From Syntrophomonas sp. (lineage in GTDB: Bacteria; Bacillota; Syntrophomonadia; Syntrophomonadales; Syntrophomonadaceae): a stretch of DNA of 64,000 bases. Both the position numbers and the translations under genes were made by a program. The notes beneath the pieces were generated by a model. That model was not told the DNA's origin. It did not search any database and saw nothing but the letters and a program-made list of their open reading frames with translations. Below, one piece after another: positions 1 through 64,000 of the stretch (its first letter is position 1; each line of letters opens with the position of its first letter). The DNA lies in NCBI GenBank assembly GCA_016841245.1, contig JAENZN010000011.1, positions 1 through 64,000 of the forward strand. Direction: 5' to 3'.

Positions 1-7
1 ATGGTAA

Positions 8-211
8 TTAGTAAGGTTTATAATTGGAAATTTATTAACAAGATGCTTACAAAAACTATTATACGAGGACTATTCTATATTACGAACAGTCCATACCGGC
101 GACATAGTATGGTATGATTCCGAATTGACAGACTACCTCAACGGTTGGACTCCAGTCTATATTGGTTCTACTGAGGGATATATCCTAGATAGTTATATTC
201 AAGAATATTAA
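8..211 (+). pseudogene. 5'-truncated SH3-like domain remnant
   Basis: An open frame ends at 209-211 and reads as the tail of a secreted SH3-like domain, with a TVHTGDIVWYD segment, then GWTPVYIGSTEGYILDSYI. No ATG, GTG or TTG with a ribosome site precedes the conserved part, and a stop lies at 5-7, so the start is missing. It resembles the broken SH3-like protein near 7.0 kb and opens a run of decayed secreted-protein genes. It could be the 3' end of a frameshifted gene starting outside the window. Confidence 0.4.
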
Positions 212-373
212 ATTTATTAAGTTTTCCTAAGATACGTAAAATTTATTTCTACGAATCTCCTAGTGCAATTCATTTTTCATATATAAAATTTTGATGAAGT
301 ATTGGGAAATGAATTGCATTATGTTTTAAACGTGGACAGTTGAAATAAACATAATGGGAAAAGGACAATATTT

Positions 374-746
374 ATGAGATTATTATTTCTTTACAATATA
401 TGTCGCAAATCTATCATATTAGCGATATTTCTGCTTCTGGCCTGCCTTATCGGTTGGAGCGGCGCGGCTTGGGCGGCAGTGCCAGCGTCTACGTCGACAT
501 CAACATCACCAATGCCGCCAATATTCGCTGTAGCCGGTAATACCGGGATAAGCAGCGATTCAGGTATACATAAACGGCAAGCGAACGATGCCCTCCGCAC
601 TGGCCGAGTTGGCGTTTGTAAGCAATTCGGAAGAGGAAAGCCTTCTCAACCAGGATGCTTTTCAAAATAAAGCCGCCCAAGCCATAGCCGACGCCATAGC
701 CGCTTGCATGCCAGTTACTGCGTCCGTGCAAAATCCGAAATTATAA
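374..746 (+). pseudogene. Broken N-acetylmuramoyl-L-alanine amidase (Amidase_3 type) remnant
   Basis: The first frame encodes a typical signal peptide (hydrophobic core, then AAWAA) and a short Thr/Ser/Pro stretch. From 588 a second frame, ending at 746, reads MPSALAELAFVSNSEEESLL followed by an NQDAFQNKAAQAIADAIA segment. That is the characteristic C-terminal end of Amidase_3 peptidoglycan amidases. The catalytic core between the two is absent. The sequence therefore looks like an internal deletion with a frameshift. The intact enzyme would cleave peptidoglycan stem peptides outside the cell; this remnant should not. Confidence 0.55.
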
Positions 747-877
747 GAATTCCTGCAAATTAGATTATATAGAGCAATAAACCAGTATCTGCATCTCAGT
801 TTGCAGATGCCTGACCCAAACAATACAGAGCAATTAGGTTTTCATTAACTAAACTTAAACGTATGGAGGGAAATCTT

Positions 878-2122
878 TTGAATAAAATAATGGCAGCCAA
901 TAAACTCAAACTTCTGCAATCTATTATAATATTGGTAGTACTTTCTTTCATAATCATCGGGTGCAGCCATTCGAAAGATACGGCGCTCACCCCGATTATC
1001 GATACAACCACTTCGGATAAGACGCCTTCCGTAACAACAGATGATATAAATGCCTTATCCAAAGATGAAAATAAGATGGTGGACGCAAATGAAAGAACAT
1101 CTCTTCCCCCACGCCCAACTGCACCAAAAGAAGACTGTAAACGCATACCCAATACAGCCACTACGGGCAAGACATCTTTTGTAAGTACGGATAAAGTTAA
1201 TCCCTTACCTGCGGATGAGAGCAAAAATGAAGCGCTCCCTTCGACGGTTGCAGCGGAGCCTGCCAATAAGATGGTTTTTATCAATCAAGACGATATAAAT
1301 TCCCTGTCCACGGATGAAAACAAAATGATGAATACCATAGAAAAACTAACGCTTACCATGCGCCCGATTGGCTCAAAAGAAGAAAAAGCGGCCTGCGCGG
1401 ATTTAAAACTCGAGCTGGAGTCTTACGGCTATCAAACCGGAGTCCAGGAGTTCCCTTATATCGTGCAGAGCGTCAAGCTCAGAAACATTCCTTTTACGGA
1501 AGGGAAGTTTTGGGATTTTAATATCAGCCAGCCGGATGGGACCAGTCAAAACTTGATCGCGGTCAAAAAACCTGCTATCCCGGATGCTAAGGATGTTATC
1601 ATCGTAAGCGCCCACTATGATACCACCGTCCACACCACCGGCGCCATAGACAATGCCTCTGGAGTGGCGGTGCTCATGGAAGTAGCGCGTAAAACAGCAA
1701 GCTTTCCCAGCAATATAGAAGTACGTTTCTTGTTATTTGGGGGAGAAGAGAATTACTTATATGGGTCCCGCTACTATGTAAACAGCTTAAGCGACAATGA
1801 GCGCCGGCGTATAATCGCCGCTATAAACCTGGACTGCGTCGGTGAGGAAGGCCCCAACCTGGCCACTTTAGGGACCAACAACGGTAAAGAAAACGAAGCT
1901 TGTAAGCTGTTCGCGGATTATGATATACAGATTGACAGAGGTGCTATGAGCGATTATTATTCTTTTGTAAAAGCAGACATTCCCGCCTTGACCGTTGCGC
2001 AATATCCAGTTTTGGTGGGAACCGGGCAAGAATTGCCGGACGATATTGCCCGCATAGACAAAGCCAAATTAAAAACCGTGGCCGACATGGTTGCCAAGGT
2101 GCTGCTGAATACCATGAAGTAG
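878..2122 (+). CDS. M28-family zinc metallopeptidase lipoprotein
   Basis: A 414-aa protein. The TTG at 878 is preferred because GGAGGG sits 7 nt upstream; the in-frame ATG at 863 overlaps that ribosome site. A hydrophobic N-terminus ends in a lipobox (FIIIGC), so it is probably a membrane-anchored extracytoplasmic exopeptidase. The C-terminal two thirds is an M28 domain: SAHYDT (His ligand), DNASGVA (Asp), FGGEEN (catalytic and ligand Glu) and INLDCVG (Asp). The last ligand, normally His in an HTPxDT-like motif, seems replaced: the matching stretch reads GTGQELPDDIARID. The first 175 residues contain about three degenerate copies of a TDDINALSKDENKM-like segment. Family is secure; activity is uncertain. 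Confidence 0.85.
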   Translation: MNKIMAANKLKLLQSIIILVVLSFIIIGCSHSKDTALTPIIDTTTSDKTPSVTTDDINALSKDENKMVDANERTSLPPRPTAPKEDCKRIPNTATTGKTSFVSTDKVNPLPADESKNEALPSTVAAEPANKMVFINQDDINSLSTDENKMMNTIEKLTLTMRPIGSKEEKAACADLKLELESYGYQTGVQEFPYIVQSVKLRNIPFTEGKFWDFNISQPDGTSQNLIAVKKPAIPDAKDVIIVSAHYDTTVHTTGAIDNASGVAVLMEVARKTASFPSNIEVRFLLFGGEENYLYGSRYYVNSLSDNERRRIIAAINLDCVGEEGPNLATLGTNNGKENEACKLFADYDIQIDRGAMSDYYSFVKADIPALTVAQYPVLVGTGQELPDDIARIDKAKLKTVADMVAKVLLNTMK

Positions 2123-2238
2123 AATTTTTTGCTTTTCCGTCTTTTAGGCAGCGGAGCCTGCCTAAATATGCTGCGCTTAATGGATAATTCCTGTATTTTT
2201 TGACGGAGATAACGCTTCATGGGAAAGGAAATAATATT

Positions 2239-2816
2239 TTGAAAAAGAACCGCTTGCTATCATTCATATTTTTACTAATAATTATTTCAGTGTTAACGTC
2301 CTGTAACAGCGTAAATACTGTTCCTCCTTTTACAGTGCCGCCAGTTAATTCCCAGCCAAATCCTCCGGCGGTACCCATTCAGCGGACAATCCTTCGCCGA
2401 TTTCTGATAATCCTGTTCAAAGCAACGAACATTCAGATTCAAAAGAACCCCCTTATTGGGGGATCTGGATTATTAAGAAGCAAAGCAATGTTACGTCATT
2501 AACGACCGAAAGCATCAATGACTATATAGGCAAAGAGGTCATCGTAAATGAAAAGCAAATCGTCACCAGCAAAGGTACCGTAGAGAATCCAATATATAGG
2601 GAAACGATTAAGACCAATGCTGAATTTTACAGTGATTGGCGAATTCCATTCAGCAGTCTGGGAGTCACTGACAATACGGTAACGGAAATCGATGTCGCCA
2701 ATTATCAGCATGAAACCGAAGATGGAATCGGATCGGATTTTGTTCTTACCAACGATAACCGGCTATATACCATTATCGGCGGCGTTCTTTTTGAATTAAT
2801 AGATAAAGATGTTTAA
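2239..2816 (+). pseudogene. Frameshifted lipoprotein of unknown function
   Basis: A TTG start at 2239 follows GGAAAGG and encodes a lipoprotein signal (LLSFIFLLIIISVLTSC) and a Pro-rich linker. Near base 2378 the meaning moves to another frame, which continues as ADNPSPISDNPVQS and then a folded-looking domain (SINDYIGKEVIVNEKQIV, then FVLTNDNRLYTIIGGVLFEL) to a stop at 2814-2816. A single-base indel explains both halves. The domain is not recognised. Restored length would be about 192 aa. Either a young pseudogene or a sequencing error. Confidence 0.55.
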
Positions 2817-3640
2817 AAAGAGCCGGATATTCGAATGCTATCTGGCCCTTTTCCCAGCTATTGGTGTGTTCTCACATAATCAGCATATACAAACATTTCC
2901 TATTCATCCGATTTGTGTTTTACTAGCCCTTGCAGGCGTTCTCCAATAGGACATAGAGTTCGTAACCGGGCCAAGGGAAGCATCTCTTTTGGTTAGATTG
3001 GATGCCGATGTATTGATGTTTGCATACCACTGCCCACCGTTATTTTCACCGTTAAAGGACAACCTTTACCAGTTTTTTCATATGTCCGTCCCCATCAGAA
3101 CCAGGTGCACTCGCCAACATAGCCAGCAGGATATTCTTGAAGCGAGAACCGTTTTAATTGCTTTGTCCAAACTTTGCAGTTGTCTTGTGGATAAGATACA
3201 ATCGGTTTTCCGCATATGGAGAATCAGTAATAATTTTTTTACAAGGAGGTGTTACAAATGCTGCTTTAAAGTGTTTATATACTATGAAAGAAAAAACTAG
3301 GCCGGTTATTGCGAATTGTAGTCTTTAAGTTTGCAGAGTGTTACTCCTGAAAGTTTATATATAGCAAAAGGGAGGTGGACAGGCTATGGGTGCATATACG
3401 ATCTCCGTCTACAGTAAAAAGGCTCTCTCATCTTCTAATGATCGCTGACCTCTTGAAAGTCTTTAATTAAAATAATATTTAAGAACTCTGCAATATTCGA
3501 ATAGTTCGTTAAAGCCTTGTTGCATTTAAACAGTTACTACTGAATAATAAGGCATTCAGCAAAAAGGCAATGGTTCTTGATAAACAATCAAAAGCTGGAC
3601 AAGCACTGCCAACAGCAACAGTATTGATTTATTAAAGAAT
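2817..3640. other. Long non-coding or degenerate stretch
   Basis: No protein was recognised on either strand. A 103-codon frame at 2989-3300 has no ribosome site and no familiar motif. Two ribosome sites precede very short frames: AAGGAGGTG before a 3-codon frame near 3258, and GGGAGGTGG before a 20-codon frame at 3386. The stretch is probably eroded coding sequence belonging to the surrounding set of secreted proteins. Confidence 0.4.
3386..3448 (+). CDS. Possible 20-aa peptide
   Basis: A 20-codon frame (MGAYTISVYSKKALSSSNDR) lies 6 nt behind a strong GGGAGGTGG ribosome site. It is polar with two Lys-Ser steps and has no signal peptide. It may be a remnant start of a deleted gene; the ribosome site is the only support. 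Confidence 0.2.
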   Translation: MGAYTISVYSKKALSSSNDR

Positions 3641-3645
3641 GATAT

Positions 3646-3948
3646 GTGGTGAGCGGTTATTATTACCGTTTGGTTTCTCAAGTGGAGCAGTCTATTAGAA
3701 TGGTATCTTGGTGGAACAGACTTCTTACACTGGGCCGAGTTATTGGGATTAAGATCATGGTTAGGATTTTTACTTACGTATTTAAATGGTTTTTGCCTTT
3801 TTTCCCATTTAATAAAATGCCATCAGATCAAAAAACACCGTGGAAAGTAGTATTTGATCTGATGGCTCGCCCCTACACAAATTGCAGGTACTTTATTTTA
3901 ACACCTGCTGGGGATGTTTGTGAAGGGAGATTTTTGAAGGAGGTTTAA
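3646..3948 (+). CDS. Hypothetical small protein upstream of C39-like peptidase
   Basis: A 100-codon frame starting GTG, ending 48 bases before the C39-like peptidase gene. The middle is hydrophobic (FTYVFKWFLPFFPF); the end is CRYFILTPAGDVCEGRFLKEV-like, with two cysteines. No family was recognised and no convincing ribosome site precedes the GTG. It could be a short secreted or membrane peptide acting with the downstream peptidase, or the 3' end of a decayed gene. Confidence 0.3.
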   Translation: MVSGYYYRLVSQVEQSIRMVSWWNRLLTLGRVIGIKIMVRIFTYVFKWFLPFFPFNKMPSDQKTPWKVVFDLMARPYTNCRYFILTPAGDVCEGRFLKEV

Positions 3949-3996
3949 CGATATCTAATTTGTATTTTCCCAAAAAAGAACAAGGAGGTTGTAAAA

Positions 3997-4797
3997 TTGA
4001 AAAAGAAAATATTTGGAACATTGATCGCTATGGTATGTGCATTGTCATTATCGGCTAATGCTTTTGCAGCATCGGATTTATCTACTAAGGTGCCGACAAC
4101 ATCTGGTTCACTTCAGCTTGAGCAAGGCTATAGATTATCAACACCAGAGGAAAAAGCAGCAAGTGATGCGAAATCTAAATTAGCTGACGAGTATGTTGCA
4201 TCAAAGAAGGCTAAGACTGTTAGTGAAAATTCAAGTAGTAATCTGATTTCGCCTTTATCGGCAGGAGGCTCTAAAACCAATTTAGTGGGTCATTTTAAGC
4301 AAACCTATAACAATACATGCGGGCCAGTATCTGCCAAAAACTGTATATCTGGATATACTCAATATAACGGCGGTAATTCACCGTCTGAAACAACATTAGC
4401 CACTGCATTAAATGTGAACCCTGGTGTTGGAGCAGGTGCATCCTTTGATGCTACACTATGGCAACCAACGTTGAATTCTTATGCTCCTGGAAATAATTAC
4501 ACATTAACTTGGGGCACATCATCCGGGTGGAGTACTAGCCTTGCTAATAAAGTGATTTATACGATAGATAAGGCGGCTAATTACGATGTAATATTCGATC
4601 TCTATCACGGGGCAATATCTAATCCAGTCAGGCCAGAATATGCGAGCGGAGCAGCACATTATATCTGTTGCTATGGATATAATGATGTCTCAAAGATCTA
4701 CTCTATTTCTGATTCTTACAGTGCCGTTCCACAAACCTATACTTGCTCGTATCAATCTGCGGCTGATTCCACAAAACAAAGAGGATGCATCTGGTAA
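3997..4797 (+). CDS. Secreted C39-like (papain-fold) peptidase
   Basis: A 266-aa protein starting at TTG behind a clean AAGGAGG site. A signal peptide (ends NAFAA) precedes a Lys/Ala-rich propeptide-like region up to residue 95. The catalytic domain has YNNTCGPVSA (Cys nucleophile with a preceding Asn/Gln-type oxyanion position), SGAAHYICCYGY (His) and YSISDSYS (Asp), the order of Peptidase_C39-like proteins. It has no ABC transporter, so it is a free extracellular enzyme rather than a bacteriocin exporter. Its substrate is unknown; the small frame just upstream is a candidate partner. Confidence 0.75.
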   Translation: MKKKIFGTLIAMVCALSLSANAFAASDLSTKVPTTSGSLQLEQGYRLSTPEEKAASDAKSKLADEYVASKKAKTVSENSSSNLISPLSAGGSKTNLVGHFKQTYNNTCGPVSAKNCISGYTQYNGGNSPSETTLATALNVNPGVGAGASFDATLWQPTLNSYAPGNNYTLTWGTSSGWSTSLANKVIYTIDKAANYDVIFDLYHGAISNPVRPEYASGAAHYICCYGYNDVSKIYSISDSYSAVPQTYTCSYQSAADSTKQRGCIW

Positions 4798-4856
4798 AAT
4801 ATTGATCATTAATTAAATTATGCCCTCATAACTTGATACGTAAAAGAGGTTTTAGT

Positions 4857-6077
4857 ATGAAAAAACTAAAGATATATATATCAGTAATCATCATAATTTT
4901 CTTAGCATTAATATTAGTTGGTATAAAGGAGAATTTTTTAATTACTCAAGAAAAAGAAAACAAAACCTCAGCAACCCCAAAATCAATTGACAATCCAATT
5001 GACTTACCGCTAAATTTACTAATAAAAGGTATGATGAACACGAATGAAGTTGTTGCAACAGATAAAGATTCAAATAAAATATTACTATATAACCTCACAA
5101 CAAAAAAACAGTCAACAATTATTGAACCATTAAATAAAGGTTATTATATCAAAAATGTAGTATCCAATTATGATTGGATTGTGTGGATAGAATATGAAAT
5201 GCAAATTCAGGATCCCTCAAATAAGCCCTTCAAATGGTTTATTGTAGCAAAAGATGTCAAGACCGGTAAAGTTATAACAGTGGATAAAAGTATATTTACT
5301 GATAACAAATATGATATTCCGTTATTTGTTAATTTAACGCCGGATAATCTTGCACTTTCAAAAGAAAATATATTAGTATATGCAAAGAGCAATTTAGAAG
5401 ATTCGAATGTAATTAGTCAATTAATTCTTTATGATTTAAATACAGAAGTATCAAAAACTATATCTAAATCCAAGGAGGTCTCAAAGGAGTTAATATATTT
5501 ACCCAATATTTACGGAGATAAAGTTGCTTGGAGTTTATTTAGGGACTTGAATGATGATGTTGATAGAAATATAACATTCAGGAATACTCAATTTAAATAT
5601 TCAGATATTTATATATATGAGATTAAAACTGGTACCACAAAACAGATGACAAAAGATGATTTTTATCATGCTCCAAGTATGTTTGGTGATTATATGGTTG
5701 CTATTCATACACCTTTAAATAGAGACAGCTACTCTGAAGTTGTATTATTTAATCTAAATACGGGCGATAAAAAAAGTATTATCAATGAAAACTCACCAAT
5801 TGAAAAAGATGATATTGCTAAAAATATATATCGAGATCGTCCGGTAATAAATGAAAATTTCATTAGTTGGTTTAATACTGGTGGATTTAATAATAATTAT
5901 ATTTATGATTATAAAAAACAAAAATTTGTTAAATTGTATAAAAATATTGATGATGAACATCAGAGCATTACCATAACGAAAATGACAGATAATTATATAT
6001 TTATGTTTTTACGCTCTCCGAATGATAATGATCGGAATATGTATATTGAAACAGATAAATTTATAGAATCAAATTAA
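4857..6077 (+). CDS. Membrane-anchored beta-propeller-like protein
   Basis: A 406-aa protein. The ATG at 4857 is chosen because AAAGAGG lies just upstream. One N-terminal membrane helix (IYISVIIIIFLALILVGI) is followed by an extracytoplasmic domain. Repeated blocks of the kind ILLYNLTTKKQSTI, VAKDVKTGKVITV, LILYDLNTEVSKTI, IYIYEIKTGTTKQM and VVLFNLNTGDKKSI suggest blades of a TolB/WD40-like propeller. No catalytic motif was seen. It may bind a wall or protein ligand. Very AT-rich compared with the ICE part. Confidence 0.6.
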   Translation: MKKLKIYISVIIIIFLALILVGIKENFLITQEKENKTSATPKSIDNPIDLPLNLLIKGMMNTNEVVATDKDSNKILLYNLTTKKQSTIIEPLNKGYYIKNVVSNYDWIVWIEYEMQIQDPSNKPFKWFIVAKDVKTGKVITVDKSIFTDNKYDIPLFVNLTPDNLALSKENILVYAKSNLEDSNVISQLILYDLNTEVSKTISKSKEVSKELIYLPNIYGDKVAWSLFRDLNDDVDRNITFRNTQFKYSDIYIYEIKTGTTKQMTKDDFYHAPSMFGDYMVAIHTPLNRDSYSEVVLFNLNTGDKKSIINENSPIEKDDIAKNIYRDRPVINENFISWFNTGGFNNNYIYDYKKQKFVKLYKNIDDEHQSITITKMTDNYIFMFLRSPNDNDRNMYIETDKFIESN

Positions 6078-6102
6078 ATCTATTAGAAGGAATATTATTG
6101 CA

Positions 6103-6204
6103 CCGGCAGAATATTACTACGGCAGAGAAATCCAGCTTGAAGCAGAGTAGACTTGGGGCGTTGCCCAAATTTATTCCTCGCCAGAAGGCGACTGGTCATA
6201 CTGA
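6103..6204 (+). pseudogene. Small degenerate coding remnant
   Basis: The frame reads PAEYYYGREIQLEAE, then a TAG, then TWGVAQIYSSPEGDWSY and a stop. The protein-like character on both sides of the stop suggests the 3' end of a lost gene. The parent family is not recognised. Confidence 0.3.
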
Positions 6205-6311
6205 CTTTCACTTGCGTGTATTCCCAAGACGTTAGTTTAAAATAAGCTCAAAAAGCAACGGTTAAAGCCGAATTGTACCTTGAGCGAAACGAAAGGAACG
6301 AGTAATAAATT

Positions 6312-6896
6312 ATGACTAAAAGGATTACAAGTATATTAGTAGGGTTAATTATGGTAATGATTTTTTTTGTTGCCGGCTGCTCAAATAATTCTGCTAAAAA
6401 CGAATATAACCCGGAAACATCAACAAATGCGGGGGATAAAAACACGGCAGCCGGAACGGAAGAAACTTTTAATTATAACCCAGAAGAAGTTGCTAAAGAG
6501 AAAGCAAATAGTGCAGTCGTTCCAAAGAAAATCAATTCTGATGTAGTTGTAAAATTCGTCGAATCCATAGGCTACAAAGTCCGGATAAATAGTATAGCTT
6601 CTTATTGGACAGTGCTGCCCAAAGATTTTAATGAAATCAAAGATGGTTTCGAAATTGGAAAATTTTTAAAAGAACGGAATCAAAAGTCAATAGAATATGG
6701 GTTTGATCTTTCCCAATATATGGGGAAGGATGTCGCTTATGTAACTTTAGGATTGGAGAAGTCCGATAAGGATGCAGGAGAATTAATCGCCTTTTTATCT
6801 GATGATAAAATAGTTGGAGTTTGGACCTATGATGATAAAGGTGATATCAATAATAATGATCATATGGTGCTAACAGAATATCTGGAGCATAAATAA
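6312..6896 (+). CDS. DUF4830-like lipoprotein
   Basis: A 194-aa lipoprotein with lipobox (MIFFVAGC). A low-complexity linker runs to about residue 70. The C-terminal domain (FVESIGYKVRINSIASYWTV, then IEYGFDLSQYMGKDVAYVTL) resembles DUF4830, a small Firmicutes lipoprotein domain of unknown role: GFDL followed by a Y-x-G-K-x-V step and a closing beta-hairpin. The match is from memory of the family pattern, so it is moderate. No enzyme signature is visible. Confidence 0.6.
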   Translation: MTKRITSILVGLIMVMIFFVAGCSNNSAKNEYNPETSTNAGDKNTAAGTEETFNYNPEEVAKEKANSAVVPKKINSDVVVKFVESIGYKVRINSIASYWTVLPKDFNEIKDGFEIGKFLKERNQKSIEYGFDLSQYMGKDVAYVTLGLEKSDKDAGELIAFLSDDKIVGVWTYDDKGDINNNDHMVLTEYLEHK

Positions 6897-6934
6897 AGTA
6901 AGCGTAGGATAGTCCTCATCGGCTAATAAGGTAA

Positions 6935-7495
6935 AATACCCCTCTCTGTAAGAATACAAATCCGGATGCAGTTATTCAAAGACTATGCTTAAAGCTATAT
7001 CGTTCGTCAGTCAGTCAGGAGGAAGCGCACGAAGGTATCGACTTTGCCTCAGCAAATAATGATTTTAAGGCAAAAAATCCAACCTTCGGCAGTACGATTG
7101 TTATAGGTACTGCTACAGATTTGAAAGAAGATCCGTCAAGCTCATCCATGACTTTGGTAAAGCTTGATAAAGGAAATCTTGTAAAAGTTATGGACATAAA
7201 AAATTCATGGGTTTTTGTTCAAGCTGCCTGCTTTATTCCTCCAGCCAATGAAGGATACATTCCCATTGAGAATATTATAACAAATTTTGAGGAGGTTACA
7301 CCGAATCAGGGATTTATTAAAGGTATGGTGAGTGTTTTTACGAAACCGGATAATAAATCGGAAGTTTCTGCGACTGATGTAACGGGAGCCGTAGATATCT
7401 TCAAAAGAGAAAACGGATGGGCCTATTGTAGATTTGTTGGCGGTTTGGAAGATGGTTGGATAAAAGAATCAGAAATTCAATATACTTTCTATTAG
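6935..7495 (+). pseudogene. SH3-like-domain protein lacking its 5' end
   Basis: The frame is open from 6935 to a stop at 7493-7495 and is protein-like from its start (NTNPDAVIQRLCLKLYR, SQEEAHEGIDFASANNDF). Two SH3-like units follow (VKVMDIKNSWVFVQ; VDIFKRENGWAYCRF). The only possible late start, a TTG at 7121, has no ribosome site and would cut a domain. The gene therefore appears to have lost its start and signal peptide. Its end resembles the fragment at the left edge of the window. Confidence 0.5.
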
Positions 7496-7591
7496 TCCTA
7501 ATGGAACAAACTTCCTGTTCCAATATCCAAATTTGGTTATAAACCAAGTAAATCTAATTCTTATTTGATACCAGGAAATGGAGGAAACTGT

Positions 7592-8126
7592 ATGAAACGA
7601 AGTTCCCTCTTATTGGCTGTATTGTCTGTTATGCTCATGCTAACGGGATGTAGTGAAAATTTTGATAACCCAACAAAGATGCTGCTACATTGCAAACCGT
7701 AACAGCTAATATTAATTTTAGAGTATCTGCCAATAACCCGGCTATTTCCGAACCTACATCTCTTCTGCCTGGGGTTTCAATATTGTTAATTGGAACAGAT
7801 GGTAAAATAATTGATGAGCTGGTTACAAATGAGCAAGGTGAAGTCCAAAAAGATATTACGGTTCCTATAGATCATAAATATCTTGATGAGTCTCAGGTGC
7901 ACTACCATCAAGAGGCACCGTTACAGCAATTGCCTTTAAAGAAGGCTATCGGCCAAAAGTCCTATATGAAGTACCCATAGATGGTACGGTACAACCGTTT
8001 CTCATGAAATCTAATAGTTGAAGGCGAAAGAAATGAGCCCGATGTTCAACCAGGGAACAATCATCATCTTGAAATAATCTCTCTCTTGTTAAAAAGTATG
8101 AAGCTATTTTAAATAGTGGGCGCTAG
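7592..8126 (+). pseudogene. Multiply frameshifted lipoprotein with Ig-like domain
   Basis: A GGAGG site precedes ATG 7592, which encodes a lipoprotein signal (MLMLTGC). Around 7676 the meaning shifts frame to TLQTVTANINFRV, then PGVSILLIGTDGKIIDELVT, which looks like a carboxypeptidase-regulatory or Ig-type beta-sandwich. A second shift near 7905 leads to TVTAIAFKEGYRPKVLYEVP. A further shift is suggested near 8090, before a stop at 8124. At least two indels are needed, so the gene is non-functional unless the assembly is wrong here. Confidence 0.55.
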
Positions 8127-8305
8127 CGCTTGGGGTTATCTGTAATTAAGATAAAAAATGAGTTTTGACGGTATGCGTTCGGAGAAAGATTGATCCGGCG
8201 GGAAGATTGTTTGAGTAAGTAACATATATGGATTAAATAAGTAAAAACTTTTCGTTTGTTGAAAGGCTTTGTGCATCACGAATAATAAGTTTTGAAAGAG
8301 ACCTG

Positions 8306-8734
8306 ATGAAAAAATAAATACTAATAGCTTGTTTGGTTTTGGTTTGTTTGGTGGTTTTAATATTATTTTATCTAAATGCCGGTGTTACCATTAATATTGG
8401 AGAATCTAAAAAGTTCAGTAAGGAAGAAATACAAACAGCAGTAAATTGTGTAATTGAAAATTTTGAAAAAAATTTTAGCGGGTGTGATCTTAAAAAATTA
8501 TGGTATGACGAAAAAGAATCAAATTGGGAAATTGCAACTTATATGTCTTTTGGAAGAGGTTCGATCAATGGAGTTAAAGAAGAAAATGTGATTGTTTTGT
8601 TTTCAAATTTTTATGTTAATGGTACTGGTGGAAATGGCAGTTTAAATCCGAATTCACCATATAATGACTGGAACTGGATACTTATCAGAGATAGTAAGAC
8701 AGGTGTTTGGAGAATAGATGATTCGGGATATTAA
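8306..8734 (+). pseudogene. DUF4829-like protein with an early stop
   Basis: ATG 8306 begins MKK followed by an in-frame TAA (8315-8317), after which the frame continues into a membrane helix and a domain (FSKEEIQTAVNCVIENFEKNF; DWNWILIRDSKTGVWRIDDSGY) resembling DUF4829. One codon change explains the interruption. Translation from a TTG at 8333 is conceivable and would keep the helix, but no ribosome site is there. Extracytoplasmic; function unknown. Confidence 0.5.
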
Positions 8735-8780
8735 GTATTTTAAGTACGATGTTACTGCTAACTTCTTTTTAGCTACTCCT

Positions 8781-9009
8781 CACCATACCGCCGTATAGTT
8801 GGAGAAATACAACAGGGGGTCAACCCTGGTGCCGCCAACATAAACCTCAAAGTGCAAATGCGGACCTGTAGACATTCCCGTACTGCCCACCAAGCCGATG
8901 GTTTGGCCCTGCGTCACCGTTTGCCCGGGCCGACGGCGCTTATTTGGCTCATGTGGTCGTAAAGGGTCTTATTGCCGTTGCCGTGGTCGATGATAATATA
9001 GTTCCCGTC
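8781..9009 (-). pseudogene. Partial second copy of the ICE M23 peptidase 3' end
   Basis: About 230 bp is nearly identical to 11572-11797, the last part of the chimeric ICE gene (LytM/M23 peptidase: [26 protein letters not shown]). This copy has an indel in the Val-Gly-Gln-Thr region and stops matching just past DHGNG. The two copies lie in the same orientation on either side of the first blaI/blaR1 pair, so they are direct repeats about 2.8 kb apart. Confidence 0.8.
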
Positions 9010-9094
9010 TTTTACTCAGTTTATGTTCAAACACTTAGTCCTCGGGTCCAATATAAGGGAACCCTTCAACCAGATGAGTAAATACAGAAGTTAT

Positions 9095-10555
9095 TTAGGG
9101 CAATTTATTACCGGTATCGAGTGCCTCTTTGAAAAACTGAGCGGGCATGTAGACCGTATCTTTTTGTAATACAATACTGGTATGGGTTGCCTGATCATGT
9201 GTGTTGCAGAATATTCCATCAATCATAGATGCTGCCACCTTGCCGTCTGAAATATCAAGACTGGCAATACCAAGGGATTTTCCGTCTTTTACGAGCTCGT
9301 AGTTATATTCAACGGTGTTTGGATACTCAGGGTTATCTATATTTTTAGAAACTACATTTACTGTATATCCTAAGTTTTCAGCCGTTGCGACAAGCGGCAA
9401 ATAAGGCGCTCCATTAACATTCAGGGCTCCCATTTTCCAATATTCCGGCAGAGCTTTCTCGGTAACAGGTTCGGCGGAAGGAGTATCAGCCTCAATCTTT
9501 GCTGACCTTTCCGTGGATGACGCTGAACTGGGCGAAGTGGTAACTGTTGTTGGATTGGGGCTTGCCGTTGAGGATACGGTATCATTATTGCCTCTACTGC
9601 TTTTGGCCTCGGTCGCGAATACCATAGTTGCACCTGCAACTATTAAAACAGCCGCCACAAGAGTTATAATTGAGTTTTTTTTCATTTTCATAATCGAAAC
9701 GATCCTTTCTTCAATAGCATTTTTGCTGAAATTGTTCACAAGCGGTATTATACCGCTTCTCCTTTCTTCCAGCCCAATAAGAGTCAAAGCATAACTGGAC
9801 TTCATGGTTTCTCCCAATGTCCTCACAACGGCTTCATCGCAGGACAGTTCAATATCCCGGTTTGCCAATACATACATTACCCATACCAAAGGATTGAACC
9901 AATGTACACATACGCCAGCAACGAGTAAGAGCTTCGTCAATGCGTCAAAGCGTCGAATATGCACAAACTCATGAATGAGGATATATTCCAAATGTTTTAA
10001 GTGCGTCCAGTCCGTGCCTTTGGGAAGGAGTATCACTGACCGAAATATTCCATAAGTCAGCGGGGCGGCTATTCTATCCGACTGCCTGATTTCCACCTTT
10101 CGCCTTGTGGGATGGCTCCGCTGCCAGGTCTTAATGAATTCGTTGTCAACCGGCAGGGCAGTCTTATATTCCCTACGCCACCGAAGATGCGTGACAAGGA
10201 AAAACAAGGCGCAGGCCGAAAAGCCGATAAACCATGCGACCATAAATGGAGATATGTTTACGGAAGCTGTTTTCGCCAACGAAGTGTTTATCGTGTCCGC
10301 CGCCGTTCCAATATTGATTGGAGACATGTCTGTAATGGTCGTATCCAGGCTTGAAAAGTGCGTTTTCAGCATGTTAACAAGCGTATAAATACTGAAGATT
10401 GACGTAACGGAAAAAGGAATAAGCAGACGACACAGTGCCACAGCCCAAAGCACAAGAAACGTTATTTTCGGAATCCGGTGCAGCGCAAGAGCCCGGATGA
10501 TTACAATTGCCAGAATGAGAACGGAAGCCGAAAGGCTCATGTTCAATATCTCCAT
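9095..10555 (-). CDS. BlaR1/MecR1-type M56 sensor peptidase
   Basis: A 486-aa protein; the ATG at 10555 (MEILNMSLSAS) has a GAGGGG site 6 nt upstream, directly after the blaI stop. Four N-terminal membrane helices frame an M56 domain with zinc motif HEFVH plus the downstream SCDEAVV glutamate. After a last helix near residue 310 there is a Ser/Thr-rich linker. The extracellular C-terminus (YLPLVATAENLGYTVNVV) resembles a copper-amine-oxidase-type stalk domain, not a penicillin-binding sensor. It probably cleaves the neighbouring BlaI-type repressor in response to an unknown wall signal. Confidence 0.85.
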   Translation of the reverse strand: MEILNMSLSASVLILAIVIIRALALHRIPKITFLVLWAVALCRLLIPFSVTSIFSIYTLVNMLKTHFSSLDTTITDMSPINIGTAADTINTSLAKTASVNISPFMVAWFIGFSACALFFLVTHLRWRREYKTALPVDNEFIKTWQRSHPTRRKVEIRQSDRIAAPLTYGIFRSVILLPKGTDWTHLKHLEYILIHEFVHIRRFDALTKLLLVAGVCVHWFNPLVWVMYVLANRDIELSCDEAVVRTLGETMKSSYALTLIGLEERRSGIIPLVNNFSKNAIEERIVSIMKMKKNSIITLVAAVLIVAGATMVFATEAKSSRGNNDTVSSTASPNPTTVTTSPSSASSTERSAKIEADTPSAEPVTEKALPEYWKMGALNVNGAPYLPLVATAENLGYTVNVVSKNIDNPEYPNTVEYNYELVKDGKSLGIASLDISDGKVAASMIDGIFCNTHDQATHTSIVLQKDTVYMPAQFFKEALDTGNKLP

Positions 10556-10565
10556 AGCCATCCCC

Positions 10566-10925
10566 TCATTCCAGATTGCTAACAATTTCTTTGAGCTTTT
10601 TGATTTCTTCCGGCGATAAACTCTTCCATCCTAAAATGGATGCTACGAGCTGGTCGGCAGCGCCATCATACATCTTGTTGATAAGCTCTGTAGTTTCCAG
10701 TTTCCGTGTCTGTTCTCTTGTGACAACAGGATGGCAGACAAAATCGGGATCATACCGTCCTATAGCCCCCTTGGCAATGCACTTTTTAATAACCGTATAA
10801 GTAGTGGTTTTACTCCAGCCCACCTGCTCTTTTAAAATTTCTGCAATTCGTTTCGCCGTTGTATCACCCTCTTTCCAAAGAATGTCCATAACTTTTAGTT
10901 CTGAATCAAAAAGTTTGATTTCCAT
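10566..10925 (-). CDS. BlaI/MecI-type winged-helix repressor
   Basis: A 119-aa repressor; the ATG at 10925 (MEIKLFDSELKVMDILW) sits behind AAGGAG. The winged helix (TAKRIAEILKEQVGWSKTTTYT) and C-terminal dimerisation helices fit BlaI/MecI/CopY. The protein is followed directly by the M56 sensor, the classic repressor-antirepressor layout. A perfect 16-bp palindrome lies 24 bases upstream of the start, so autoregulation is likely. Confidence 0.88.
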   Translation of the reverse strand: MEIKLFDSELKVMDILWKEGDTTAKRIAEILKEQVGWSKTTTYTVIKKCIAKGAIGRYDPDFVCHPVVTREQTRKLETTELINKMYDGAADQLVASILGWKSLSPEEIKKLKEIVSNLE

Positions 10926-10948
10926 AAGCAACTCCTTTTTATCAACTG

Positions 10949-10964
10949 TTCTACTGCAGTAGAA
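10949..10964. promoter_or_regulatory. Palindromic operator upstream of blaI-type gene
   Basis: A perfect 16-bp palindrome, TTCTACTGCAGTAGAA, with a TACTGCAGTA core similar to BlaI/MecI operators (TACA-N2-TGTA type). Its place just upstream of the repressor gene supports autoregulation; the assignment is inferred. Confidence 0.65.
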
Positions 10965-11207
10965 TGAAACTGTCAAGAGCTTTTACAATTATTTGTAGCA
11001 TATGTTCCTTGAATAACAACCTCTGGCTTTCATTATGATATACGATGATGTGACTTAAGGATGCTAGAACGTTTTGCATATAAACCAACTCATAGGGCAT
11101 GGCCAACCCGCACAAAAGGCGCAGGTTGGCCTCCGCTTGTAGGGCATACCTGTTAACGTTGTCAGCCCTTGTAGAAATTCTCGGTATGTTGTGGTTCTGG
11201 CCTCATA

Positions 11208-11444
11208 TTATATCCGCCCCCTTTTGTCGTCCAATATCTCAATCAGGGCTTGCATGCTTTGCAGTTTCCCGAAAGTCTCAGGGGCTAACTCTGCCGATTC
11301 AAGATGCTGAAAAAAGTTTTTGATTCCCATGCGCTGAAAGCATTTCTGAATTTTTTCTTTGGTATCCCCGTCCAGGCCAAGCAATTCGGCCAGTAAACCC
11401 GCGCACTTTCTATATTCCGACTTGTTTAACGTTTCTAAATTCAT
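11208..11444 (-). CDS. Hypothetical ICE-associated small protein
   Basis: A 78-aa protein starting at ATG 11444, with GGTGG upstream. It is helical and charged (LNKSEYRKCAGLLAELLGL, then ETFGKLQSMQALIEILDD). It lies next to the ICE-derived chimera, in the same direction. No family could be named. It may be an N-terminal fragment of a larger ICE protein. Confidence 0.4.
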   Translation of the reverse strand: MNLETLNKSEYRKCAGLLAELLGLDGDTKEKIQKCFQRMGIKNFFQHLESAELAPETFGKLQSMQALIEILDDKRGRI

Positions 11445-11559
11445 CCTTTCTTCCACCTTTCGTATAATTTATCGCTAATAAAAAGTACGATGGCGTGACA
11501 GCGAATCAATCGGCTATCACGCCTCCGTTATCTTTTAGGCGGTCGTCACATCATCTTAA

Positions 11560-13290
11560 TCAGCCAGCACCTACCATGCCGCCGTATAGTTGGAGAAATA
11601 CAACAAGGGGGGCAACCCTAGTGCCGCCGACATAAACCTCAAAGTGCAAATGCGGACCTGTAGACATTCCCGTACTGCCTACCAAGCCGATAGTTTGGCC
11701 CTGCGTCACCGTTTGCCCGACACCGGCGCTCATTTGGCTCATGTGGGCGTAAAGGGTCATATTGCCGTTGCCGTGGTCGATAATGATATAGTTTCCGTAG
11801 CCGCCCGCGTCGTAAGCGGCGGTTGTGACCACGCCGTTCGCGGCAGCCAGTATCGCCGTTCCGTATCCCGCCCCGATGTCAATGCCGGTGTGGTTTTTGT
11901 AAATGCCCAGAATAGGATGCAACCTGGTGCCAAAAAAGGAAGTTACATAATCGCTGGCGGCGCTGGGCCAGATATAAACGCCCTCCGCGACAACCTCCGT
12001 TCCATCCCCCAGGTGTCTCAAACCTGTGATCAGGGCTATAAAATATCGGTCGTAGTCGCCACTCAGAAGGTCCTCCAGTACTTCCCTCTGGTCGTCGTTA
12101 AAGCGGTAGATTTCCGCCTGCTCCCCTGCGGTTCGCTGGGTGATGATGATATGCAGAACGCGCTCGTACCATGTTCCCCCGTCGCTGTCGGTATGCGCCA
12201 CGGTTTCTATCCAGTGGTCAATTTCTGTCATATCCCAAAACACTTCCCGGATGAGGTCAACACGGGTCTGGTCGATGGTGACGACATCCATGCCGTCGTC
12301 GGTCAGGGCTGTTTTAACGGCGAACACGGACAGAATGTCTATCCAGATATTGCGCGGGAATTGGTCGGTAAAGGGCACCAGGGAGCTACCCACCTTGATA
12401 AGCCCGTTGCCCGCGTCCACGTTGGTAATGTAAGAGAGCTGGAGATCGGAAATGTTCAGGAGCTTGGCAAGCTCTATTCTGTCCGTGGAAGCCTGGTTGA
12501 GTATAACGATGAATTCGCTGTTAGCCAGCATGGTCCGGGCCGTATGCGATTGTAACAGGTCGTCTACGTTTTGCGTGATCCCGGTGCAAAACGCGCCGTA
12601 CTTACGCACCCGCTTCCAGAGGGTGAACAGGAAATTGGCGCTGTATTCATGCTGGAAGAGCAAATAAATCTCATCAATAATAATGAAGGTGTTTTTGCCC
12701 TTGGCCCGGTTCTGAGTGATGCGGTTTAAAATGCTGTCCAATACGACAAGCATCCCGATGGGAAGAAGCTGCTTGCCTAAATCCAGAATGTCGTAGCAGA
12801 CCAGGCGGCTGGTCACGTCCACGTTGGTGGGCTTGGCGAAGGTGTTCAGGCTGCCGGAGGTAAAAAGCTCGATGGCCAGGGCGATTTCCTGCGCCCGGAA
12901 GGGTATGAACACCGCCGTGCTTTCGGTGGTCAGGGTCCGGATGGCGTTGATTTTGCGCAGGCCATAGGGCAGCGCCGTATTCAATCCGTCCATCTGCTGC
13001 CAAGTCAGGGGGGAGAACTGGCACAGGTGCTTACGGGCCGTGGTCAGCAGGATAATATCGCGTCTGTCCGTCGGCAAAGCGTTCAAGGCCTCGCTTATAC
13101 GTTCATCCGACACGGAAATGTCATAGCCCAGCACGTTAAAGCTGTATAGATCCTTGAAATATTCGTCCATGATGGTCAACTGCTTCAATTCCTTTTCGAA
13201 CAGCTCGTCCCAAGATATTTCCCGTTCTCTGCGCCTTTTCAGTTCATCGTAATAGTCGCGGGCTTCATGCTTCAATACTTTTTTTTGCAA
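11560..13290 (-). CDS. Deletion-fused ICE ORF: sigma-like / VirB4 ATPase / M23 peptidase
   Basis: One 576-codon frame joins three unrelated ICE proteins. Residues 1-84 (EISWDELFEKELKQL; SEALNALPTDRRDIILL) match the start of the Tn916-type sigma-70-like factor. Residues 85-330 are the middle of a VirB4 conjugation ATPase (LCQFSPLTWQQMDGLNTALP; NTFIIIDEIYLLF Walker B; CTGITQNVDDLL), without its Walker A. Residues 331-576 are the soluble part of an ICE cell-wall hydrolase ending in an M23/LytM domain ([26 protein letters not shown]). Normal VirB4 has about 800 residues, so two large in-frame deletions are implied. ATPase function is lost; the M23 domain could still fold. Confidence 0.75.
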   Translation of the reverse strand: MQKKVLKHEARDYYDELKRRREREISWDELFEKELKQLTIMDEYFKDLYSFNVLGYDISVSDERISEALNALPTDRRDIILLTTARKHLCQFSPLTWQQMDGLNTALPYGLRKINAIRTLTTESTAVFIPFRAQEIALAIELFTSGSLNTFAKPTNVDVTSRLVCYDILDLGKQLLPIGMLVVLDSILNRITQNRAKGKNTFIIIDEIYLLFQHEYSANFLFTLWKRVRKYGAFCTGITQNVDDLLQSHTARTMLANSEFIVILNQASTDRIELAKLLNISDLQLSYITNVDAGNGLIKVGSSLVPFTDQFPRNIWIDILSVFAVKTALTDDGMDVVTIDQTRVDLIREVFWDMTEIDHWIETVAHTDSDGGTWYERVLHIIITQRTAGEQAEIYRFNDDQREVLEDLLSGDYDRYFIALITGLRHLGDGTEVVAEGVYIWPSAASDYVTSFFGTRLHPILGIYKNHTGIDIGAGYGTAILAAANGVVTTAAYDAGGYGNYIIIDHGNGNMTLYAHMSQMSAGVGQTVTQGQTIGLVGSTGMSTGPHLHFEVYVGGTRVAPLVVFLQLYGGMVGAG

Positions 13291-13465
13291 AAGCTGCCAA
13301 AGGTGTGCCGCTTATGTTGTTCGTGGGAATGAGGCTTCATGTTCTCACCTCCCTTCGCGTCCGCAAAGGCGGGTGATGGCTTTCCCTTTTGCCACTACTA
13401 CGGTTAGGAGTTAAATTTTGGCAAAATGAACGGCAAAAAGTGAACAACAATTTGCCGCAAAACGC

Positions 13466-13500
13466 AAAAAAAGCCCGACTGGATAAAAACCAATCGGGCG
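13466..13500 (-). terminator. Rho-independent terminator
   Basis: Read on the minus strand, GCCCGATTGG pairs with CCAGTCGGGC around a short A/T loop and is followed by seven T. It would end transcripts from the blaR1-2 side before the ICE chimera. Confidence 0.7.
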
Positions 13501-13997
13501 CAGGAGCTTGTATATCTTAACGTGTAATGTGTGTAGGTAACTTCATAACCGCAATAGTCCCATAAGGCATAAAGTCTTTTTTTGATATGCAGAATAATAT
13601 CAAATTATGTCGAAGACAAAGAAACACGGTGGTATCCTCCTTGTGCCACCGTGTCCTTAAAAAGGGGCAAACTTAATACACCCTCTGCTATGCTATTTTT
13701 AAAAAAGGAAAACGGCGGCCCTGATTTTTATTTCAAAACCGCCGTTTGGCATTGAGCCATCTTCTATAGTATGATTATTACCGCCGAAACAACGGTTTTT
13801 TTGTAGCTTTCAAGAAGTGAACCAGTGTAGTGCCGCAAGAGAAAACCCCACTCCTAACAATTGTAAAATTGAGTTCTTCGTTCAATAATCCACTGCATTT
13901 CCAACGCTGTCTTCTAAGCACAATTTTTACCCGATACGTTTGGCGTTAGAGCAACTATTTCTTGGTTGCTGACAGCTTGTAAATTGGTTATCAGCAG
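13501..13997. other. Gene-poor spacer with hairpins
   Basis: No intact gene was found. A 9-bp inverted repeat (ACACGGTGG / CCACCGTGT) lies at 13624-13654 and a second (AACGGCGG / CCGCCGTT) near 13710-13745. A short minus-strand frame there starts MPNGGFEIKIRAAV, similar to PNDGFEI in the ICE fragment near 17.0 kb, so eroded copies of the same ICE gene may exist at both places. Confidence 0.4.
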
Positions 13998-14291
13998 TTA
14001 TTTAATGTCAGAGCTTGGATCGAAATTACTGGTTGTATCGATAAGAACCGTGTTGGTGCGGCCATCCCAAACCACGCCGAGGTTCAGCATACGGGCGATG
14101 TCGTGCAGCCTTAAATAATTGCTGCCCTCAACATGATAGCCGGTACCACCCATTTTAAGATCACCGATATAAAGCCTGGCTGTGCTTCCCCTGGCAGATA
14201 CTTGCGTAATGGTGCTATCGGCAAGGCTTTTCGTTTTCATTCTTCTGCGTAACCTTTTTATATCTCTAAATTTAATCGGGTAGCACGACAA
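13998..14291 (-). pseudogene. Copper-amine-oxidase-like stalk domain fragment
   Basis: The C-terminal 55 residues (YHVEGSNYLRLHDIARMLNL, then VVWDGRTNTVLIDT) match one repeat of the copper amine oxidase N-terminal-like domain used as an extracellular stalk in Firmicutes. The first 40 residues are Arg/Lys-rich and unlike a signal peptide. It looks like the 3' end of a larger secreted protein, truncated just downstream of the second blaR1-type gene. Confidence 0.5.
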
Positions 14292-14321
14292 TTTTATTCT
14301 GGTATCGCTCGTACAATCATT

Positions 14322-16364
14322 TTATGGTATCGTTACATATTCACGCTGGCGGTAGACGATATTGCCGGCGGCATCCAACAAACCAATATCCATCCGATAG
14401 GTTTTGCCGCTGTAAAGCTTATATTCCGGATCGATATTGCGACTGGCATCGCTCACTACGTCACCGGTCACTAGGTGTACCTCTACCTCCTCTCTGGGAG
14501 TTAAAATGATATTCTGAGGAGGATAGCCCTTTTCAATTTCTCCGGCCCCGCTTAATATTTCCAATCCTCTGTCGTCGGTTACGTATATTTCATAGGAGGA
14601 TATGGCATCCAAAGTGATATCCGTTTTCCAAATAATGCTGTCTGTGGAAGCGGCCGATACGGCGCAACTGATGCCGTCAACTTTTTTGTTTTTATAATCT
14701 TTTTCAAAATCTGCAAAAAACCGCGGAAACTCGGGGTTTTCCAGTTCATACAAAAAAGCCTGTTCAAAATCTCCGATAAACTCAAAATTGTCCGCTTCCA
14801 GGTAGTCGTATTGATCAAAACTTACCGCCGGCACGTTGTCGTTTTCGTTCGCAGTATCAAAATTTACCGAGGCAAAGGAGATCTTTTTCTCACCATCATA
14901 AGCAAAATATACGGAGACATGCCTTTTCTGTCCGGAATTCGGGGATATCAGACTTGTTACAGGTAAATTTCTATACTCGTGGTACCCTATATTATTAAAT
15001 TCATGAAATTCCATCCCGCCTAAGGTGGAGGCTTCGTATACTCTTTTATTTTTATACAATATCGTGTTTGATGTCCCATAAAGGCCATATGCGCCGGAGG
15101 ATAATTTTGCTTGCCCTCTTGTTCCTTTCAGCTCCAGTATAATGTGAGTCTCTACCCGTCCCTTGGTATCCCTTGTTTGTATACGGTTGATGGCGATGTC
15201 GGCATTTCCGTCGTCGCCGGTAATATCATTTACCCAAAGGGGTAGAGTTTTCCCCAGAACATTTACGCTGAATTTCACACCGTCCTTAAAATACACCTCA
15301 TTTTGCGTTCTGTATTCCAGCCCGTCCTTGGTCATATCCGCCAGCGCGCTGCCAGTAAATATCGCTGTCGCTGTTACGACCGCCGCCGTAAGCACCGAAA
15401 TGATCGATAGGATTTTCTTCGTTTTTTTTGCCTGTTTAATCATAGCGAATCTCCTTTTGATTTGTTTTGCGTCTGGACACATGGCGGTGGTAAAGGTTTG
15501 GTTTTTTAAGCCGGTAGCAGATAGCAGGCTGAGGATGGTTTTCATATAATTGTCTTTGTTTTCATCATCCATATCCTTTGTCACCGCCGCATCACAGGAT
15601 ATTTCGCAATCCTCAACCATATTTTTAACAACAAAGTAAACCAGGGGATTAAACCAGTGAACCGCCTTGACAAGCATAGCCAACCATTTATAGATCAGAT
15701 CTTTTCGCTTATAATGGGTAAGCTCATGCCGTAAAACAAAGGACAGGTTTTCACTCAACATATCAATATGGGGCAGCACTATAACGGGGCGGAAAATCCC
15801 AACCAGCAACGGCGCCGTTACCCCGTCCATCATCAGGAATCCGATTTTGCGCCTTATTTTCATAGCCCCTTTGCATTCCTCAAGCTCCCGGCAATCCTTA
15901 ACAGCAAAAGCGTTTTTCCTGATTTTGTGCCAAAAAATAATGTAACTGACGACACCGCATAACAAGAACAGGGCTGCGCCAAAGAGCCAAATCAAAGCCA
16001 TTGCATCAATTATGCCAATGGAAACATTGGGTGCCAGCTCAATACTTCTGTATTCCATGGGCGCACCGTCAAGGATTTTCGTTTCCTGATGACGTATAGG
16101 CTGCGGATGATCTGTTGTTTGCGTCACATTTGTCTGCTCTGTTGCGGCGGAGGGAGGCGCAGATGGAGCTTCGATGGTATGGGGCGGCAGTTTTATGGAA
16201 ACGGGCACCACCATGGCGAGCAGGACGATAAGCCATATGTAATACTGCCATTTTGGGCTGAATGCTTTTCTGGTCAGCGGCTTTAACAACAGCAGGATGC
16301 CCGCAAGCACGCCACCCACCACAGACAGTGTGAGAATTGTTTGGAAAATCGATTGCAACATCAT
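14322..16364 (-). CDS. BlaR1-type M56 sensor peptidase with large ectodomain
   Basis: A 680-aa membrane protein starting at ATG 16364 behind GGAGGGGG, 9 bases after the stop of its BlaI-type partner. The M56 domain has RHELTHYKRKD (zinc HExxH) and ISCDAAVTKD. A helix near residue 320 leads to a roughly 340-residue extracellular region unlike penicillin-binding proteins. It ends in beta-rich segments (DPEYKLYSGKTYRMDIGLLD). It probably inactivates the adjacent repressor by proteolysis when its unknown ligand is bound. Distinct in sequence from the copy at 9.1-10.6 kb, so not a recent duplicate. Confidence 0.85.
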   Translation of the reverse strand: MMLQSIFQTILTLSVVGGVLAGILLLLKPLTRKAFSPKWQYYIWLIVLLAMVVPVSIKLPPHTIEAPSAPPSAATEQTNVTQTTDHPQPIRHQETKILDGAPMEYRSIELAPNVSIGIIDAMALIWLFGAALFLLCGVVSYIIFWHKIRKNAFAVKDCRELEECKGAMKIRRKIGFLMMDGVTAPLLVGIFRPVIVLPHIDMLSENLSFVLRHELTHYKRKDLIYKWLAMLVKAVHWFNPLVYFVVKNMVEDCEISCDAAVTKDMDDENKDNYMKTILSLLSATGLKNQTFTTAMCPDAKQIKRRFAMIKQAKKTKKILSIISVLTAAVVTATAIFTGSALADMTKDGLEYRTQNEVYFKDGVKFSVNVLGKTLPLWVNDITGDDGNADIAINRIQTRDTKGRVETHIILELKGTRGQAKLSSGAYGLYGTSNTILYKNKRVYEASTLGGMEFHEFNNIGYHEYRNLPVTSLISPNSGQKRHVSVYFAYDGEKKISFASVNFDTANENDNVPAVSFDQYDYLEADNFEFIGDFEQAFLYELENPEFPRFFADFEKDYKNKKVDGISCAVSAASTDSIIWKTDITLDAISSYEIYVTDDRGLEILSGAGEIEKGYPPQNIILTPREEVEVHLVTGDVVSDASRNIDPEYKLYSGKTYRMDIGLLDAAGNIVYRQREYVTIP

Positions 16365-16372
16365 TCCCCCTC

Positions 16373-16735
16373 CTAAAGCTTGAACAGCTTCTTGATCTCT
16401 TGGATATCCTGCTCTGATATCTCTTTGTTCTCATAGAGCGCTACCACCATATTCTTAAGAGAGCCATCGTAAATTTTGCCAATCAGTTTCTTGGCCTGAC
16501 GGATTTTATAAGCGTTCTCATCCAGCAATGGTGTGTAGAAATAGGATTTCCCTCTTTTCTCATAAGTGATTGCGCCTTTTTCGGCCAATCGGCTCAATAA
16601 GGTTGAAACAGTGGTGTATTTCCACGTCTTATCCTCTAGCCTGTCACAGATATCGTAGGAAGACAACGGCGTGTCGCTTTTCCATAAAATTTTCATAATC
16701 TCCAGTTCCGCCTCGGTAATATTTACCTTTGACAT
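16373..16735 (-). CDS. BlaI/MecI-type repressor
   Basis: A 120-aa winged-helix repressor (MSKVNITEAELEIMKILW; WKYTTVSTLLSRLAEKGAI), start ATG 16735 behind GGAGGTG. It forms a two-gene unit with the M56 sensor downstream. Two BlaI-like operator half-palindromes lie immediately upstream. No beta-lactamase or PBP2a gene is present in the window, so the controlled target is unknown. Confidence 0.88.
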   Translation of the reverse strand: MSKVNITEAELEIMKILWKSDTPLSSYDICDRLEDKTWKYTTVSTLLSRLAEKGAITYEKRGKSYFYTPLLDENAYKIRQAKKLIGKIYDGSLKNMVVALYENKEISEQDIQEIKKLFKL

Positions 16736-16756
16736 TAAGTCACCTCCATTATTTAA

Positions 16757-16797
16757 AACTACAAATGTCGTTGGTGCTTAAATACTACATCCGTAGT
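16757..16797. promoter_or_regulatory. Paired BlaI-type operators
   Basis: ACTACAAATGTCGT (about 16759-16772) and ACTACATCCGTAGT (16784-16797) both fit the ACTACA-N2-TGTAGT operator pattern of BlaI/MecI repressors. Their centres lie 25 bp apart, 20-70 bp upstream of the repressor gene. Confidence 0.7.
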
Positions 16798-16822
16798 TTA
16801 AATTTGTCAAGTTTTTTGAAAT

Positions 16823-17045
16823 TTATAAGGAGGAGCGCTGGCCTAAGCCAGGTTCCCCCTTAAGGTAATCATGCAAGTTCGGCCCCTTTCTGCGAAAAGA
16901 GGTGCGGGTCACGTCATTCTGAGCCTTGTAGCCTGAAAAGTCGTTAAACCCGCCAATGCCACCGATCAAGAGCTGTCCGTTCTCCTCTAAAAAGGTAAGG
17001 CTGTCTTTAGTTGTTATTTCAAAACCGTCGTTTGGTATTTGATAT
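16823..17045 (-). pseudogene. Fragment of an unidentified ICE protein
   Basis: The minus-strand frame reads KTYQIPNDGFEITTKDSL, then LEENGQLLIGGIGGFNDFSG, then RRKGPNLHDYLKGEPGL before a stop at 16823-16825. It is protein-like but has no start. Its position among ICE pieces suggests a conjugation-module fragment; the family was not identified. Confidence 0.4.
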
Positions 17046-17263
17046 GTTTTTTGCGCAGGAATTTGTCTGCCAAGCTGCGGTTTTTTTATTTACCGAGTGG
17101 CAGTCATTTTTTTATTAGACATCATCATGTCGGCTACCGCAAAGGGAATACAGAAAGCCAAAGAAACGGGGAATTAAAATCTCCCGCTTTCTTTGTAAAA
17201 AGCTCATTTCATTTATGAAGCGCTGATAACAAACAGTAATCACATCCTTCTTGAACCGAAGTA

Positions 17264-18529
17264 TTATTGAATGCTATTATCACCCTCCGCTCCCGCCGAC
17301 GATGCCGCGTGGCCTTCATAGTAAAAATCTCTGGACAGGAAGATACTCAGTCCCAGAAGGATGATGAAAACAGCACATCCGATAACCATGGTCTGGATTC
17401 GGACAACGTCGGCCAGCGGCCCGAAGATGGCCATGCCAAGCGGCATGAAACCTGTGAACATCACATTGACCAGGCTGAAAACCCTGCCCAGCATGGAGGG
17501 GGCGGTCTTTTCCTGGACTAAAGTAAAAACCGCCGATTGAGCGGCTGGAATGGTCATACCGATAAAGAACATCAGCACGACAAAAAGCCAGAACACCTTT
17601 GTAAAACCAACGGCCAGAGAGGCAATGCCGTAAATCATTACGCCCATAAAGAAGGTCTTGTTCCGATTTTTAAAACCACCGGTCGCGCCCAGCAGAAGCC
17701 CGCTGATTAAAGCCCCGGCAAAACCCACGGTCTCGTTGATCGTTAAGAATATTACATTGCTGCCGAAAGTACGTTGAATCATAAGGGCAGTTAGGAAGCC
17801 GGAAGGTACGCACAGAAAAATGTAAGCGCCATATGTTGCCAGCATTCTGCGCAGGAACTGGTGCCCACAGGTGAACTCAAGCCCTTCCTTCATTTCCTCC
17901 CATACGGAGGCTGACGCTGTTCTTTCCACCGGCTGATACTCTGGTATTTTTATCAGGGCCAGGATACTGATTCCCATGACTGCGGTCGCAACGTCAAGGA
18001 ACAGGATATTGTAAATGGGGCCGACCGCCATTAATGCCCCGGCAGCTATGGGGGAAACAAACTGAACCACAGACTGAATGCTGCCGTTGATTCCGTTTAC
18101 TCTCATAAGTCCGTCTTCAGGAACCAGCTGCGGAATCATGGCGTTCACTGTGGGCGCATGAATGCCGCTGCCAAGAGAGCGGACAACGGATACCAGTATG
18201 ATGGCCGGTAAGGCGGCTTCACCCACGTTCCCCGACATCATAAATACAGCAAGCAATAGGGTTGTTGCGGCAATCATGGCGTCAGCGGCAATAATCATCC
18301 GCTTTCTGTTATAGCGGTCCGCCCAAACTCCCGCAAACAACGATATAATCATTTGGGGCAAAAATGCTGCGAGTGTCAGGACAGTAACCCAGATTCCCGA
18401 CGATGTTTCCAGCGTCACATACCAAATAACCGCCATCTGGACAATTTGTGATCCAAAAAGCGAAACACCCTGACTAATCAAGAAGGCAATCGTCTTTCGC
18501 CACCATTTTGGCTCATCATGAAAACGCAT
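17264..18529 (-). CDS. MFS efflux transporter (macrolide-efflux-like)
   Basis: A 421-aa, 12-helix major facilitator. It shows the loop-2 motif FAGVWADRYNRKRMI and the helix arrangement of the drug:H+ antiporter-3 group that includes MefA-like exporters. ATG 18529 follows AGGAG. It stands among resistance-like cargo (reductase, acetyltransferases), so export of a xenobiotic is likely, but the substrate cannot be read from sequence. Confidence 0.8.
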   Translation of the reverse strand: MRFHDEPKWWRKTIAFLISQGVSLFGSQIVQMAVIWYVTLETSSGIWVTVLTLAAFLPQMIISLFAGVWADRYNRKRMIIAADAMIAATTLLLAVFMMSGNVGEAALPAIILVSVVRSLGSGIHAPTVNAMIPQLVPEDGLMRVNGINGSIQSVVQFVSPIAAGALMAVGPIYNILFLDVATAVMGISILALIKIPEYQPVERTASASVWEEMKEGLEFTCGHQFLRRMLATYGAYIFLCVPSGFLTALMIQRTFGSNVIFLTINETVGFAGALISGLLLGATGGFKNRNKTFFMGVMIYGIASLAVGFTKVFWLFVVLMFFIGMTIPAAQSAVFTLVQEKTAPSMLGRVFSLVNVMFTGFMPLGMAIFGPLADVVRIQTMVIGCAVFIILLGLSIFLSRDFYYEGHAASSAGAEGDNSIQ

Positions 18530-18602
18530 GCTATTTCTCCTTATCTTTTATGGAAATAGCGTATCATCATCATGTTGATTGGTGGCTTACTGGAAAGATA
18601 TT

Positions 18603-19256
18603 TTATTTCAGGACCTGATAAATCAGGGAGAGGTGCTTTTCATCCACCGCCTCGCAGCTTATCAGCTCCAGCGGCATTCTGTTTGGCAGCGACAGACTTC
18701 TGAACAAGTGCGGTTCGCCTGTTCCCACCAAACAAGGAGACACGACCAGGCTGATTTCATCAACCAGTCCCTGTTCTATGAGTACGCTGGTCAGGACTCC
18801 GCCGCTGTCTGTCCGGATAATCCTGCAGTTGTATCGGTTATATAAGACTTGGAGCGCTTGAGCGTAATCCACGTGATCGTCCCCGGCGGTAATAAAATCG
18901 TAATTGCGCTCGCGCAGATACTCTAGATAGGATGGGGGCGTGGACGCGGATACCAGAACAATAATGTCCTTGCAATACTCTGAATCCCTGAAAACATGCA
19001 GATTCCGCAATTTTCCACGGCTGTCCGGCACCACCCACCTCAGCCTTTGGTCGTCCGGGCTGTCCGCCGGTTTCGTAAACGCTTTTTCTGTCTCGGGCGG
19101 ATAATGTTCAGCCGCCGTATAAACGGTTTCGCTGCCAAACAGCACCATGTCCGGTTGGAAGCGGTTGGCAACGGCGTAATAGACACCCGTGTCAATAAAA
19201 CCGCGCACGCAGCCATCCAAGCTCATTTGCGCGTGCATAACAACTTTTGGTCGCAT
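18603..19256 (-). CDS. RibD C-terminal / dihydrofolate-reductase-like oxidoreductase
   Basis: A 217-aa protein behind AGGGAGG. It starts RPKVVMHAQMSLDG, typical of the RibD_C fold, and has SGGVLTSVLIEQGLVDEISLVVSP, where the Gly-Gly binds NADPH phosphates and VDEI marks the family. It lacks the deaminase half of RibD and any neighbouring riboflavin gene. It is thus a stand-alone NADPH reductase of unknown substrate. Confidence 0.75.
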   Translation of the reverse strand: MRPKVVMHAQMSLDGCVRGFIDTGVYYAVANRFQPDMVLFGSETVYTAAEHYPPETEKAFTKPADSPDDQRLRWVVPDSRGKLRNLHVFRDSEYCKDIIVLVSASTPPSYLEYLRERNYDFITAGDDHVDYAQALQVLYNRYNCRIIRTDSGGVLTSVLIEQGLVDEISLVVSPCLVGTGEPHLFRSLSLPNRMPLELISCEAVDEKHLSLIYQVLK

Positions 19257-19343
19257 AAACTTGCCTCCCTATCGTGTTTTGGTATTAGTATACCTGAGCG
19301 AAGTGACAGCCTTATGTCAGCAGGTTAGAATCCCGTCTTTCTT

Positions 19344-19575
19344 TTACGCTATAATTTTTTTAAGCATCGGATTGTTTTCATGCTCGTTTACACTAGGCTG
19401 ATGTGGATCAGGGTTATACTTATTATAAAACTTAATAATGTGAAATCCGCATTTATTTACATAAAAATGAATGTTATGTTTTTCAAAATAAGGTGTAACG
19501 AGCGCCCATACTTTTGTTTCTGGATATTGCGCCTCAATTGACTGCCACGCTGCCGAACCAATTCCATGACTATGC
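19344..19575 (-). pseudogene. GNAT acetyltransferase C-terminal fragment
   Basis: Reading the minus strand gives [20 protein letters not shown], then [20 protein letters not shown] and a stop at 19344. The parallel segment of the two-domain GNAT at 19998-21080 is YGYGAWKAIEAKYPDTEVW, then [20 protein letters not shown]. It is a degenerate paralogue that lost its N-terminal half. Confidence 0.75.
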
Positions 19576-19769
19576 GATTAGAGTAAATCGACCGAATTGC
19601 ATGCAACCTGCTGTGTGGAAAGCCCCTGCTGCAGATCAGGTACAAAGCGCTCCACGCTCGGAGTCTGTTGTGCGACCTTTTCTTTGATTGGTTTCATACG
19701 TTTTCTCTCACAATCAAAGTAATCACCGACCAAACCACGTCAGCGATGGAAATAGTCCGGAACTGAAGA

Positions 19770-19877
19770 CTAATGTGCCAGTGAAAAAGCAAAGCTGGAA
19801 CTGCGATCCCTGCATGTATCGGAAAGACTGCACTCATCACAGTGATATATGCACTCCATGACGTCCTTATTATCCAT
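19770..19877 (-). CDS. Possible 35-aa Cys-rich peptide
   Basis: A 35-codon frame contains CIYHCDECSLSDTC, a possible zinc-binding Cys/His cluster. There is no good ribosome site. It may instead be the end of an eroded ICE gene. Confidence 0.2.
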   Translation of the reverse strand: MDNKDVMECIYHCDECSLSDTCRDRSSSFAFSLAH

Positions 19878-19997
19878 TTTGCCGAATTCTTATGACCGCA
19901 ATGGGAAAAATATCTTTTACGTCTTTCCTGAACGTGGGATACTCCTGTTTCTTTACCGATTAAAAACTTATGTTCATTAAAGTCACATCCTAATTAT

Positions 19998-21080
19998 TTA
20001 ATGGAATTCCTTTTTCAAAATTGCATACTGCATGGTATTTTCGTATAGCGGTGTACCGTCGGAGTTATTTACAAATGAAATGAATTCCTTGAAGCATCCC
20101 TCTTTCCGCATACCGAGGCGCTCGCACAAATGCTGTGAACGGAAGTTATCGTCCTCCACATAAGCGTATATTCTGCGGGAATTTTTCTGCGTGAACAGAT
20201 AGGCAAGATAAGCCTTTGCCGATTCGTATGCGTAGCCTTTTCCCTCAAACGCGGCGCTGAAATGCCAGTAGACACTGTAGGTATCCGGCATTTCTTTCCC
20301 GGCAAAGAGATGACCGATCAACTTGCCGCCGTCCTTCAGGCAAACGGCGATCACGGATTCATCCGCGGTACTGCTGAATTTTTTGACCGTTTTGACAGCT
20401 TCCTCCATGCTGTCGAGCTTTTCGTCCATAAAGCAATGCACACGTGGATTTCGGAGATATTCAAACAAATCACCCGCATCACCCTCTCTGAAATTCCGCA
20501 GAATCAGGCGATCTGTTTCGATGAAAACAAGATCCGGTTCCGGCTTCTTCAGTTTCATAACCTTTTTAAAAGCGAAGAATCCTTCTTCCATGCCGTCATT
20601 GTCCTCCGAGTATTCTTCTTGTGGACAATGAGGATCCGGATGGCGTTCGCAGTAAAACTCATTGATTTGAAACCCGCATTTGTTCACATAAAAGTGGATG
20701 TTTCTCTTTTCAAAATACGGGGTACCGGTGTGCCAGACTTCTGTGTCTGGGTATTTTGCCTCGATTGCCTTCCACGCCCCATAACCATATCCCGTGCTAT
20801 GATATTCCGGGTCGATAAAGAAGATTTCCAAATGGTTATGGTTTGATTTGCGGTTAATGGTCAGAATGACGCCGCCGACGCGCTGGCCGCTTGCATAGAT
20901 GTTATAGGTTTCCGCCTCTTTGCCGTAATAATTTCTTTCAATGTCGCGGTCGGCTGGGACAGGCTTGTCAAGTGCTTTTCCGTTCGTTTCGATCAGCGCA
21001 AGCGAAAAAGCGGTTTGCACTCTTTTCTTGAATTCGGCTAATACCGCTTCACTTACCGGTTCAAATGTGATTGTATTCAT
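19998..21080 (-). CDS. Two-domain GNAT acetyltransferase
   Basis: A 360-aa fusion of two GNAT domains. Residues 1-178 form a YitI-like domain (LEIFFIDPEYHSTGYGYGAW, acetyl-CoA loop). Residues 185-360 form a RimJ/RimL-type domain (IETDRLILRNFREGDAGDLF; AFEGKGYAYESAKAYL; RLGMRKEG). The start overlaps the MarR stop by 4 bases, so the pair is translationally coupled. It probably acetylates an antibiotic or protein N-terminus; substrate unknown. Confidence 0.8.
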   Translation of the reverse strand: MNTITFEPVSEAVLAEFKKRVQTAFSLALIETNGKALDKPVPADRDIERNYYGKEAETYNIYASGQRVGGVILTINRKSNHNHLEIFFIDPEYHSTGYGYGAWKAIEAKYPDTEVWHTGTPYFEKRNIHFYVNKCGFQINEFYCERHPDPHCPQEEYSEDNDGMEEGFFAFKKVMKLKKPEPDLVFIETDRLILRNFREGDAGDLFEYLRNPRVHCFMDEKLDSMEEAVKTVKKFSSTADESVIAVCLKDGGKLIGHLFAGKEMPDTYSVYWHFSAAFEGKGYAYESAKAYLAYLFTQKNSRRIYAYVEDDNFRSQHLCERLGMRKEGCFKEFISFVNNSDGTPLYENTMQYAILKKEFH

Positions 21081-21529
21081 TTTTCGTCCTCTTCCTTTTT
21101 AATATTTTCAAACGATTTTCCAAGCAATGACACAAACTGGGAAACCGTATCAGTCACGATATCGGCACACGGCTCCAAAGTGCTTTTAAAAGCGTTACTC
21201 TCCGCCTTGAAAACATCCGAGAAAATAGCTGTCAAATAGGCGCTTCCGTCCTCTGTCAGCAACAGTTCCTTTTCCTTGTGTCCGGTGGGAACGAGTTCTA
21301 TATATCCGAGCTTGACAAATTTTTGCGTGACCGAGTGAATTGTTGTGCGCGGTACCTGCCAGTCTTCACAGATCCGGCGCTGTGTATGCCGCTTTCCGTC
21401 GGAAAGCGCGTATAACAGCACAAACTCATTCTCATGAACCCCAATTTGCTTGGCGATTGAGTAGTACAAACCGTCAAGTTTATTGATGGCAATCATGAAC
21501 TTCAATATTTTTGTACGTTCAGAATCCAT
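21077..21529 (-). CDS. MarR-family regulator
   Basis: A 150-aa MarR protein; ATG 21529 (MDSERTKILKF) follows GGAGGG. Its winged helix spans KRHTQRRICEDWQVPRTTIH and KFVKLGYIELVP. It overlaps the downstream acetyltransferase, which it probably controls. A long inverted repeat with 16-bp arms lies 14 bp upstream of the start and is the likely operator. Confidence 0.82.
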   Translation of the reverse strand: MDSERTKILKFMIAINKLDGLYYSIAKQIGVHENEFVLLYALSDGKRHTQRRICEDWQVPRTTIHSVTQKFVKLGYIELVPTGHKEKELLLTEDGSAYLTAIFSDVFKAESNAFKSTLEPCADIVTDTVSQFVSLLGKSFENIKKEEDEK

Positions 21530-21543
21530 ATTGCCCTCCAAAT

Positions 21544-21583
21544 AAATTCGATATCGGATTTATTTTAATCCGATATCGAATTT
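21544..21583. promoter_or_regulatory. Large inverted-repeat operator for MarR unit
   Basis: Arms AAATTCGATATCGGAT (21544-21559) and ATCCGATATCGAATTT (21568-21583) are perfect inverse complements with an 8-nt spacer. Each arm also holds a CGATATCG palindrome, so two dimers could bind side by side. Confidence 0.75.
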
Positions 21584-21984
21584 ATGTCAAACTGTTGTGT
21601 TAAAAAGTAAGCGGGGATTTTATAGATACAACGCGAAGGAACAATTAGGGAAAACAAAACGCAGAAGAACCGGTCGTCAGTTAATCAATTAAAGCAAGAT
21701 ATAAATTGTATTTTATGCCTGAAAATGGAACTTCCAGTTCTCCTTATACCTATGTTTTACCCTGCATCTAAATTGAGCAAATGACACAATGAAAGAACAG
21801 CCCCGGAACTATTGAAATTGCTGTGGTTTCAGGGTTGTGGTTTACCTGCCCGATTTTCCCTCATAACCACAATATGTTATCATTATTATCACCTCAACGT
21901 GGCCGGGAGGTAGAAATACTGCCGTGGAAATAGCAGGGCAATATCTGGGAACGGAGTAAATTTCAAATAACCTGTATTAATTGC
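21584..21984. other. Spacer with no recognised gene
   Basis: Between the MarR operator and the MerR stop no coding frame, RNA motif or repeat could be supported. Weak inverted segments around 21800-21850 (CAGCCCCGG..., GGTTTCAGGGTTGTGG) are not convincing terminators. Confidence 0.4.
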
Positions 21985-22728
21985 TTAGCCTTTGCTTTTC
22001 CTCATCGCCTTAAGAATATCCATCATTTCCAACGCGTCTTTTTCAGCCATGTTCAGCGCGGTGATATAGCGGTCGGCGGCGCAAACGATGTCTTCATTCT
22101 CGCCGGGCGTATTGATAACCTCCCGGATATTCACTTCACCGCTATCCATTCGGTTAAGCATGCGCAGAACGGACATCATGGAATAGTGGGCGCTGCGCAG
22201 GGTGCGAATGATTTTCAGCCTGTTCATTTCTTTTATGCCGTATTTTCTGTATCCTTTTGAATCTCGCGGAACCTGAATCAGGCCGTTTCTTTCCCAATCC
22301 CGCAAAACATCCATTGTGACACCGAGCGTTTCAGCGGCCTCGCGTCTGCCGTTAAAGGCAAAATTTCCGTCCCCGGCAGCGCCATGCTCAATAATATCAA
22401 GCGTTAGGCGGATGGCTTCCTCAGCCCGCGAATTTTCTTTCCGCAGATGCTTCAAATATTTCCGCGTGCCCTGATACGCCCCGTCAAGATCACCCGCCGC
22501 CGCTGTTTTTACGATTGCCAGGACTTCCTGTCTGAGCCTGTCGCTGATAATTTCGGCCCGGAAAGCGGCGCGCAGAAGTCGCAGCTGTTCAAGATGCCTG
22601 TCGTTAAAGACGCGGTAACCGCTTGCTGTTCTCGGTATCGCAGGGAGCAGCCCCATCTCCTCATAAAACCGTATTGTATTGGGATGAACGCCTATTAATT
22701 TCGCTATTTGAGCGGTTTTGTAAGTCAG
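21985..22728 (-). CDS. MerR-family regulator with two HTH domains
   Basis: About 247 aa. Two MerR winged helices are present: IAKLIGVHPNTIRFYEEMGL near the N-terminus and AAETLGVTMDVLRDWERNGL near residue 130. A -10 box (TATAAT, plus-strand 22759-22764) lies inside the longest frame and AAGGAGGTGG follows it, so the real start must be downstream of both. The best-placed codon is a CTG at 22726-22728 (LTYKTAQIAKL). It directly follows the UvrA-like gene and probably regulates it. Confidence 0.8.
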   Translation of the reverse strand: MTYKTAQIAKLIGVHPNTIRFYEEMGLLPAIPRTASGYRVFNDRHLEQLRLLRAAFRAEIISDRLRQEVLAIVKTAAAGDLDGAYQGTRKYLKHLRKENSRAEEAIRLTLDIIEHGAAGDGNFAFNGRREAAETLGVTMDVLRDWERNGLIQVPRDSKGYRKYGIKEMNRLKIIRTLRSAHYSMMSVLRMLNRMDSGEVNIREVINTPGENEDIVCAADRYITALNMAEKDALEMMDILKAMRKSKG

Positions 22729-22797
22729 GCGGAACCACCTCCTTGCTTGGCAGCCTTTATTATACCTTATATGAGCTACAGTACCACCGTACACGTC

Positions 22798-25332
22798 TTA
22801 ATCATTCATGGCGGCGGCCCGGAAAAGAACCTCGCCGGTGGCAGAGCGTGCGCTTTTCATGATTTCCTCCGGCGGTCCCTGGGCGATGATTTCACCGCCT
22901 TCGTTTCCGCCCTCTGGGCCAAGATCAATAACCCAGTCCGCCGCCAGAAGCATGTCTGCATTGTGTTCAATAACAATGACGCTGTTGCCAAGACGCACAA
23001 GTCGGTCAAATACGTTTATCAGTCTGCCTGCGTCATGGGGATGAAGTCCGGTGGTCGGTTCGTCAAAAAGGTACAAAGCTTTTCCGCCGCTGTTCCTGGA
23101 AAGCTCCTTGGCCAGCTTCAGCCGCCGGGCTTCACCGCCGGACAGCGTTGCTGCCGATTGCCCAAGATTGAGATATCCGAGTCCCACATCCTGAAGCACC
23201 TTAAGCTTCGCTCTGATGTTTTCCTCGTCGGCGAACAGCACGAAGGCTTCGTCAATGCTCAATTCCAAAACCTCTGAAATATTATGCCCCTTGAATTTTA
23301 TATCCAGAACAGGCTTTTGATACCGCTTGCCGTGACACACGGGACAAACCACCTCCACATCCGGCAGAAAATGCATGGAAATGGACAGCTTGCCTGTGCC
23401 CTGGCATTTCTCGCACCTGCCACCGGCCACATTATAGGAAAAATGTTTGGCCGCAAGGCGCTTTGCTTTCGTTTCGGGCAAGGAGGCGTATAAATCCCGT
23501 ATATCGGTAAAAAGATCGGTATAGGTTGCGGCGTTGGACCGGCTGGAACGCCCGATTGATTGCTGGTTGATGATAATTACATCATCAAGGTGTTCGAAGC
23601 CGGAAATATCAGGATTTTTACTTTTCTTCGGCTGACGAAAGCAGGCGTCGGCGGCCTCCGCTAAAACTCCGAAAATCAAGCTGGACTTGCCGCTGCCCGA
23701 AACGCCGCTGACCGCTACAAGCTTTCCCAGAGGAATATCAATATCGATATTTTTAAGATTGTTTATATTGGCATTTCTAATGCGCACATAGCTGTTACCG
23801 TTTGGGGTCCTTTTTCGCTGAGGCTTGCCGACGTTTGTCTGAAGGTATTTCCCCGTAACAGAGGCTGCATATTTGATAATCTCCTGCGCATTGCCGCAGG
23901 CCACAATTTGTCCGCCTTGTTTGCCCGCGCCCGGACCGAAATCGATGATATAGTCCGCCGCTTTCATCATTTCCACATCATGTTCAATGACAATGACAGT
24001 ATTGCCCATGTCGCGCAGGCGTCTCAACACTTCAACAATTTTCCCGGTATCCCGTGAGTGCAGGCCTGATGTGGGTTCATCCAGCACGTACAGCACTCCT
24101 GTCAGACCGCTTCCCAAAATGGAAGCCAGCTTGATACGCTGCCATTCTCCAGCTGACAAAGAGGCCGCGGACTGATCAAGGCTCAGATATCCGGCGCCCA
24201 CATCAATAATCCGGTCAATCCTTCGCTTGAGGTCATCCACTACTTGATGAACAATATTTAAGGCGTCCGGTGAAACAGAATCGGAAAGCTCTTTCAGCCA
24301 CTTACTGACACCAACAAGAGACTTGGACAGCAGCTGTTTAATATTCATCCCGCCGACCCTGACTGCAAGGGTTTCCGAACGAAACCGTACGCCCTGGCAC
24401 TCCAGGCATTCCTGCCGGATTAAGAACTTCTCAAGCTTTTGTCTGGCGCTGGCGGAGCTGTTTTCCGCATAGCGCCGCATGAGGTTGGTGATTACCCCCT
24501 CAAACCTCCCGCCGGGCACGGTTTTGGGAGGAGCGATATCAGGGAAGCGCTCTTGGAACTGTTTGCTCAAAACACCGAATAGGAGCAGAGCCATTTGGAC
24601 GTCATTGTATTGGCCAATGGGGGTATCGATGTCCATTTGGAAGCCGTAATGTCCGGCAGCCTGAATCATGGACGCACCGTATCTGTCGATATACGCCTGA
24701 TCCCATCCGTGGATGGCAAATTCCCGGATACTTTTGGATTTATCAAGCAGAAGGTTGACATCCGGTGAATTCACAACTCCGATTCCCCGACAAACAGGGC
24801 AGGCTCCCTGGGGTTTGTTAAAAGAGAAATGGCTTGCGGTCAGCTCAATAACCTGCTCACCACAATGAGGACAAGCAATCGTCTGTTCATACACCTCCGT
24901 GCCGTCCGGCTCCTGTTCGGGCATTTCCGTATACACGGCAAAGACCGTTTCGTCATAATCCTGAGTAATAATCTTTCCGCAACGCGGGCAGGGTCTTTCA
25001 CCCAGCTTGGAGTACAATACGCGGAGATAGGCGGAAATCTCGGTAATAGTCCCCACCGTGGAACGCGGGTTGCTGTTTGTATGATGCTGATTAATTGAGA
25101 TCGCGGGCGACAGTCCCTCAATAGAATCAACCTTCGGCTTGCCCCCGATATTCATCATCAGGCCCATGGATTCCATATACTGCCGTTGGCATTCTCTTTG
25201 CAGGGTTTCCAGCGCCAGCGTTGATTTCCCGCTGCCGGACAGTCCTGTGAATACAATCAGCTTGTTTTTGGGAATCTGCAGGTCTATATTTTTCAGATTG
25301 TTTTCTTTTGCGCCTTTAATATTGATGAACAT
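22798..25332 (-). CDS. UvrA2-like ABC ATPase (lacks UvrB-binding domain)
   Basis: About 844 aa with two ABC cores: Walker A GLSGSGKST and GVSGSGKSS, signatures LSAGEWQRI and LSGGEARRL, and zinc modules CPRC/CPHC/CPVC and CEKC/CPVC. Only about 50 residues separate the first two Cys pairs, against about 150 in standard UvrA. The UvrB-interaction region is therefore missing, as in class II UvrA proteins linked to drug tolerance. The ATG at 25332 (MFINIKGAKENNL) fits the family; the ATG at 25344 abuts the GAGAGG site. Paired with a MerR gene downstream. Confidence 0.85.
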   Translation of the reverse strand: MFINIKGAKENNLKNIDLQIPKNKLIVFTGLSGSGKSTLALETLQRECQRQYMESMGLMMNIGGKPKVDSIEGLSPAISINQHHTNSNPRSTVGTITEISAYLRVLYSKLGERPCPRCGKIITQDYDETVFAVYTEMPEQEPDGTEVYEQTIACPHCGEQVIELTASHFSFNKPQGACPVCRGIGVVNSPDVNLLLDKSKSIREFAIHGWDQAYIDRYGASMIQAAGHYGFQMDIDTPIGQYNDVQMALLLFGVLSKQFQERFPDIAPPKTVPGGRFEGVITNLMRRYAENSSASARQKLEKFLIRQECLECQGVRFRSETLAVRVGGMNIKQLLSKSLVGVSKWLKELSDSVSPDALNIVHQVVDDLKRRIDRIIDVGAGYLSLDQSAASLSAGEWQRIKLASILGSGLTGVLYVLDEPTSGLHSRDTGKIVEVLRRLRDMGNTVIVIEHDVEMMKAADYIIDFGPGAGKQGGQIVACGNAQEIIKYAASVTGKYLQTNVGKPQRKRTPNGNSYVRIRNANINNLKNIDIDIPLGKLVAVSGVSGSGKSSLIFGVLAEAADACFRQPKKSKNPDISGFEHLDDVIIINQQSIGRSSRSNAATYTDLFTDIRDLYASLPETKAKRLAAKHFSYNVAGGRCEKCQGTGKLSISMHFLPDVEVVCPVCHGKRYQKPVLDIKFKGHNISEVLELSIDEAFVLFADEENIRAKLKVLQDVGLGYLNLGQSAATLSGGEARRLKLAKELSRNSGGKALYLFDEPTTGLHPHDAGRLINVFDRLVRLGNSVIVIEHNADMLLAADWVIDLGPEGGNEGGEIIAQGPPEEIMKSARSATGEVLFRAAAMND

Positions 25333-25438
25333 AAAATAGATCATCCTCTCTTACCCTTTAAAACAAAAAACAGTATACCATCGAATTTCTTAGTGGTGGC
25401 ATACTGGAGGGTTTGGAGGGATAATGCCACGGCATTGT

Positions 25439-25840
25439 TCAAGATTTCTGCAGCGCCAAATTTATACCAGCATCTTTTAAAGATGGATTGCTCGGTTCAA
25501 CTTTACGCAAAATGAAGAGACCATAGATGAGCAAAGGCAAGAAAACAATCATTGTACTGAGAGCATCCGCCAATGTAGTATTCGTTGCCGAAGCCTGCCC
25601 GAAGCTCCCATTAACAGCGATTGCATTAAAATCGCTGCAGATATTAAACAAAGCATGGCAGATAATCGCCGGCCAAATGGATTTGTTTCTTAAAAAGCAC
25701 GCCGCGAAAAACACGCCCATAAATGTCGCGTATAATACCTGAGTGAGGCTGGCCATCAACGATATGCGTCCCAAAAGCAAACTGACCAAATGGATTAATC
25801 CGAACAGCATACTTGAGGTTATCACGGCAAGGAGCAAGTA
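25439..25840 (-). pseudogene. CPBP-family membrane protease, N-terminally truncated
   Basis: The helices AVITSSMLFGLIHLVSLLLG and IWPAIICHALFNICSDF carry the FGxxH and HxxxN motifs of CPBP/Abi proteases. The EExxxR motif and first helices are absent because an IS3 remnant abuts at about 25840. Intact relatives are intramembrane peptidases; this copy lacks catalytic residues. Confidence 0.6.
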
Positions 25841-26030
25841 CACTGGCAGCACTTCAAGACAATTGACGAAGCCAGGCAAGTCCTATTTGAGTACATTGAG
25901 GTCTTCTATAACCGACAAAGAGTGCAAAAGCGGCTGGGGTACCTCAGTCCAATCCAATGGCTTAATCAGTGGCAGCGACAGGCTTCCAAATTAGTGGCTT
26001 AGCAAACTGTCCGAAAAAGTGTTGACTTCC
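25841..26030 (+). mobile_element. IS3-family insertion sequence 3' remnant
   Basis: Codons up to the stop at 26000-26002 give HFKTIDEARQVLFEYIEVFY, then NRQRVQKRLGYLSPIQWLN, the C-terminal end of an IS3-type DDE transposase. An IS3-like right end (TGTCCGAAAAAGTGTTGACT, 26008 on) follows directly. The rest of the element is gone. Confidence 0.75.
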
Positions 26031-26108
26031 CGTTATAAATAATTCGAAGTCTAAGCTGTAATTTGGAATTTATTAGCTTACCATGATGCTCACATTTTCG
26101 CCGATTAT

Positions 26109-26738
26109 TCAAAATCCGTCCAAATAGTTTTGCAGGGAATCAGCCAACTTCCCAATATGTATCCCATCGACAAACGAATGATGCACCTGAACGGAAAACG
26201 GAAGAATCCATTTGCCATCTCTTTCAAAAAATTTCCCCCAATCAAATAAAGGCGTGGCATTGTCTTTCTTTCCGGAGTTTGTATGCGAGATATGTGTATA
26301 AGATACCCACGGCATCGGTGAAAACTGAAAGACATCATTTCCCAAGGGTCCTGTAAAATACTCCTTTTGATTTTCTGCCTTTTGGGTGGCTATCGCAATA
26401 TATTCTTCTAAAGTATCTTGCATTTCTACATTAACGACCTTAAAAAGCTCAGTGTCCTTATCTATATATGTAAAAGCGGTGTCAATTCTATCGTAAAGTA
26501 CAATCTGTCCATCTACAAAGCGGTATCGAAACTCCTCAATGCCGTTGGCACATTTGGAAACAACAAAGATCAGAGCCATTGTAAATGGATACTTCATTGT
26601 CCGTACTTTCTCCAAAAAATTGCTGATGTCCAATTCGAAAGTCACACAATATGAAGGTTCTATGCTATTCCTAAATATCTGACAGTGCAGAGCGCGTTTC
26701 CAATCGGTTACATCAATTATCTTATAACGACCGGCCAT
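26109..26738 (-). CDS. Chloramphenicol-acetyltransferase-type enzyme
   Basis: A 209-aa CatA-fold protein behind AAAGGAGG. The catalytic motif is VHHSFVDGIHIG (HHxxxDG), with the usual FSPMPWVSYTHI strand before it. CAT enzymes are trimers that transfer acetyl from acetyl-CoA to chloramphenicol, but many CAT-like genomic proteins have other acceptors. It sits beside a GNAT acetyltransferase and a methyltransferase in the same direction. Confidence 0.85.
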   Translation of the reverse strand: MAGRYKIIDVTDWKRALHCQIFRNSIEPSYCVTFELDISNFLEKVRTMKYPFTMALIFVVSKCANGIEEFRYRFVDGQIVLYDRIDTAFTYIDKDTELFKVVNVEMQDTLEEYIAIATQKAENQKEYFTGPLGNDVFQFSPMPWVSYTHISHTNSGKKDNATPLFDWGKFFERDGKWILPFSVQVHHSFVDGIHIGKLADSLQNYLDGF

Positions 26739-26771
26739 AACAATTGCCTCCTTTAAGCAGCAGATGAATGC

Positions 26772-27206
26772 TCATTTTTGATATTTCATGGGTATGTATC
26801 GTATACCATCCTTGGTTTGTTCCACATCGGTATCTGTAAATCCCAATTTATGATAAATCTCTCTGGCATAAGGAGAGGAATGGACAGTGATCATTTCTGA
26901 GGCGCTGTTTCTTAAAGCCGCTGCAAATAATTTCCGCCCGATTCCTTGCCTGTGATATCTCTTGTCCACAAAGAATAACGCAATATGGCTACCTTCGTTT
27001 ATTATCGCTATCACGCCGCCAAGATTTCCATTTTCATAAGCGCCATACATTTCAAGGTTATTGATTTGATTTTCATCATTGATAAAATCCCGAAAGGTAT
27101 TGATGCCTTCTTCCAGATACTCGGGCGCTTCAAATTCTAAAAATACATCCCATACCAGGCGCATGGCATCCGCTTTCTCAGCTTGGATCAGTTTTTTGAT
27201 TTCCAT
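26772..27206 (-). CDS. GNAT acetyltransferase
   Basis: A 144-aa single-domain GNAT. Motif A is ALFFVDKRYHRQGIGRKLF, which binds acetyl-CoA, followed by SSPYAREIYHKLGFTDT. It lies 33 bases upstream of the CAT gene and probably shares its transcript. The substrate is unknown. Confidence 0.82.
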   Translation of the reverse strand: MEIKKLIQAEKADAMRLVWDVFLEFEAPEYLEEGINTFRDFINDENQINNLEMYGAYENGNLGGVIAIINEGSHIALFFVDKRYHRQGIGRKLFAAALRNSASEMITVHSSPYAREIYHKLGFTDTDVEQTKDGIRYIPMKYQK

Positions 27207-27239
27207 TTATTTTATTGATACCTCCTGACATCATGGTTT

Positions 27240-27392
27240 TTATAGAAGTGTTTTAACCTGCTTTTTAGCCTTGTTACCCAATATTTCACCGGATAGAGCT
27301 TTTAAGATAAAGTTTTCTATTTCATCCGTTTTAAGGGTTTTTCTAATGATAAGCAGTACATTTAAGATGTCAAGCAGTATGGATTTGCGCAT
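27240..27392 (-). CDS. Possible 50-aa protein or remnant
   Basis: A frame starts MRKSILLDILNVLLIIRKTL and ends KAKKQVKTLL, and is open and protein-like for about 13 codons upstream of the ATG as well. No ribosome site was seen. Probably the 3' end of a lost gene. Confidence 0.25.
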   Translation of the reverse strand: MRKSILLDILNVLLIIRKTLKTDEIENFILKALSGEILGNKAKKQVKTLL

Positions 27393-27484
27393 GGTTTCTT
27401 TAACGGACAGGAGATTAAATGAAACAAGTTTACCAGCTATTTTATGAAACCCGGCTTATACGCGTACATGCTTTTTGTTTCCAA

Positions 27485-28288
27485 TTACACATCGCTTTCT
27501 GATAATTCCAAAAGGAAATTTTTTTTACCAATATAAAAAACATATCCATAATACTGTTTGTATTTTGAATACAACTCCGCTTCATACTTCATATATTCAA
27601 CAAAAGCCTCTGCGGCTTTATTTCCAGCATTTTTTTCCAAAAATGTTTTTTGTATTTCTTTCTGCGGAATAAAATAAGTATCCGTCCAGCATTTTTCAGG
27701 CAATGTAAATGCAGCAACAAGACTATAACCGGCTTTTTGCATTATTGAAATATTATGCCCTATTGTACCTATTTCAGGAACAGCATCAACCCAAAACTTT
27801 TCAATTTCAGTAGGTCGTTCATCGGTAAACCATGACTCATATGTTACAGCAATATAGCCGTCTTTTTTTAGAAAGCCTTTCCAATAATTCAAGCCTTTTT
27901 CAAAACCTATATTGGCAATAGCCCCTTCAGACCATATAACATCAAATTCTTCATTTTGAAACGGTAAATTATCCATTGAACCGACAATGCCTTTTACCCT
28001 ATTCTGCAAACCGAGCTTTTCAGCGTTTATATTAAATTTTTTAATAAAATCGGGAAAAATATCAAGCCCAGTAATGGTTCCTTTTGTATTTTGAGCAAGA
28101 GTCATTGTTTGACCGCCTGTTCCACAAGCAAAATCCGCAATTTTTAATTCATTTGAAAAATTGTCAATAAAACTTAATGCCCTAATAGTAGATTCAGGGC
28201 TACCAGGTCCCTGCCGTTCCAACCTTCCAAAATAATCACAAATTAAGTTTGAATCAAAATCGTGAATTAATGTTTCTTCGTTTTCCAT
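27485..28288 (-). CDS. Class I SAM-dependent methyltransferase
   Basis: A 267-aa protein behind AAGGAG. It has motif [17 protein letters not shown], the acidic [11 protein letters not shown] strand, and [19 protein letters not shown]. These define a class I methyltransferase of the Methyltransf_11/UbiE type. Lone genes of this kind in resistance-rich islands often modify small molecules; no substrate can be assigned. Confidence 0.8.
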
Positions 28289-28501
28289 ATGTAAACTCCT
28301 TAATCCAATGTAGTATCAATTATTCTTTTCAATATATTTTTCCACTAATTTAGCCGCCATTTCGTATAACTATTGAATAAACGAAGTTGTTTCGTCTATC
28401 TGCATTATATCTAACTTCACATTATAGACGTACATAGACGTATCCCGAAGATTCAGTAAATCTCCTAGTTTCTAACAAGCATTTACGACATACATCTAAA
28501 T

Positions 28502-28789
28502 CTACCGTACCAGCCACACATAATCTTGCCTGCAATCCACAATATAGTCAACATATATCGTCTGATTCTTAACTCGGTATAAAATGATATACCATTTCTC
28601 AACGAACATCTTGTGGTATTTGTTTGGCGGAATAAACTCGGCCTCAAAAAACAAGAAACGCTCCGGCATTGGTACAGGGAACGGTTGGTGTCCATCAGGT
28701 CATTTTTGATTTCGCGAGCAGCAGCGGAACTTTTCCATGAAAGAAATAGACATGGCCCGCCAGCATCTATCGGGCAGGTCGGAAACAAT
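28502..28789 (-). pseudogene. Frameshifted RelE/ParE-type toxin
   Basis: The minus strand reads VIVSDLPDRCWRAMS, a shift, SSAAAREIKNDLMDTNRSLY, another shift, then PERFLFFEAEFIPPNKYHKM and YRVKNQTIYVDYIVDCRQDY before a stop at 28502-28504. This is the RelE/ParE family found in clostridial ICEs. At least two frameshifts make it inactive as read. Confidence 0.65.
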
Positions 28790-28995
28790 CACAGTATACT
28801 GAAACTTCTTTTCCTATACTTCACCTCGTCAATAATACCGTCCAGGCATTCGTCTAATTCATCAAGCGTAACTCCGGCGCGCTTTACTATACGGATCTTC
28901 CTCGGCGGCCCGTAGTTCTGCCCGTAGTTTCAGCATTTTTTCACGGAAGGTAAACGCCTCTAACCCAAGATCCCCTAAGCCGTTTTTGTAAGATT
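28790..28995 (-). pseudogene. Frameshifted antitoxin-like partner gene
   Basis: It reads GLEAFTFREKMLKLRAELRA, then a shift into GVTLDELDECLDGIIDEVK, with the stop just before the RelE-type remnant. Its position upstream of the toxin fits an antitoxin. The two in-frame TGA codons after RRSYA result from a single indel. Confidence 0.5.
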
Positions 28996-29222
28996 ATACC
29001 GGCTTTTCGGTTAACTTTAGCAAAGTTGCAATTCAGCTAAATTATCCCAAAAGGTTTTAATCCTTTTCCCTTATAATTACATATTAAGCATATTATACTT
29101 TTTTGCTCGAATCAATGAATAAAGCAGCGATAAAGCGCATTTATTCGTTTCAGCACTATAAAAAAAGCGCTGATCTCTTAGTGCCTTAATTTATTAATCC
29201 ATCTGTGCTATCACAAACTTAT
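28996..29222. other. AT-rich spacer
   Basis: No gene or repeat was recognised between the toxin-antitoxin remnant and the helicase fragment. Confidence 0.4.
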
Positions 29223-29650
29223 TTATGACTTTCTCATTTTTTGCCGCAGGGTTTCATATTGCAGATACCGCTGCATGGTGTACATCTTGGTCATGGAATT
29301 GGAAATGGGCGTGCCCGTTGCAAAACAACGCCGCGGCCTTCCGTCAGTTCGTCCAGGTAGCGGCATTTGGCAAACAGGTCGCTGGATTTCTGGGCCTCGG
29401 TCTGGGCTAGGCCCGCCACGTTGCGCATCTTGGTATAAAGGAATAAATTTTTGTAAAAATCCGCCTCGTCCACAAACAACCTATCAACGCCCAGTTCCTC
29501 AAAGGTCACGACATCATCCTTGCGGCTGGTGTCATTAAGCTTTTTCAGCTTTAACTCCAGGTTCTTCTTGGTCCTTTCAAGCTGCTTGATGGCGTAGTGT
29601 AGAGCATACACAATAGGAACTGCGACGCTGAGAAACGGCACTGGGACATC
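29223..29650 (-). pseudogene. ICE Snf2-like helicase fragment
   Basis: The minus frame reads DTSRKDDVVTFEELGVDRLF, then VDEADFYKNLFLYTKMRNVA and KSSDLFAKCRYLDELT, the DEAD-box core of the very large helicase/methylase proteins of clostridial ICEs. A single-base loss follows GRGVV, after which another frame continues ATGTPISNSMTKMYTMQRYL to a stop at 29223. Only about 140 residues of a protein normally over 2000 long remain. Confidence 0.75.
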
Positions 29651-29737
29651 TAGCTCTCTTACGATTACATCCGTTATCGGAACTGGGTCAGGCAGAAAAA
29701 TTACCACTGCCGATAGTTCCATAAATTAAAAAATCCC

Positions 29738-29932
29738 TCTCATGTGCTTTTAGCTATGAATAAAACTGAGGAAACTGCGTTGAGTGCCGTAAGATTTACA
29801 TTTGGTGAAGAAAATACTGAAGATGAGGTAAATTATGTCGTGGATATTCTATCTAAAGTTATAGAATACAAGCGTAAAAAATACATGATATTTATTCTCA
29901 AACGTAAGTATAGCATGAGAAAACTTGGGTAA
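29738..29932 (+). pseudogene. Cysteine desulfurase (NifS-like) C-terminal fragment
   Basis: The frame reads SHVLLAMNKTEETALSAVRF, then TFGEENTEDEVNYVVDILSK, matching the C-terminal end of NifS/IscS-type cysteine desulfurases. Neither the PLP lysine nor the catalytic Cys region is present. It marks a chromosomal gene cut by island rearrangement. Confidence 0.6.
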
Positions 29933-30113
29933 ACGAAAAGATACAAAACGAGCCGAAAAATCGTGCCAACGCACTTATTTGGGCTCGTTCTTATGTAAAA
30001 CTATCTTCTCAGTTTCACATTGTTATGGCATCCAATTTGTAAGGAATATTCCCCAAATTAGAGATTAACCACGGTTTTTTTGAGCATAGTAACCGGTGTG
30101 GTTGCTGACGCCA

Positions 30114-31340
30114 TTAACGTCCACTAATTCGCAATTGTCCATTTTCCTCCGAAAATGAAAGCATATCCACGGAATATCCAGCAAATCCTTCGGAAGTCCT
30201 ACCCTCATAGAACACGACCACGCGGTTATTAGAAATATGGATTACATAGCTTTCCTTCCACGGGCTGGAAACCCCCGTTACCCAGCCCACGGCCTCATAA
30301 TATTCATAGTATTCGGATTGCAGCTCTGCGCTCAGAAGCTCATACTGAACCCGACCGTTGCGTTCTTTTACCGCCTTTGCCCATTGAGACGCTATCTTAT
30401 AATATTTTATTGCCGTTTCTTTTGGCATAAAGCTCTTTACGACTCCCATTGCCGTCTGTTCATCCACCTTGGCGGAGTCGAAAGAAAAGTCAAATGCACA
30501 GCGGAGATCCGCAAGCATGATATATATATGAAGCTCATCCACATAGAAACCGTCATTCGCTGCCGCGGGTTGTGTCGCCCGGATCATCGCTTTTGCGGCG
30601 GGATAGTCAAAGCTATCTAAAGTTTCACTTGAAAGCGTTACCCTGTGATTGTCCTCAAACTGTGAAATGGGATGGTCCGGGTCGTAAGTACGAATGAAAA
30701 TGGAGCCGACCGCATCACCGGAACGGGTGAAGCATAAATCCTCGGTAATGCCTTCGGCTTTCCAGCCTTCGGGAAGTAAAAGTGAATATAACCCGGTATC
30801 GTATACTTTAGTGTCAACTACGGCTGTGTGCTTTTCCTCGTCTAAAGTTGCGGCAAACCTCATATTGATTGCAAGGTCAGAAAGTGATATATAATTAGTA
30901 TTATTTATGCTAAAAGTACGCATAGGAATCCGAGTGTTATCAACATGAAAATCACAGGAAGACAAATTCGCAATGGTCTTTATACCCTGTGATAATTCGG
31001 ATAATTCTCCGCCCACTGGCGTATAAGGAAGTTGGGGAGAAAGCTTAACCTGTAAATTATAACCATTACGTTCCTTACCATCATCATACCACGTAACCCC
31101 GAAATGCTTTTCCGTATCGTTCAGTATCATAGCCAGGTCTCGCAGTTTGAAATATACGTCGTCCTCAATCTCATATGCCCACAGGGATACTCTTTCACCA
31201 TCGGTATAAAAGTCATACTGGACGGGCGTGGCAGCAGCATCGGACGTACCGACCGCTGCCAGTACTGGAATATTCGACCCAGTAGCCAAAAATACTCCGG
31301 CAATAACGAGTATACTAATGATTCGTTTAACTATTCGCAT
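30114..31340 (-). CDS. Secreted protein with copper-amine-oxidase-like stalk
   Basis: A 408-aa secreted protein; ATG 31340 (MRIVKRIISIL) follows GAGGAGG, and a signal peptide ends near PVLAA. Residues 40-190 contain two stalk-type units (ISLWAYEIEDDVYFKLRDLA-like; FSINNTNYISLSDLAINM). The rest (LLLPEGWKAEGI; YKIASQWAKAVKERNGRVQY) is not recognised. The stalk domain family binds wall polymers in related proteins. It is one of four proteins in the window carrying this domain type. Confidence 0.65.
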   Translation of the reverse strand: MRIVKRIISILVIAGVFLATGSNIPVLAAVGTSDAAATPVQYDFYTDGERVSLWAYEIEDDVYFKLRDLAMILNDTEKHFGVTWYDDGKERNGYNLQVKLSPQLPYTPVGGELSELSQGIKTIANLSSCDFHVDNTRIPMRTFSINNTNYISLSDLAINMRFAATLDEEKHTAVVDTKVYDTGLYSLLLPEGWKAEGITEDLCFTRSGDAVGSIFIRTYDPDHPISQFEDNHRVTLSSETLDSFDYPAAKAMIRATQPAAANDGFYVDELHIYIMLADLRCAFDFSFDSAKVDEQTAMGVVKSFMPKETAIKYYKIASQWAKAVKERNGRVQYELLSAELQSEYYEYYEAVGWVTGVSSPWKESYVIHISNNRVVVFYEGRTSEGFAGYSVDMLSFSEENGQLRISGR

Positions 31341-31494
31341 ATATAGCCTCCTCGTAAACATCAATTAATTTTTATATATATAGTAGAATTGGATATGTTA
31401 TCACAAAAAACAAACAGAAATGGAATACTAGGATACTTGAAAGCTCTATTTTATAAAGGTGATCTTACATAATAACGCATCCACCTCCCTTATT

Positions 31495-31815
31495 CTACCA
31501 ATTTTCACAAGAGTTCGAGTAGAATATCCTTTCATAATGTATAAGACAATCCAGGAGGTATTTTGCAACACTTTCATTGGCATTTTTTTTGCGCTTTCCA
31601 AAAAACAAAGGCGCTAATCTGAGCTTTTTACCAGGTTTTTTACGTATCCCTTCTCTCAATCTGCCATCAGTAGGCTTTTCTGCATCTTTTGGTATAGCCC
31701 ATGAACGGCCAAATCAAACAACGCCATCTATTCTATTTTCTTCGCAGAGTTTTTATATCCTGCGTTCAGAAATTCCTCATTTGATTGCTGCATCCCGAAA
31801 TGTAACCACTCATTG
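31495..31815 (-). pseudogene. ICE-type small HTH DNA-binding protein with three stops
   Basis: The minus frame reads FRDAAIK, stop, GISERRI, stop, KLCEENRIDGVV, stop, FGRSWAIPKDAEKPTDGR. Intact relatives in clostridial ICEs read WGISERRVQ...RVVRFGRSW at these places. All three stops (TGA, TAA, TGA) are explained by single C-to-T or G-to-A changes. Confidence 0.7.
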
Positions 31816-31908
31816 AGCATAATGCGAACCACAAAGCTACACTGTGGATGTTTCTACATCGTTTAGCTTTACCAATGAGAATTGTAAAATGATACAGGGT
31901 GATATAAT

Positions 31909-32035
31909 TTTGAGGGAAAGACTTCAAACGATATCATTGCTGAGCAATCTGCCGATAGTAGTCGCCAAATTGCCAGATATATCCGCCTCACTGAACTTAT
32001 TCCATCTATTCTTGAGATGGTTGACGAAAAGCAGA
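31909..32035 (+). pseudogene. ICE ParB-like protein fragment
   Basis: The frame reads GKTSNDIIAEQSADSSRQIA, then RYIRLTELIPSILEMVDEKQ, the helix-turn-helix core of the ParB/RepB-type protein of clostridial ICEs. It ends abruptly where an IS21 fragment begins. Confidence 0.65.
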
Positions 32036-32330
32036 TGAGCATTCTTAATCAGACGCTGGATGTTGTTATTATGTCTGGAATCATATTCAGCATCTGCCAA
32101 AAGCGCCAACCTTTCATGGAAAGACAATGATTGATACTCTGTCTCGTTCTCAATTTGCTTTTGGTAAGTTTCTGCAAATGCAGGAAGACGCATGTTTTTT
32201 AGCTTTCTTATTGTCTCATTTTTCATGGCTTCCACCTCCGTAATAAGCAGCACCTCTTACGTAGGCATACTGGTTTGATGCTGATGATGAGGAATGTGAT
32301 TGTGAAGCACATGCATCCTTTTTGTCTTGA
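32032..32330 (-). mobile_element. IS21-family fragment: istA tail and istB 5' part
   Basis: On the minus strand the end of IstA (NQYAYVRGAAYYGGGSHEK) overlaps an ATG at 32226 behind GGAGGTGG. That starts IstB: MKNETIRKLKNMRLPAFAET, then SLSFHERLALLADAEYDSR. Homology ends after about 65 codons, at the parB fragment. Overlapping istA/istB is the IS21 hallmark; IstB is the AAA+ helper of transposition, and this copy is inactive. Confidence 0.75.
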
Positions 32331-32530
32331 CCGGATTCCAATATAAGCTTGTATATATAGATCCCCCGTTTGGTACGGGAGATGATTATGACGGAAACAA
32401 AGGTCAAAGTGCATATAGTGCAAAGCGGAAAGGTGCAGATTTTGTCGAGTTTCTTAGACGCCGACTCATATTATTGCGCGAAGTGATGGCAGATGATGCG
32501 GTGATTTTTGTTCGTATGAGTTTGCACAAT
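32331..32530 (+). pseudogene. DNA methyltransferase (Mod-type) fragment
   Basis: The frame reads QYKLVYIDPPFGTGDDYDGN, then KGADFVEFLRRRLILLREVM and DDAVIFVR. DPPFGTG is the catalytic DPPY-type motif of N4/N6 adenine methyltransferases of type III Mod style. Both ends are missing, and IS21 fragments flank it. Confidence 0.7.
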
Positions 32531-32544
32531 GGAAAACTGCTACC

Positions 32545-32754
32545 GTGCAGCTGAATTATCACATAGCGGTAGATTACCAGAACTACTCGATTCCCTATGA
32601 GTACGTCAAGAAAAAAGTGGATGTAAGATACACCAAAAACATGATTAAAGTCTTCTACAAAAGTTCCCGTATTTGCAGCCACAAACGCCTTTATGGAATG
32701 CGTGGGCAGTATTCCACGGTCATTGATCATATGCCCGCAAATCAAGGTTTTTGA
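32545..32754 (+). mobile_element. IS21-family istA C-terminal fragment
   Basis: The frame reads VQLNYHIAVDYQNYSIPYEY, then KVDVRYTKNMIKVFYKSSRI and CSHKRLYGMRGQYSTVIDHM, the C-terminal beta-barrel region of IstA transposases. Its orientation is opposite to the istA/istB fragment just upstream. Its right edge joins the DUF35 gene. Confidence 0.75.
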
Positions 32755-33147
32755 GGGTCTGAGGATTCCGGTAGAGTACGTTGTATTCCCGATGCTTCTG
32801 GTTATGTTGAGGGACTCAAAATTCAGTATTGTCCGACCTGTGAAAAATACATTTTCTTCCTTCGGGAATTATGCCCTTACTGTCTGGAAGTCAAACCAGA
32901 GTGGAAAGAAACCATGGGTCGAGGGACAATTTACAGCCATACCGCAGTAAGAAGAAGTTCTTTGCCGGAATTTGAAGACCGGGTTCCTTACACCTATGCT
33001 ATAGTTGAACTGCATGAGGGTATTCGTATTCCTACTAATATTATCGACTGCCCGGTTGACCAGGTTAGAATTGGTATGCCGGTAGAACTGGCCTGGATAG
33101 AGGAATCAAAAGATATAATTCCCATATTTCGGCCAGCCACCCCATAG
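32755..33147 (+). CDS. DUF35 OB-fold protein, 5' end lost or altered
   Basis: A 130-codon frame with a rubredoxin-like zinc ribbon (YCPTCEKYIFFLRELCPYC, four Cys) and an OB-fold (GRGTIYSHTAV; PYTYAIVELHEGIRIPTNII; VRIGMPVELAW). DUF35 proteins partner thiolases or hydratases acting on acyl-CoA. No start codon with a ribosome site is visible and the istA fragment abuts it, so the first ten or so codons may be missing. It is the first chromosomal gene after the island. Confidence 0.75.
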   Translation, partial: GSEDSGRVRCIPDASGYVEGLKIQYCPTCEKYIFFLRELCPYCLEVKPEWKETMGRGTIYSHTAVRRSSLPEFEDRVPYTYAIVELHEGIRIPTNIIDCPVDQVRIGMPVELAWIEESKDIIPIFRPATP

Positions 33148-33151
33148 GAGG

Positions 33152-33907
33152 TTATTCCTCCTGTAGAAATTTCTTAACCCGCAGCTGGTAATTTTCAGTA
33201 TCGAACATCTCAAAAAGATTCCGGGCTTCAACTTCTAAGGCCTGGCTCAGATCCATATTTAAGCCCTGGTTAACGACTTTCTTAATAGCTTGCAGGTTGT
33301 GGGAATTTTTCGAAGCTATGATTCCCCCCATTTCCTGTGCTTTGGCCAGTGCCAAACCCGCTGGGGTGACATATTCGACTATTCCCAGGGACAGTGCCTC
33401 TCTGGCATCAATATGCCTGCCAGTAAAGAGCATTTCCTTGGCCTTACCATACCCAATCAGGCGAGGCAGTCTCTGGGTGCTGAAAACCAATCCCAGGTTA
33501 ACTGCCACCGCACCCATGACTGCAGTTTCATCCATTATTCGGATATCGCTGCATAAAGCTAGTTCAAATCCAGCTCCCAGCGCATAACCGTTTATGGCTG
33601 ATATTACCGGGCAGGGAAGGTCGGCAATAATTTCCAACATATGGTACAATTCAAGAAAGTAATTCTTATTTTCTGTTGCCGAGTTATGGGCTTGTTCTTT
33701 GATACTGGCTCCAGTACTGAAAGAGTGATTTCCCCTGCCGGTAATAATTACTGCAGCCATATTGCCGGCAAGTTTTATACAGGCCTGTTGCAGTTCTTTT
33801 ATCATTGCAGATGATATTACATTGGCAGGTGGAGAATTTAACGTTAGAGTGGCAACCTGCTGGTCAATATTAATATCCAGCAGCGGTTGGTTTTTAAATT
33901 GGATCAT
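33152..33907 (-). CDS. Enoyl-CoA hydratase/isomerase (crotonase) family protein
   Basis: A 251-aa crotonase-fold protein. The oxyanion-hole segments are present (FSTGASIKE; ALGAGFELALCSDIRI). At the catalytic turn, where hydratases have GQPE, it reads GAVAVNLGL, so the first catalytic glutamate is missing. A non-hydratase activity, such as isomerase or thioesterase, or a binding role is possible. It lies tail-to-tail with the DUF35 gene, 4 bases apart. Confidence 0.82.
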   Translation of the reverse strand: MIQFKNQPLLDINIDQQVATLTLNSPPANVISSAMIKELQQACIKLAGNMAAVIITGRGNHSFSTGASIKEQAHNSATENKNYFLELYHMLEIIADLPCPVISAINGYALGAGFELALCSDIRIMDETAVMGAVAVNLGLVFSTQRLPRLIGYGKAKEMLFTGRHIDAREALSLGIVEYVTPAGLALAKAQEMGGIIASKNSHNLQAIKKVVNQGLNMDLSQALEVEARNLFEMFDTENYQLRVKKFLQEE

Positions 33908-34057
33908 ATGAACACCCCCCCCCGATCACAATAAACCATAAAACGAGTAATATTTGGCAAGTTATTGGTAAGTATTTTATATATAATAAGTATATTCCTT
34001 TAATAGTTTTTTGGTTAGCAAAATATAAATACACTGATGTTCGATGGGAGGAATTAA

Positions 34058-34729
34058 ATGAAATTAGCCATTTTTGATTTTGATGGGACTCTTTTCATAA
34101 AAGATACCCTGCCTTTTCTAGGCGAAGAATGGGTCAGGCAGGGGAGGCCCAGATATAGATACCTGATAACCTACTTGTCCATTATGCCTATTTTAATTTT
34201 CTATAAGATGGGGACGGTCTCCAGAGCGAAGATGAAATACCAGGCGATGAAGAAATTTCAGAAGATGTTTGCCAAATTGAGTGAAAAGCAAGTCCAAGAA
34301 TTTTTCCAGCAAACTTACCCGGCCCTGACTAGATATTATAATCCGGAAGTGCTGGCTGAAATAAAAAGGGCTAAATCAGAGGGATTTCATTTGGTTTTGT
34401 TATCTGGAGCTTACTCCCTACTATTGAATCTGGTAGCAGAAGATCTGGAGATAGATACGGTGATAGGAGCGGAGCTATATTTTGAAAACGAGACTATTAA
34501 TTATAGACGGGAGATATCTTTTGTAGATGGCGAAAACAAGCTGGCCCTGCTCAAGGAAGTTTTTACTGGTCAGGAAGTGGATTGGAAATTGAGCAGATCC
34601 TATGGTGACAGCTATGATGACCTTCTGGTCTTAGAAATTGCCGGTGAAGCAGTGGCAGTAAACCCGGAAAATAAACTTCTGGATTACGCCCGGGATAATG
34701 AGTGGCGAGTTATCAAGTTTACCGGCTAG
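34058..34729 (+). CDS. HAD-superfamily IB phosphatase
   Basis: A 223-aa protein behind GGAGG. It has FDFDGTLF (nucleophile and acid Asp), VLLSGAYS (motif II Ser), a lysine in NKLALLKE and SYGDSYDDLLVLE (motif III/IV). The pattern is that of SerB-like IB hydrolases. The natural phosphoester is unknown. Confidence 0.82.
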   Translation: MKLAIFDFDGTLFIKDTLPFLGEEWVRQGRPRYRYLITYLSIMPILIFYKMGTVSRAKMKYQAMKKFQKMFAKLSEKQVQEFFQQTYPALTRYYNPEVLAEIKRAKSEGFHLVLLSGAYSLLLNLVAEDLEIDTVIGAELYFENETINYRREISFVDGENKLALLKEVFTGQEVDWKLSRSYGDSYDDLLVLEIAGEAVAVNPENKLLDYARDNEWRVIKFTG

Positions 34730-34987
34730 TATAATTTTAATAAGATTTTACCTTGACTATTGCCATTGATATGGGGGAAAGTTGTTACGGGTTATTCTCT
34801 CCATTCATTCTGCGGGCTCACCGTGGTGATTCTGGTATACCAATGCCAGGTTTCTGCAGTTGACCCATGGAAGCCTGCTTTTACCATAATCCATTCCAGT
34901 TTTGATCAAGGTTGAAAGTAAAGGATTTTGATTTTGCGTTACCCCATTATGTTATAATTTATAGCGGAAAGAGAAGAGGAGAACAAT

Positions 34988-35404
34988 ATGGAACTTGAAC
35001 AATGTGTGAATTTCGTTCTAACCAAAGCACAAAATTCTGTACAGCAGCTGTTTAAAGCTGAATTATCACCCTATGGAATAACACCTGGTCAGTATGGGGT
35101 ATTGAAATGTCTCTGGGATCAAAATGGGCTTACCGCTAAACAGCTAGCTGAGAGACTATGCCTGGATAGCTCTACCATTACAGGTATACTAGATCGAATG
35201 GAAAACAAAGGCCTGATCAACCGCTACCACGACGTTAGAGATCGGAGAGCATTATGTGTAATGATCACCAATGCCGGACTGGATTTACAAGAACCGGTAA
35301 CAGAGGCCATAGTAAATGCTAACAAAAAAGCACTGCTGAATTTCGATGAAGAACAGTCCAAATTACTGAAAAAAATGCTTTCAGAACTGAATTCAAATTT
35401 ATAA
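34988..35404 (+). CDS. MarR-family regulator
   Basis: A 138-aa MarR protein behind GAGGAG. The winged helix is LTAKQLAERLCLDSSTITGI, then LDRMENKGLINRYHDVRDRR. It precedes the acyl-CoA dehydrogenase gene by 750 bp of repeats. It could control fatty-acid genes through the palindrome at 36023, but this is inference. Confidence 0.85.
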   Translation: MELEQCVNFVLTKAQNSVQQLFKAELSPYGITPGQYGVLKCLWDQNGLTAKQLAERLCLDSSTITGILDRMENKGLINRYHDVRDRRALCVMITNAGLDLQEPVTEAIVNANKKALLNFDEEQSKLLKKMLSELNSNL

Positions 35405-35426
35405 TCTAAGCTCACCAGACCTGAAC

Positions 35427-35600
35427 AGAAGTTCTGTTTACAGAACTTCTCATATTGTCGACAAAGTCGGCAAGATGGCAGGCCGATGACAGAAGTGAAG
35501 ATCAAGGCATGAGAAAAACCTGCGAATGAGGCGTACTCAAGTACGTCGATTGAGTGGGTTTTTTGAAATAACGCAGATATTCTCTTTTGTCGTTGGTCTG
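35427..35600 (+). repeat. Tandem repeat unit A1 (174 bp)
   Basis: It starts with a hairpin, AGAAGTTCTG / CAGAACTTCT around TTTA, and ends exactly where the second unit starts. Both share the block TTGTCGACAAAGTCGGCAAG and a CCTGCGAATGAGGC...AAGTACGTCGATTGAG structure followed by a T-run. Non-coding. Confidence 0.85.
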
Positions 35601-35884
35601 AGAAGTTCTGTTTACAGAACTTCTCACGTTGTCGACAAAGTCGGCAAGATGGCAGGCCGATGACAGAAGTGAAGATCAAGGCATGAGAAAAACCTGCGAA
35701 TGAGGCGGAACAATGTATGTGGACACATCTTCCCTTCGGGTAAGGAATGTCCCCATATAGAGTACGTCGATTGAGTAGGTTTTTTTGAATTAACGCAGAT
35801 ATTCTTTTTCCGCATTATTATTAGTGAGCCTTGCGCGAACTTCAAATTGTGATTCTGTTAAGAGCCTTTGTCGTTGGTCTGAGA
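35601..35884 (+). repeat. Tandem repeat unit A2 with two insertions
   Basis: It repeats A1 nearly base for base but carries about 52 extra bases after CCTGCGAATGAGGC (near 35708-35761), which form their own hairpin (TATGTGGACA / TGTCCCCATA). A second extra block of about 59 bases lies before TTTGTCGTTGGTCTGAG. The unit ends before GATTCCCGTTGGGAGTC, a small terminator-like hairpin. Confidence 0.8.
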
Positions 35885-36022
35885 TTCCCGTTGGGAGTCT
35901 TTTTAATTGACGCTGCATAGACTAAATTTTTAATATTTCGATAATGTTGTAAGATGGCTATTTGCATTTTTGTGACTTGAATCGTCAGCCAAAGAAGATA
36001 TAAATCTAAATTACTAAAAATG

Positions 36023-36036
36023 ATTTGCATGCAAAT
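36023..36036. promoter_or_regulatory. 14-bp palindrome upstream of acyl-CoA dehydrogenase promoter
   Basis: ATTTGCATGCAAAT is a perfect palindrome ending 6 bp before the -35 box. Its size fits a homodimeric repressor or activator such as MarR or TetR. Confidence 0.5.
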
Positions 36037-36042
36037 TAATAG

Positions 36043-36071
36043 TTGACAAATTAAATTCCTATACTTAGAAT
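36043..36071 (+). promoter_or_regulatory. Sigma-A-type promoter for acyl-CoA dehydrogenase gene
   Basis: TTGACA, a 17-bp spacer and TAGAAT, with 80 bp to the start codon. Confidence 0.65.
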
Positions 36072-36151
36072 CAAAGTAAGCAATTTTAATCCTGACAGGC
36101 CATTTTCCGGGACTATTTATAACCTGCAGGAATAGAAAAGGAGAGAAAAAT

Positions 36152-37291
36152 ATGGATTTTAAACTAAGTGAGGAACAGGAACTTATCCGGGATAATATGC
36201 GCGAATTTGCCAGGACTTATGTGGACCCCGTTGCAGTAGAAATAGACGAAAACAGCCGCTACCCGGAAGAAGTTATCAAGAAACTGGCTGATGGTGGATG
36301 GATGGGGATGCCATTCCCGGTTGAATATGGTGGATCAGGGGTGGATTACCTGACTTACGCTATAGCAGTTGAAGAGCTGTCCCGTTCTTGTGCTGCTACC
36401 GGGTTTACTATGTCGGTACATACCGGTTTAGCCTGCGGGCCCATAGCCCTTTATGGGAGTGATGAACAAAAGAAAAAGTATTTAACCCCCATGGCCAAAG
36501 GGGAACATCTGGGTGCTTTTGCTTTAACTGAACCAGGAGCAGGAACCGATGTGGGATCTGCTACAAGTACTGCGGTATTGGATGGGGATGAATATGTTCT
36601 TAACGGGGTAAAAACTTTCACTTCTAATGGTCCAGTTGCCAATACTTATGTGACGTTTGCCTGGACTGATAAAAGTGACAAAAGGAATGGCATGAGTGCC
36701 TTCATAGTACCCCGGGAAACGCCAGGATTAAGTGTGGGAGAACACTTTATGAAGATGGGGATACGGGCTTCTCAGACTTCAGAGGTAATTTTTAAAGACT
36801 GCCGGATACCCAAGGAGAACCTGCTGGGTAAAGTGGGTGAGGGTATGAAAATCGCTATGGCTTGTTTTGACCACGGCAGGATTGGTATTGCCGCTCAGGC
36901 TGTAGGTATTGCCCAGGCAGCTCTGGATGAGTCCATCAGCTATTCCAAACAGAGAGTACAATTTGGTAAGCCAATTTCCAAGAATCAGGCTATACAGTGG
37001 ATGATTGCTGATATGTATACCGATATCACCGCCGGTCGATTTCTGTATTATTATGCTGCATATTTGAAAGATCAGGGGCTGCCTTTCAGCAAAGAAGCTT
37101 CCATGGCCAAGGTGTTTTGTGCTGAAATGTGTTCCAAACATGCTTCCAAAGCAGTTCAGATTCATGGCGGATATGGCTACTGCAAAGGCCAGAAGGTGGA
37201 ACGCCTTATGCGTGATGCGAAAATAACTGAAATTTATGAAGGTACATCTGAAGCTCAAAGAATGGTTATAGCCGGTAATGTATTAAGATAG
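36152..37291 (+). CDS. Short-chain-type acyl-CoA dehydrogenase
   Basis: A 379-aa flavoprotein behind AAGGAG. It has the FAD/substrate motifs FALTEPGAGTDVGS and FTSNG, RVQFGKPI, and IYEGTSEAQRMVIAGNVL, where the Glu is the catalytic base of short- and medium-chain enzymes. It oxidises acyl-CoA to enoyl-CoA and passes electrons to the Etf encoded next. In a syntrophic fatty-acid oxidiser this would be the butyryl-CoA step, which is inference. A hairpin follows the stop. Confidence 0.92.
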   Translation: MDFKLSEEQELIRDNMREFARTYVDPVAVEIDENSRYPEEVIKKLADGGWMGMPFPVEYGGSGVDYLTYAIAVEELSRSCAATGFTMSVHTGLACGPIALYGSDEQKKKYLTPMAKGEHLGAFALTEPGAGTDVGSATSTAVLDGDEYVLNGVKTFTSNGPVANTYVTFAWTDKSDKRNGMSAFIVPRETPGLSVGEHFMKMGIRASQTSEVIFKDCRIPKENLLGKVGEGMKIAMACFDHGRIGIAAQAVGIAQAALDESISYSKQRVQFGKPISKNQAIQWMIADMYTDITAGRFLYYYAAYLKDQGLPFSKEASMAKVFCAEMCSKHASKAVQIHGGYGYCKGQKVERLMRDAKITEIYEGTSEAQRMVIAGNVLR

Positions 37292-37297
37292 AGATGA

Positions 37298-37326
37298 GGC
37301 AGGAAAAGAGTATCTCTTTTCCTGCC
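37298..37326 (+). terminator. Hairpin terminator between acyl-CoA dehydrogenase and etfB
   Basis: A perfect 13-bp stem (GGCAGGAAAAGAG / CTCTTTTCCTGCC) with a TAT loop, then ATTATTATTTTT. It may be partly read through, lowering etf relative to the dehydrogenase. Confidence 0.65.
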
Positions 37327-37360
37327 ATTATTATTTTTATATTGAAGAGAGGTGTGAACC

Positions 37361-38131
37361 ATGCCCAATATAGTATGTTGTTTTAAATGGGTGGTGGATG
37401 AAGCCTATATTAAACCATCCAGCTCCGGCAAAATTGATCTGGAATGGGCTGAATACAAGTTGAGCGATTATGACCGTAATGCTATTGAAGAAGCGGTTCA
37501 GCTGCAGGAGAGGTACGGTGGTAATGTTACTGCCGTTACGGTTGCCTCCAGTGATGCTACCAAAGGAATCAAAGATGCACTTTCCCGGGGGCCGGAAAAG
37601 GCATATTTTATCAATGATGATCAATTTGAAAACCTGGAACCGTCACAAACCTCAGCTATACTGGCTAAGGTGATCGGTAATCAGATAGACTATGATTTAA
37701 TTATATGTGGCGAAGGATCTAGTGACATGTATTCTCAGCAGGTAGGACCCCGACTGGCTGAGAAGTTGGGTATTCCTTGTATTGCATTTGTTAACCAGTT
37801 GAGTATTGAAGATAAGCGGATAATTGCTGAACGTAAAACCGATGATGGAGTGGAAGTCATCTCGGCTTCTCTGCCAGTTCTGGTAACAGTATTACCTGAC
37901 ATTAACAGTCCTAGGGTTCCTGGTCTTAAAGATACCCTGGCAGCATCTAAAAAGCCGGTGATTGAAATAGACCTGGAAGACCTGGGTGTTGAATATGAAA
38001 GGCTTCTTATCGATGAAGGTCTGAGGGCGGCCAGTTTGGAAAGAAATTGCACCCAATTTGGAGATGGACCGGAGGATATTAAAGCATTTGCTGAAGCTAT
38101 TCGGAAAACTGGTGTAATAGACAGGGGGTGA
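37361..38131 (+). CDS. etfB: Electron transfer flavoprotein beta subunit
   Basis: A 256-aa EtfB/FixA protein behind GAGAGG. It has CCFKWVVDEAYIK at the N-terminus, DYDLIICGEGSSDMYSQQVG (AMP/FAD site) and LPVLVTVLPDINSPR, the EtfB signature loop. It forms a heterodimer with the EtfA encoded 4 bases downstream and takes electrons from the acyl-CoA dehydrogenase. Confidence 0.9.
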   Translation: MPNIVCCFKWVVDEAYIKPSSSGKIDLEWAEYKLSDYDRNAIEEAVQLQERYGGNVTAVTVASSDATKGIKDALSRGPEKAYFINDDQFENLEPSQTSAILAKVIGNQIDYDLIICGEGSSDMYSQQVGPRLAEKLGIPCIAFVNQLSIEDKRIIAERKTDDGVEVISASLPVLVTVLPDINSPRVPGLKDTLAASKKPVIEIDLEDLGVEYERLLIDEGLRAASLERNCTQFGDGPEDIKAFAEAIRKTGVIDRG

Positions 38132-38135
38132 TAAC

Positions 38136-39080
38136 ATGTCTGGAGTTTGGATATATGCAGATAAATATGAACAGGGATTGGAGCTGCTTACAGCTGGTAG
38201 AGGCCTGGCCGATATGCTGGGTATGAAACTTACGGCCCTGGTGTCAGGAGATATTAATAGAGCACAGGATTTTATAACCCGGGGGGCGGATGAGGTATTA
38301 CTATTACCTCCCCTGGCAGAAAACCAACCGGTACAGGATTATGTTCCTATTATGGCAGATGAGGCCAGAGATGCTGACCCGGATGTTTTTTTGATAGCTG
38401 CCAGTCTAAAAGGAAAAGAAATGGCGGCCCGGATAGCTGCCAGATTAGATACCGCTTTGTGCAGCGAGAGCAGTCTTATGAACATAGATGATAATGGCAA
38501 GCTGCGGATGGAACGCCTGATGTATGGTGGAGCAGCCATACAGACGGTGAGCATTAGCAGTCGTCCGCAGATGGCGACCATTCCTCCGCGGTCCTATGAA
38601 GCTGCCCAGATCCAAAGTGATCGTCAGGGAAGCATCAAAACCTTAACATTACCTGAACCTTCAGGTATGCAGGTGATGGAGCGAAAAGGAAAAGATCAGG
38701 CTTCTGGTGATATAATCACTGCCAGGATAATCGTCTGTGCCGGCCGGGGAATTGAAAATCAAGAAGATCTCGCTATGGTCAGAGAATTGGCTGAGATTCT
38801 GGGCGGAGAAGTAGCCTGTACCCGCCCCATATCGGAGGAGAAACATTGGATGACCGAGGAATCCTGTATAGGATTATCAGCTAAAGAGGTTAAACCCGCC
38901 CTTTATTTAGGAATAGGGGTATCGGGTCAGATTCAACATGTGGTTGGAATCAGAGAAGCGGGAATAATATGTGCGGTGAATTCAGATGAAAATGCACCCA
39001 TATTTGAATCTGCTGACTATGGAATAACCGGAGATCTTTACCAGATCATCCCGGCCTTGATAGAAGAATTTAAGAAATGA
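38136..39080 (+). CDS. etfA: Electron transfer flavoprotein alpha subunit
   Basis: A 314-aa EtfA/FixB. The C-terminal FAD domain is clear: GIGVSGQIQHVVGIREAGII, then AVNSDENAPIFESADYGI. ATG follows GGGGTG and nearly abuts etfB. The 545-bp inverted-repeat block begins 7 bases after the stop. Confidence 0.92.
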   Translation: MSGVWIYADKYEQGLELLTAGRGLADMLGMKLTALVSGDINRAQDFITRGADEVLLLPPLAENQPVQDYVPIMADEARDADPDVFLIAASLKGKEMAARIAARLDTALCSESSLMNIDDNGKLRMERLMYGGAAIQTVSISSRPQMATIPPRSYEAAQIQSDRQGSIKTLTLPEPSGMQVMERKGKDQASGDIITARIIVCAGRGIENQEDLAMVRELAEILGGEVACTRPISEEKHWMTEESCIGLSAKEVKPALYLGIGVSGQIQHVVGIREAGIICAVNSDENAPIFESADYGITGDLYQIIPALIEEFKK

Positions 39081-39086
39081 TATGAC

Positions 39087-39631
39087 GCCAGGTACTAACT
39101 TAATAACTTATTAACTTAATTTACCTTATTGCAACCGGCTCGGCTGGGCGATTATGCTTTATCCCGCCGTCGGCCGGTCTTATTTTGGTATAAGCAGGAA
39201 CATTTTCTGTACACATAATACCAGCCAGTTGTGATATTTAGGTGTTGTAATGCGCCTTATCCTCCTTGCTAAGACAAAGCATAAAACTCGTTAGTGGTAA
39301 AGTGCGAAGTTGAGTTATTAACTCAATTCACCTAATTCCGGCTTCGGCTGGGCGAGCATTATGCTTTGTCCCGCCGTCACCCTTCGGGTACTACCCCGAA
39401 CGGGACAACTGATGTGCATTCACTTGGTTGCTGCACTATTAAGGTTGCTGATGTTCCCGTTGGTAACTATTAATGTTGCGGTCGGTCTTAAATTGCATAA
39501 GCAGGAATATTTTCTATACACATAATACCAGCTAGTTGTGCTATTTAGGCGCTGTAATGGTGCCTTACCCTCCTTGCTTGGACAAATCACAAAACTCGCC
39601 AGTTGGATAAGTTAATAACTTAGTGCCTGGC
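39087..39631. repeat. 545-bp non-coding block with terminal inverted repeats
   Basis: The ends match inversely at 21 of 24 positions (left GCCAGGTACTAACTTAATAA..., right end TAATAACTTAGTGCCTGGC). Inside are two tandem halves offset by 204 bp, sharing CGGCTGGGCG, ATGCTTT-TCCCGCCGTC, ATAAGCAGGAA and TACACATAATACCAGC. The second half has about 100 extra bases (39379-39478). No reading frame is present. The form is that of a MITE-like or other mobile non-coding element. Confidence 0.7.
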
Positions 39632-39779
39632 ACCGGTGTAAAAAGAGCCAAAATAGCCGGAGGTCTGGGTTTGATCTTTTTTTTGCTGGCCTGCCATTAT
39701 TTACATCAAGGAATAGGAAGCCCAGGGTGGAATTACTAAGAAAACATAAAAAATTCAAATTATGGAGATGAAAGACAGA

Positions 39780-41129
39780 ATGAAAATCAATTGGAAGTAC
39801 TCTCTGGTACTGGTCTTGTTCTCAATACTCGTATTTACATTTAATGCCCAGGCTTCCACTAATCCTTCAATCAGTATTAATGGTGAGCTCAGAACACTTT
39901 CCCCCCCAGCGGTTATTAAGAATGATCGTACTATGGTGCCGGTAAGATTCGTTATCGAGGATGAAGCTCTAAAAGGACAGGTATACTGGGATGGGAAACA
40001 GCAAAAAGTTGCTATGGACTGCCAGGGAAAATACATAGAATTCTTTATTGGAAGCAGCTCTGCCAGGGTGGACGGGAAGATTTTGAAATTTGACACTGCA
40101 CCATATATTTACCAGGATCGCACCTATGTCCCGCTGCGTTTTCTGGTTGAAGCTCTGGGAGCCAGTGTGAGCTGGGACAGCCGGGCCTGCAGGGTAAATA
40201 TACAATTCGACAATTGTTCTCAAGTATTTGCCTATTATTATTATTCTTCGGGACCAGAACTGACGGATAATATTAAATATTTTACCGACATAGCTTTTCG
40301 TTGGTATGAGACTGATGGCGAAGGTCACTTGAATTTTGAATATGAAGATGACTACCAGACAGTGTTGGATTTTGTACGCGGTCATGACGTAAAGACCCAT
40401 GCCAGTGTTGTATTAATGGACAGCAGCAAACTGCATCAACTGCTGTCTAGTTCTCAAAACCGTAAAATGCTTATAGGTAACCTGCTGGATCATGTTAATA
40501 AATACGGCTATGATGGCGTGAATATTGACTTTGAGTTTATCAATGCCAGTGATGCAGCTTACTTCACCACCTTTCTTAAGGAATTAAAGGCATCTCTGGG
40601 GGAAAATAAAGAATTATCAGTAGCTGTTTTTGCCAGAACTGAATCAGACCAATGGGCGACGGGGTACGATTATGCTAGAATAGGAGAAATTGCTGATCAG
40701 GTGGTAGTCATGGCTTACGATTATCATTACCAGACCAGCTCAGCAGGTGCAGTGGCTCCGCTGTGGTGGGTGCAAAAGGTGGTAGATTATATGAGCGCAA
40801 AGATACCTGCTCAGAAAATACTGATGGGAATGGCTACCTATGGTTATGACTGGTCTTCGAACGGCAGTGCTCAAACCATTACGGCCCAGAAATTGGCAGT
40901 AATCCAGAAGGAATATCAGGTCACTGAGCATTTTGATAGCCAGAGCATGAGCCCTTATTACACCTATTGGGATGAGTATAAAAACTATCATGAAATATGG
41001 ATGGAAAATGAAAGAAGCCTGAGCAGCAAATATGATGAGGTTTCGAGTGCCCGCCTGAGAGGTATATCTTTCTGGAGAATCGGGAACGGTTTTTATGACC
41101 TGTATGAGGTTCTGAAAAAGAATGTGTAA
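39780..41129 (+). CDS. Secreted GH18-family protein with stalk domain
   Basis: A 449-aa protein; ATG 39780 (MKINWKYSLVL) is favoured by an upstream GGAG. After the signal peptide (ends NAQA), residues 30-150 form a copper-amine-oxidase-like stalk (MVPVRFVIEDEALKGQVYWD; YVPLRFLVEALGASVSWD). The rest is a GH18 TIM barrel with YDGVNIDFEFI (DxxxDxE catalytic strand), VVVMAYDYHY and a closing GISFWRIG. Relatives are spore or wall glycosidases of the YdhD/SleL type. Confidence 0.85.
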   Translation: MKINWKYSLVLVLFSILVFTFNAQASTNPSISINGELRTLSPPAVIKNDRTMVPVRFVIEDEALKGQVYWDGKQQKVAMDCQGKYIEFFIGSSSARVDGKILKFDTAPYIYQDRTYVPLRFLVEALGASVSWDSRACRVNIQFDNCSQVFAYYYYSSGPELTDNIKYFTDIAFRWYETDGEGHLNFEYEDDYQTVLDFVRGHDVKTHASVVLMDSSKLHQLLSSSQNRKMLIGNLLDHVNKYGYDGVNIDFEFINASDAAYFTTFLKELKASLGENKELSVAVFARTESDQWATGYDYARIGEIADQVVVMAYDYHYQTSSAGAVAPLWWVQKVVDYMSAKIPAQKILMGMATYGYDWSSNGSAQTITAQKLAVIQKEYQVTEHFDSQSMSPYYTYWDEYKNYHEIWMENERSLSSKYDEVSSARLRGISFWRIGNGFYDLYEVLKKNV

Positions 41130-41204
41130 TGGTGACGTAACGAGGCAGCGGCAGTGAGTTGGAAGCATCGATAAACCCCTATACTTAATAATACTGGAGC
41201 CTGC

Positions 41205-41230
41205 AGCCGGGTTACCCCGGCTATTTTCTT
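41205..41230 (+). terminator. Terminator after the GH18 gene
   Basis: AGCCGGG and CCCGGCT pair around a short loop and are followed by ATTTTCTTT. Confidence 0.6.
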
Positions 41231-41314
41231 TATTAGGGTTTATTAGATAGTATCATCCCTGTAACTCATAATGGTTTTAATTGCTATAATTGCTATTATT
41301 GATTATGATAAGGA

Positions 41315-41347
41315 AGTACCGTGACTCGGGGCAGGCGGTACTTTTTT
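41315..41347 (+). terminator. Terminator-like hairpin upstream of udg
   Basis: AGTACCG and CGGTACT flank a 14-nt loop and run into TTTTTT. It could be a second terminator or an attenuator in the udg leader. Confidence 0.45.
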
Positions 41348-41429
41348 ATCGTACCCGGGTTATTTTGTATTATAATATTTTGTATATAGTTCACCCTGCA
41401 AGGATTAGAACAGGACTGGAGGGGAGAAA

Positions 41430-42119
41430 ATGTCTACAGAGCAGCCTGGCCTTTTTGGGGAATATGGGGAAACCCAAAAAGAGCAGTTTGTGGCAGAAAC
41501 GGAAAATAATACCTACCTGCCTTTTTTACCTGGTATTTCATCCGGTGAGGCCTATCCAGAAATTGAGTGTATCAGGGAGCTGGAGGCAGCTGCCAGTGAA
41601 TGCCGACGCTGCCGACTGCGGGAAACCTGCCAGCAGGTAGTATTTGCTGGTGGGCCTCCTGACGCACGGATAATGCTTATCGGCGAAGGGCCGGGGCAGG
41701 AGGAGGATATTCAGGGGAAACCTTTTGTGGGCCGGGCCGGCCAACTGCTGGATAAAATTCTGCAAGCCGCTGAGCTGCAGCGGACTGAGGTATACATAAG
41801 TAATGTAGTCAAGTGTAGGCCGCCGGGAAATAGGCTGCCCAATCCAGACGAAGTCAAAGAGTGCCAGAAGTATCTGGAGGCTCAGATTAGGCTTATTAAA
41901 CCTGCGATAATAGTATGCCTGGGATCGATGGCCAGCCAGACCGTGATAGACCCTAAGGCCAGAATTACCAAAATTCGAGGTAACTGGTTAATTAGACAGG
42001 GGATCAAAATCATGCCTACTTATCATCCGGCGGCTTTGCTGAGAAACCCGGGGTATAAGCGCCCCACATGGGAAGACTTCAAGCAGATTAGAGATGAATA
42101 TAAAAAGATAACTGGATAA
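41430..42119 (+). CDS. udg: Type 4 (Fe-S) uracil-DNA glycosylase
   Basis: A 229-aa protein behind GGAGGGG. It has CRRCRLRETC (two cluster Cys), LIGEGPGQEEDIQGKPFVGR (uracil pocket), NVVKCRPPGNR and ECQKYLEAQI (the other two Cys), and PTYHPAALLRNP (catalytic His motif). It removes uracil from DNA. The first 50 residues are an acidic tail not conserved in the family. It leads into the tsa operon. Confidence 0.92.
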   Translation: MSTEQPGLFGEYGETQKEQFVAETENNTYLPFLPGISSGEAYPEIECIRELEAAASECRRCRLRETCQQVVFAGGPPDARIMLIGEGPGQEEDIQGKPFVGRAGQLLDKILQAAELQRTEVYISNVVKCRPPGNRLPNPDEVKECQKYLEAQIRLIKPAIIVCLGSMASQTVIDPKARITKIRGNWLIRQGIKIMPTYHPAALLRNPGYKRPTWEDFKQIRDEYKKITG

Positions 42120-42174
42120 ACAGGTGACGGTGAAATATTGGAGTAATTACAGCGATCTTTGAGGTGAAAAACAA

Positions 42175-42642
42175 TTGGAATTACTGGTATATAATGAAAA
42201 TGAAATGGAGCAATTGGGCGAGAAAATTGCTCGGGTTCTGGACCATAATGATCTAGTGTATCTGATTGGCGAGCTGGGAGCAGGCAAAACAACCTTAGCC
42301 CGAGGTATAGCCAGAGGAAGAGGATATGCGGGAAGAGTTACCAGTCCTACTTTTACTCTGATGAATATATATAAGATAGGTAACGCTCAAATTAACCATT
42401 TTGATTTCTATCGGCTAAATCATGATGAAATATGTGACCTGGGATTGGATGATTATCTGGACAGGGAAGGTATGAGTTTGATTGAGTGGCCACAGGCAGG
42501 GGAAAATTATTTGCCCGAGGAGGCTTTATTTATAAATATATCTCTAGTTGACGATGACTACGACCGAGAGAGAATAGTAAGCATAATAACCCGGAGCAGA
42601 GAATACCAAGAAAAAATTAAGGAGTTGCAGGAATTGTGTTGA
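42175..42642 (+). CDS. tsaE: tRNA t6A synthesis ATPase TsaE
   Basis: A 155-aa protein starting TTG behind GAGGTG. It has the P-loop GELGAGKTTLARGIA, TSPTFTLMNIY and HFDFYRL. TsaE drives the TsaB-TsaD complex that makes threonylcarbamoyladenosine at tRNA position 37. It overlaps tsaB by 7 bases. Confidence 0.93.
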   Translation: MELLVYNENEMEQLGEKIARVLDHNDLVYLIGELGAGKTTLARGIARGRGYAGRVTSPTFTLMNIYKIGNAQINHFDFYRLNHDEICDLGLDDYLDREGMSLIEWPQAGENYLPEEALFINISLVDDDYDRERIVSIITRSREYQEKIKELQELC

Positions 42643-43352
42643 TACTGGCTGTTGACAGTTCTACCCCGGTTGCTGGTGCAGCGCTGGTAGACGAAGACCG
42701 TGTGATAATCGAAAGTTTTATTAATTATAAGAAAACTCATTCAGAAACCCTTCTGCCTACAATTAATAGGATTCTGCGGGAATGTGATTGCAGTATTACA
42801 GATATTGATGTTCTGGCAGTAACAGCAGGGCCTGGTTCTTTTACCGGGTTAAGAATAGGAATGGCCGCAGTCAAAGGCATAAGTATGGCTGCCGATAAAC
42901 CAGTCGTAGCAGTTTCTACTCTGGATACCCTGGCCGGTAATATTGCCGGCAGCGATGCTCTGGTTTGTACTTTGCTGGATGCTAGAAAAAATGAAGTTTA
43001 CTGCGGCTTCTATGAAGTTAGTGGGACTTGTCCGGAAAGAATAAAAGGACCGATGGTTTGTACACCGGAGACCTTTTTAAGTATAGCCGTGGAACTGGCT
43101 GCTTATAAACACCAAGAAAAAATTATTCTTTTAGGCGACGGTTATTATAGATATTCGGAGTACTTTGATATAGAGTTAAAAGACAAGCTTTTGCCCGTGC
43201 CCGGGCATCTAATGCTTCCCCGGGCGGCAGCGGCAGGGGTACTGGCTGTGCATAAGGCCAGGCAGGGTGAATTTGAAGATGTTTACCACCTGCGCCCGCT
43301 GTATATTAGATTATCAGAAGCTGAGTACCGTCTGGGGAAGGGAGCAGTATAG
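42636..43352 (+). CDS. tsaB: tRNA t6A synthesis protein TsaB
   Basis: A 238-aa protein starting GTG inside the end of tsaE. It has an ASKHA fold (ILAVDSSTPVAGAAL; VTAGPGSFTGLRIGMAAVKG), the scaffold that pairs with TsaD. It overlaps the rimI start by one base. Confidence 0.92.
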   Translation: MLILAVDSSTPVAGAALVDEDRVIIESFINYKKTHSETLLPTINRILRECDCSITDIDVLAVTAGPGSFTGLRIGMAAVKGISMAADKPVVAVSTLDTLAGNIAGSDALVCTLLDARKNEVYCGFYEVSGTCPERIKGPMVCTPETFLSIAVELAAYKHQEKIILLGDGYYRYSEYFDIELKDKLLPVPGHLMLPRAAAAGVLAVHKARQGEFEDVYHLRPLYIRLSEAEYRLGKGAV

Positions 43353-43804
43353 TGCTGGAAACAGTCTGCTTGATCAGAAACATGACCGTGAAAGATTTGG
43401 AGCGGGTTATGGAAATAGAAATGGAATCCTTTCCTCTGCCTTGGTCCAAAGAATCGTATCTGGGGGAATTGAGCAACACTTTTGCCAGTTACCTGGTGTG
43501 CGATTATGAAGGGGAAATTGTGGGCTTCGGTGGTATATGGGTGATTTTTGAAGAAGCACATATTACCAATATCGCTATAGAGCAAAACTATCGGCAACAG
43601 GGGATGGGAAGAATGCTGATGGGTAAATTGGAGAACATTGCCAGAGACAAAAGGGCGATTAGGATTCTGCTGGAAGTGAGACCATCAAATACAGCAGCCC
43701 AGATAATGTATAGGAGTTTGGGTTTTGTGCCAACCGGTATAAGAAAAAAATATTATTCCGACAATAACGAAGACGCAATTTTAATGACCAAGTATTTATA
43801 CTAA
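43352..43804 (+). CDS. rimI: Ribosomal-protein S18 alanine N-acetyltransferase
   Basis: A 150-aa GNAT protein starting GTG. The N-terminus DLERVMEIEMESFPLPWSKE and motif ITNIAIEQNYRQQGMGRML, then RSLGFVPTGIRKKYY, are typical RimI. Its place between tsaB and tsaD is the standard Firmicutes order. Confidence 0.9.
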   Translation: MLETVCLIRNMTVKDLERVMEIEMESFPLPWSKESYLGELSNTFASYLVCDYEGEIVGFGGIWVIFEEAHITNIAIEQNYRQQGMGRMLMGKLENIARDKRAIRILLEVRPSNTAAQIMYRSLGFVPTGIRKKYYSDNNEDAILMTKYLY

Positions 43805-43838
43805 TGTATATAAGATAAGTGAGGTTAACTGGTAAGAT

Positions 43839-44849
43839 ATGAAAGACATACTTATTCTTGGTATCGAAACATCTTGTGATGAAACAGCCGCTTCAATAGT
43901 AAAAAATGGATGCGGTATATTGTCTAATGTTATTAATTCGCAAATAAATATTCACCAGCAGTTTGGTGGTGTAGTACCGGAAATCGCATCGCGCAAACAT
44001 ATTGAAAATATTGCGATGGTGGTGGATAATGCTTTTAAGGAAGCTGGGTTAAGTTACCAAGATATCGATGGGGTAGCTGTTACTAATCAGCCGGGATTGA
44101 TTGGAGCTTTGCTGGTAGGACTGTCATTTGCTAAAGGTTTTGCCTGGGCCTTAGATCGTCCTTTACTGGCAGTAAACCATCTGCATGGACACATTTATGC
44201 TAATATCCTGGAACACCAGGATATATCGTTTCCTGCGGTATGTCTGGTAGTATCCGGCGGTCACACCAGCCTGCTGCACATGAAGGATATCGATAGTTAT
44301 GCAGTAATTGGTGAAACTCGTGATGATGCTGCCGGAGAGGCCTTTGATAAGGTAGCCCGATTTTTAGGGCTTGGTTATCCGGGAGGACCAGCAATACAAA
44401 AAGCTGCAGCTTTGGGAAAAGCTGGGAAAGTTAAATTACCTCGGGTTTATTTAGATAAAAATGATTTTGAGTTCAGTTTCAGCGGGCTAAAAACAGCCGC
44501 CATGAACTTGTGGAAGAAAATGAAAGGAAATGAGGAGTTAGCGGTATTCGATCTGGCAGCCGAGTTTCAACAGGCCCTGGTAGAGGTGCTGGTCGAAAAG
44601 TCGCTCAAGGCGGCTAAAATATATCAGGTTGATTCCATACTAATGGCAGGTGGAGTTGCGGCCAATCAACATTTAAGGCTTTTAATGAAGGAAAAAGCGG
44701 GTCAAGAAAATATAAAGGTTTTTTGTCCTTCATTACCATTGTGTACTGATAACGCTGCTATGATAGCCGGCATCGCATACCATCAATATATTACTAAATC
44801 TTATGCCCCACTTGATCTAAATGCTTATCCTGGTCTATTGTCCCTGTGA
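43839..44849 (+). CDS. tsaD: tRNA N6-threonylcarbamoyladenosine transferase TsaD
   Basis: A 336-aa protein. It has ILGIETSCDETAASIV, the metal-binding HLHGHIYAN, SGGHTSL and GEAFDKVARFLGLGYPGGPA, and AGGVAANQHLR. It transfers the threonylcarbamoyl group to A37 of ANN-decoding tRNAs. Length is normal. DnaA-box-like sites begin 9 bases after the stop. Confidence 0.95.
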   Translation: MKDILILGIETSCDETAASIVKNGCGILSNVINSQINIHQQFGGVVPEIASRKHIENIAMVVDNAFKEAGLSYQDIDGVAVTNQPGLIGALLVGLSFAKGFAWALDRPLLAVNHLHGHIYANILEHQDISFPAVCLVVSGGHTSLLHMKDIDSYAVIGETRDDAAGEAFDKVARFLGLGYPGGPAIQKAAALGKAGKVKLPRVYLDKNDFEFSFSGLKTAAMNLWKKMKGNEELAVFDLAAEFQQALVEVLVEKSLKAAKIYQVDSILMAGGVAANQHLRLLMKEKAGQENIKVFCPSLPLCTDNAAMIAGIAYHQYITKSYAPLDLNAYPGLLSL

Positions 44850-44857
44850 AGATATTC

Positions 44858-44982
44858 TGTGGATAATGTGGATAACTTTGTTGATAACTAATATTTCCGG
44901 GTTTTTGGAGGTCCTATAAAACATTTGCAGTCCTACAAAAAAGAACGGGTGTGGCATTATAGCTAATCTGTCTTGTGGATAA
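44858..44982 (+). promoter_or_regulatory. Cluster of DnaA-box sequences
   Basis: Perfect TGTGGATAA boxes (complement TTATCCACA) occur at 44858-44866, directly joined to 44867-44875, and at 44974-44982. A one-mismatch TGTTGATAA lies at 44879-44887. All have the same orientation and sit in the tsaD-lgt gap. No dnaA or dnaN gene is near, so this is more likely a titration or control locus than oriC. Confidence 0.6.
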
Positions 44983-45007
44983 GTGTTCTAGTTAAGGAGG
45001 GATGGGG

Positions 45008-45781
45008 ATGCACCCCGTTTTATTACAGTTTGGTAATTTCAAAGTCTATTCATGGGGGTTTATGCTGGCTGTTGCTACAATAGTGGCAATAGTGGGCATT
45101 GGAAGTGTTTTCGAACGCGAAGGTTACGATAGGGATATGGTCCTAGACATGATCATACTTATGGTAGTATTCGGGATATTGGGAGGGAGGATAGCATATA
45201 TCCTCTTTTATGAATGGCCGGCTTTTATAGCTGCCCCCGGGATGTTTTTTTCACCTGGTTTTACTGGTCTGGTATGGTATGGAGCTTTTGTAGGCGGACT
45301 ATTAGCGTTTATGTTTTATATTTGGCGAAAAAGTCTGAACTTCTGGGAAATGGCAGATATGTTTGTTCCGTATTTAGCTCTGGGTTATGCCTTAGTAAGA
45401 ATCGGATGTTTCCTGAACGGCTGTTGTTATGGGCTGCCAACTGGTACGGAATATGGAGTGGTATTTCCTGCTGTGGATAATTTGCTGCGTCATCCCACCC
45501 AGTTATACAGTTCAATGCTTAACTTCATTTTATTTATATATTTGTTATGGCTTCTTCCGCGCAGGAAATTCATCGGGCAGGTTTTTCTGGCTTATCTTAT
45601 GGGTTATTCTATTTACCGGTTTATTATTGAGTTTTTCCGATTCAGTCTAATAAATTATGGGCCATTTACACTAGGACAGGTATATACCATGATTATGTTC
45701 GTCGTGGCCCTGGGCTTATATTTCTGGATCAGAGTAAAGGACAGTAAAACTATATATGTGAGAAGAGGCAGGCGCAGGTAA
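45008..45781 (+). CDS. lgt: Prolipoprotein diacylglyceryl transferase
   Basis: A 257-aa integral membrane enzyme; ATG 45008 has AAGGAGG 7 nt upstream, while ATG 45002 is too close. It has GGRIAYILFYEW, LVRIGCFLNGCCYGLPT (the lgt signature) and HPTQLYSS. It adds diacylglycerol to the lipobox Cys of prolipoproteins, so it would process the lipoproteins at 1-8 kb. Followed after one base by the cyclo-ligase gene. Confidence 0.93.
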   Translation: MHPVLLQFGNFKVYSWGFMLAVATIVAIVGIGSVFEREGYDRDMVLDMIILMVVFGILGGRIAYILFYEWPAFIAAPGMFFSPGFTGLVWYGAFVGGLLAFMFYIWRKSLNFWEMADMFVPYLALGYALVRIGCFLNGCCYGLPTGTEYGVVFPAVDNLLRHPTQLYSSMLNFILFIYLLWLLPRRKFIGQVFLAYLMGYSIYRFIIEFFRFSLINYGPFTLGQVYTMIMFVVALGLYFWIRVKDSKTIYVRRGRRR

Positions 45782-45782
45782 T

Positions 45783-46367
45783 ATGGAAGATATACAGGTA
45801 ATAAGACAGGCATTAAGGGAAGATATGAAGCTTTTTCGGAGCCAGATGACATCTCAAGAAGCAAAGAAGGCGAGTCAGCAAATTGCTGCTCGGGTATTGG
45901 AGTTGGAGCCAATTCGCAGGGCTAAAACTATTATGGGATTTTTCAGCATTAATAACGAAGTGGATCTATGGACTCTGCTGGGTTTATTGAAAGATGAGGG
46001 GAAGACTATTCTTCTGCCTAGGGTGACCAAAGCAAGAAACCTGGAGGCGGTTGAATATACCTCGCCCCAAAAGCTTCATAAAGGCATATATGGTATTTTA
46101 GAACCTGAAGGCGAAGCTTTTCTTTCCCGGGATATCGACGTAGTTCTGGTGCCGGGTCTGGTATTTGACGCCAGGGGCTATCGATTAGGATATGGTGCAG
46201 GTTATTATGACCGTTATTTACCGGTCTTGAGAAAGGATGCGTTTAAATGCGGCATTTGTTACGAATACCAGGTAGTTGATGACATTCATCCTTGTGGAGC
46301 AGATGTTCCGGTTCACTGGATAGTTACTGACAGGTCAGAGCTGGTTATTGATTGGGACTTTTTCTAA
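45783..46367 (+). CDS. 5-formyltetrahydrofolate cyclo-ligase
   Basis: A 194-aa protein with MGFFSINNEVDLW, VPGLVFDARGYRLGYGAGYY and DRYLPVLRKD, the folate and ATP motifs of FTHFS cyclo-ligases (MTHFS/YgfA/YqgN). It converts 5-formyl-THF to methenyl-THF. No 6S RNA was recognised in the following gap, although that pairing is common in proteobacteria. Confidence 0.92.
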   Translation: MEDIQVIRQALREDMKLFRSQMTSQEAKKASQQIAARVLELEPIRRAKTIMGFFSINNEVDLWTLLGLLKDEGKTILLPRVTKARNLEAVEYTSPQKLHKGIYGILEPEGEAFLSRDIDVVLVPGLVFDARGYRLGYGAGYYDRYLPVLRKDAFKCGICYEYQVVDDIHPCGADVPVHWIVTDRSELVIDWDFF

Positions 46368-46756
46368 AGGAACATAATATAAGATTACTTTTCATAGTTA
46401 CCTTCGGATGCCCTTCCAACTGTTACTTATATCAGAATAATTTATAGTAAAGCAAGAAGAACTATTTCAATATGACCTCTATATGCTGTATGATTCTGCA
46501 TTAAAATTAATTTTTCCCCAAATTATTAGCTTAAATTATTGACATTTTACTTGATGTGCACTAAAATTCACTCAAACACCTGATATGTTAATATATGGAA
46601 GATAAGGCGTGTGATTGAGATGTGATAGTAGTAGTATATCCTGAAAGTACGCAGTAGCTGCTGTTTTCTTGCCAGTTACTGGCAGAAAGGATTATATAAA
46701 TTTCACTTAGTTAGATATAATAAATAAGAGGTACTAACAGAATGGAGAGATAGAGA
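46368..46756. other. Leader region of the LuxR-type gene
   Basis: No gene. Besides the promoter at 46539-46567 it includes a short inverted pair TTGCCAGTTACTGGCA near 46670-46685 that could bind a regulator. Confidence 0.4.
46539..46567 (+). promoter_or_regulatory. Sigma-A-type promoter for LuxR-type gene
   Basis: TTGACA, a 17-bp spacer and TAAAAT, giving an untranslated leader of roughly 180 bases before the gene. Confidence 0.55.
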
Positions 46757-47401
46757 ATGGATAGATTACGAGTAATTCTTTGTAGTGATGCACCGCTTTA
46801 CACTCAAAGTCTGTCAGTGGCATTTGAGGAGAACTATAATTTTAAGGTCCTGGACAAGCTCCAGCCCGGGGAATTGATAGATAAAGCCTGTATTACGCAA
46901 CCGGACATAGTAGTGTGGAAAGTATCTGGTGCCGAGTTTATTCCGTTATTGAAGGATTTAATTAAACACTGCCCCATGCTGCAGACGGTTATTATAGTAG
47001 AACATCCAGCCGATTATGACTTGATTAATATTCTTGATTGTGGAATTCGCGGATGTTTGCCCATGCGTTTAATGCCTCGTCAAATTGTAAAGGCAGTGGA
47101 GTTGATTGTCACCGCAGGAATTGTGTGTATACCCAGGCCAGGTCCTTATACCTATGGGAGCCGCCTGGAGGTAGATGAATTTTCGGGGGCATCGCTGCTG
47201 ACCAGCAGGGAAAAAGAAGTCATCACCTTTTTAGCTCAGGGCTACTCTAACCATGAAATAGCAAAAACTCTTTGTCTATCTGAATCAACCATAAAATCAC
47301 ACTTGCGCAGTGCCTTTAAAAAATTTAATGTCCGTAATCGTACTGAAGTTTTAGCTTTCTTGTACAACCAGGAAAAAGATAAGAAAAGAGTTAATAAATA
47401 A
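46757..47401 (+). CDS. LuxR/NarL-type regulator with degenerate receiver
   Basis: A 214-aa protein. Residues 1-120 have a receiver-like fold, but the strand normally carrying the phospho-Asp reads PDIVVWKVSG, with Lys where Asp is expected. Residues 145-205 are a LuxR HTH (LLTSREKEVITFLAQGYSNH, then CLSESTIKSHLRSAFKKF). It probably works without phosphorylation, perhaps through ligand binding or protein level. No histidine kinase gene is adjacent. Confidence 0.85.
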   Translation: MDRLRVILCSDAPLYTQSLSVAFEENYNFKVLDKLQPGELIDKACITQPDIVVWKVSGAEFIPLLKDLIKHCPMLQTVIIVEHPADYDLINILDCGIRGCLPMRLMPRQIVKAVELIVTAGIVCIPRPGPYTYGSRLEVDEFSGASLLTSREKEVITFLAQGYSNHEIAKTLCLSESTIKSHLRSAFKKFNVRNRTEVLAFLYNQEKDKKRVNK

Positions 47402-47458
47402 TCATTTTAGCATTATGTTTAGAAGGCCTCTCTCTCCAATGAGGCTTAGCCTCATTCC

Positions 47459-47492
47459 AAGACCGGATGATATATTATAATCATCCGGTCTT
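47459..47492 (+). terminator. Terminator after LuxR-type gene
   Basis: A 13-bp perfect stem (AAGACCGGATGAT / ATCATCCGGTCTT) encloses an AT loop; T-rich sequence follows. Confidence 0.7.
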
Positions 47493-47523
47493 TCAGACCG
47501 ATGAGAAAAGCCCCCTTCAAGGA

Positions 47524-47579
47524 TTACCCTGTACCGGGGTAACTGATGTGCTTCATTTCCTTATGGCATCATTAAGGCA
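47524..47579 (+). repeat. Copy of the module inserted in the 39-kb repeat
   Basis: TACCCTGTACCGGGGTAACTGATGTGC and CATTAAGG match TACCCCGAACGGGACAACTG, ATGTGC and TATTAAGG at 39392-39448 with several substitutions. Here it stands alone between the LuxR and transglutaminase genes. The rest of the gap (47580-47828) holds no recognised feature. Confidence 0.5.
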
Positions 47580-47828
47580 TACACTATACAGCGCCAGATT
47601 AATGTTTGCAGCGCTTAAGTGAGATTAAGGATGTTCACGCAAGGCCTGGTAATAATACAAAATCTCATCGTTATTTATATCTTAAATCTGGTATAATCTT
47701 GGGAATAAAAGAGCCATGCTCTGCCCCTTACTACCAGTCCAGTTGGAGGAAGGGGTATGGACTGGCAGCAAGTGCAAAACAAACGGGAGAGAAGGGTGAT
47801 TATATATTGAAGAGCTCTATAAAAAAGC

Positions 47829-48716
47829 TCAGTGTACCGTGGTTTGAGTGACTTGGTGAGTAAGTGCAAACGATTTTATATCCGGTGCCAAAAAGGTTCT
47901 GGAAGGAGACTGGATAAATCGACCATTCATAACATAGCCGGCATCCCAACTGCTGTCAACTGATACCCATTCGTCTCCAATTAAAACTTCGTTCCATGCG
48001 TGCAGCTCCCAGCTGTTTCCTGATTCTGCTTGGCCATACACTACCTTGGTAGGAAGGTTGGATGCTCTGGCCAGTGCGGCAAAAAGGAAGGAATAGTCAC
48101 GACATAAGCCCTTTCGATTCTTTAACACCTGACTGGCTGTAACTAACTGAATATCTTTTTTTAAATAAGCATCATAATCATAGGAAATATTTGCAGTAAC
48201 CCATGAATGGATGTTATCCAGCTTTTCTCGGGAGCTCAAGTTGTTTGGTGCGATAGTGGCAGCTAAGTCTACGATATCAGAATTACTGGAATCGACATAT
48301 AGAGAGGCCGAAGTATAACGGCTGTCTTCCATAACCTGATTGCTGACCAGGAAGCGGATGCTGCCATCAAAGCGCTGCGCGTTGTCACCCGCCCATATAG
48401 TATACTGCCCGGATCCGAAGCGCAGATTGATTGTAGTGCTAAAAGTATTCGCGTTTACGTCGGCTTTCCAGGAAGTCAGCTCTTGTTGGGGGCCCCGTAT
48501 GCAAAACCACACTACATCGAGATCTGATGTACCTTCGATCAATAGGTTTCCGTTACAGGTAATTCCATTGCTATTAGGATTCGTCACCTGTATCTTAGAG
48601 TTCCTGAACCCGGTAGCATATGCTGCCTGGGCTTGAGCATCGGTAAAAATGAAGTTAAGACTTACCAGGAAAATAAGAGTTATTAACCCAACGCTGTAAA
48701 TTTTACGAACTTTCAT
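47829..48716 (-). CDS. Secreted transglutaminase-like protein
   Basis: A 295-aa protein. ATG 48716 (MKVRKIYSVGL) is chosen because the earlier ATG at 48749 lies inside a terminator hairpin, and GGGAGG sits just before 48716. The signal peptide ends near AQAAYA. A beta-sandwich region (residues 30-130) precedes a transglutaminase core with KGLCRDYSFLFAALARA (Cys), WELHAWNEV (His) and VSVDSSWD (Asp). It may be a cysteine protease or cross-linker at the cell surface. Its leader carries a c-di-GMP-I riboswitch. Confidence 0.85.
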   Translation of the reverse strand: MKVRKIYSVGLITLIFLVSLNFIFTDAQAQAAYATGFRNSKIQVTNPNSNGITCNGNLLIEGTSDLDVVWFCIRGPQQELTSWKADVNANTFSTTINLRFGSGQYTIWAGDNAQRFDGSIRFLVSNQVMEDSRYTSASLYVDSSNSDIVDLAATIAPNNLSSREKLDNIHSWVTANISYDYDAYLKKDIQLVTASQVLKNRKGLCRDYSFLFAALARASNLPTKVVYGQAESGNSWELHAWNEVLIGDEWVSVDSSWDAGYVMNGRFIQSPSRTFLAPDIKSFALTHQVTQTTVH

Positions 48717-48734
48717 CCCTGCTATTCCTCCCGT

Positions 48735-48764
48735 CAAAAAAACCTGCATGCCAGCATACAGGTT
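48735..48764 (-). terminator. Riboswitch expression-platform terminator
   Basis: On the minus strand AACCTGTATGC pairs with GCATGCAGGTT around two bases and runs straight into seven T. It lies between the aptamer and the ribosome site of the transglutaminase gene. Confidence 0.8.
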
Positions 48765-48785
48765 AATTGCACTATAGTAGAAATA

Positions 48786-48866
48786 TACCGGTAACTGGCT
48801 GGCATAACGGTAAAAACCATTTTAGCCCCTGTAGCTTTGCGTCACCATTTTTCAATGGTTTTGCCT
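48786..48866 (-). ncRNA. Cyclic di-GMP-I (GEMM-I) riboswitch aptamer
   Basis: The minus strand has the hallmarks of GEMM-I in order: GGCAAAACC, a CCATT-GAAA-AATGG hairpin with GNRA tetraloop, TGACGCAAAGC, AGGGGCTAAAATGG, and ATGCCAGCCAGTTACCGG closing. A promoter stands about 45 bp upstream and a terminator follows, so it should control transcription of the transglutaminase gene. Whether c-di-GMP turns it on or off cannot be read directly. Confidence 0.85.
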
Positions 48867-48911
48867 TTTTCATTTTTATGATCTTCCATTTATAAATTAG
48901 GAAGTAAAAAC

Positions 48912-48940
48912 AATATACTATATTGAATAATATTTGTCAA
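48912..48940 (-). promoter_or_regulatory. Promoter for riboswitch-transglutaminase unit
   Basis: On the minus strand TTGACA (48935-48940), a 17-bp spacer and TATATT (48912-48917). The expected transcript start is about 40 bases before the aptamer. Confidence 0.7.
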
Positions 48941-49164
48941 CAATTAAGGAAAAATTAACTATAAATTATTAAATATTATTAAATATTGCAATTATTCGGG
49001 ACAAAGGAGAGGGCATTAAAGCAATAAAAATGAATGAGAGGATAATATCGGGACGAGACAATCCTATCTGAGGATCAGGTAATCTGTTCTAAAGGATAAA
49101 AAATATATGATAAAACCTGCGGCATAATTAAAGGTGCAATTTAGCTCGCTTCGCTGGAAATAAT

Positions 49165-49290
49165 AAAGAAGCCTGCTCAAGCAACGTACTTTAAGGTACA
49201 GGGACACACCGTCTGCGAAGGAATGTCCCTGGGTATGTGCCTCAATCGCAGGCTTTTCTTATGCTCTGATTTTCATTTCTTCATAGTTTT
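49165..49290 (-). repeat. Inverted third copy of repeat family A
   Basis: On the minus strand it reads GAAATGAAAATCAGAGCAT, AAGCCTGCGATTGAGGC, an extra hairpin (CAGGGACA / TGTCCCTG), then AAAGTACGTTGCTTGAGCAGGC. The same ordered blocks occur at 35.5 and 35.7 kb. The outer parts AAGCCTGC / GCAGGCTT pair. Most of the 48950-49160 stretch next to it holds nothing recognised. Confidence 0.7.
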
Positions 49291-49392
49291 TGATCATAAA
49301 CCAAATGGTGATAATGGAAAGGGCTTCCGTTATCAGTCTAGTATCTTGCTATCGACAAGCTGTAAGACCGGTTTAATAAATAATTTGTATAT

Positions 49393-50337
49393 TTATTCTG
49401 CTCCGGACTGCTTTTTATCATCTACTACTACTTCTTTGAGTGCGGCAAAAACGCTGCTGAGACCGGTCAGGTCTCCAGGTATTATAAGCTTGGTGGACTG
49501 TCCGTCACCAATAGCTTTTAATGCCTCTAGAGATTTTAAAGCCAGGACTTTGTCGTCTGCCTGTGCTTCTCTTATCATAACCAGACTATCTGAAAATGCT
49601 TTCTGTACCATGAGAATTGCTTCTGCTTCACCTTGGGCTTCGAGTATTTTAGCCTGGCGGTGTCCTTCTGCTTCTCTTATAGCTGCTTCTCTTACAGCTT
49701 CAGCAGTCAATATAGCCGATTGTTTTCTGCCTTCAGCGTCCAGGATAGCGGCGGTTTTTTGTCCTTCGGCCCTGAGGATCGCTTCGCGTTTTTCTCTTTC
49801 TGCCCGCATCTGTTTCTCCATAGCATTCTGGATATCCATAGGTGGCAGGATATTCTTTAATTCTACCCGGTTTACTTTTATCCCCCACTTATCAGTAGCT
49901 TCGTCCAGAATAGAGCGCAGTTTGGTGTTGACTACATCTCGGGAAGTAAGGGTTTCATCCAGTTCCAGGTCACCAACGATATTTCTAAGGGTAGTAGCAG
50001 TAAGATTTTCAATGGCTGGTATAGGTGAAGCGATTTCATAAATATACTTGAATGCATCGGTTACCTGATAGTAAATTACGGTATCGATCATCATGGTTAC
50101 ATTATCCTTAGTGATAACCGGCTGAGGGGGGAAATCCATTACCTGTTCCCGCAAGTCCACTATAGCCCGAAAGCGATCGATAAAAGGAACTATGACATTA
50201 ATGCCTCGGGCAGCGGTTTTATGATATCTTCCCAGGCGCTCAACAATACCGACCGTAGATTGTTTGATTATTTTTATGGCAGTCAGGCCAATAAATATTA
50301 CAAATAGTACCAGTACAGTATTTACAAAATATTGCAT
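49393..50337 (-). CDS. SPFH/Band 7 membrane protein (QmcA-like)
   Basis: A 314-aa protein; ATG 50337 (MQYFVNTVLVL) follows AAAGGAGAG. One N-terminal helix is followed by the SPFH domain (VERLGRYHKTAARGINVIVP; DNVTMMIDTVIYYQV) and a long Ala/Glu/Arg coiled coil (KREAILRAEGQKTAAILDAE). These form membrane ring oligomers. The nfeD partner gene lies just upstream. Confidence 0.9.
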   Translation of the reverse strand: MQYFVNTVLVLFVIFIGLTAIKIIKQSTVGIVERLGRYHKTAARGINVIVPFIDRFRAIVDLREQVMDFPPQPVITKDNVTMMIDTVIYYQVTDAFKYIYEIASPIPAIENLTATTLRNIVGDLELDETLTSRDVVNTKLRSILDEATDKWGIKVNRVELKNILPPMDIQNAMEKQMRAEREKREAILRAEGQKTAAILDAEGRKQSAILTAEAVREAAIREAEGHRQAKILEAQGEAEAILMVQKAFSDSLVMIREAQADDKVLALKSLEALKAIGDGQSTKLIIPGDLTGLSSVFAALKEVVVDDKKQSGAE

Positions 50338-50372
50338 CAGAATCTCTCCTTTCAAATAGCCAACATTACTGT

Positions 50373-50798
50373 TTATTCAGAGATTTTAACCAGAAGCTTA
50401 ACTCCTTCTATACCTTTAACTTCGACCCGGGTACCTTCAGCAATCTCATCATCGGATGCAGCTGTCCACACTTCCCCGTTTAGTCTAACCTGGCCATAGT
50501 GCATGGGTTTAATCTCGCTTATACTAACCCCGTGCTGGCCTATAAGAGCTTCTGCCGTGGTTGGAACATCTGCGGTTTTAAACAGTTTTACTACCAGGGG
50601 ACGGGTAAAGATTATTAATAGAGCACTTAATATGGCGAATATCAGCAGCTGGCTCTCCAGGCTGACCAGTATATTAAGACTGACCCCCAGTGCTACCAGC
50701 AGAGCGGCCACTCCCAGCCACAAAAACCAAAACCCTGCGGAAGCCACTTCAATAGCTCCGCTGACTATGGCCACCAGTATCCATTGCAGTGAAGACAT
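50373..50798 (-). CDS. NfeD-family membrane protein
   Basis: A 141-aa short NfeD. It has an N-terminal membrane region (VSGAIEVASAGFWFLWLGVA, second helix LLIFAILSALLIIF) and a C-terminal OB-fold (LIGQHGVSISEI; GQVRLNGEVWTAASDDEIAE). It pairs with the SPFH protein encoded 35 bases downstream. Confidence 0.9.
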   Translation of the reverse strand: MSSLQWILVAIVSGAIEVASAGFWFLWLGVAALLVALGVSLNILVSLESQLLIFAILSALLIIFTRPLVVKLFKTADVPTTAEALIGQHGVSISEIKPMHYGQVRLNGEVWTAASDDEIAEGTRVEVKGIEGVKLLVKISE

Positions 50799-51240
50799 GT
50801 TATACCCCCTCTCTAAATAAAGGAAGAACCAGGATTATGTTTCTGCATCTAATCATATCATACTCTTCTGCATTCCATAAGCAGTAGTTGGACGTCCGGC
50901 TGTTATTATTTTTTGCCTGAAACGGATACCTGCTATACTTATTTTGAGAAATAGTAAAAGTCTTACCCCCATCAAATGTAAATTGTAGCTGGACTAAAAT
51001 ATGTTGTATAATGAACTATGATAATCCTAAAACACGATCTGGTTCAGGATATATATAAACTAACCGAAATAGACAACTTATAATTGGTTGATAAAATAAT
51101 ATCTTATTAAAGGTATTAATTTAGGCCATTGGCAGTTCCGGTATGGGATTGCCGTTTATAATCTTAACTCGAAGTTATTGCTTATAAGGTGATTTTGCCC
51201 TGTTAAGGGTTTTATTTATTATCAGGGAGGTATGTAAATA
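50799..51240. other. Divergent intergenic region before the moa operon
   Basis: No gene, and no molybdenum-cofactor riboswitch pattern could be supported. A GTTAAGGGTTTTATTTATTATC run at about 51202 precedes the strong AGGGAGG site of the 57-aa gene. Confidence 0.4.
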
Positions 51241-51414
51241 ATGAATCAGCAGGAATTAGTTGCTAAACTGATAGCGCAGTGCCCAAACGGAAAGATAAGC
51301 TGTACCGAGTTAAGGAAGTTTGCTGTTGATAGTCAAATCGAGCTGGCTAGAATGGGAGAGCTTTGTGATGAGGCCGGTATAAAAATCTATGGCTGCGAAC
51401 TGGGATGCTTTTAG
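51241..51414 (+). CDS. 57-aa conserved-looking Cys protein beside moaA
   Basis: ATG 51241 lies 9 nt behind CAGGGAGG. The protein is helical (LVAKLIAQCPNGKISCTELR; LARMGELCDEAGIKIYG) and ends CELGCF. Four or five cysteines, including the terminal CxxxC, suggest metal or sulfur chemistry. It looks like small proteins seen with molybdopterin genes in other clostridia, but this is from memory. It ends 53 bases before moaA. Confidence 0.7.
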   Translation: MNQQELVAKLIAQCPNGKISCTELRKFAVDSQIELARMGELCDEAGIKIYGCELGCF

Positions 51415-51467
51415 GAAGGACAAGCATAGTCAGCTAACAACTATGTGGTCTGAGGGAGGGGAAGCTG

Positions 51468-52448
51468 ATGAGGGATAGTTATGGAAGAGAGATTAATTAT
51501 TTAAGAGTTTCCATTACTGACCGGTGCAATTTGAGGTGCAGATACTGTATGCCGGAAGAGGGCATAAAAAAGGTAGACCATTATGATATACTCAGCCTGG
51601 AAGAGATAGCTCGACTTATCAAGATCGCTTGCAGCCTGGGGATCAAGAAGGTTCGGCTGACCGGAGGAGAGCCTCTGATAAGAAAGAATATCGTTCAGAT
51701 GGTAAGAGATATTGCGGTTTTACCGGGTATTGATGATTTGGCTTTAACTACTAATGGGATATTATTCTCGGATATGGCAGTAGAGTTGAAGCAGGCCGGT
51801 CTTAACCGGGTAAACTTTAGTATGGATACTATGGTTGGTGAAAAATTCAAATATATTACCCGAGGCGGGAATCTGGAAAAAGTAAGTGAAGCGGTCTTTC
51901 GAGCCCTGGAGTTGAGTATGGAGCCGGTTAAAATAAATACCGTAGTGATTAAAGGTTTTAACGATTCTGAGATTATGGATTTTGCGGCCTTAGCTTACAA
52001 ATATCCGCTGCATATTAGATTTATTGAGTTCATGCCAATTGGAGACTTGTTGTTCTGGAATCAGGAGAAACTTATAAGTGTAGATGAAATTAAGAGCAAG
52101 ATTGAGCAGGAATACGAACTTTATGAAGGCAGCAAAATAGAAGGTAATGGCCCGGCCAAATATTATCATATGCAGGGTGGCTTGGGAACTATTGGCTTTA
52201 TAAGTCCCATGAGCAATCATTTCTGTGGGAGCTGTAACCGAATTCGTATGACGGCTGATGGAAGCTTAAGAGGGTGCCTCTATGAAAATGCCGAGGTTAA
52301 CTTAAAATCGGCTCTTCTTGATGGAGCCAGCGATCAGGAATTAAAGAACCTGTTTATTAAAACCATAAAAAATAAAGCTCCCCGCCATCAAATGAATTCT
52401 GGATGGGGCAGCGAAAATGAACGCAAGATGTATCAAATAGGAGGATGA
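51468..52448 (+). CDS. moaA: GTP 3',8-cyclase MoaA
   Basis: A 326-aa radical SAM enzyme behind GAGGGAGGGG. It has DRCNLRCRYCMP (SAM cluster CxxxCxxC), LTGGEPLIRK, and the second cluster HFCGSCNRIRMTADGSLRGC. It catalyses the first step of molybdopterin synthesis. The usual terminal Gly-Gly reads YQIGG, complete. Confidence 0.95.
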   Translation: MRDSYGREINYLRVSITDRCNLRCRYCMPEEGIKKVDHYDILSLEEIARLIKIACSLGIKKVRLTGGEPLIRKNIVQMVRDIAVLPGIDDLALTTNGILFSDMAVELKQAGLNRVNFSMDTMVGEKFKYITRGGNLEKVSEAVFRALELSMEPVKINTVVIKGFNDSEIMDFAALAYKYPLHIRFIEFMPIGDLLFWNQEKLISVDEIKSKIEQEYELYEGSKIEGNGPAKYYHMQGGLGTIGFISPMSNHFCGSCNRIRMTADGSLRGCLYENAEVNLKSALLDGASDQELKNLFIKTIKNKAPRHQMNSGWGSENERKMYQIGG

Positions 52449-52454
52449 TTTCTC

Positions 52455-53378
52455 GTGGACTTTACCCATATTAATAATGAGGGACGGGCTCGTATGGTCG
52501 ATGTCAGCGGGAAAAATGACACGGAACGGGCCGCGATTGCCCGGGCAGTAGTGAAAATGAAACCCGAGACTCTTAACGCCATAAAAAGCGGAGGTATTAA
52601 AAAGGGAGATGTTTTATCCGTAGCCCAGGTTGCTGGAATAATGGGAGCAAAAAAAACATCAGCATTGATACCTATGTGCCATCCATTGATGCTAACTTCG
52701 GTGGATATAAGTTTCCAATTCGACCACGATAACTCCAGCATAATAATCGAATCGCAGGTAAAGACAACCGGTAAAACCGGGGTGGAAATGGAGGCTATTA
52801 CTGCAGTCACTATCGCTGCCCTTACCATCTACGATATGGGAAAGGCTCTGGATCGATGGATGGAAATAGGCGGTATAATGTTAGTGGAAAAATCAGGCGG
52901 TAAAAGCGGACATGTAATACAAGAAGAGAAAGAAAAAGTTGTGAAAGACGGAAGACTATATTCGATCTGTATAAGCCCGGAACGAGGCCAAGTTAAGCGG
53001 GAAGTGTTTCAGGCCAATATTATAGAAAATCATGGTATAGAAAATGATGGGCATGCCGGACCATGGACCAGACAGGTTACCTGCCTGGACCGAGCCAGTG
53101 TCTTAAAAGCTAATCAGGAACATGGGCTGGATGCAGGACCGGGAGACTTCGCTGAAAATCTGCTGATCGAAGGAATTGATCTTAAGGAACTACAAGTTGG
53201 TGAAAGACTTAAAGTGGGAGAAAGTGCAATTTTAGAAATATCTCAGATAGGGAAGGAAGATCATCCTAGTGTAGTGACCAGAACCCTGGGGGTAAGTCTG
53301 CTTCCCGATGAAGGGTTATTCTGTCGGGTGATTCAGGGTGGTAAGATTAAGAAGGCTGATGTCGTAGAGGTGATATAA
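52455..53378 (+). CDS. moaC: MoaC-MOSC fusion protein
   Basis: A 307-aa fusion starting GTG behind AGGAGG. Residues 1-155 are MoaC (cyclic pyranopterin monophosphate synthase): [28 protein letters not shown]. Residues 165-307 are a MOSC domain ([46 protein letters not shown]). MOSC proteins bind sulfur or molybdenum cofactor. The conserved GKECH cysteine reads GKEDH, so sulfur transfer by that residue is not possible. Its stop overlaps the mogA start. Confidence 0.92.
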
Positions 53379-53866
53379 TGTACAAAACCGGTATACTGAT
53401 AATGAGCGACAAGGGCGCGGCCGGGGAAAGGGAGGACCGCAGCGGTGAACAAATCAAGGAAATGCTCGGTCCTGATTATATTATTGGATATTATGAGGTA
53501 ATTCCTGATGAAAAGGATATCATAATAGAGAAGATGAAATATGCCTGTGATGAGTTAGGGCTCAGACTGCTGTTAACGTCAGGAGGTACCGGGTTTTCCA
53601 GTCGTGATGTTACGCCTGAAGCGAGCCTGCAAGTTATAGAAAAATTAGTTCCCGGTATCCCTGAAGCTATGCGTTCTTATGGTATGCAGAAGACAGCTAA
53701 AGCTATGCTGTCCAGGGCCGTAGCCGGGATAAGAAAAAATACTCTTATTATAAATCTGCCCGGAAGTGTTAAAGGGGTGCGGGAATCACTGGAAGCAGTC
53801 ATCCCCGCATTGGCACATGGGTTGGATATTATTATTGGTTCTGCCTCAGAATGTGGACAGGATTAA
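53378..53866 (+). CDS. Molybdopterin adenylyltransferase-type protein (MogA/MoaB)
   Basis: A 162-aa protein overlapping moaC by one base. It has LLLTSGGTGFSSRDVTPEAS and INLPGSVKGVRESLE, the molybdopterin-binding motifs. It activates molybdopterin by adenylation. It closes the operon; a strong terminator follows. Confidence 0.92.
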   Translation: MYKTGILIMSDKGAAGEREDRSGEQIKEMLGPDYIIGYYEVIPDEKDIIIEKMKYACDELGLRLLLTSGGTGFSSRDVTPEASLQVIEKLVPGIPEAMRSYGMQKTAKAMLSRAVAGIRKNTLIINLPGSVKGVRESLEAVIPALAHGLDIIIGSASECGQD

Positions 53867-53900
53867 TTATTAAACAAATTAGATTTATATTATCTAGGGG

Positions 53901-53925
53901 CGGTAATGAAATAATTTCATTACCG
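53901..53925 (+). terminator. Terminator after the moa operon
   Basis: An 11-bp perfect stem (CGGTAATGAAA / TTTCATTACCG) with a TAA loop, then TTATTTATTTATTTT. Confidence 0.8.
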
Positions 53926-54120
53926 TTATTTATTTATTTTTTGAATTATTTATGATGATAATATACTGAAAAAAAGTCTGATTTACGGCAATTGGGGAAA
54001 ATATATTAAAGTGATTCTATTTAAATTTTAAAAAACAGCGTTATTTGAAGGTATAAAAAGAAAATGATAGGAGCATACTATTAATCGATAATATTGGGTG
54101 AATTTAGCCTGGTTTCTTAT

Positions 54121-54149
54121 TTGAATACTGGCTGAATCTTGCCTAATAT
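54121..54149 (+). promoter_or_regulatory. groES-groEL promoter
   Basis: TTGAAT, a 17-bp spacer and TAATAT, immediately upstream of the CIRCE element. Confidence 0.7.
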
Positions 54150-54160
54150 TATAATTAATG

Positions 54161-54187
54161 TTAGCACTCATGCTAGACGAGTGCTAA
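54161..54187. promoter_or_regulatory. CIRCE operator (HrcA site)
   Basis: TTAGCACTC, nine bases, GAGTGCTAA: an exact CIRCE element. HrcA binding here represses groESL until heat shock. Confidence 0.97.
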
Positions 54188-54220
54188 CAATAGAAATAAA
54201 AAATATGAGGAGGTATACCT

Positions 54221-54511
54221 TTGAACATTCAACCTTTGGCAGATCATGTAGTAATTAAACCTATTGAAGAAACCGAAGAAAAAACTAAAAGTGGGCTCTA
54301 TGTGCCCGATACTGCGAAAGAAAGGCCTCAGGAAGGTAACGTACTGGCTGTTGGGCCGGGTACGGTAAACGAAAAAGGAGAAATCATACCCATGGCTGTA
54401 GCAGTTGGAGATAAAGTCATCTTCAAGAAATATGCTGGCAACAGTATTAAGTATGACGGTGACGAATATCTTATTATACCTGAAAAGGATATACTTGCTA
54501 AAATAGGCTAA
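54221..54511 (+). CDS. groES: Co-chaperonin GroES
   Basis: A 96-aa protein starting TTG behind GAGGAGG. It has [20 protein letters not shown], the mobile loop [15 protein letters not shown], and KDILAKIG at the end. Forms the heptameric lid on GroEL, encoded 27 bases downstream. Confidence 0.97.
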
Positions 54512-56185
<1,674 letters not shown>

Positions 56186-56232
56186 TACGCCCCTTATCCA
56201 AAACTGGTAAGTAAAAATTAAGATAAAGATGA

Positions 56233-56267
56233 AGCCCCCCGTTAATTCAGGGAATTAACGGGGGGCT
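56233..56267 (+). terminator. Terminator after groEL
   Basis: A 16-bp perfect stem (AGCCCCCCGTTAATTC / GAATTAACGGGGGGCT) with a 3-base loop, then TTTCT. Confidence 0.9.
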
Positions 56268-56449
56268 TTTCTCTTCTATTTTAGTCTTACTTGAGGATTT
56301 GCATTAGAACAAAACAGCTTATGTGTCTTATCCTTGGGGTGCATTATAAATACCCACACCTAATTGACAGGAAATTACAGTTCCTTCGGCGAATGGTTAC
56401 CTATAAGTATGTTTCATTGTTTAAAAGCTCTGCCAGGAGGGAGGACCGT

Positions 56450-56494
56450 ATGGAGAAGTATTCCTTTTTTCAAGTAGTAGATTTTATGATATAG
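56450..56494 (+). CDS. Possible 14-aa leader peptide
   Basis: ATG 56450 follows a very strong GGAGGGAGG. The peptide MEKYSFFQVVDFMI is hydrophobic, and its stop codon (TAG) overlaps the GGAGGTG site of the amidase gene, so translation could be coupled. Confidence 0.4.
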   Translation: MEKYSFFQVVDFMI

Positions 56495-56507
56495 GAGGTG
56501 AGCATAG

Positions 56508-57206
56508 GTGAACGGGGGATATAAGATTGAGCAAAAGCCGTCTCCAAATGAAAGCAGCAGAAACGGCAGGGAGATACTGGCGATAGTTGATCATATTACC
56601 GCCGGTAAATACCCGGGATGCTTAAGCTGGTTGCAGAATCCGGCAGCAGAAGCGAGCGCACATTACCTGGTAACACGCAGAGGAAAGATATTTCAAATGG
56701 TATCTGACAGTAAGGCCAGCTGGCATGCTGGACAAGTAAACAAGCCGTCCTGGAGTCTGTACAGTGGCACTAATCCTAATCGATATACTATAGGCATCGA
56801 ACATGAGGGCTATGGAAGCCAGGGTGGAGATGGTACCCTTACTGAGGAGCAGTATCAAGCAACTTTATGGCTGCACAGGCAGCTGATAGAAAAACATACT
56901 ATTCCGATTGATGAAGATTATATTATTGGGCATTACCGTATTGACAGTGTAAACCGACCTAACTGTCCGGGACCTAAGTTTCCCTGGAGCAGGCTATTTC
57001 AAGATTTGAGAAATGGGGTGATAGATGTGGCATTAGAAAAATGGATGATAGAAAGTGGCGAAGCGGCTATAGATGAACTGGCCAAAAAAGGATTGATAAA
57101 TACAGCTGACACTAAAAAGGGTGAAGAAAACCTGGCTGCCAGTGTTCCAGCCTATCTCTTCTGGATGATGTTGAACCGGGTAGCAGATTACAGGGTACAT
57201 AAATAA
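56508..57206 (+). CDS. N-acetylmuramoyl-L-alanine amidase (Amidase_2)
   Basis: A 232-aa protein starting GTG behind AGGAGG. It has VDHITAGKYPGCLSWL (zinc His), ASAHYLVTRRGKIFQMV, TIGIEHEGYG, and IIGHYRIDSVNRPNCPGPKF (zinc His and Cys). The fold is the T7-lysozyme/PGRP amidase. There is no signal peptide, so it may be phage-like or released by lysis. The C-terminal 60 residues are a helical tail of unknown role. Confidence 0.88.
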   Translation: MNGGYKIEQKPSPNESSRNGREILAIVDHITAGKYPGCLSWLQNPAAEASAHYLVTRRGKIFQMVSDSKASWHAGQVNKPSWSLYSGTNPNRYTIGIEHEGYGSQGGDGTLTEEQYQATLWLHRQLIEKHTIPIDEDYIIGHYRIDSVNRPNCPGPKFPWSRLFQDLRNGVIDVALEKWMIESGEAAIDELAKKGLINTADTKKGEENLAASVPAYLFWMMLNRVADYRVHK

Positions 57207-57246
57207 ATTTAAACGTAGGTCTTGATTATAGTTCAGTTAATTAAAA

Positions 57247-57280
57247 AGGCAGCCAGACCATTGATCTGCTGCCTGTTTGT
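57247..57280 (+). terminator. Terminator after amidase gene
   Basis: AGGCAGC and GCTGCCT pair around a 14-nt loop, then GTTTGTGTTTG. Confidence 0.55.
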
Positions 57281-57387
57281 GTTTGTGTGAACAGACCTTT
57301 TAGCGGAATAGGAGGAAAGCAGAGTAATAAACACGAATTATCTAATTCAGTCTTATAATCAGCCTGTAGTTGAAGGGGGGAAGCGAT

Positions 57388-59052
57388 ATGGGTTTAAAAC
57401 AGCAGTATAGAAATATCCGCAGAAGACAGCAAATCGTGGGAGTATTGATTAAAAATGGGTTGGGTTATGTGGTGCAAAGATTTGGTCTAACCAGTCTGGC
57501 TCCTGTGGCAAGCCGAAGAGATGTGATGAGCAGCAGGAAAGAAGCACATTATCTGATGGCCGAAAAGCTGCGAACAACTATGGAGGAACTGGGACCTACT
57601 TTCATTAAATTGGGACAGGTATTGAGCACCCGCCCCGATCTGCTGCCTCCTCCGTATATAGAACAGATGGAACGACTGCAGGACAAAGTTCCGGCAATGA
57701 ATTATGAGGAGGTTGTCCAGCAGTTGATAAAAGAACTGGGACATCCTGATGATATATTCGAAGAATTTAATTGGCAGCCACTGGCCGCTGCTTCTATTGG
57801 ACAGGTACACCAGGCCAGGCTGAAGAGCGGGGAAAGGGTAATCGTCAAAGTACAGCGTCCGGGTATAGAACGGCAGGTGGAAAATGACCTGCAGATACTG
57901 CTGACCCTGGCCAGGTTTTCGGAACGACGATCTAATGAGGCCAAACGTCTCAATATCGTGGCCATGATCGAAGATTATGCCAAGATGTTTCTGCGCGAGC
58001 TGGATTATGCCCGTGAAGCCAGGAGTACCGATATAGTTTATAACAACTTTACGGGAGATGATCGGGTAATCATACCTCGAGTATACTGGAAATATACCAC
58101 GGGAAAAATCCTTACTGAGGAGTATATAGAAGGGGTTAAGCTTAATGATATTGAGGAGCTAAAGAGACGGGGATGGGATGTGAGGAAAATATCCCGTCTG
58201 GGTACAGAAACATTTTTGTCCCAGATCGTATTTCATGGTTTTTTTCAGGCTGATCCTCACCCGGGCAACATAATTATAGTGAATGAAAACCAGATCTGCT
58301 TCATTGATTTTGGCGAGATTGGTACTCTTACCGAAACCAGACTGATGAATATAGGCGAATTGATTCTGGGTATCAGCAAGCAGGATATGGAGCGAGCTAT
58401 GTCCGCCCTTCAATCTATGGGTATTCTGGATAGACTAAAAAATAATCCAGAAGATTTCCTGGAAGATTTCAGTGACGTGGTTTTAAATGTGTCATCAGGT
58501 GGTCTGGGCAAGCTGGATATGAACCGCCTGCGTAAAGATATTATGACTTTAGCCTACAACTATCAGTTGAAACTACCAGCCTATCTCACCTCCCTGATGA
58601 AGGCACTCATAACAGTAGAAGGGGTAGGCAAAAAGCTTGATCCCAGCTATGACTTTATGGAAACTGCCAGTGAGCTGGCCAATAAGGTCTATAAAGAACG
58701 GCTTAAACCAGAGAATGTTTATAAATATCTTAATCGTAGATATTACCGGGATATAAAACCTTTAGGTGCTTTGCCTCATGATTTGCATGAAATTATTAAA
58801 GCTGCCAGCAGAGGCAACCTGCAGTTTACTATGAATGTAGACTTGAGTGAAAAGTCCCACCATAAAATGGCCCAGTTGGTAAGCCGTCTCAGTTCCAGCC
58901 TGATCATTACTGGGGGACTGATAGGGTCATCGTTAATAGTCCATGGTAGTCATCCTGATATTATCGAACAATATTCGGTGTTTGGTGTGGCGGGTTTTGC
59001 TCTGGCGGGCATAGGACTCCTCATTTTCCTTATCTCCTCTATGAAAGCCTAG
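57388..59052 (+). CDS. UbiB/ABC1/AarF-family atypical kinase
   Basis: A 554-aa protein; ATG 57388 (MGLKQQYRNIRRRQQ) follows AAGGGGGGAA. It has the KxGQ motif FIKLGQVLSTRPDLLPPPYI, the Ala-rich loop AAASIGQVHQARLKSG, DPHPGNI and FIDFGEIG, then two C-terminal membrane helices. The family supports quinone or lipid metabolism as membrane-bound ATPases or kinases. The ubiquinone pathway itself is not expected in this organism. Confidence 0.9.
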   Translation: MGLKQQYRNIRRRQQIVGVLIKNGLGYVVQRFGLTSLAPVASRRDVMSSRKEAHYLMAEKLRTTMEELGPTFIKLGQVLSTRPDLLPPPYIEQMERLQDKVPAMNYEEVVQQLIKELGHPDDIFEEFNWQPLAAASIGQVHQARLKSGERVIVKVQRPGIERQVENDLQILLTLARFSERRSNEAKRLNIVAMIEDYAKMFLRELDYAREARSTDIVYNNFTGDDRVIIPRVYWKYTTGKILTEEYIEGVKLNDIEELKRRGWDVRKISRLGTETFLSQIVFHGFFQADPHPGNIIIVNENQICFIDFGEIGTLTETRLMNIGELILGISKQDMERAMSALQSMGILDRLKNNPEDFLEDFSDVVLNVSSGGLGKLDMNRLRKDIMTLAYNYQLKLPAYLTSLMKALITVEGVGKKLDPSYDFMETASELANKVYKERLKPENVYKYLNRRYYRDIKPLGALPHDLHEIIKAASRGNLQFTMNVDLSEKSHHKMAQLVSRLSSSLIITGGLIGSSLIVHGSHPDIIEQYSVFGVAGFALAGIGLLIFLISSMKA

Positions 59053-59186
59053 TCATGAAAGTTTGGAATAATAATAATAGCATAAGATTATATCGTCCTG
59101 ACCGAAATCTCGTGCCCACTCACAATTCATTCCTGGATTGAAGCCCAAACTGATTAACCTAAAGGTCAAACGGGCAGCAGGGTTGC

Positions 59187-59215
59187 TTGTGGACGGATTA
59201 CAAACGGGCTATACT
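59187..59215 (+). promoter_or_regulatory. Promoter and inverted repeat before peroxiredoxin
   Basis: TTGTGG, a 17-bp spacer and TATACT (59187-59215). Just downstream is an inverted repeat ATAACC-ACA-GGTTAT (59222-59236), at the expected transcript start, a likely regulator site. Confidence 0.55.
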
Positions 59216-59266
59216 GAGGTCATAACCACAGGTTATAAAGCGAGGTGAAAGAGGAGGTCGATATTT

Positions 59267-59857
59267 ATGTTAGTTGGCAAACCGGCTCCCGTATTCGAGA
59301 GTGAAGCTTTCCACAATGGGAAGATCACCAAAATCAATCTAGAGGACTATAAAGGCAAATGGGTAGTAATGTGTTTTTATCCGGGGGATTTTACCTTTGT
59401 ATGACCTACCGAATTATCAAGTATAGCCGTGGGCTATAGTGAATTACAGGCAATAAACGTAGAGGTGCTGTCCATGAGTGTCGACAGTGTGTTTTCGCAT
59501 AAGATATGGAATGAAACCGAGCTGTCCAAGATGGTGGATGGAGGGATACCGTATCCTATGCTGAGTGATCAGGGTGGTAAAATAGGCAAGCTCTATGATG
59601 TTTATGACGAAGATGCCGGAGTTAACGTGCGGGGAAGATTTCTCATCGATCCTGATGGAATCATACAGGCTGCGGAAATCCTATCACCTCCAGTGGGACG
59701 GAATCCCCAGGAATTACTCAGGCAGGTACAGGCTTATCAGCATAACCAGGCCACCGGTGAGGTAATGCCATCGGGATGGGTGCCAGGGGAACCAACTCTG
59801 ACACCTTCTGCCGATCTGGCTGGCAATGTATGGAAGGTGTGGCAGCCTAACAAATAG
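59267..59857 (+). CDS. Selenocysteine-containing AhpC-type peroxiredoxin
   Basis: A 196-aa protein if the in-frame TGA (59402-59404) is read as selenocysteine. ATG 59267 follows GAGGAGG. The frame is conserved on both sides: [25 protein letters not shown], where AhpC has FTFVCPTEL, so Sec replaces the peroxidatic Cys. The family continues through [22 protein letters not shown] and [11 protein letters not shown]. The C-terminal resolving site, usually EVCPxxWxPG, reads [10 protein letters not shown], so the enzyme is 1-Sec. It would reduce peroxides in the cytoplasm with an external thiol. A hairpin lies at the bacterial SECIS position. Confidence 0.92.
59422..59438 (+). promoter_or_regulatory. 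SECIS-like hairpin downstream of UGA
   Basis: TATAGCC and GGCTATA form a perfect 7-bp stem with a GTG loop, 17 nt after the TGA and inside the coding frame. Bacterial SECIS hairpins bound by SelB lie at this distance. Confidence 0.75.
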
Positions 59858-59859
59858 TC

Positions 59860-59904
59860 TATATAGAAAGAAGCCAGACTTTTTGTCCGACTTCTTTCTA
59901 TATA
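59860..59904 (+). terminator. Long hairpin after the peroxiredoxin gene
   Basis: A 14-bp perfect stem (TATATAGAAAGAAG / CTTCTTTCTATATA) begins three bases after the stop and contains an inner GAC/GTC pair. It lacks a strong T-run, so it may also stabilise the mRNA. Confidence 0.6.
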
Positions 59905-59958
59905 ATTAAGTAATATTCTGCTCCATAGAGGACATAATAATCAGCAGGAGGTGCTGTC

Positions 59959-60537
59959 ATGAATGCTTTGATAATATATGCTCATCCTAATCCCGGTAGT
60001 TTTAATGCAGCTCTGGCAGGAGTAGCTGAAGATATGCTTGAACAAAGCAAGATTAATTTGAAGGTAAAGGACATATATGGTCTGGAATTTAACCCGGTAT
60101 TGAGCGAAGAGGATTTTAAGGCTTTTCATACCGGCCATTTGCCGGAGGATATCCAGGCCGAGCAGGCAGATGTAAAATGGGCTGATCTGCTAATAATAAT
60201 TACTCCAGTATGGTGGTATTCATTTCCTGCCATCTTGAAGGGATATATCGATCGGGTGTTTAGTATCGGCTTTGCTTACCAGTATGACTCTGATGGTCCT
60301 CATGGAATGCTGGGCGGGAAAAAAGTACTGGTAATTACCACTTCCGGGGCAGAGGAAGAAACCGCAATATCCACCGGTATGCTGGAAGTAATACGGACTA
60401 TGGTAAACGGAATTTTCAATTTCTGTGGATTTGATTTCATTCAATACGAAAATTATTATGCTGTACCAACTGTTACTGATCAGGAACGTAAAGGCATGTT
60501 GAATCATTTTAGAGAAATTCTTAAAACCTGTGTCTGA
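59959..60537 (+). CDS. NAD(P)H:quinone-oxidoreductase-like flavoprotein
   Basis: A 192-aa flavodoxin-fold protein behind GGAGGTG. It has ALIIYAHPNPGSFNAAL (FMN/FAD phosphate loop), ITPVWWYSFPAILKGYIDRV and GKKVLVITTSGAEEE. The family (YwrO/Kef-ancillary type) reduces quinones with NAD(P)H. Position behind the selenoperoxiredoxin suggests a joint oxidative-stress role, but a hairpin separates them. Confidence 0.88.
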   Translation: MNALIIYAHPNPGSFNAALAGVAEDMLEQSKINLKVKDIYGLEFNPVLSEEDFKAFHTGHLPEDIQAEQADVKWADLLIIITPVWWYSFPAILKGYIDRVFSIGFAYQYDSDGPHGMLGGKKVLVITTSGAEEETAISTGMLEVIRTMVNGIFNFCGFDFIQYENYYAVPTVTDQERKGMLNHFREILKTCV

Positions 60538-60638
60538 GCCAGAACCTCAATCTTCAAGGTTTTTAAATCAAGGTCATGAGCAGCTTTTGGTATCAGCTGC
60601 AGCGGCCTAGAAAAATTTTTTGATATCTAAATATAAGA

Positions 60639-60673
60639 AGTGGGGGTTACCCCCACCTGTGCCAGCTTTTTTT
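60639..60673. terminator. Bidirectional terminator between flavoprotein gene and minC
   Basis: GTGGGGGT and ACCCCCAC form a tight stem; a run of seven T follows on the plus strand at 60666. It lies between convergent genes. Confidence 0.6.
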
Positions 60674-60674
60674 A

Positions 60675-61286
60675 TTATAAAATCTTTATTCTGTCCAGAT
60701 TGTCCCGTGAATTATATTCTTTTATGCATATAGAATCATCATAGAGGTAAGCAAATTCTGGAAAGATTTGCTTACCTTTTTTGCCGGTAGAACCGGATAA
60801 CTTAGTAGCTATACGAATTTGTCCCGGACAAAGGTTTAAAGCAAAAACGATACTTTCAGTATTGCCATAAAAACCGGCATGAGCCAGGCCCTCCATTTTG
60901 CCAAGTACAATGATATCATTCCCAGCTATGATTTCAGAACTTTCATGGACGTCGCCCCATACAATTACTGATCCCTCAGAATGTATTTTTTGTCCGCTGC
61001 GCACGTTCCGATGGATAAATAGGTCTTTAGAATAGGAACGGCTGATGTTGAGTTCGATATTATTCAATATCATTCCGTACTCCAGACATAGCTGCTGGAG
61101 GTTGGAAATGTCCTCAAAGGCAAGGGAATTAAGTCCCTTGCCTTTGAAAATTACTGGAGACCCTTCAAACAACTGCTGATTAGCTGCAAATTTTTCCTTT
61201 AGAATATGAATATAATCCGAATAATTACCTTCTTCAAATACGAATACCAGGTTATTATTAATGCCTTTTATTTTTATACTGGCCAA
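60675..61286 (-). CDS. minC: Septum-site inhibitor MinC
   Basis: A 203-aa MinC. The C-terminal beta-helix is diagnostic: RSGQKIHSEGSVIVWGDVHE, then IIVLGKMEGLAHAGFYGN and LCPGQIRIA. The N-terminal FtsZ-inhibiting domain covers residues 1-95. It is last in a minD-minE-minC order, 5 bases after minE. Confidence 0.92.
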   Translation of the reverse strand: MASIKIKGINNNLVFVFEEGNYSDYIHILKEKFAANQQLFEGSPVIFKGKGLNSLAFEDISNLQQLCLEYGMILNNIELNISRSYSKDLFIHRNVRSGQKIHSEGSVIVWGDVHESSEIIAGNDIIVLGKMEGLAHAGFYGNTESIVFALNLCPGQIRIATKLSGSTGKKGKQIFPEFAYLYDDSICIKEYNSRDNLDRIKIL

Positions 61287-61291
61287 GATGC

Positions 61292-61543
61292 TTACCTGCC
61301 TTTAATAGGAATACTAATATCCAAAGCCGAATGTCTTCCTTCGCGAATAAAATTAACTTCTGGATTTCCCGTGATCTCCATGTGTTTAGCTATAACCTGA
61401 ATAATTTCTTCCTTAATAGTATCCATCACTTCTGCTGAAGTCCCGGCTCGATCGTGGGCTAGAACAACTCTTAGCCGGTCATTGGCTTGCCGGCGGCTGG
61501 AGCTTTGTTCCTGTTTAAACACATTCTTTATAAAAGTTAACAC
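61292..61543 (-). CDS. minE: Cell-division topological factor MinE
   Basis: An 83-aa MinE. It has [15 protein letters not shown] (MinD-binding segment) and [11 protein letters not shown] with a final beta strand. MinE drives MinD off the membrane and creates pole-to-pole oscillation. It lies between minD and minC. Confidence 0.92.
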
Positions 61544-61558
61544 ATGTACTACCCCCTT

Positions 61559-62380
61559 TTATCTGGTAGGTATAAAATTCCGTCCCAGACCTCTCAACTT
61601 ATTCCAGAAAGAATTATCATCTAATTCAAGAAATGGGACATCTTTACCAGTGATTCTCTGGGCTATATTATTGAAAGCCTGAGAAGCCTGGCTGCGTTCG
61701 TTTAATATAATAGGTTCGCCTTTATTGGTTGAAATAAGAACATTTCTATCTTCGGGTACGATTCCCAGCAAGTTTATACAAAGATGTTCAGTTAAATCTT
61801 CTATACTTAGCATATTGCCGCTTTTTATCATATCATTCTGTACCCGATTTACCAGCAGGTGAATATCTTTATATTGAGCTGATTCCAGCATGCCGATTAT
61901 TCTATCTGCATCTCTAACTGCTGAAACCTCAGGGTTAGTGACTACAATAGCTTTATCGGCAGCAGCGATTGAATTCTTGAATCCCTGTTCTATGCCAGCC
62001 GGGCAATCTATAAATACATAATCAAATTCTTGTCTTAAATTGTTGCACACTCCCTGTACTTGTTCCGTGTTGATATCGTCTTTGTTTCTGGTTTGAGCTG
62101 CGGGAAGCATGCACAGGCCAGGAAATCTCTTGTCTTTAACCAGTGCCTGCTTAAGTGTACATTCACCTTCAATAACCTGGACGATATCATAGATTACCCG
62201 GTTTTCCAGGCCTAATATCAAGTCCAGCTTTTTTAACCCTATGTCCAGGTCCATAACAGCTACTTTATAACCCATTCTGGCCAGAGAAGTACTCAAATTT
62301 GCTACGGTAGTAGTTTTACCCACACCACCTTTACCCGAAGTCACTACTATGACCTCACCATTGGTTTTACCATTTTCCAT
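61559..62380 (-). CDS. minD: Septum-site ATPase MinD
   Basis: A 273-aa protein behind GGGGAGG. It has the deviant Walker A SGKGGVGKTTT, MDLDIGLKKLDLILGLENRV and FIDCPAGIEQGFKN, plus a C-terminal amphipathic helix (SFWNKLRGLGRNFI). It recruits MinC to the membrane. Confidence 0.95.
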   Translation of the reverse strand: MENGKTNGEVIVVTSGKGGVGKTTTVANLSTSLARMGYKVAVMDLDIGLKKLDLILGLENRVIYDIVQVIEGECTLKQALVKDKRFPGLCMLPAAQTRNKDDINTEQVQGVCNNLRQEFDYVFIDCPAGIEQGFKNSIAAADKAIVVTNPEVSAVRDADRIIGMLESAQYKDIHLLVNRVQNDMIKSGNMLSIEDLTEHLCINLLGIVPEDRNVLISTNKGEPIILNERSQASQAFNNIAQRITGKDVPFLELDDNSFWNKLRGLGRNFIPTR

Positions 62381-63036
62381 TAAAAAAGGACCTCCCCTTC
62401 TAAATTGTCACACAAATTCAGGCTATGGTAGCATTAATTCACTCATATATCTCTTATTTTAAATGATTATCTTGTCGGAATAAACTGCTAATTTAGCAAA
62501 TTGTAGAATATAATTGTTTTATTAATAAAAAAATTCACATGAAAAGATATATGAGCCCTGTGCGGGCTCATATGGAGAGGGAATGTGATGGAATTTATGT
62601 TTTTATTTTAATGGGGGGTGAAGGTTAACTATATTATTACATAAAGCGACAAAATATGCAACATATTATTTGAAATAATTTATATTATTTTTTGGCGCAA
62701 TAAAATGGTGAAATCATATATTTGGTCGAATAATGTTGAGGAGCTGCTCCCGAAAACCGTGCAGTAGCTTTTGATTACATTTCCAATCAGGTAATATGTA
62801 CCGAGCAATTTCGACAATGAGATTGTGCTAGCAATCGCAAATATAGTCGATAGATATCTTTATAGGATCGTTCAATGGTATGAGGCAAAATAGTGGGACA
62901 AGGGGACTGACTGGCATCGAAGTGTTGCTAACAGAAGTGAGAAAACAAAAGCAGGGTTATAAAGTAATACCCTGCTTATTCAGTACCTAAAAAAGTACAT
63001 AAAAACCTATTAATGTAATATGAGCATTTTACGGTT
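62381..63036. other. AT-rich spacer with hairpins
   Basis: No gene. A 10-bp perfect stem, ATATGAGCCC / GGGCTCATAT, lies at 62549-62573 and is followed by GGAGAGGGAATG without a useful frame. The terminator of the 41-aa gene lies at 62941-62977. Confidence 0.4.
62941..62977 (-). terminator. Terminator of the 41-aa membrane-protein gene
   Basis: On the minus strand AAGCAGGGT pairs with ACCCTGCTT and is followed by TTGTTTT. Confidence 0.65.
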
Positions 63037-63162
63037 TTATAATTTTTTAAACCAATCGGAAAGGTGGCTGCTAAAAACTAGAACTCCTATTATTCCTGCT
63101 ATCAAGCCCAGACTAAGAACAATAATGATTATTACTAGTGCTGTTGATTCCTCGGTACCCAT
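63037..63162 (-). CDS. 41-aa single-pass membrane protein
   Basis: ATG 63162 lies 5 nt behind GGGTGAGTG. The peptide has a short acidic start (MGTEESTAL), one strong helix (VIIIIVLSLGLIAGIIGVLV) and a cationic amphipathic end (SDWFKKL). Its own terminator follows about 60 bases downstream. No family was recognised. It may be a regulatory or stress microprotein; the neighbours minD and a subtilase give no clear hint. Confidence 0.6.
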   Translation of the reverse strand: MGTEESTALVIIIIVLSLGLIAGIIGVLVFSSHLSDWFKKL

Positions 63163-63380
63163 ATGATCACTCACCCTAATATTTCCTAATACTTATATTA
63201 TCATTATTATTTTAAAAAAAACATATGTTAACCTAATAAAGTAAAATAAATATCTGTCACGCCAATGTCGCCTTCTTATTTATGTATTCAAAAATTAGGG
63301 TTTTTGACAGTGAAATCAATAATTAAGAATGAACACATTTCTTTCTCCTGCTTAGAATAAAGCAAGGAGAGTGATAGTGA

Positions 63381-64000
63381 ATGTATATTGTGAAACCTGA
63401 AATCATTCAGATTTATGATAGTCTATTCCAAAAGGAAAAGGGATGGGCACCTCCAGGGGTATCTCTTATCGCAGCTAGAAAAATGTGGCCATCCACCCAG
63501 GGAGAGGGTTCTGTAGTGGCAATTATCGATACTGGTATAGATTGTACCCACCCTGATCTTAAAGCTAATGTTATCGGGGGGATTAGTTTCGTAGCTGGAG
63601 AACCTGATTATCTTGATTCGAATGGACATGGAACTCATGTAGCCGGAATAATTGCGGCCAATGGAGCACTGCTGGGAGTAGCTCCCCAGGCCAAACTGCT
63701 GGCAGTAAAAGTATTGAGTAAAGATGGCTTTGGTTCATACAGCGATATAGTTCAAGGTTTAAAGTGGACGCGCAGCTGGACAGGTTCTGCTGGTGAAAAA
63801 GTCAATGTAGTAAATATGAGCCTGGGAGGTCCTTTTCCCAATACTGCCATGCATCAGGAGATTATCAATCTGGTTGAAGCAGGTATAACGGTAGTCTGTG
63901 CAGCTGGCAATTCCGGGGATGCTGACCCAGATACCAGGGAAATATCATATCCGGCTTATTACCCGGAGAGTCTCGCTGTGGGAGCAGTAGATCTAAAGAC
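63381..64000 (+). CDS. Subtilisin-like (S8) serine protease, 5' part
   Basis: The first 206 codons, running off the window. ATG 63381 follows AAGGAGAG. It has VVAIIDTGIDCTHPDL (catalytic Asp), DSNGHGTHVAGIIAANG (catalytic His) and VNMSLGG, then CAAGNSGDADPDT (oxyanion Asn region). The Ser lies outside. There is no signal peptide and only a short N-terminal segment, as in intracellular subtilases (IspA type). Confidence 0.92.
   Translation, partial: MYIVKPEIIQIYDSLFQKEKGWAPPGVSLIAARKMWPSTQGEGSVVAIIDTGIDCTHPDLKANVIGGISFVAGEPDYLDSNGHGTHVAGIIAANGALLGVAPQAKLLAVKVLSKDGFGSYSDIVQGLKWTRSWTGSAGEKVNVVNMSLGGPFPNTAMHQEIINLVEAGITVVCAAGNSGDADPDTREISYPAYYPESLAVGAVDLK

Follow-up and report, generated by a model that had tools for sequence, protein, structure and literature searches.

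What does the leader in front of a transglutaminase-like gene of Syntrophomonas sp. do, and in which direction would c-di-GMP move expression of that gene? The window, meaning the whole stretch of DNA analysed, comprises 64,000 nucleotides, and its control region had been described from the letters alone as a promoter, a c-di-GMP-I aptamer, a terminator and a ribosome site preceding a secreted enzyme. In our judgement it is quite likely that a class-I c-di-GMP riboswitch controls transcription of this single, putatively secreted cysteine enzyme, most likely as an OFF switch. The features on which the argument turns are as follows.

48912–48940, minus strand: promoter TTGACA-17-TATATT, 11 of 12 consensus matches; hexamers and spacer common to L007, L008 and L009
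48787–48875, minus strand: c-di-GMP-I (GEMM-I) aptamer, matched by RF01051 over the full model
48798–48805, minus strand: aptamer segment AUGCCAGC (3' side of P3), proposed antiterminator strand A, complementary to terminator GCUGGCAU
48748–48755, minus strand: terminator segment GCUGGCAU, loop side, proposed switching strand T, from its complementarity to AUGCCAGC and from folding
48736–48764, minus strand: intrinsic terminator (computed), a 10-pair hairpin (48764–48741) and seven T (48742–48736)
48736–48747, minus strand: GCAGGTTTTTTT, common to both cassettes of relatives; candidate deletion junction from alignment to L007 and L008
48727–48732, minus strand: ribosome-binding site GGGAGG, read directly, 10 nt before the ATG at 48716
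47829–48716, minus strand: predicted secreted transglutaminase-like protein, 295 aa (PF01841; triad invariant in 11 sequences; pLDDT 83.8)

Leader and enzyme gene

A cmscan search against all of Rfam placed RF01051 (c-di-GMP-I) at 48875–48787 (−), covering positions 1–87 of the 87-position model with 82.2 bits and an E value of 1.2e-14; the gathering score of 35 is exceeded over the whole model. The GNRA hairpin CCAUU-GAAA-AAUGG and the ACGCAAAGC core, from which the sequence-only reading had called a GEMM-I aptamer, both fall within this alignment, and the Infernal search that it had proposed as a check thus bears the call out. No second Rfam family or locus above cut-off was returned by cmscan in the 64 kb window.

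The other elements of the control region were also found where they had been placed. TTGACA (48940–48935) and TATATT (48917–48912) are separated by a 17-nt spacer on the minus strand. A consensus scan of the region gave no excess of promoter-like sites (5 found vs 5.2 expected in shuffles), and sites matching the terminator consensus were likewise no commoner than in shuffles and are weak evidence alone; the promoter is convincing because L007, L008 and L009 have identical hexamers at the same 17-nt spacing ahead of their first cassette. The terminator hairpin, AACCUGUAUG-CUGG-CAUGCAGGUU, has a dG of −12.3 kcal/mol and runs into the seven T, after which comes the ribosome site (GGGAGG, 48732–48727). 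A gene start at 48716 agrees with this spacing and with the first residues of the protein, which are conserved in the alignment with L007–L009; an alternative in-frame ATG at 48749 sits within the terminator. The span of 48716–48940 originally assigned to the system does cover promoter to start codon, but the enzyme gene itself extends to 47829.

The encoded protein matches Transglut_core (PF01841) with 77.6 bits (cut-off 23) over residues 151–254, and also DUF553. C205 (GLC), H239 (HAW) and D254 are invariant across the alignment of 11 orthologues, as expected of the Cys-His-Asp enzyme named at the outset. The N-terminus, with basic residues and a hydrophobic stretch up to AQAQA, has a signal-peptide pattern to the eye; this judgement, made from sequence and structure model rather than by a trained predictor, suggests that the enzyme is secreted. 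The model comprises a helix, a beta-rich domain (~42–126) and the enzyme domain (pLDDT 83.8, pTM 0.57).

Among solved structures, 3isr and 9crn (TglA) come closest. For the catalytic domain, 3isr, a putative cysteine protease of Cytophaga hutchinsonii, ranks first both by sequence (E 6.4e-7) and by fold, although good alignment is confined to the domain core, at ~18% identity. ‘Transglutaminase’ is to be read as the name of a fold, with protease or amidase chemistry equally possible. LapG, a c-di-GMP-linked transglutaminase-like cysteine protease, is distantly similar in fold, through a LapG-containing entry ranked lower among the structural matches (4u65 chain E, E 3.8e-4), and shares the link to c-di-GMP, whereas the present enzyme would be controlled by a riboswitch and not by a LapD-type receptor. 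Membership of the LapG family (peptidase C93) was rejected, with no LapG Pfam match at E 0.1 in any of the 11 members, and the match to NCBIfam NF045980 fell far under cut-off.

The enzyme gene stands alone on its strand; a gene for a LuxR/NarL-type regulator (46757–47401, +) lies downstream and is convergent. Such a regulator also adjoins the enzyme gene in L007, L008, L009, L011 and L013, and in L013 it follows on the same strand, where it could share the riboswitch.

Direction of the switch

Between the end of the aptamer (48787) and the start of the hairpin (48764) lie 22 nt, without overlap, so both can coexist. Given this arrangement, and since GCUGGCAU in the terminator is complementary to AUGCCAGC in the aptamer, as in the topology of Cd1, c-di-GMP is predicted to stop transcription; the sequence-only reading had named no direction. 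In Cd1, an OFF switch, aptamer and terminator can likewise coexist and an antiterminator competes (PMC9262584). Cd1, from the flgB leader of Clostridioides difficile, shares with the present leader its aptamer class, a separate downstream terminator and an alternative pairing between the 3' side of the aptamer and the terminator; it differs in preceding a flagellar operon rather than one secreted enzyme gene, and the ligand response here is a predicted one. At high c-di-GMP, the aptamer would be held together and its 3' segment made unavailable, the downstream hairpin would form, and RNA polymerase would halt on reaching the seven U. When c-di-GMP is low, that segment would instead pair with the terminator as an antiterminator and the gene would be read, so that the enzyme would be secreted in the low-c-di-GMP (free, dispersing) state.

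Folding is consistent with this scheme. In partial transcripts of 156–164 nt, the lowest-energy fold contains most of the pairing between the two segments. For the full-length transcript the antiterminator form (−41.7 kcal/mol; MFE −43.1) is slightly favoured over aptamer plus terminator (−39.8 kcal/mol), and ligand binding could therefore tip the balance; energy differences of 2–3 kcal/mol are within model error. The leader combines a non-overlapping terminator with a proposed antiterminator built from the aptamer 3' side and the terminator, but for the window alone this duplex is only modestly better than in shuffles (p 0.033 and 0.068).

Among other leaders, the aptamer–terminator complementarity is strong against shuffles in L018 and L020 and weak in L013 and L019, and some orthologous cassettes do not have it in the shuffle test (for example the proximal cassette of L009, p 0.81). 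The relation is found with different letters in L010 (CAGUUGCCGG × CCGGUAACUG) and L020 (GGGUUGCC × GGCAACCC), and again in L018 and L022. In L011 and L012, no U-run terminator was found by the rule used, so the expression platform varies. A covariation test in which aptamers and terminators were swapped between genomes proved weak because the 3' ends of the aptamers are alike.

The same riboswitch and gene might instead form an ON switch, in which c-di-GMP would raise expression and the enzyme would crosslink or mature surface proteins during attachment or aggregation. Crosslinking is the activity of true transglutaminases, and class-I ON switches are known in Gram-positive bacteria. One of them, Bc2, stands before an adhesin gene (PMC6366702). 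In the characterized pilM ON switch, however, the terminator takes up aptamer nucleotides and the two structures are mutually exclusive (PMC9262584), whereas here the aptamer has ended before the hairpin begins and the competing pairing works against the terminator. In C. difficile, every one of the seven class-I switches that function is an OFF switch (PMC6366702). An ON switch is improbable, and, given a working switch, we favour the OFF direction with some confidence.

Conservation and probable tandem ancestry

Eleven full-length orthologues from three families of one order were compared, that of the window included; the other ten are 42–88% identical to it, the relatives at 81 and 88% being Syntrophomonas MAGs. 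In 11/11, c-di-GMP-I lies directly upstream, with one to three aptamers each: one in L006 (the window) and L011, L012, L013, L014 and L015, two in L007, L008, L009 and L016, and three in L010, as also in the truncated L019. Because the genome of a typical relative has only one to a few such aptamers, this pairing is not due to chance; the c-di-GMP-I aptamer before the transglutaminase-like gene is genuine and well conserved. In L010 (2410–2783) and L019 (397–792), three consecutive aptamers precede one transglutaminase-like gene, and a terminator-like hairpin stands after every one of them.

Distant transglutaminase-domain proteins at L018, L020, L021, L022, L026 and L035 have c-di-GMP-I or c-di-GMP-I-GGC aptamers upstream, and the remaining distant transglutaminase-domain loci fetched have neither. 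In a 2025 survey, yebA/COG1305 ‘transglutaminase-like enzymes’ of Bacillota are listed among the genes enriched for tandem c-di-GMP-I (PMC12452182), so the pairing was already known. Riboswitch class and enzyme superfamily are the same as here, whereas the leaders described there are tandem and ours is a single cassette, apparently tandem-derived. The leader in the window is thus a new example of a reported pairing and not a new kind of system.

The nearest relatives with the gene, three genomes of the same genus (G001, G002 and G003), carry two cassettes, both of them followed by a terminator, and in these leaders the sole recognized promoter precedes the first. Compared with the distal cassette of L007, the window is 87% identical in the promoter region, 97% in the aptamer, 86% in the linker and 100% in the terminator stem; the corresponding values for the proximal cassette are 62, 93, 64 and 82%. 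From the T-run to the ATG the order is reversed, with 96% identity to the proximal and 69% to the distal sequence. The window cassette is therefore a hybrid, distal-like up to GCAGG-T7 and proximal-like thereafter, and a deletion of ~0.2 kb between the two GCAGG-T7 stretches of a tandem pair is its probable origin. Assembly collapse was considered and is unlikely, because the junction falls within 12 shared bases, outside the ~60-base stretch common to the two aptamers of L007.

Loss of one of two cassettes, to which the hybrid junction and the three two-cassette orthologues of the same genus point, might have left a real aptamer that no longer switches, and some c-di-GMP riboswitches of C. 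difficile are non-functional (PMC6366702). Yet promoter, full-length aptamer (82.2 bits), terminator and ribosome site are all kept in register, and L011–L015 have a single aptamer at the same gene, which makes such a remnant very unlikely. Leaders of this gene with one, two or three cassettes occur among close relatives, and comparing them would give a direct test of the purpose of tandem riboswitches. The interest of the leader lies in this tandem-to-single series and in the predicted OFF logic; its kind is ordinary.

Ligand, host genome and biological role

The best-matching family is c-di-GMP-I, and the GG in GGCAAA, the A in GCAAAG and the C in UUACC, which we tentatively assign to pocket positions 20, 47 and 92, would correspond to G20, A47 and C92; the aptamer is predicted to bind c-di-GMP. 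Close class-I relatives and the G20A mutant of GEMM-I bind cGAMP (PMC6274999), but with this family and these bases it is scarcely credible that 3',3'-cGAMP, or another cyclic dinucleotide, is the ligand here in place of c-di-GMP.

A search of the genome for diguanylate cyclases, suggested together with the original riboswitch call, returned 14 GGDEF matches (13 above cut-off), alongside 2 EAL and 13 HD_5 (HD-GYP-type) matches; the genome is thus rich in enzymes for c-di-GMP synthesis and breakdown. The genome contains five c-di-GMP-I aptamers, and the four besides that of the window score 38–72 bits. The second best (L002:1501–1593, −; 72.1 bits) is followed by a terminator-like hairpin. The low-scoring matches (L003:1501–1589, L004:1501–1589 and L005:1501–1571; 38–50 bits) had no clear terminator plus antiterminator by the rule used; they could be decayed copies, copies acting on translation, or matches due to chance.

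By analogy, at low c-di-GMP the enzyme probably cleaves or trims proteins of the surface or the matrix, and a role in surface attachment or biofilms is plausible from the examples of PPEP-1 and LapG. PPEP-1/Zmp1 of C. difficile, a secreted protease behind a class-I switch turned down by c-di-GMP, frees surface adhesins (PMC6366702); the layout is that predicted here, in a zinc metalloprotease rather than a Cys-His-Asp transglutaminase fold. Syntrophomonas species live in syntrophy and aggregate with methanogens (PMC11224092), a lifestyle that makes a dispersal role attractive as a hypothesis, and the window provides a clean, testable leader in such a genus. Almost no literature was found on c-di-GMP riboswitches in Syntrophomonas. 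A more speculative extension, which we hold only tentatively and think doubtful, is an order-wide dispersal switch in syntrophs: a fall in c-di-GMP would release a secreted transglutaminase-like protease, freeing cells from aggregates with methanogens, and the number of tandem cassettes (1, 2 or 3), changing by inter-terminator deletion, would determine how sharp the response is.

Upstream of the promoter, at 49140–49270 (−), lies a structured intergenic hairpin with the outer stem AAGCCUGC/GCAGGCUU and a fold z-score of −2.4. It matches no Rfam family. At 16 other places the genome matches it in full or in part, most closely at 90% over 105 bases, and it resembles a modular interspersed palindromic repeat.
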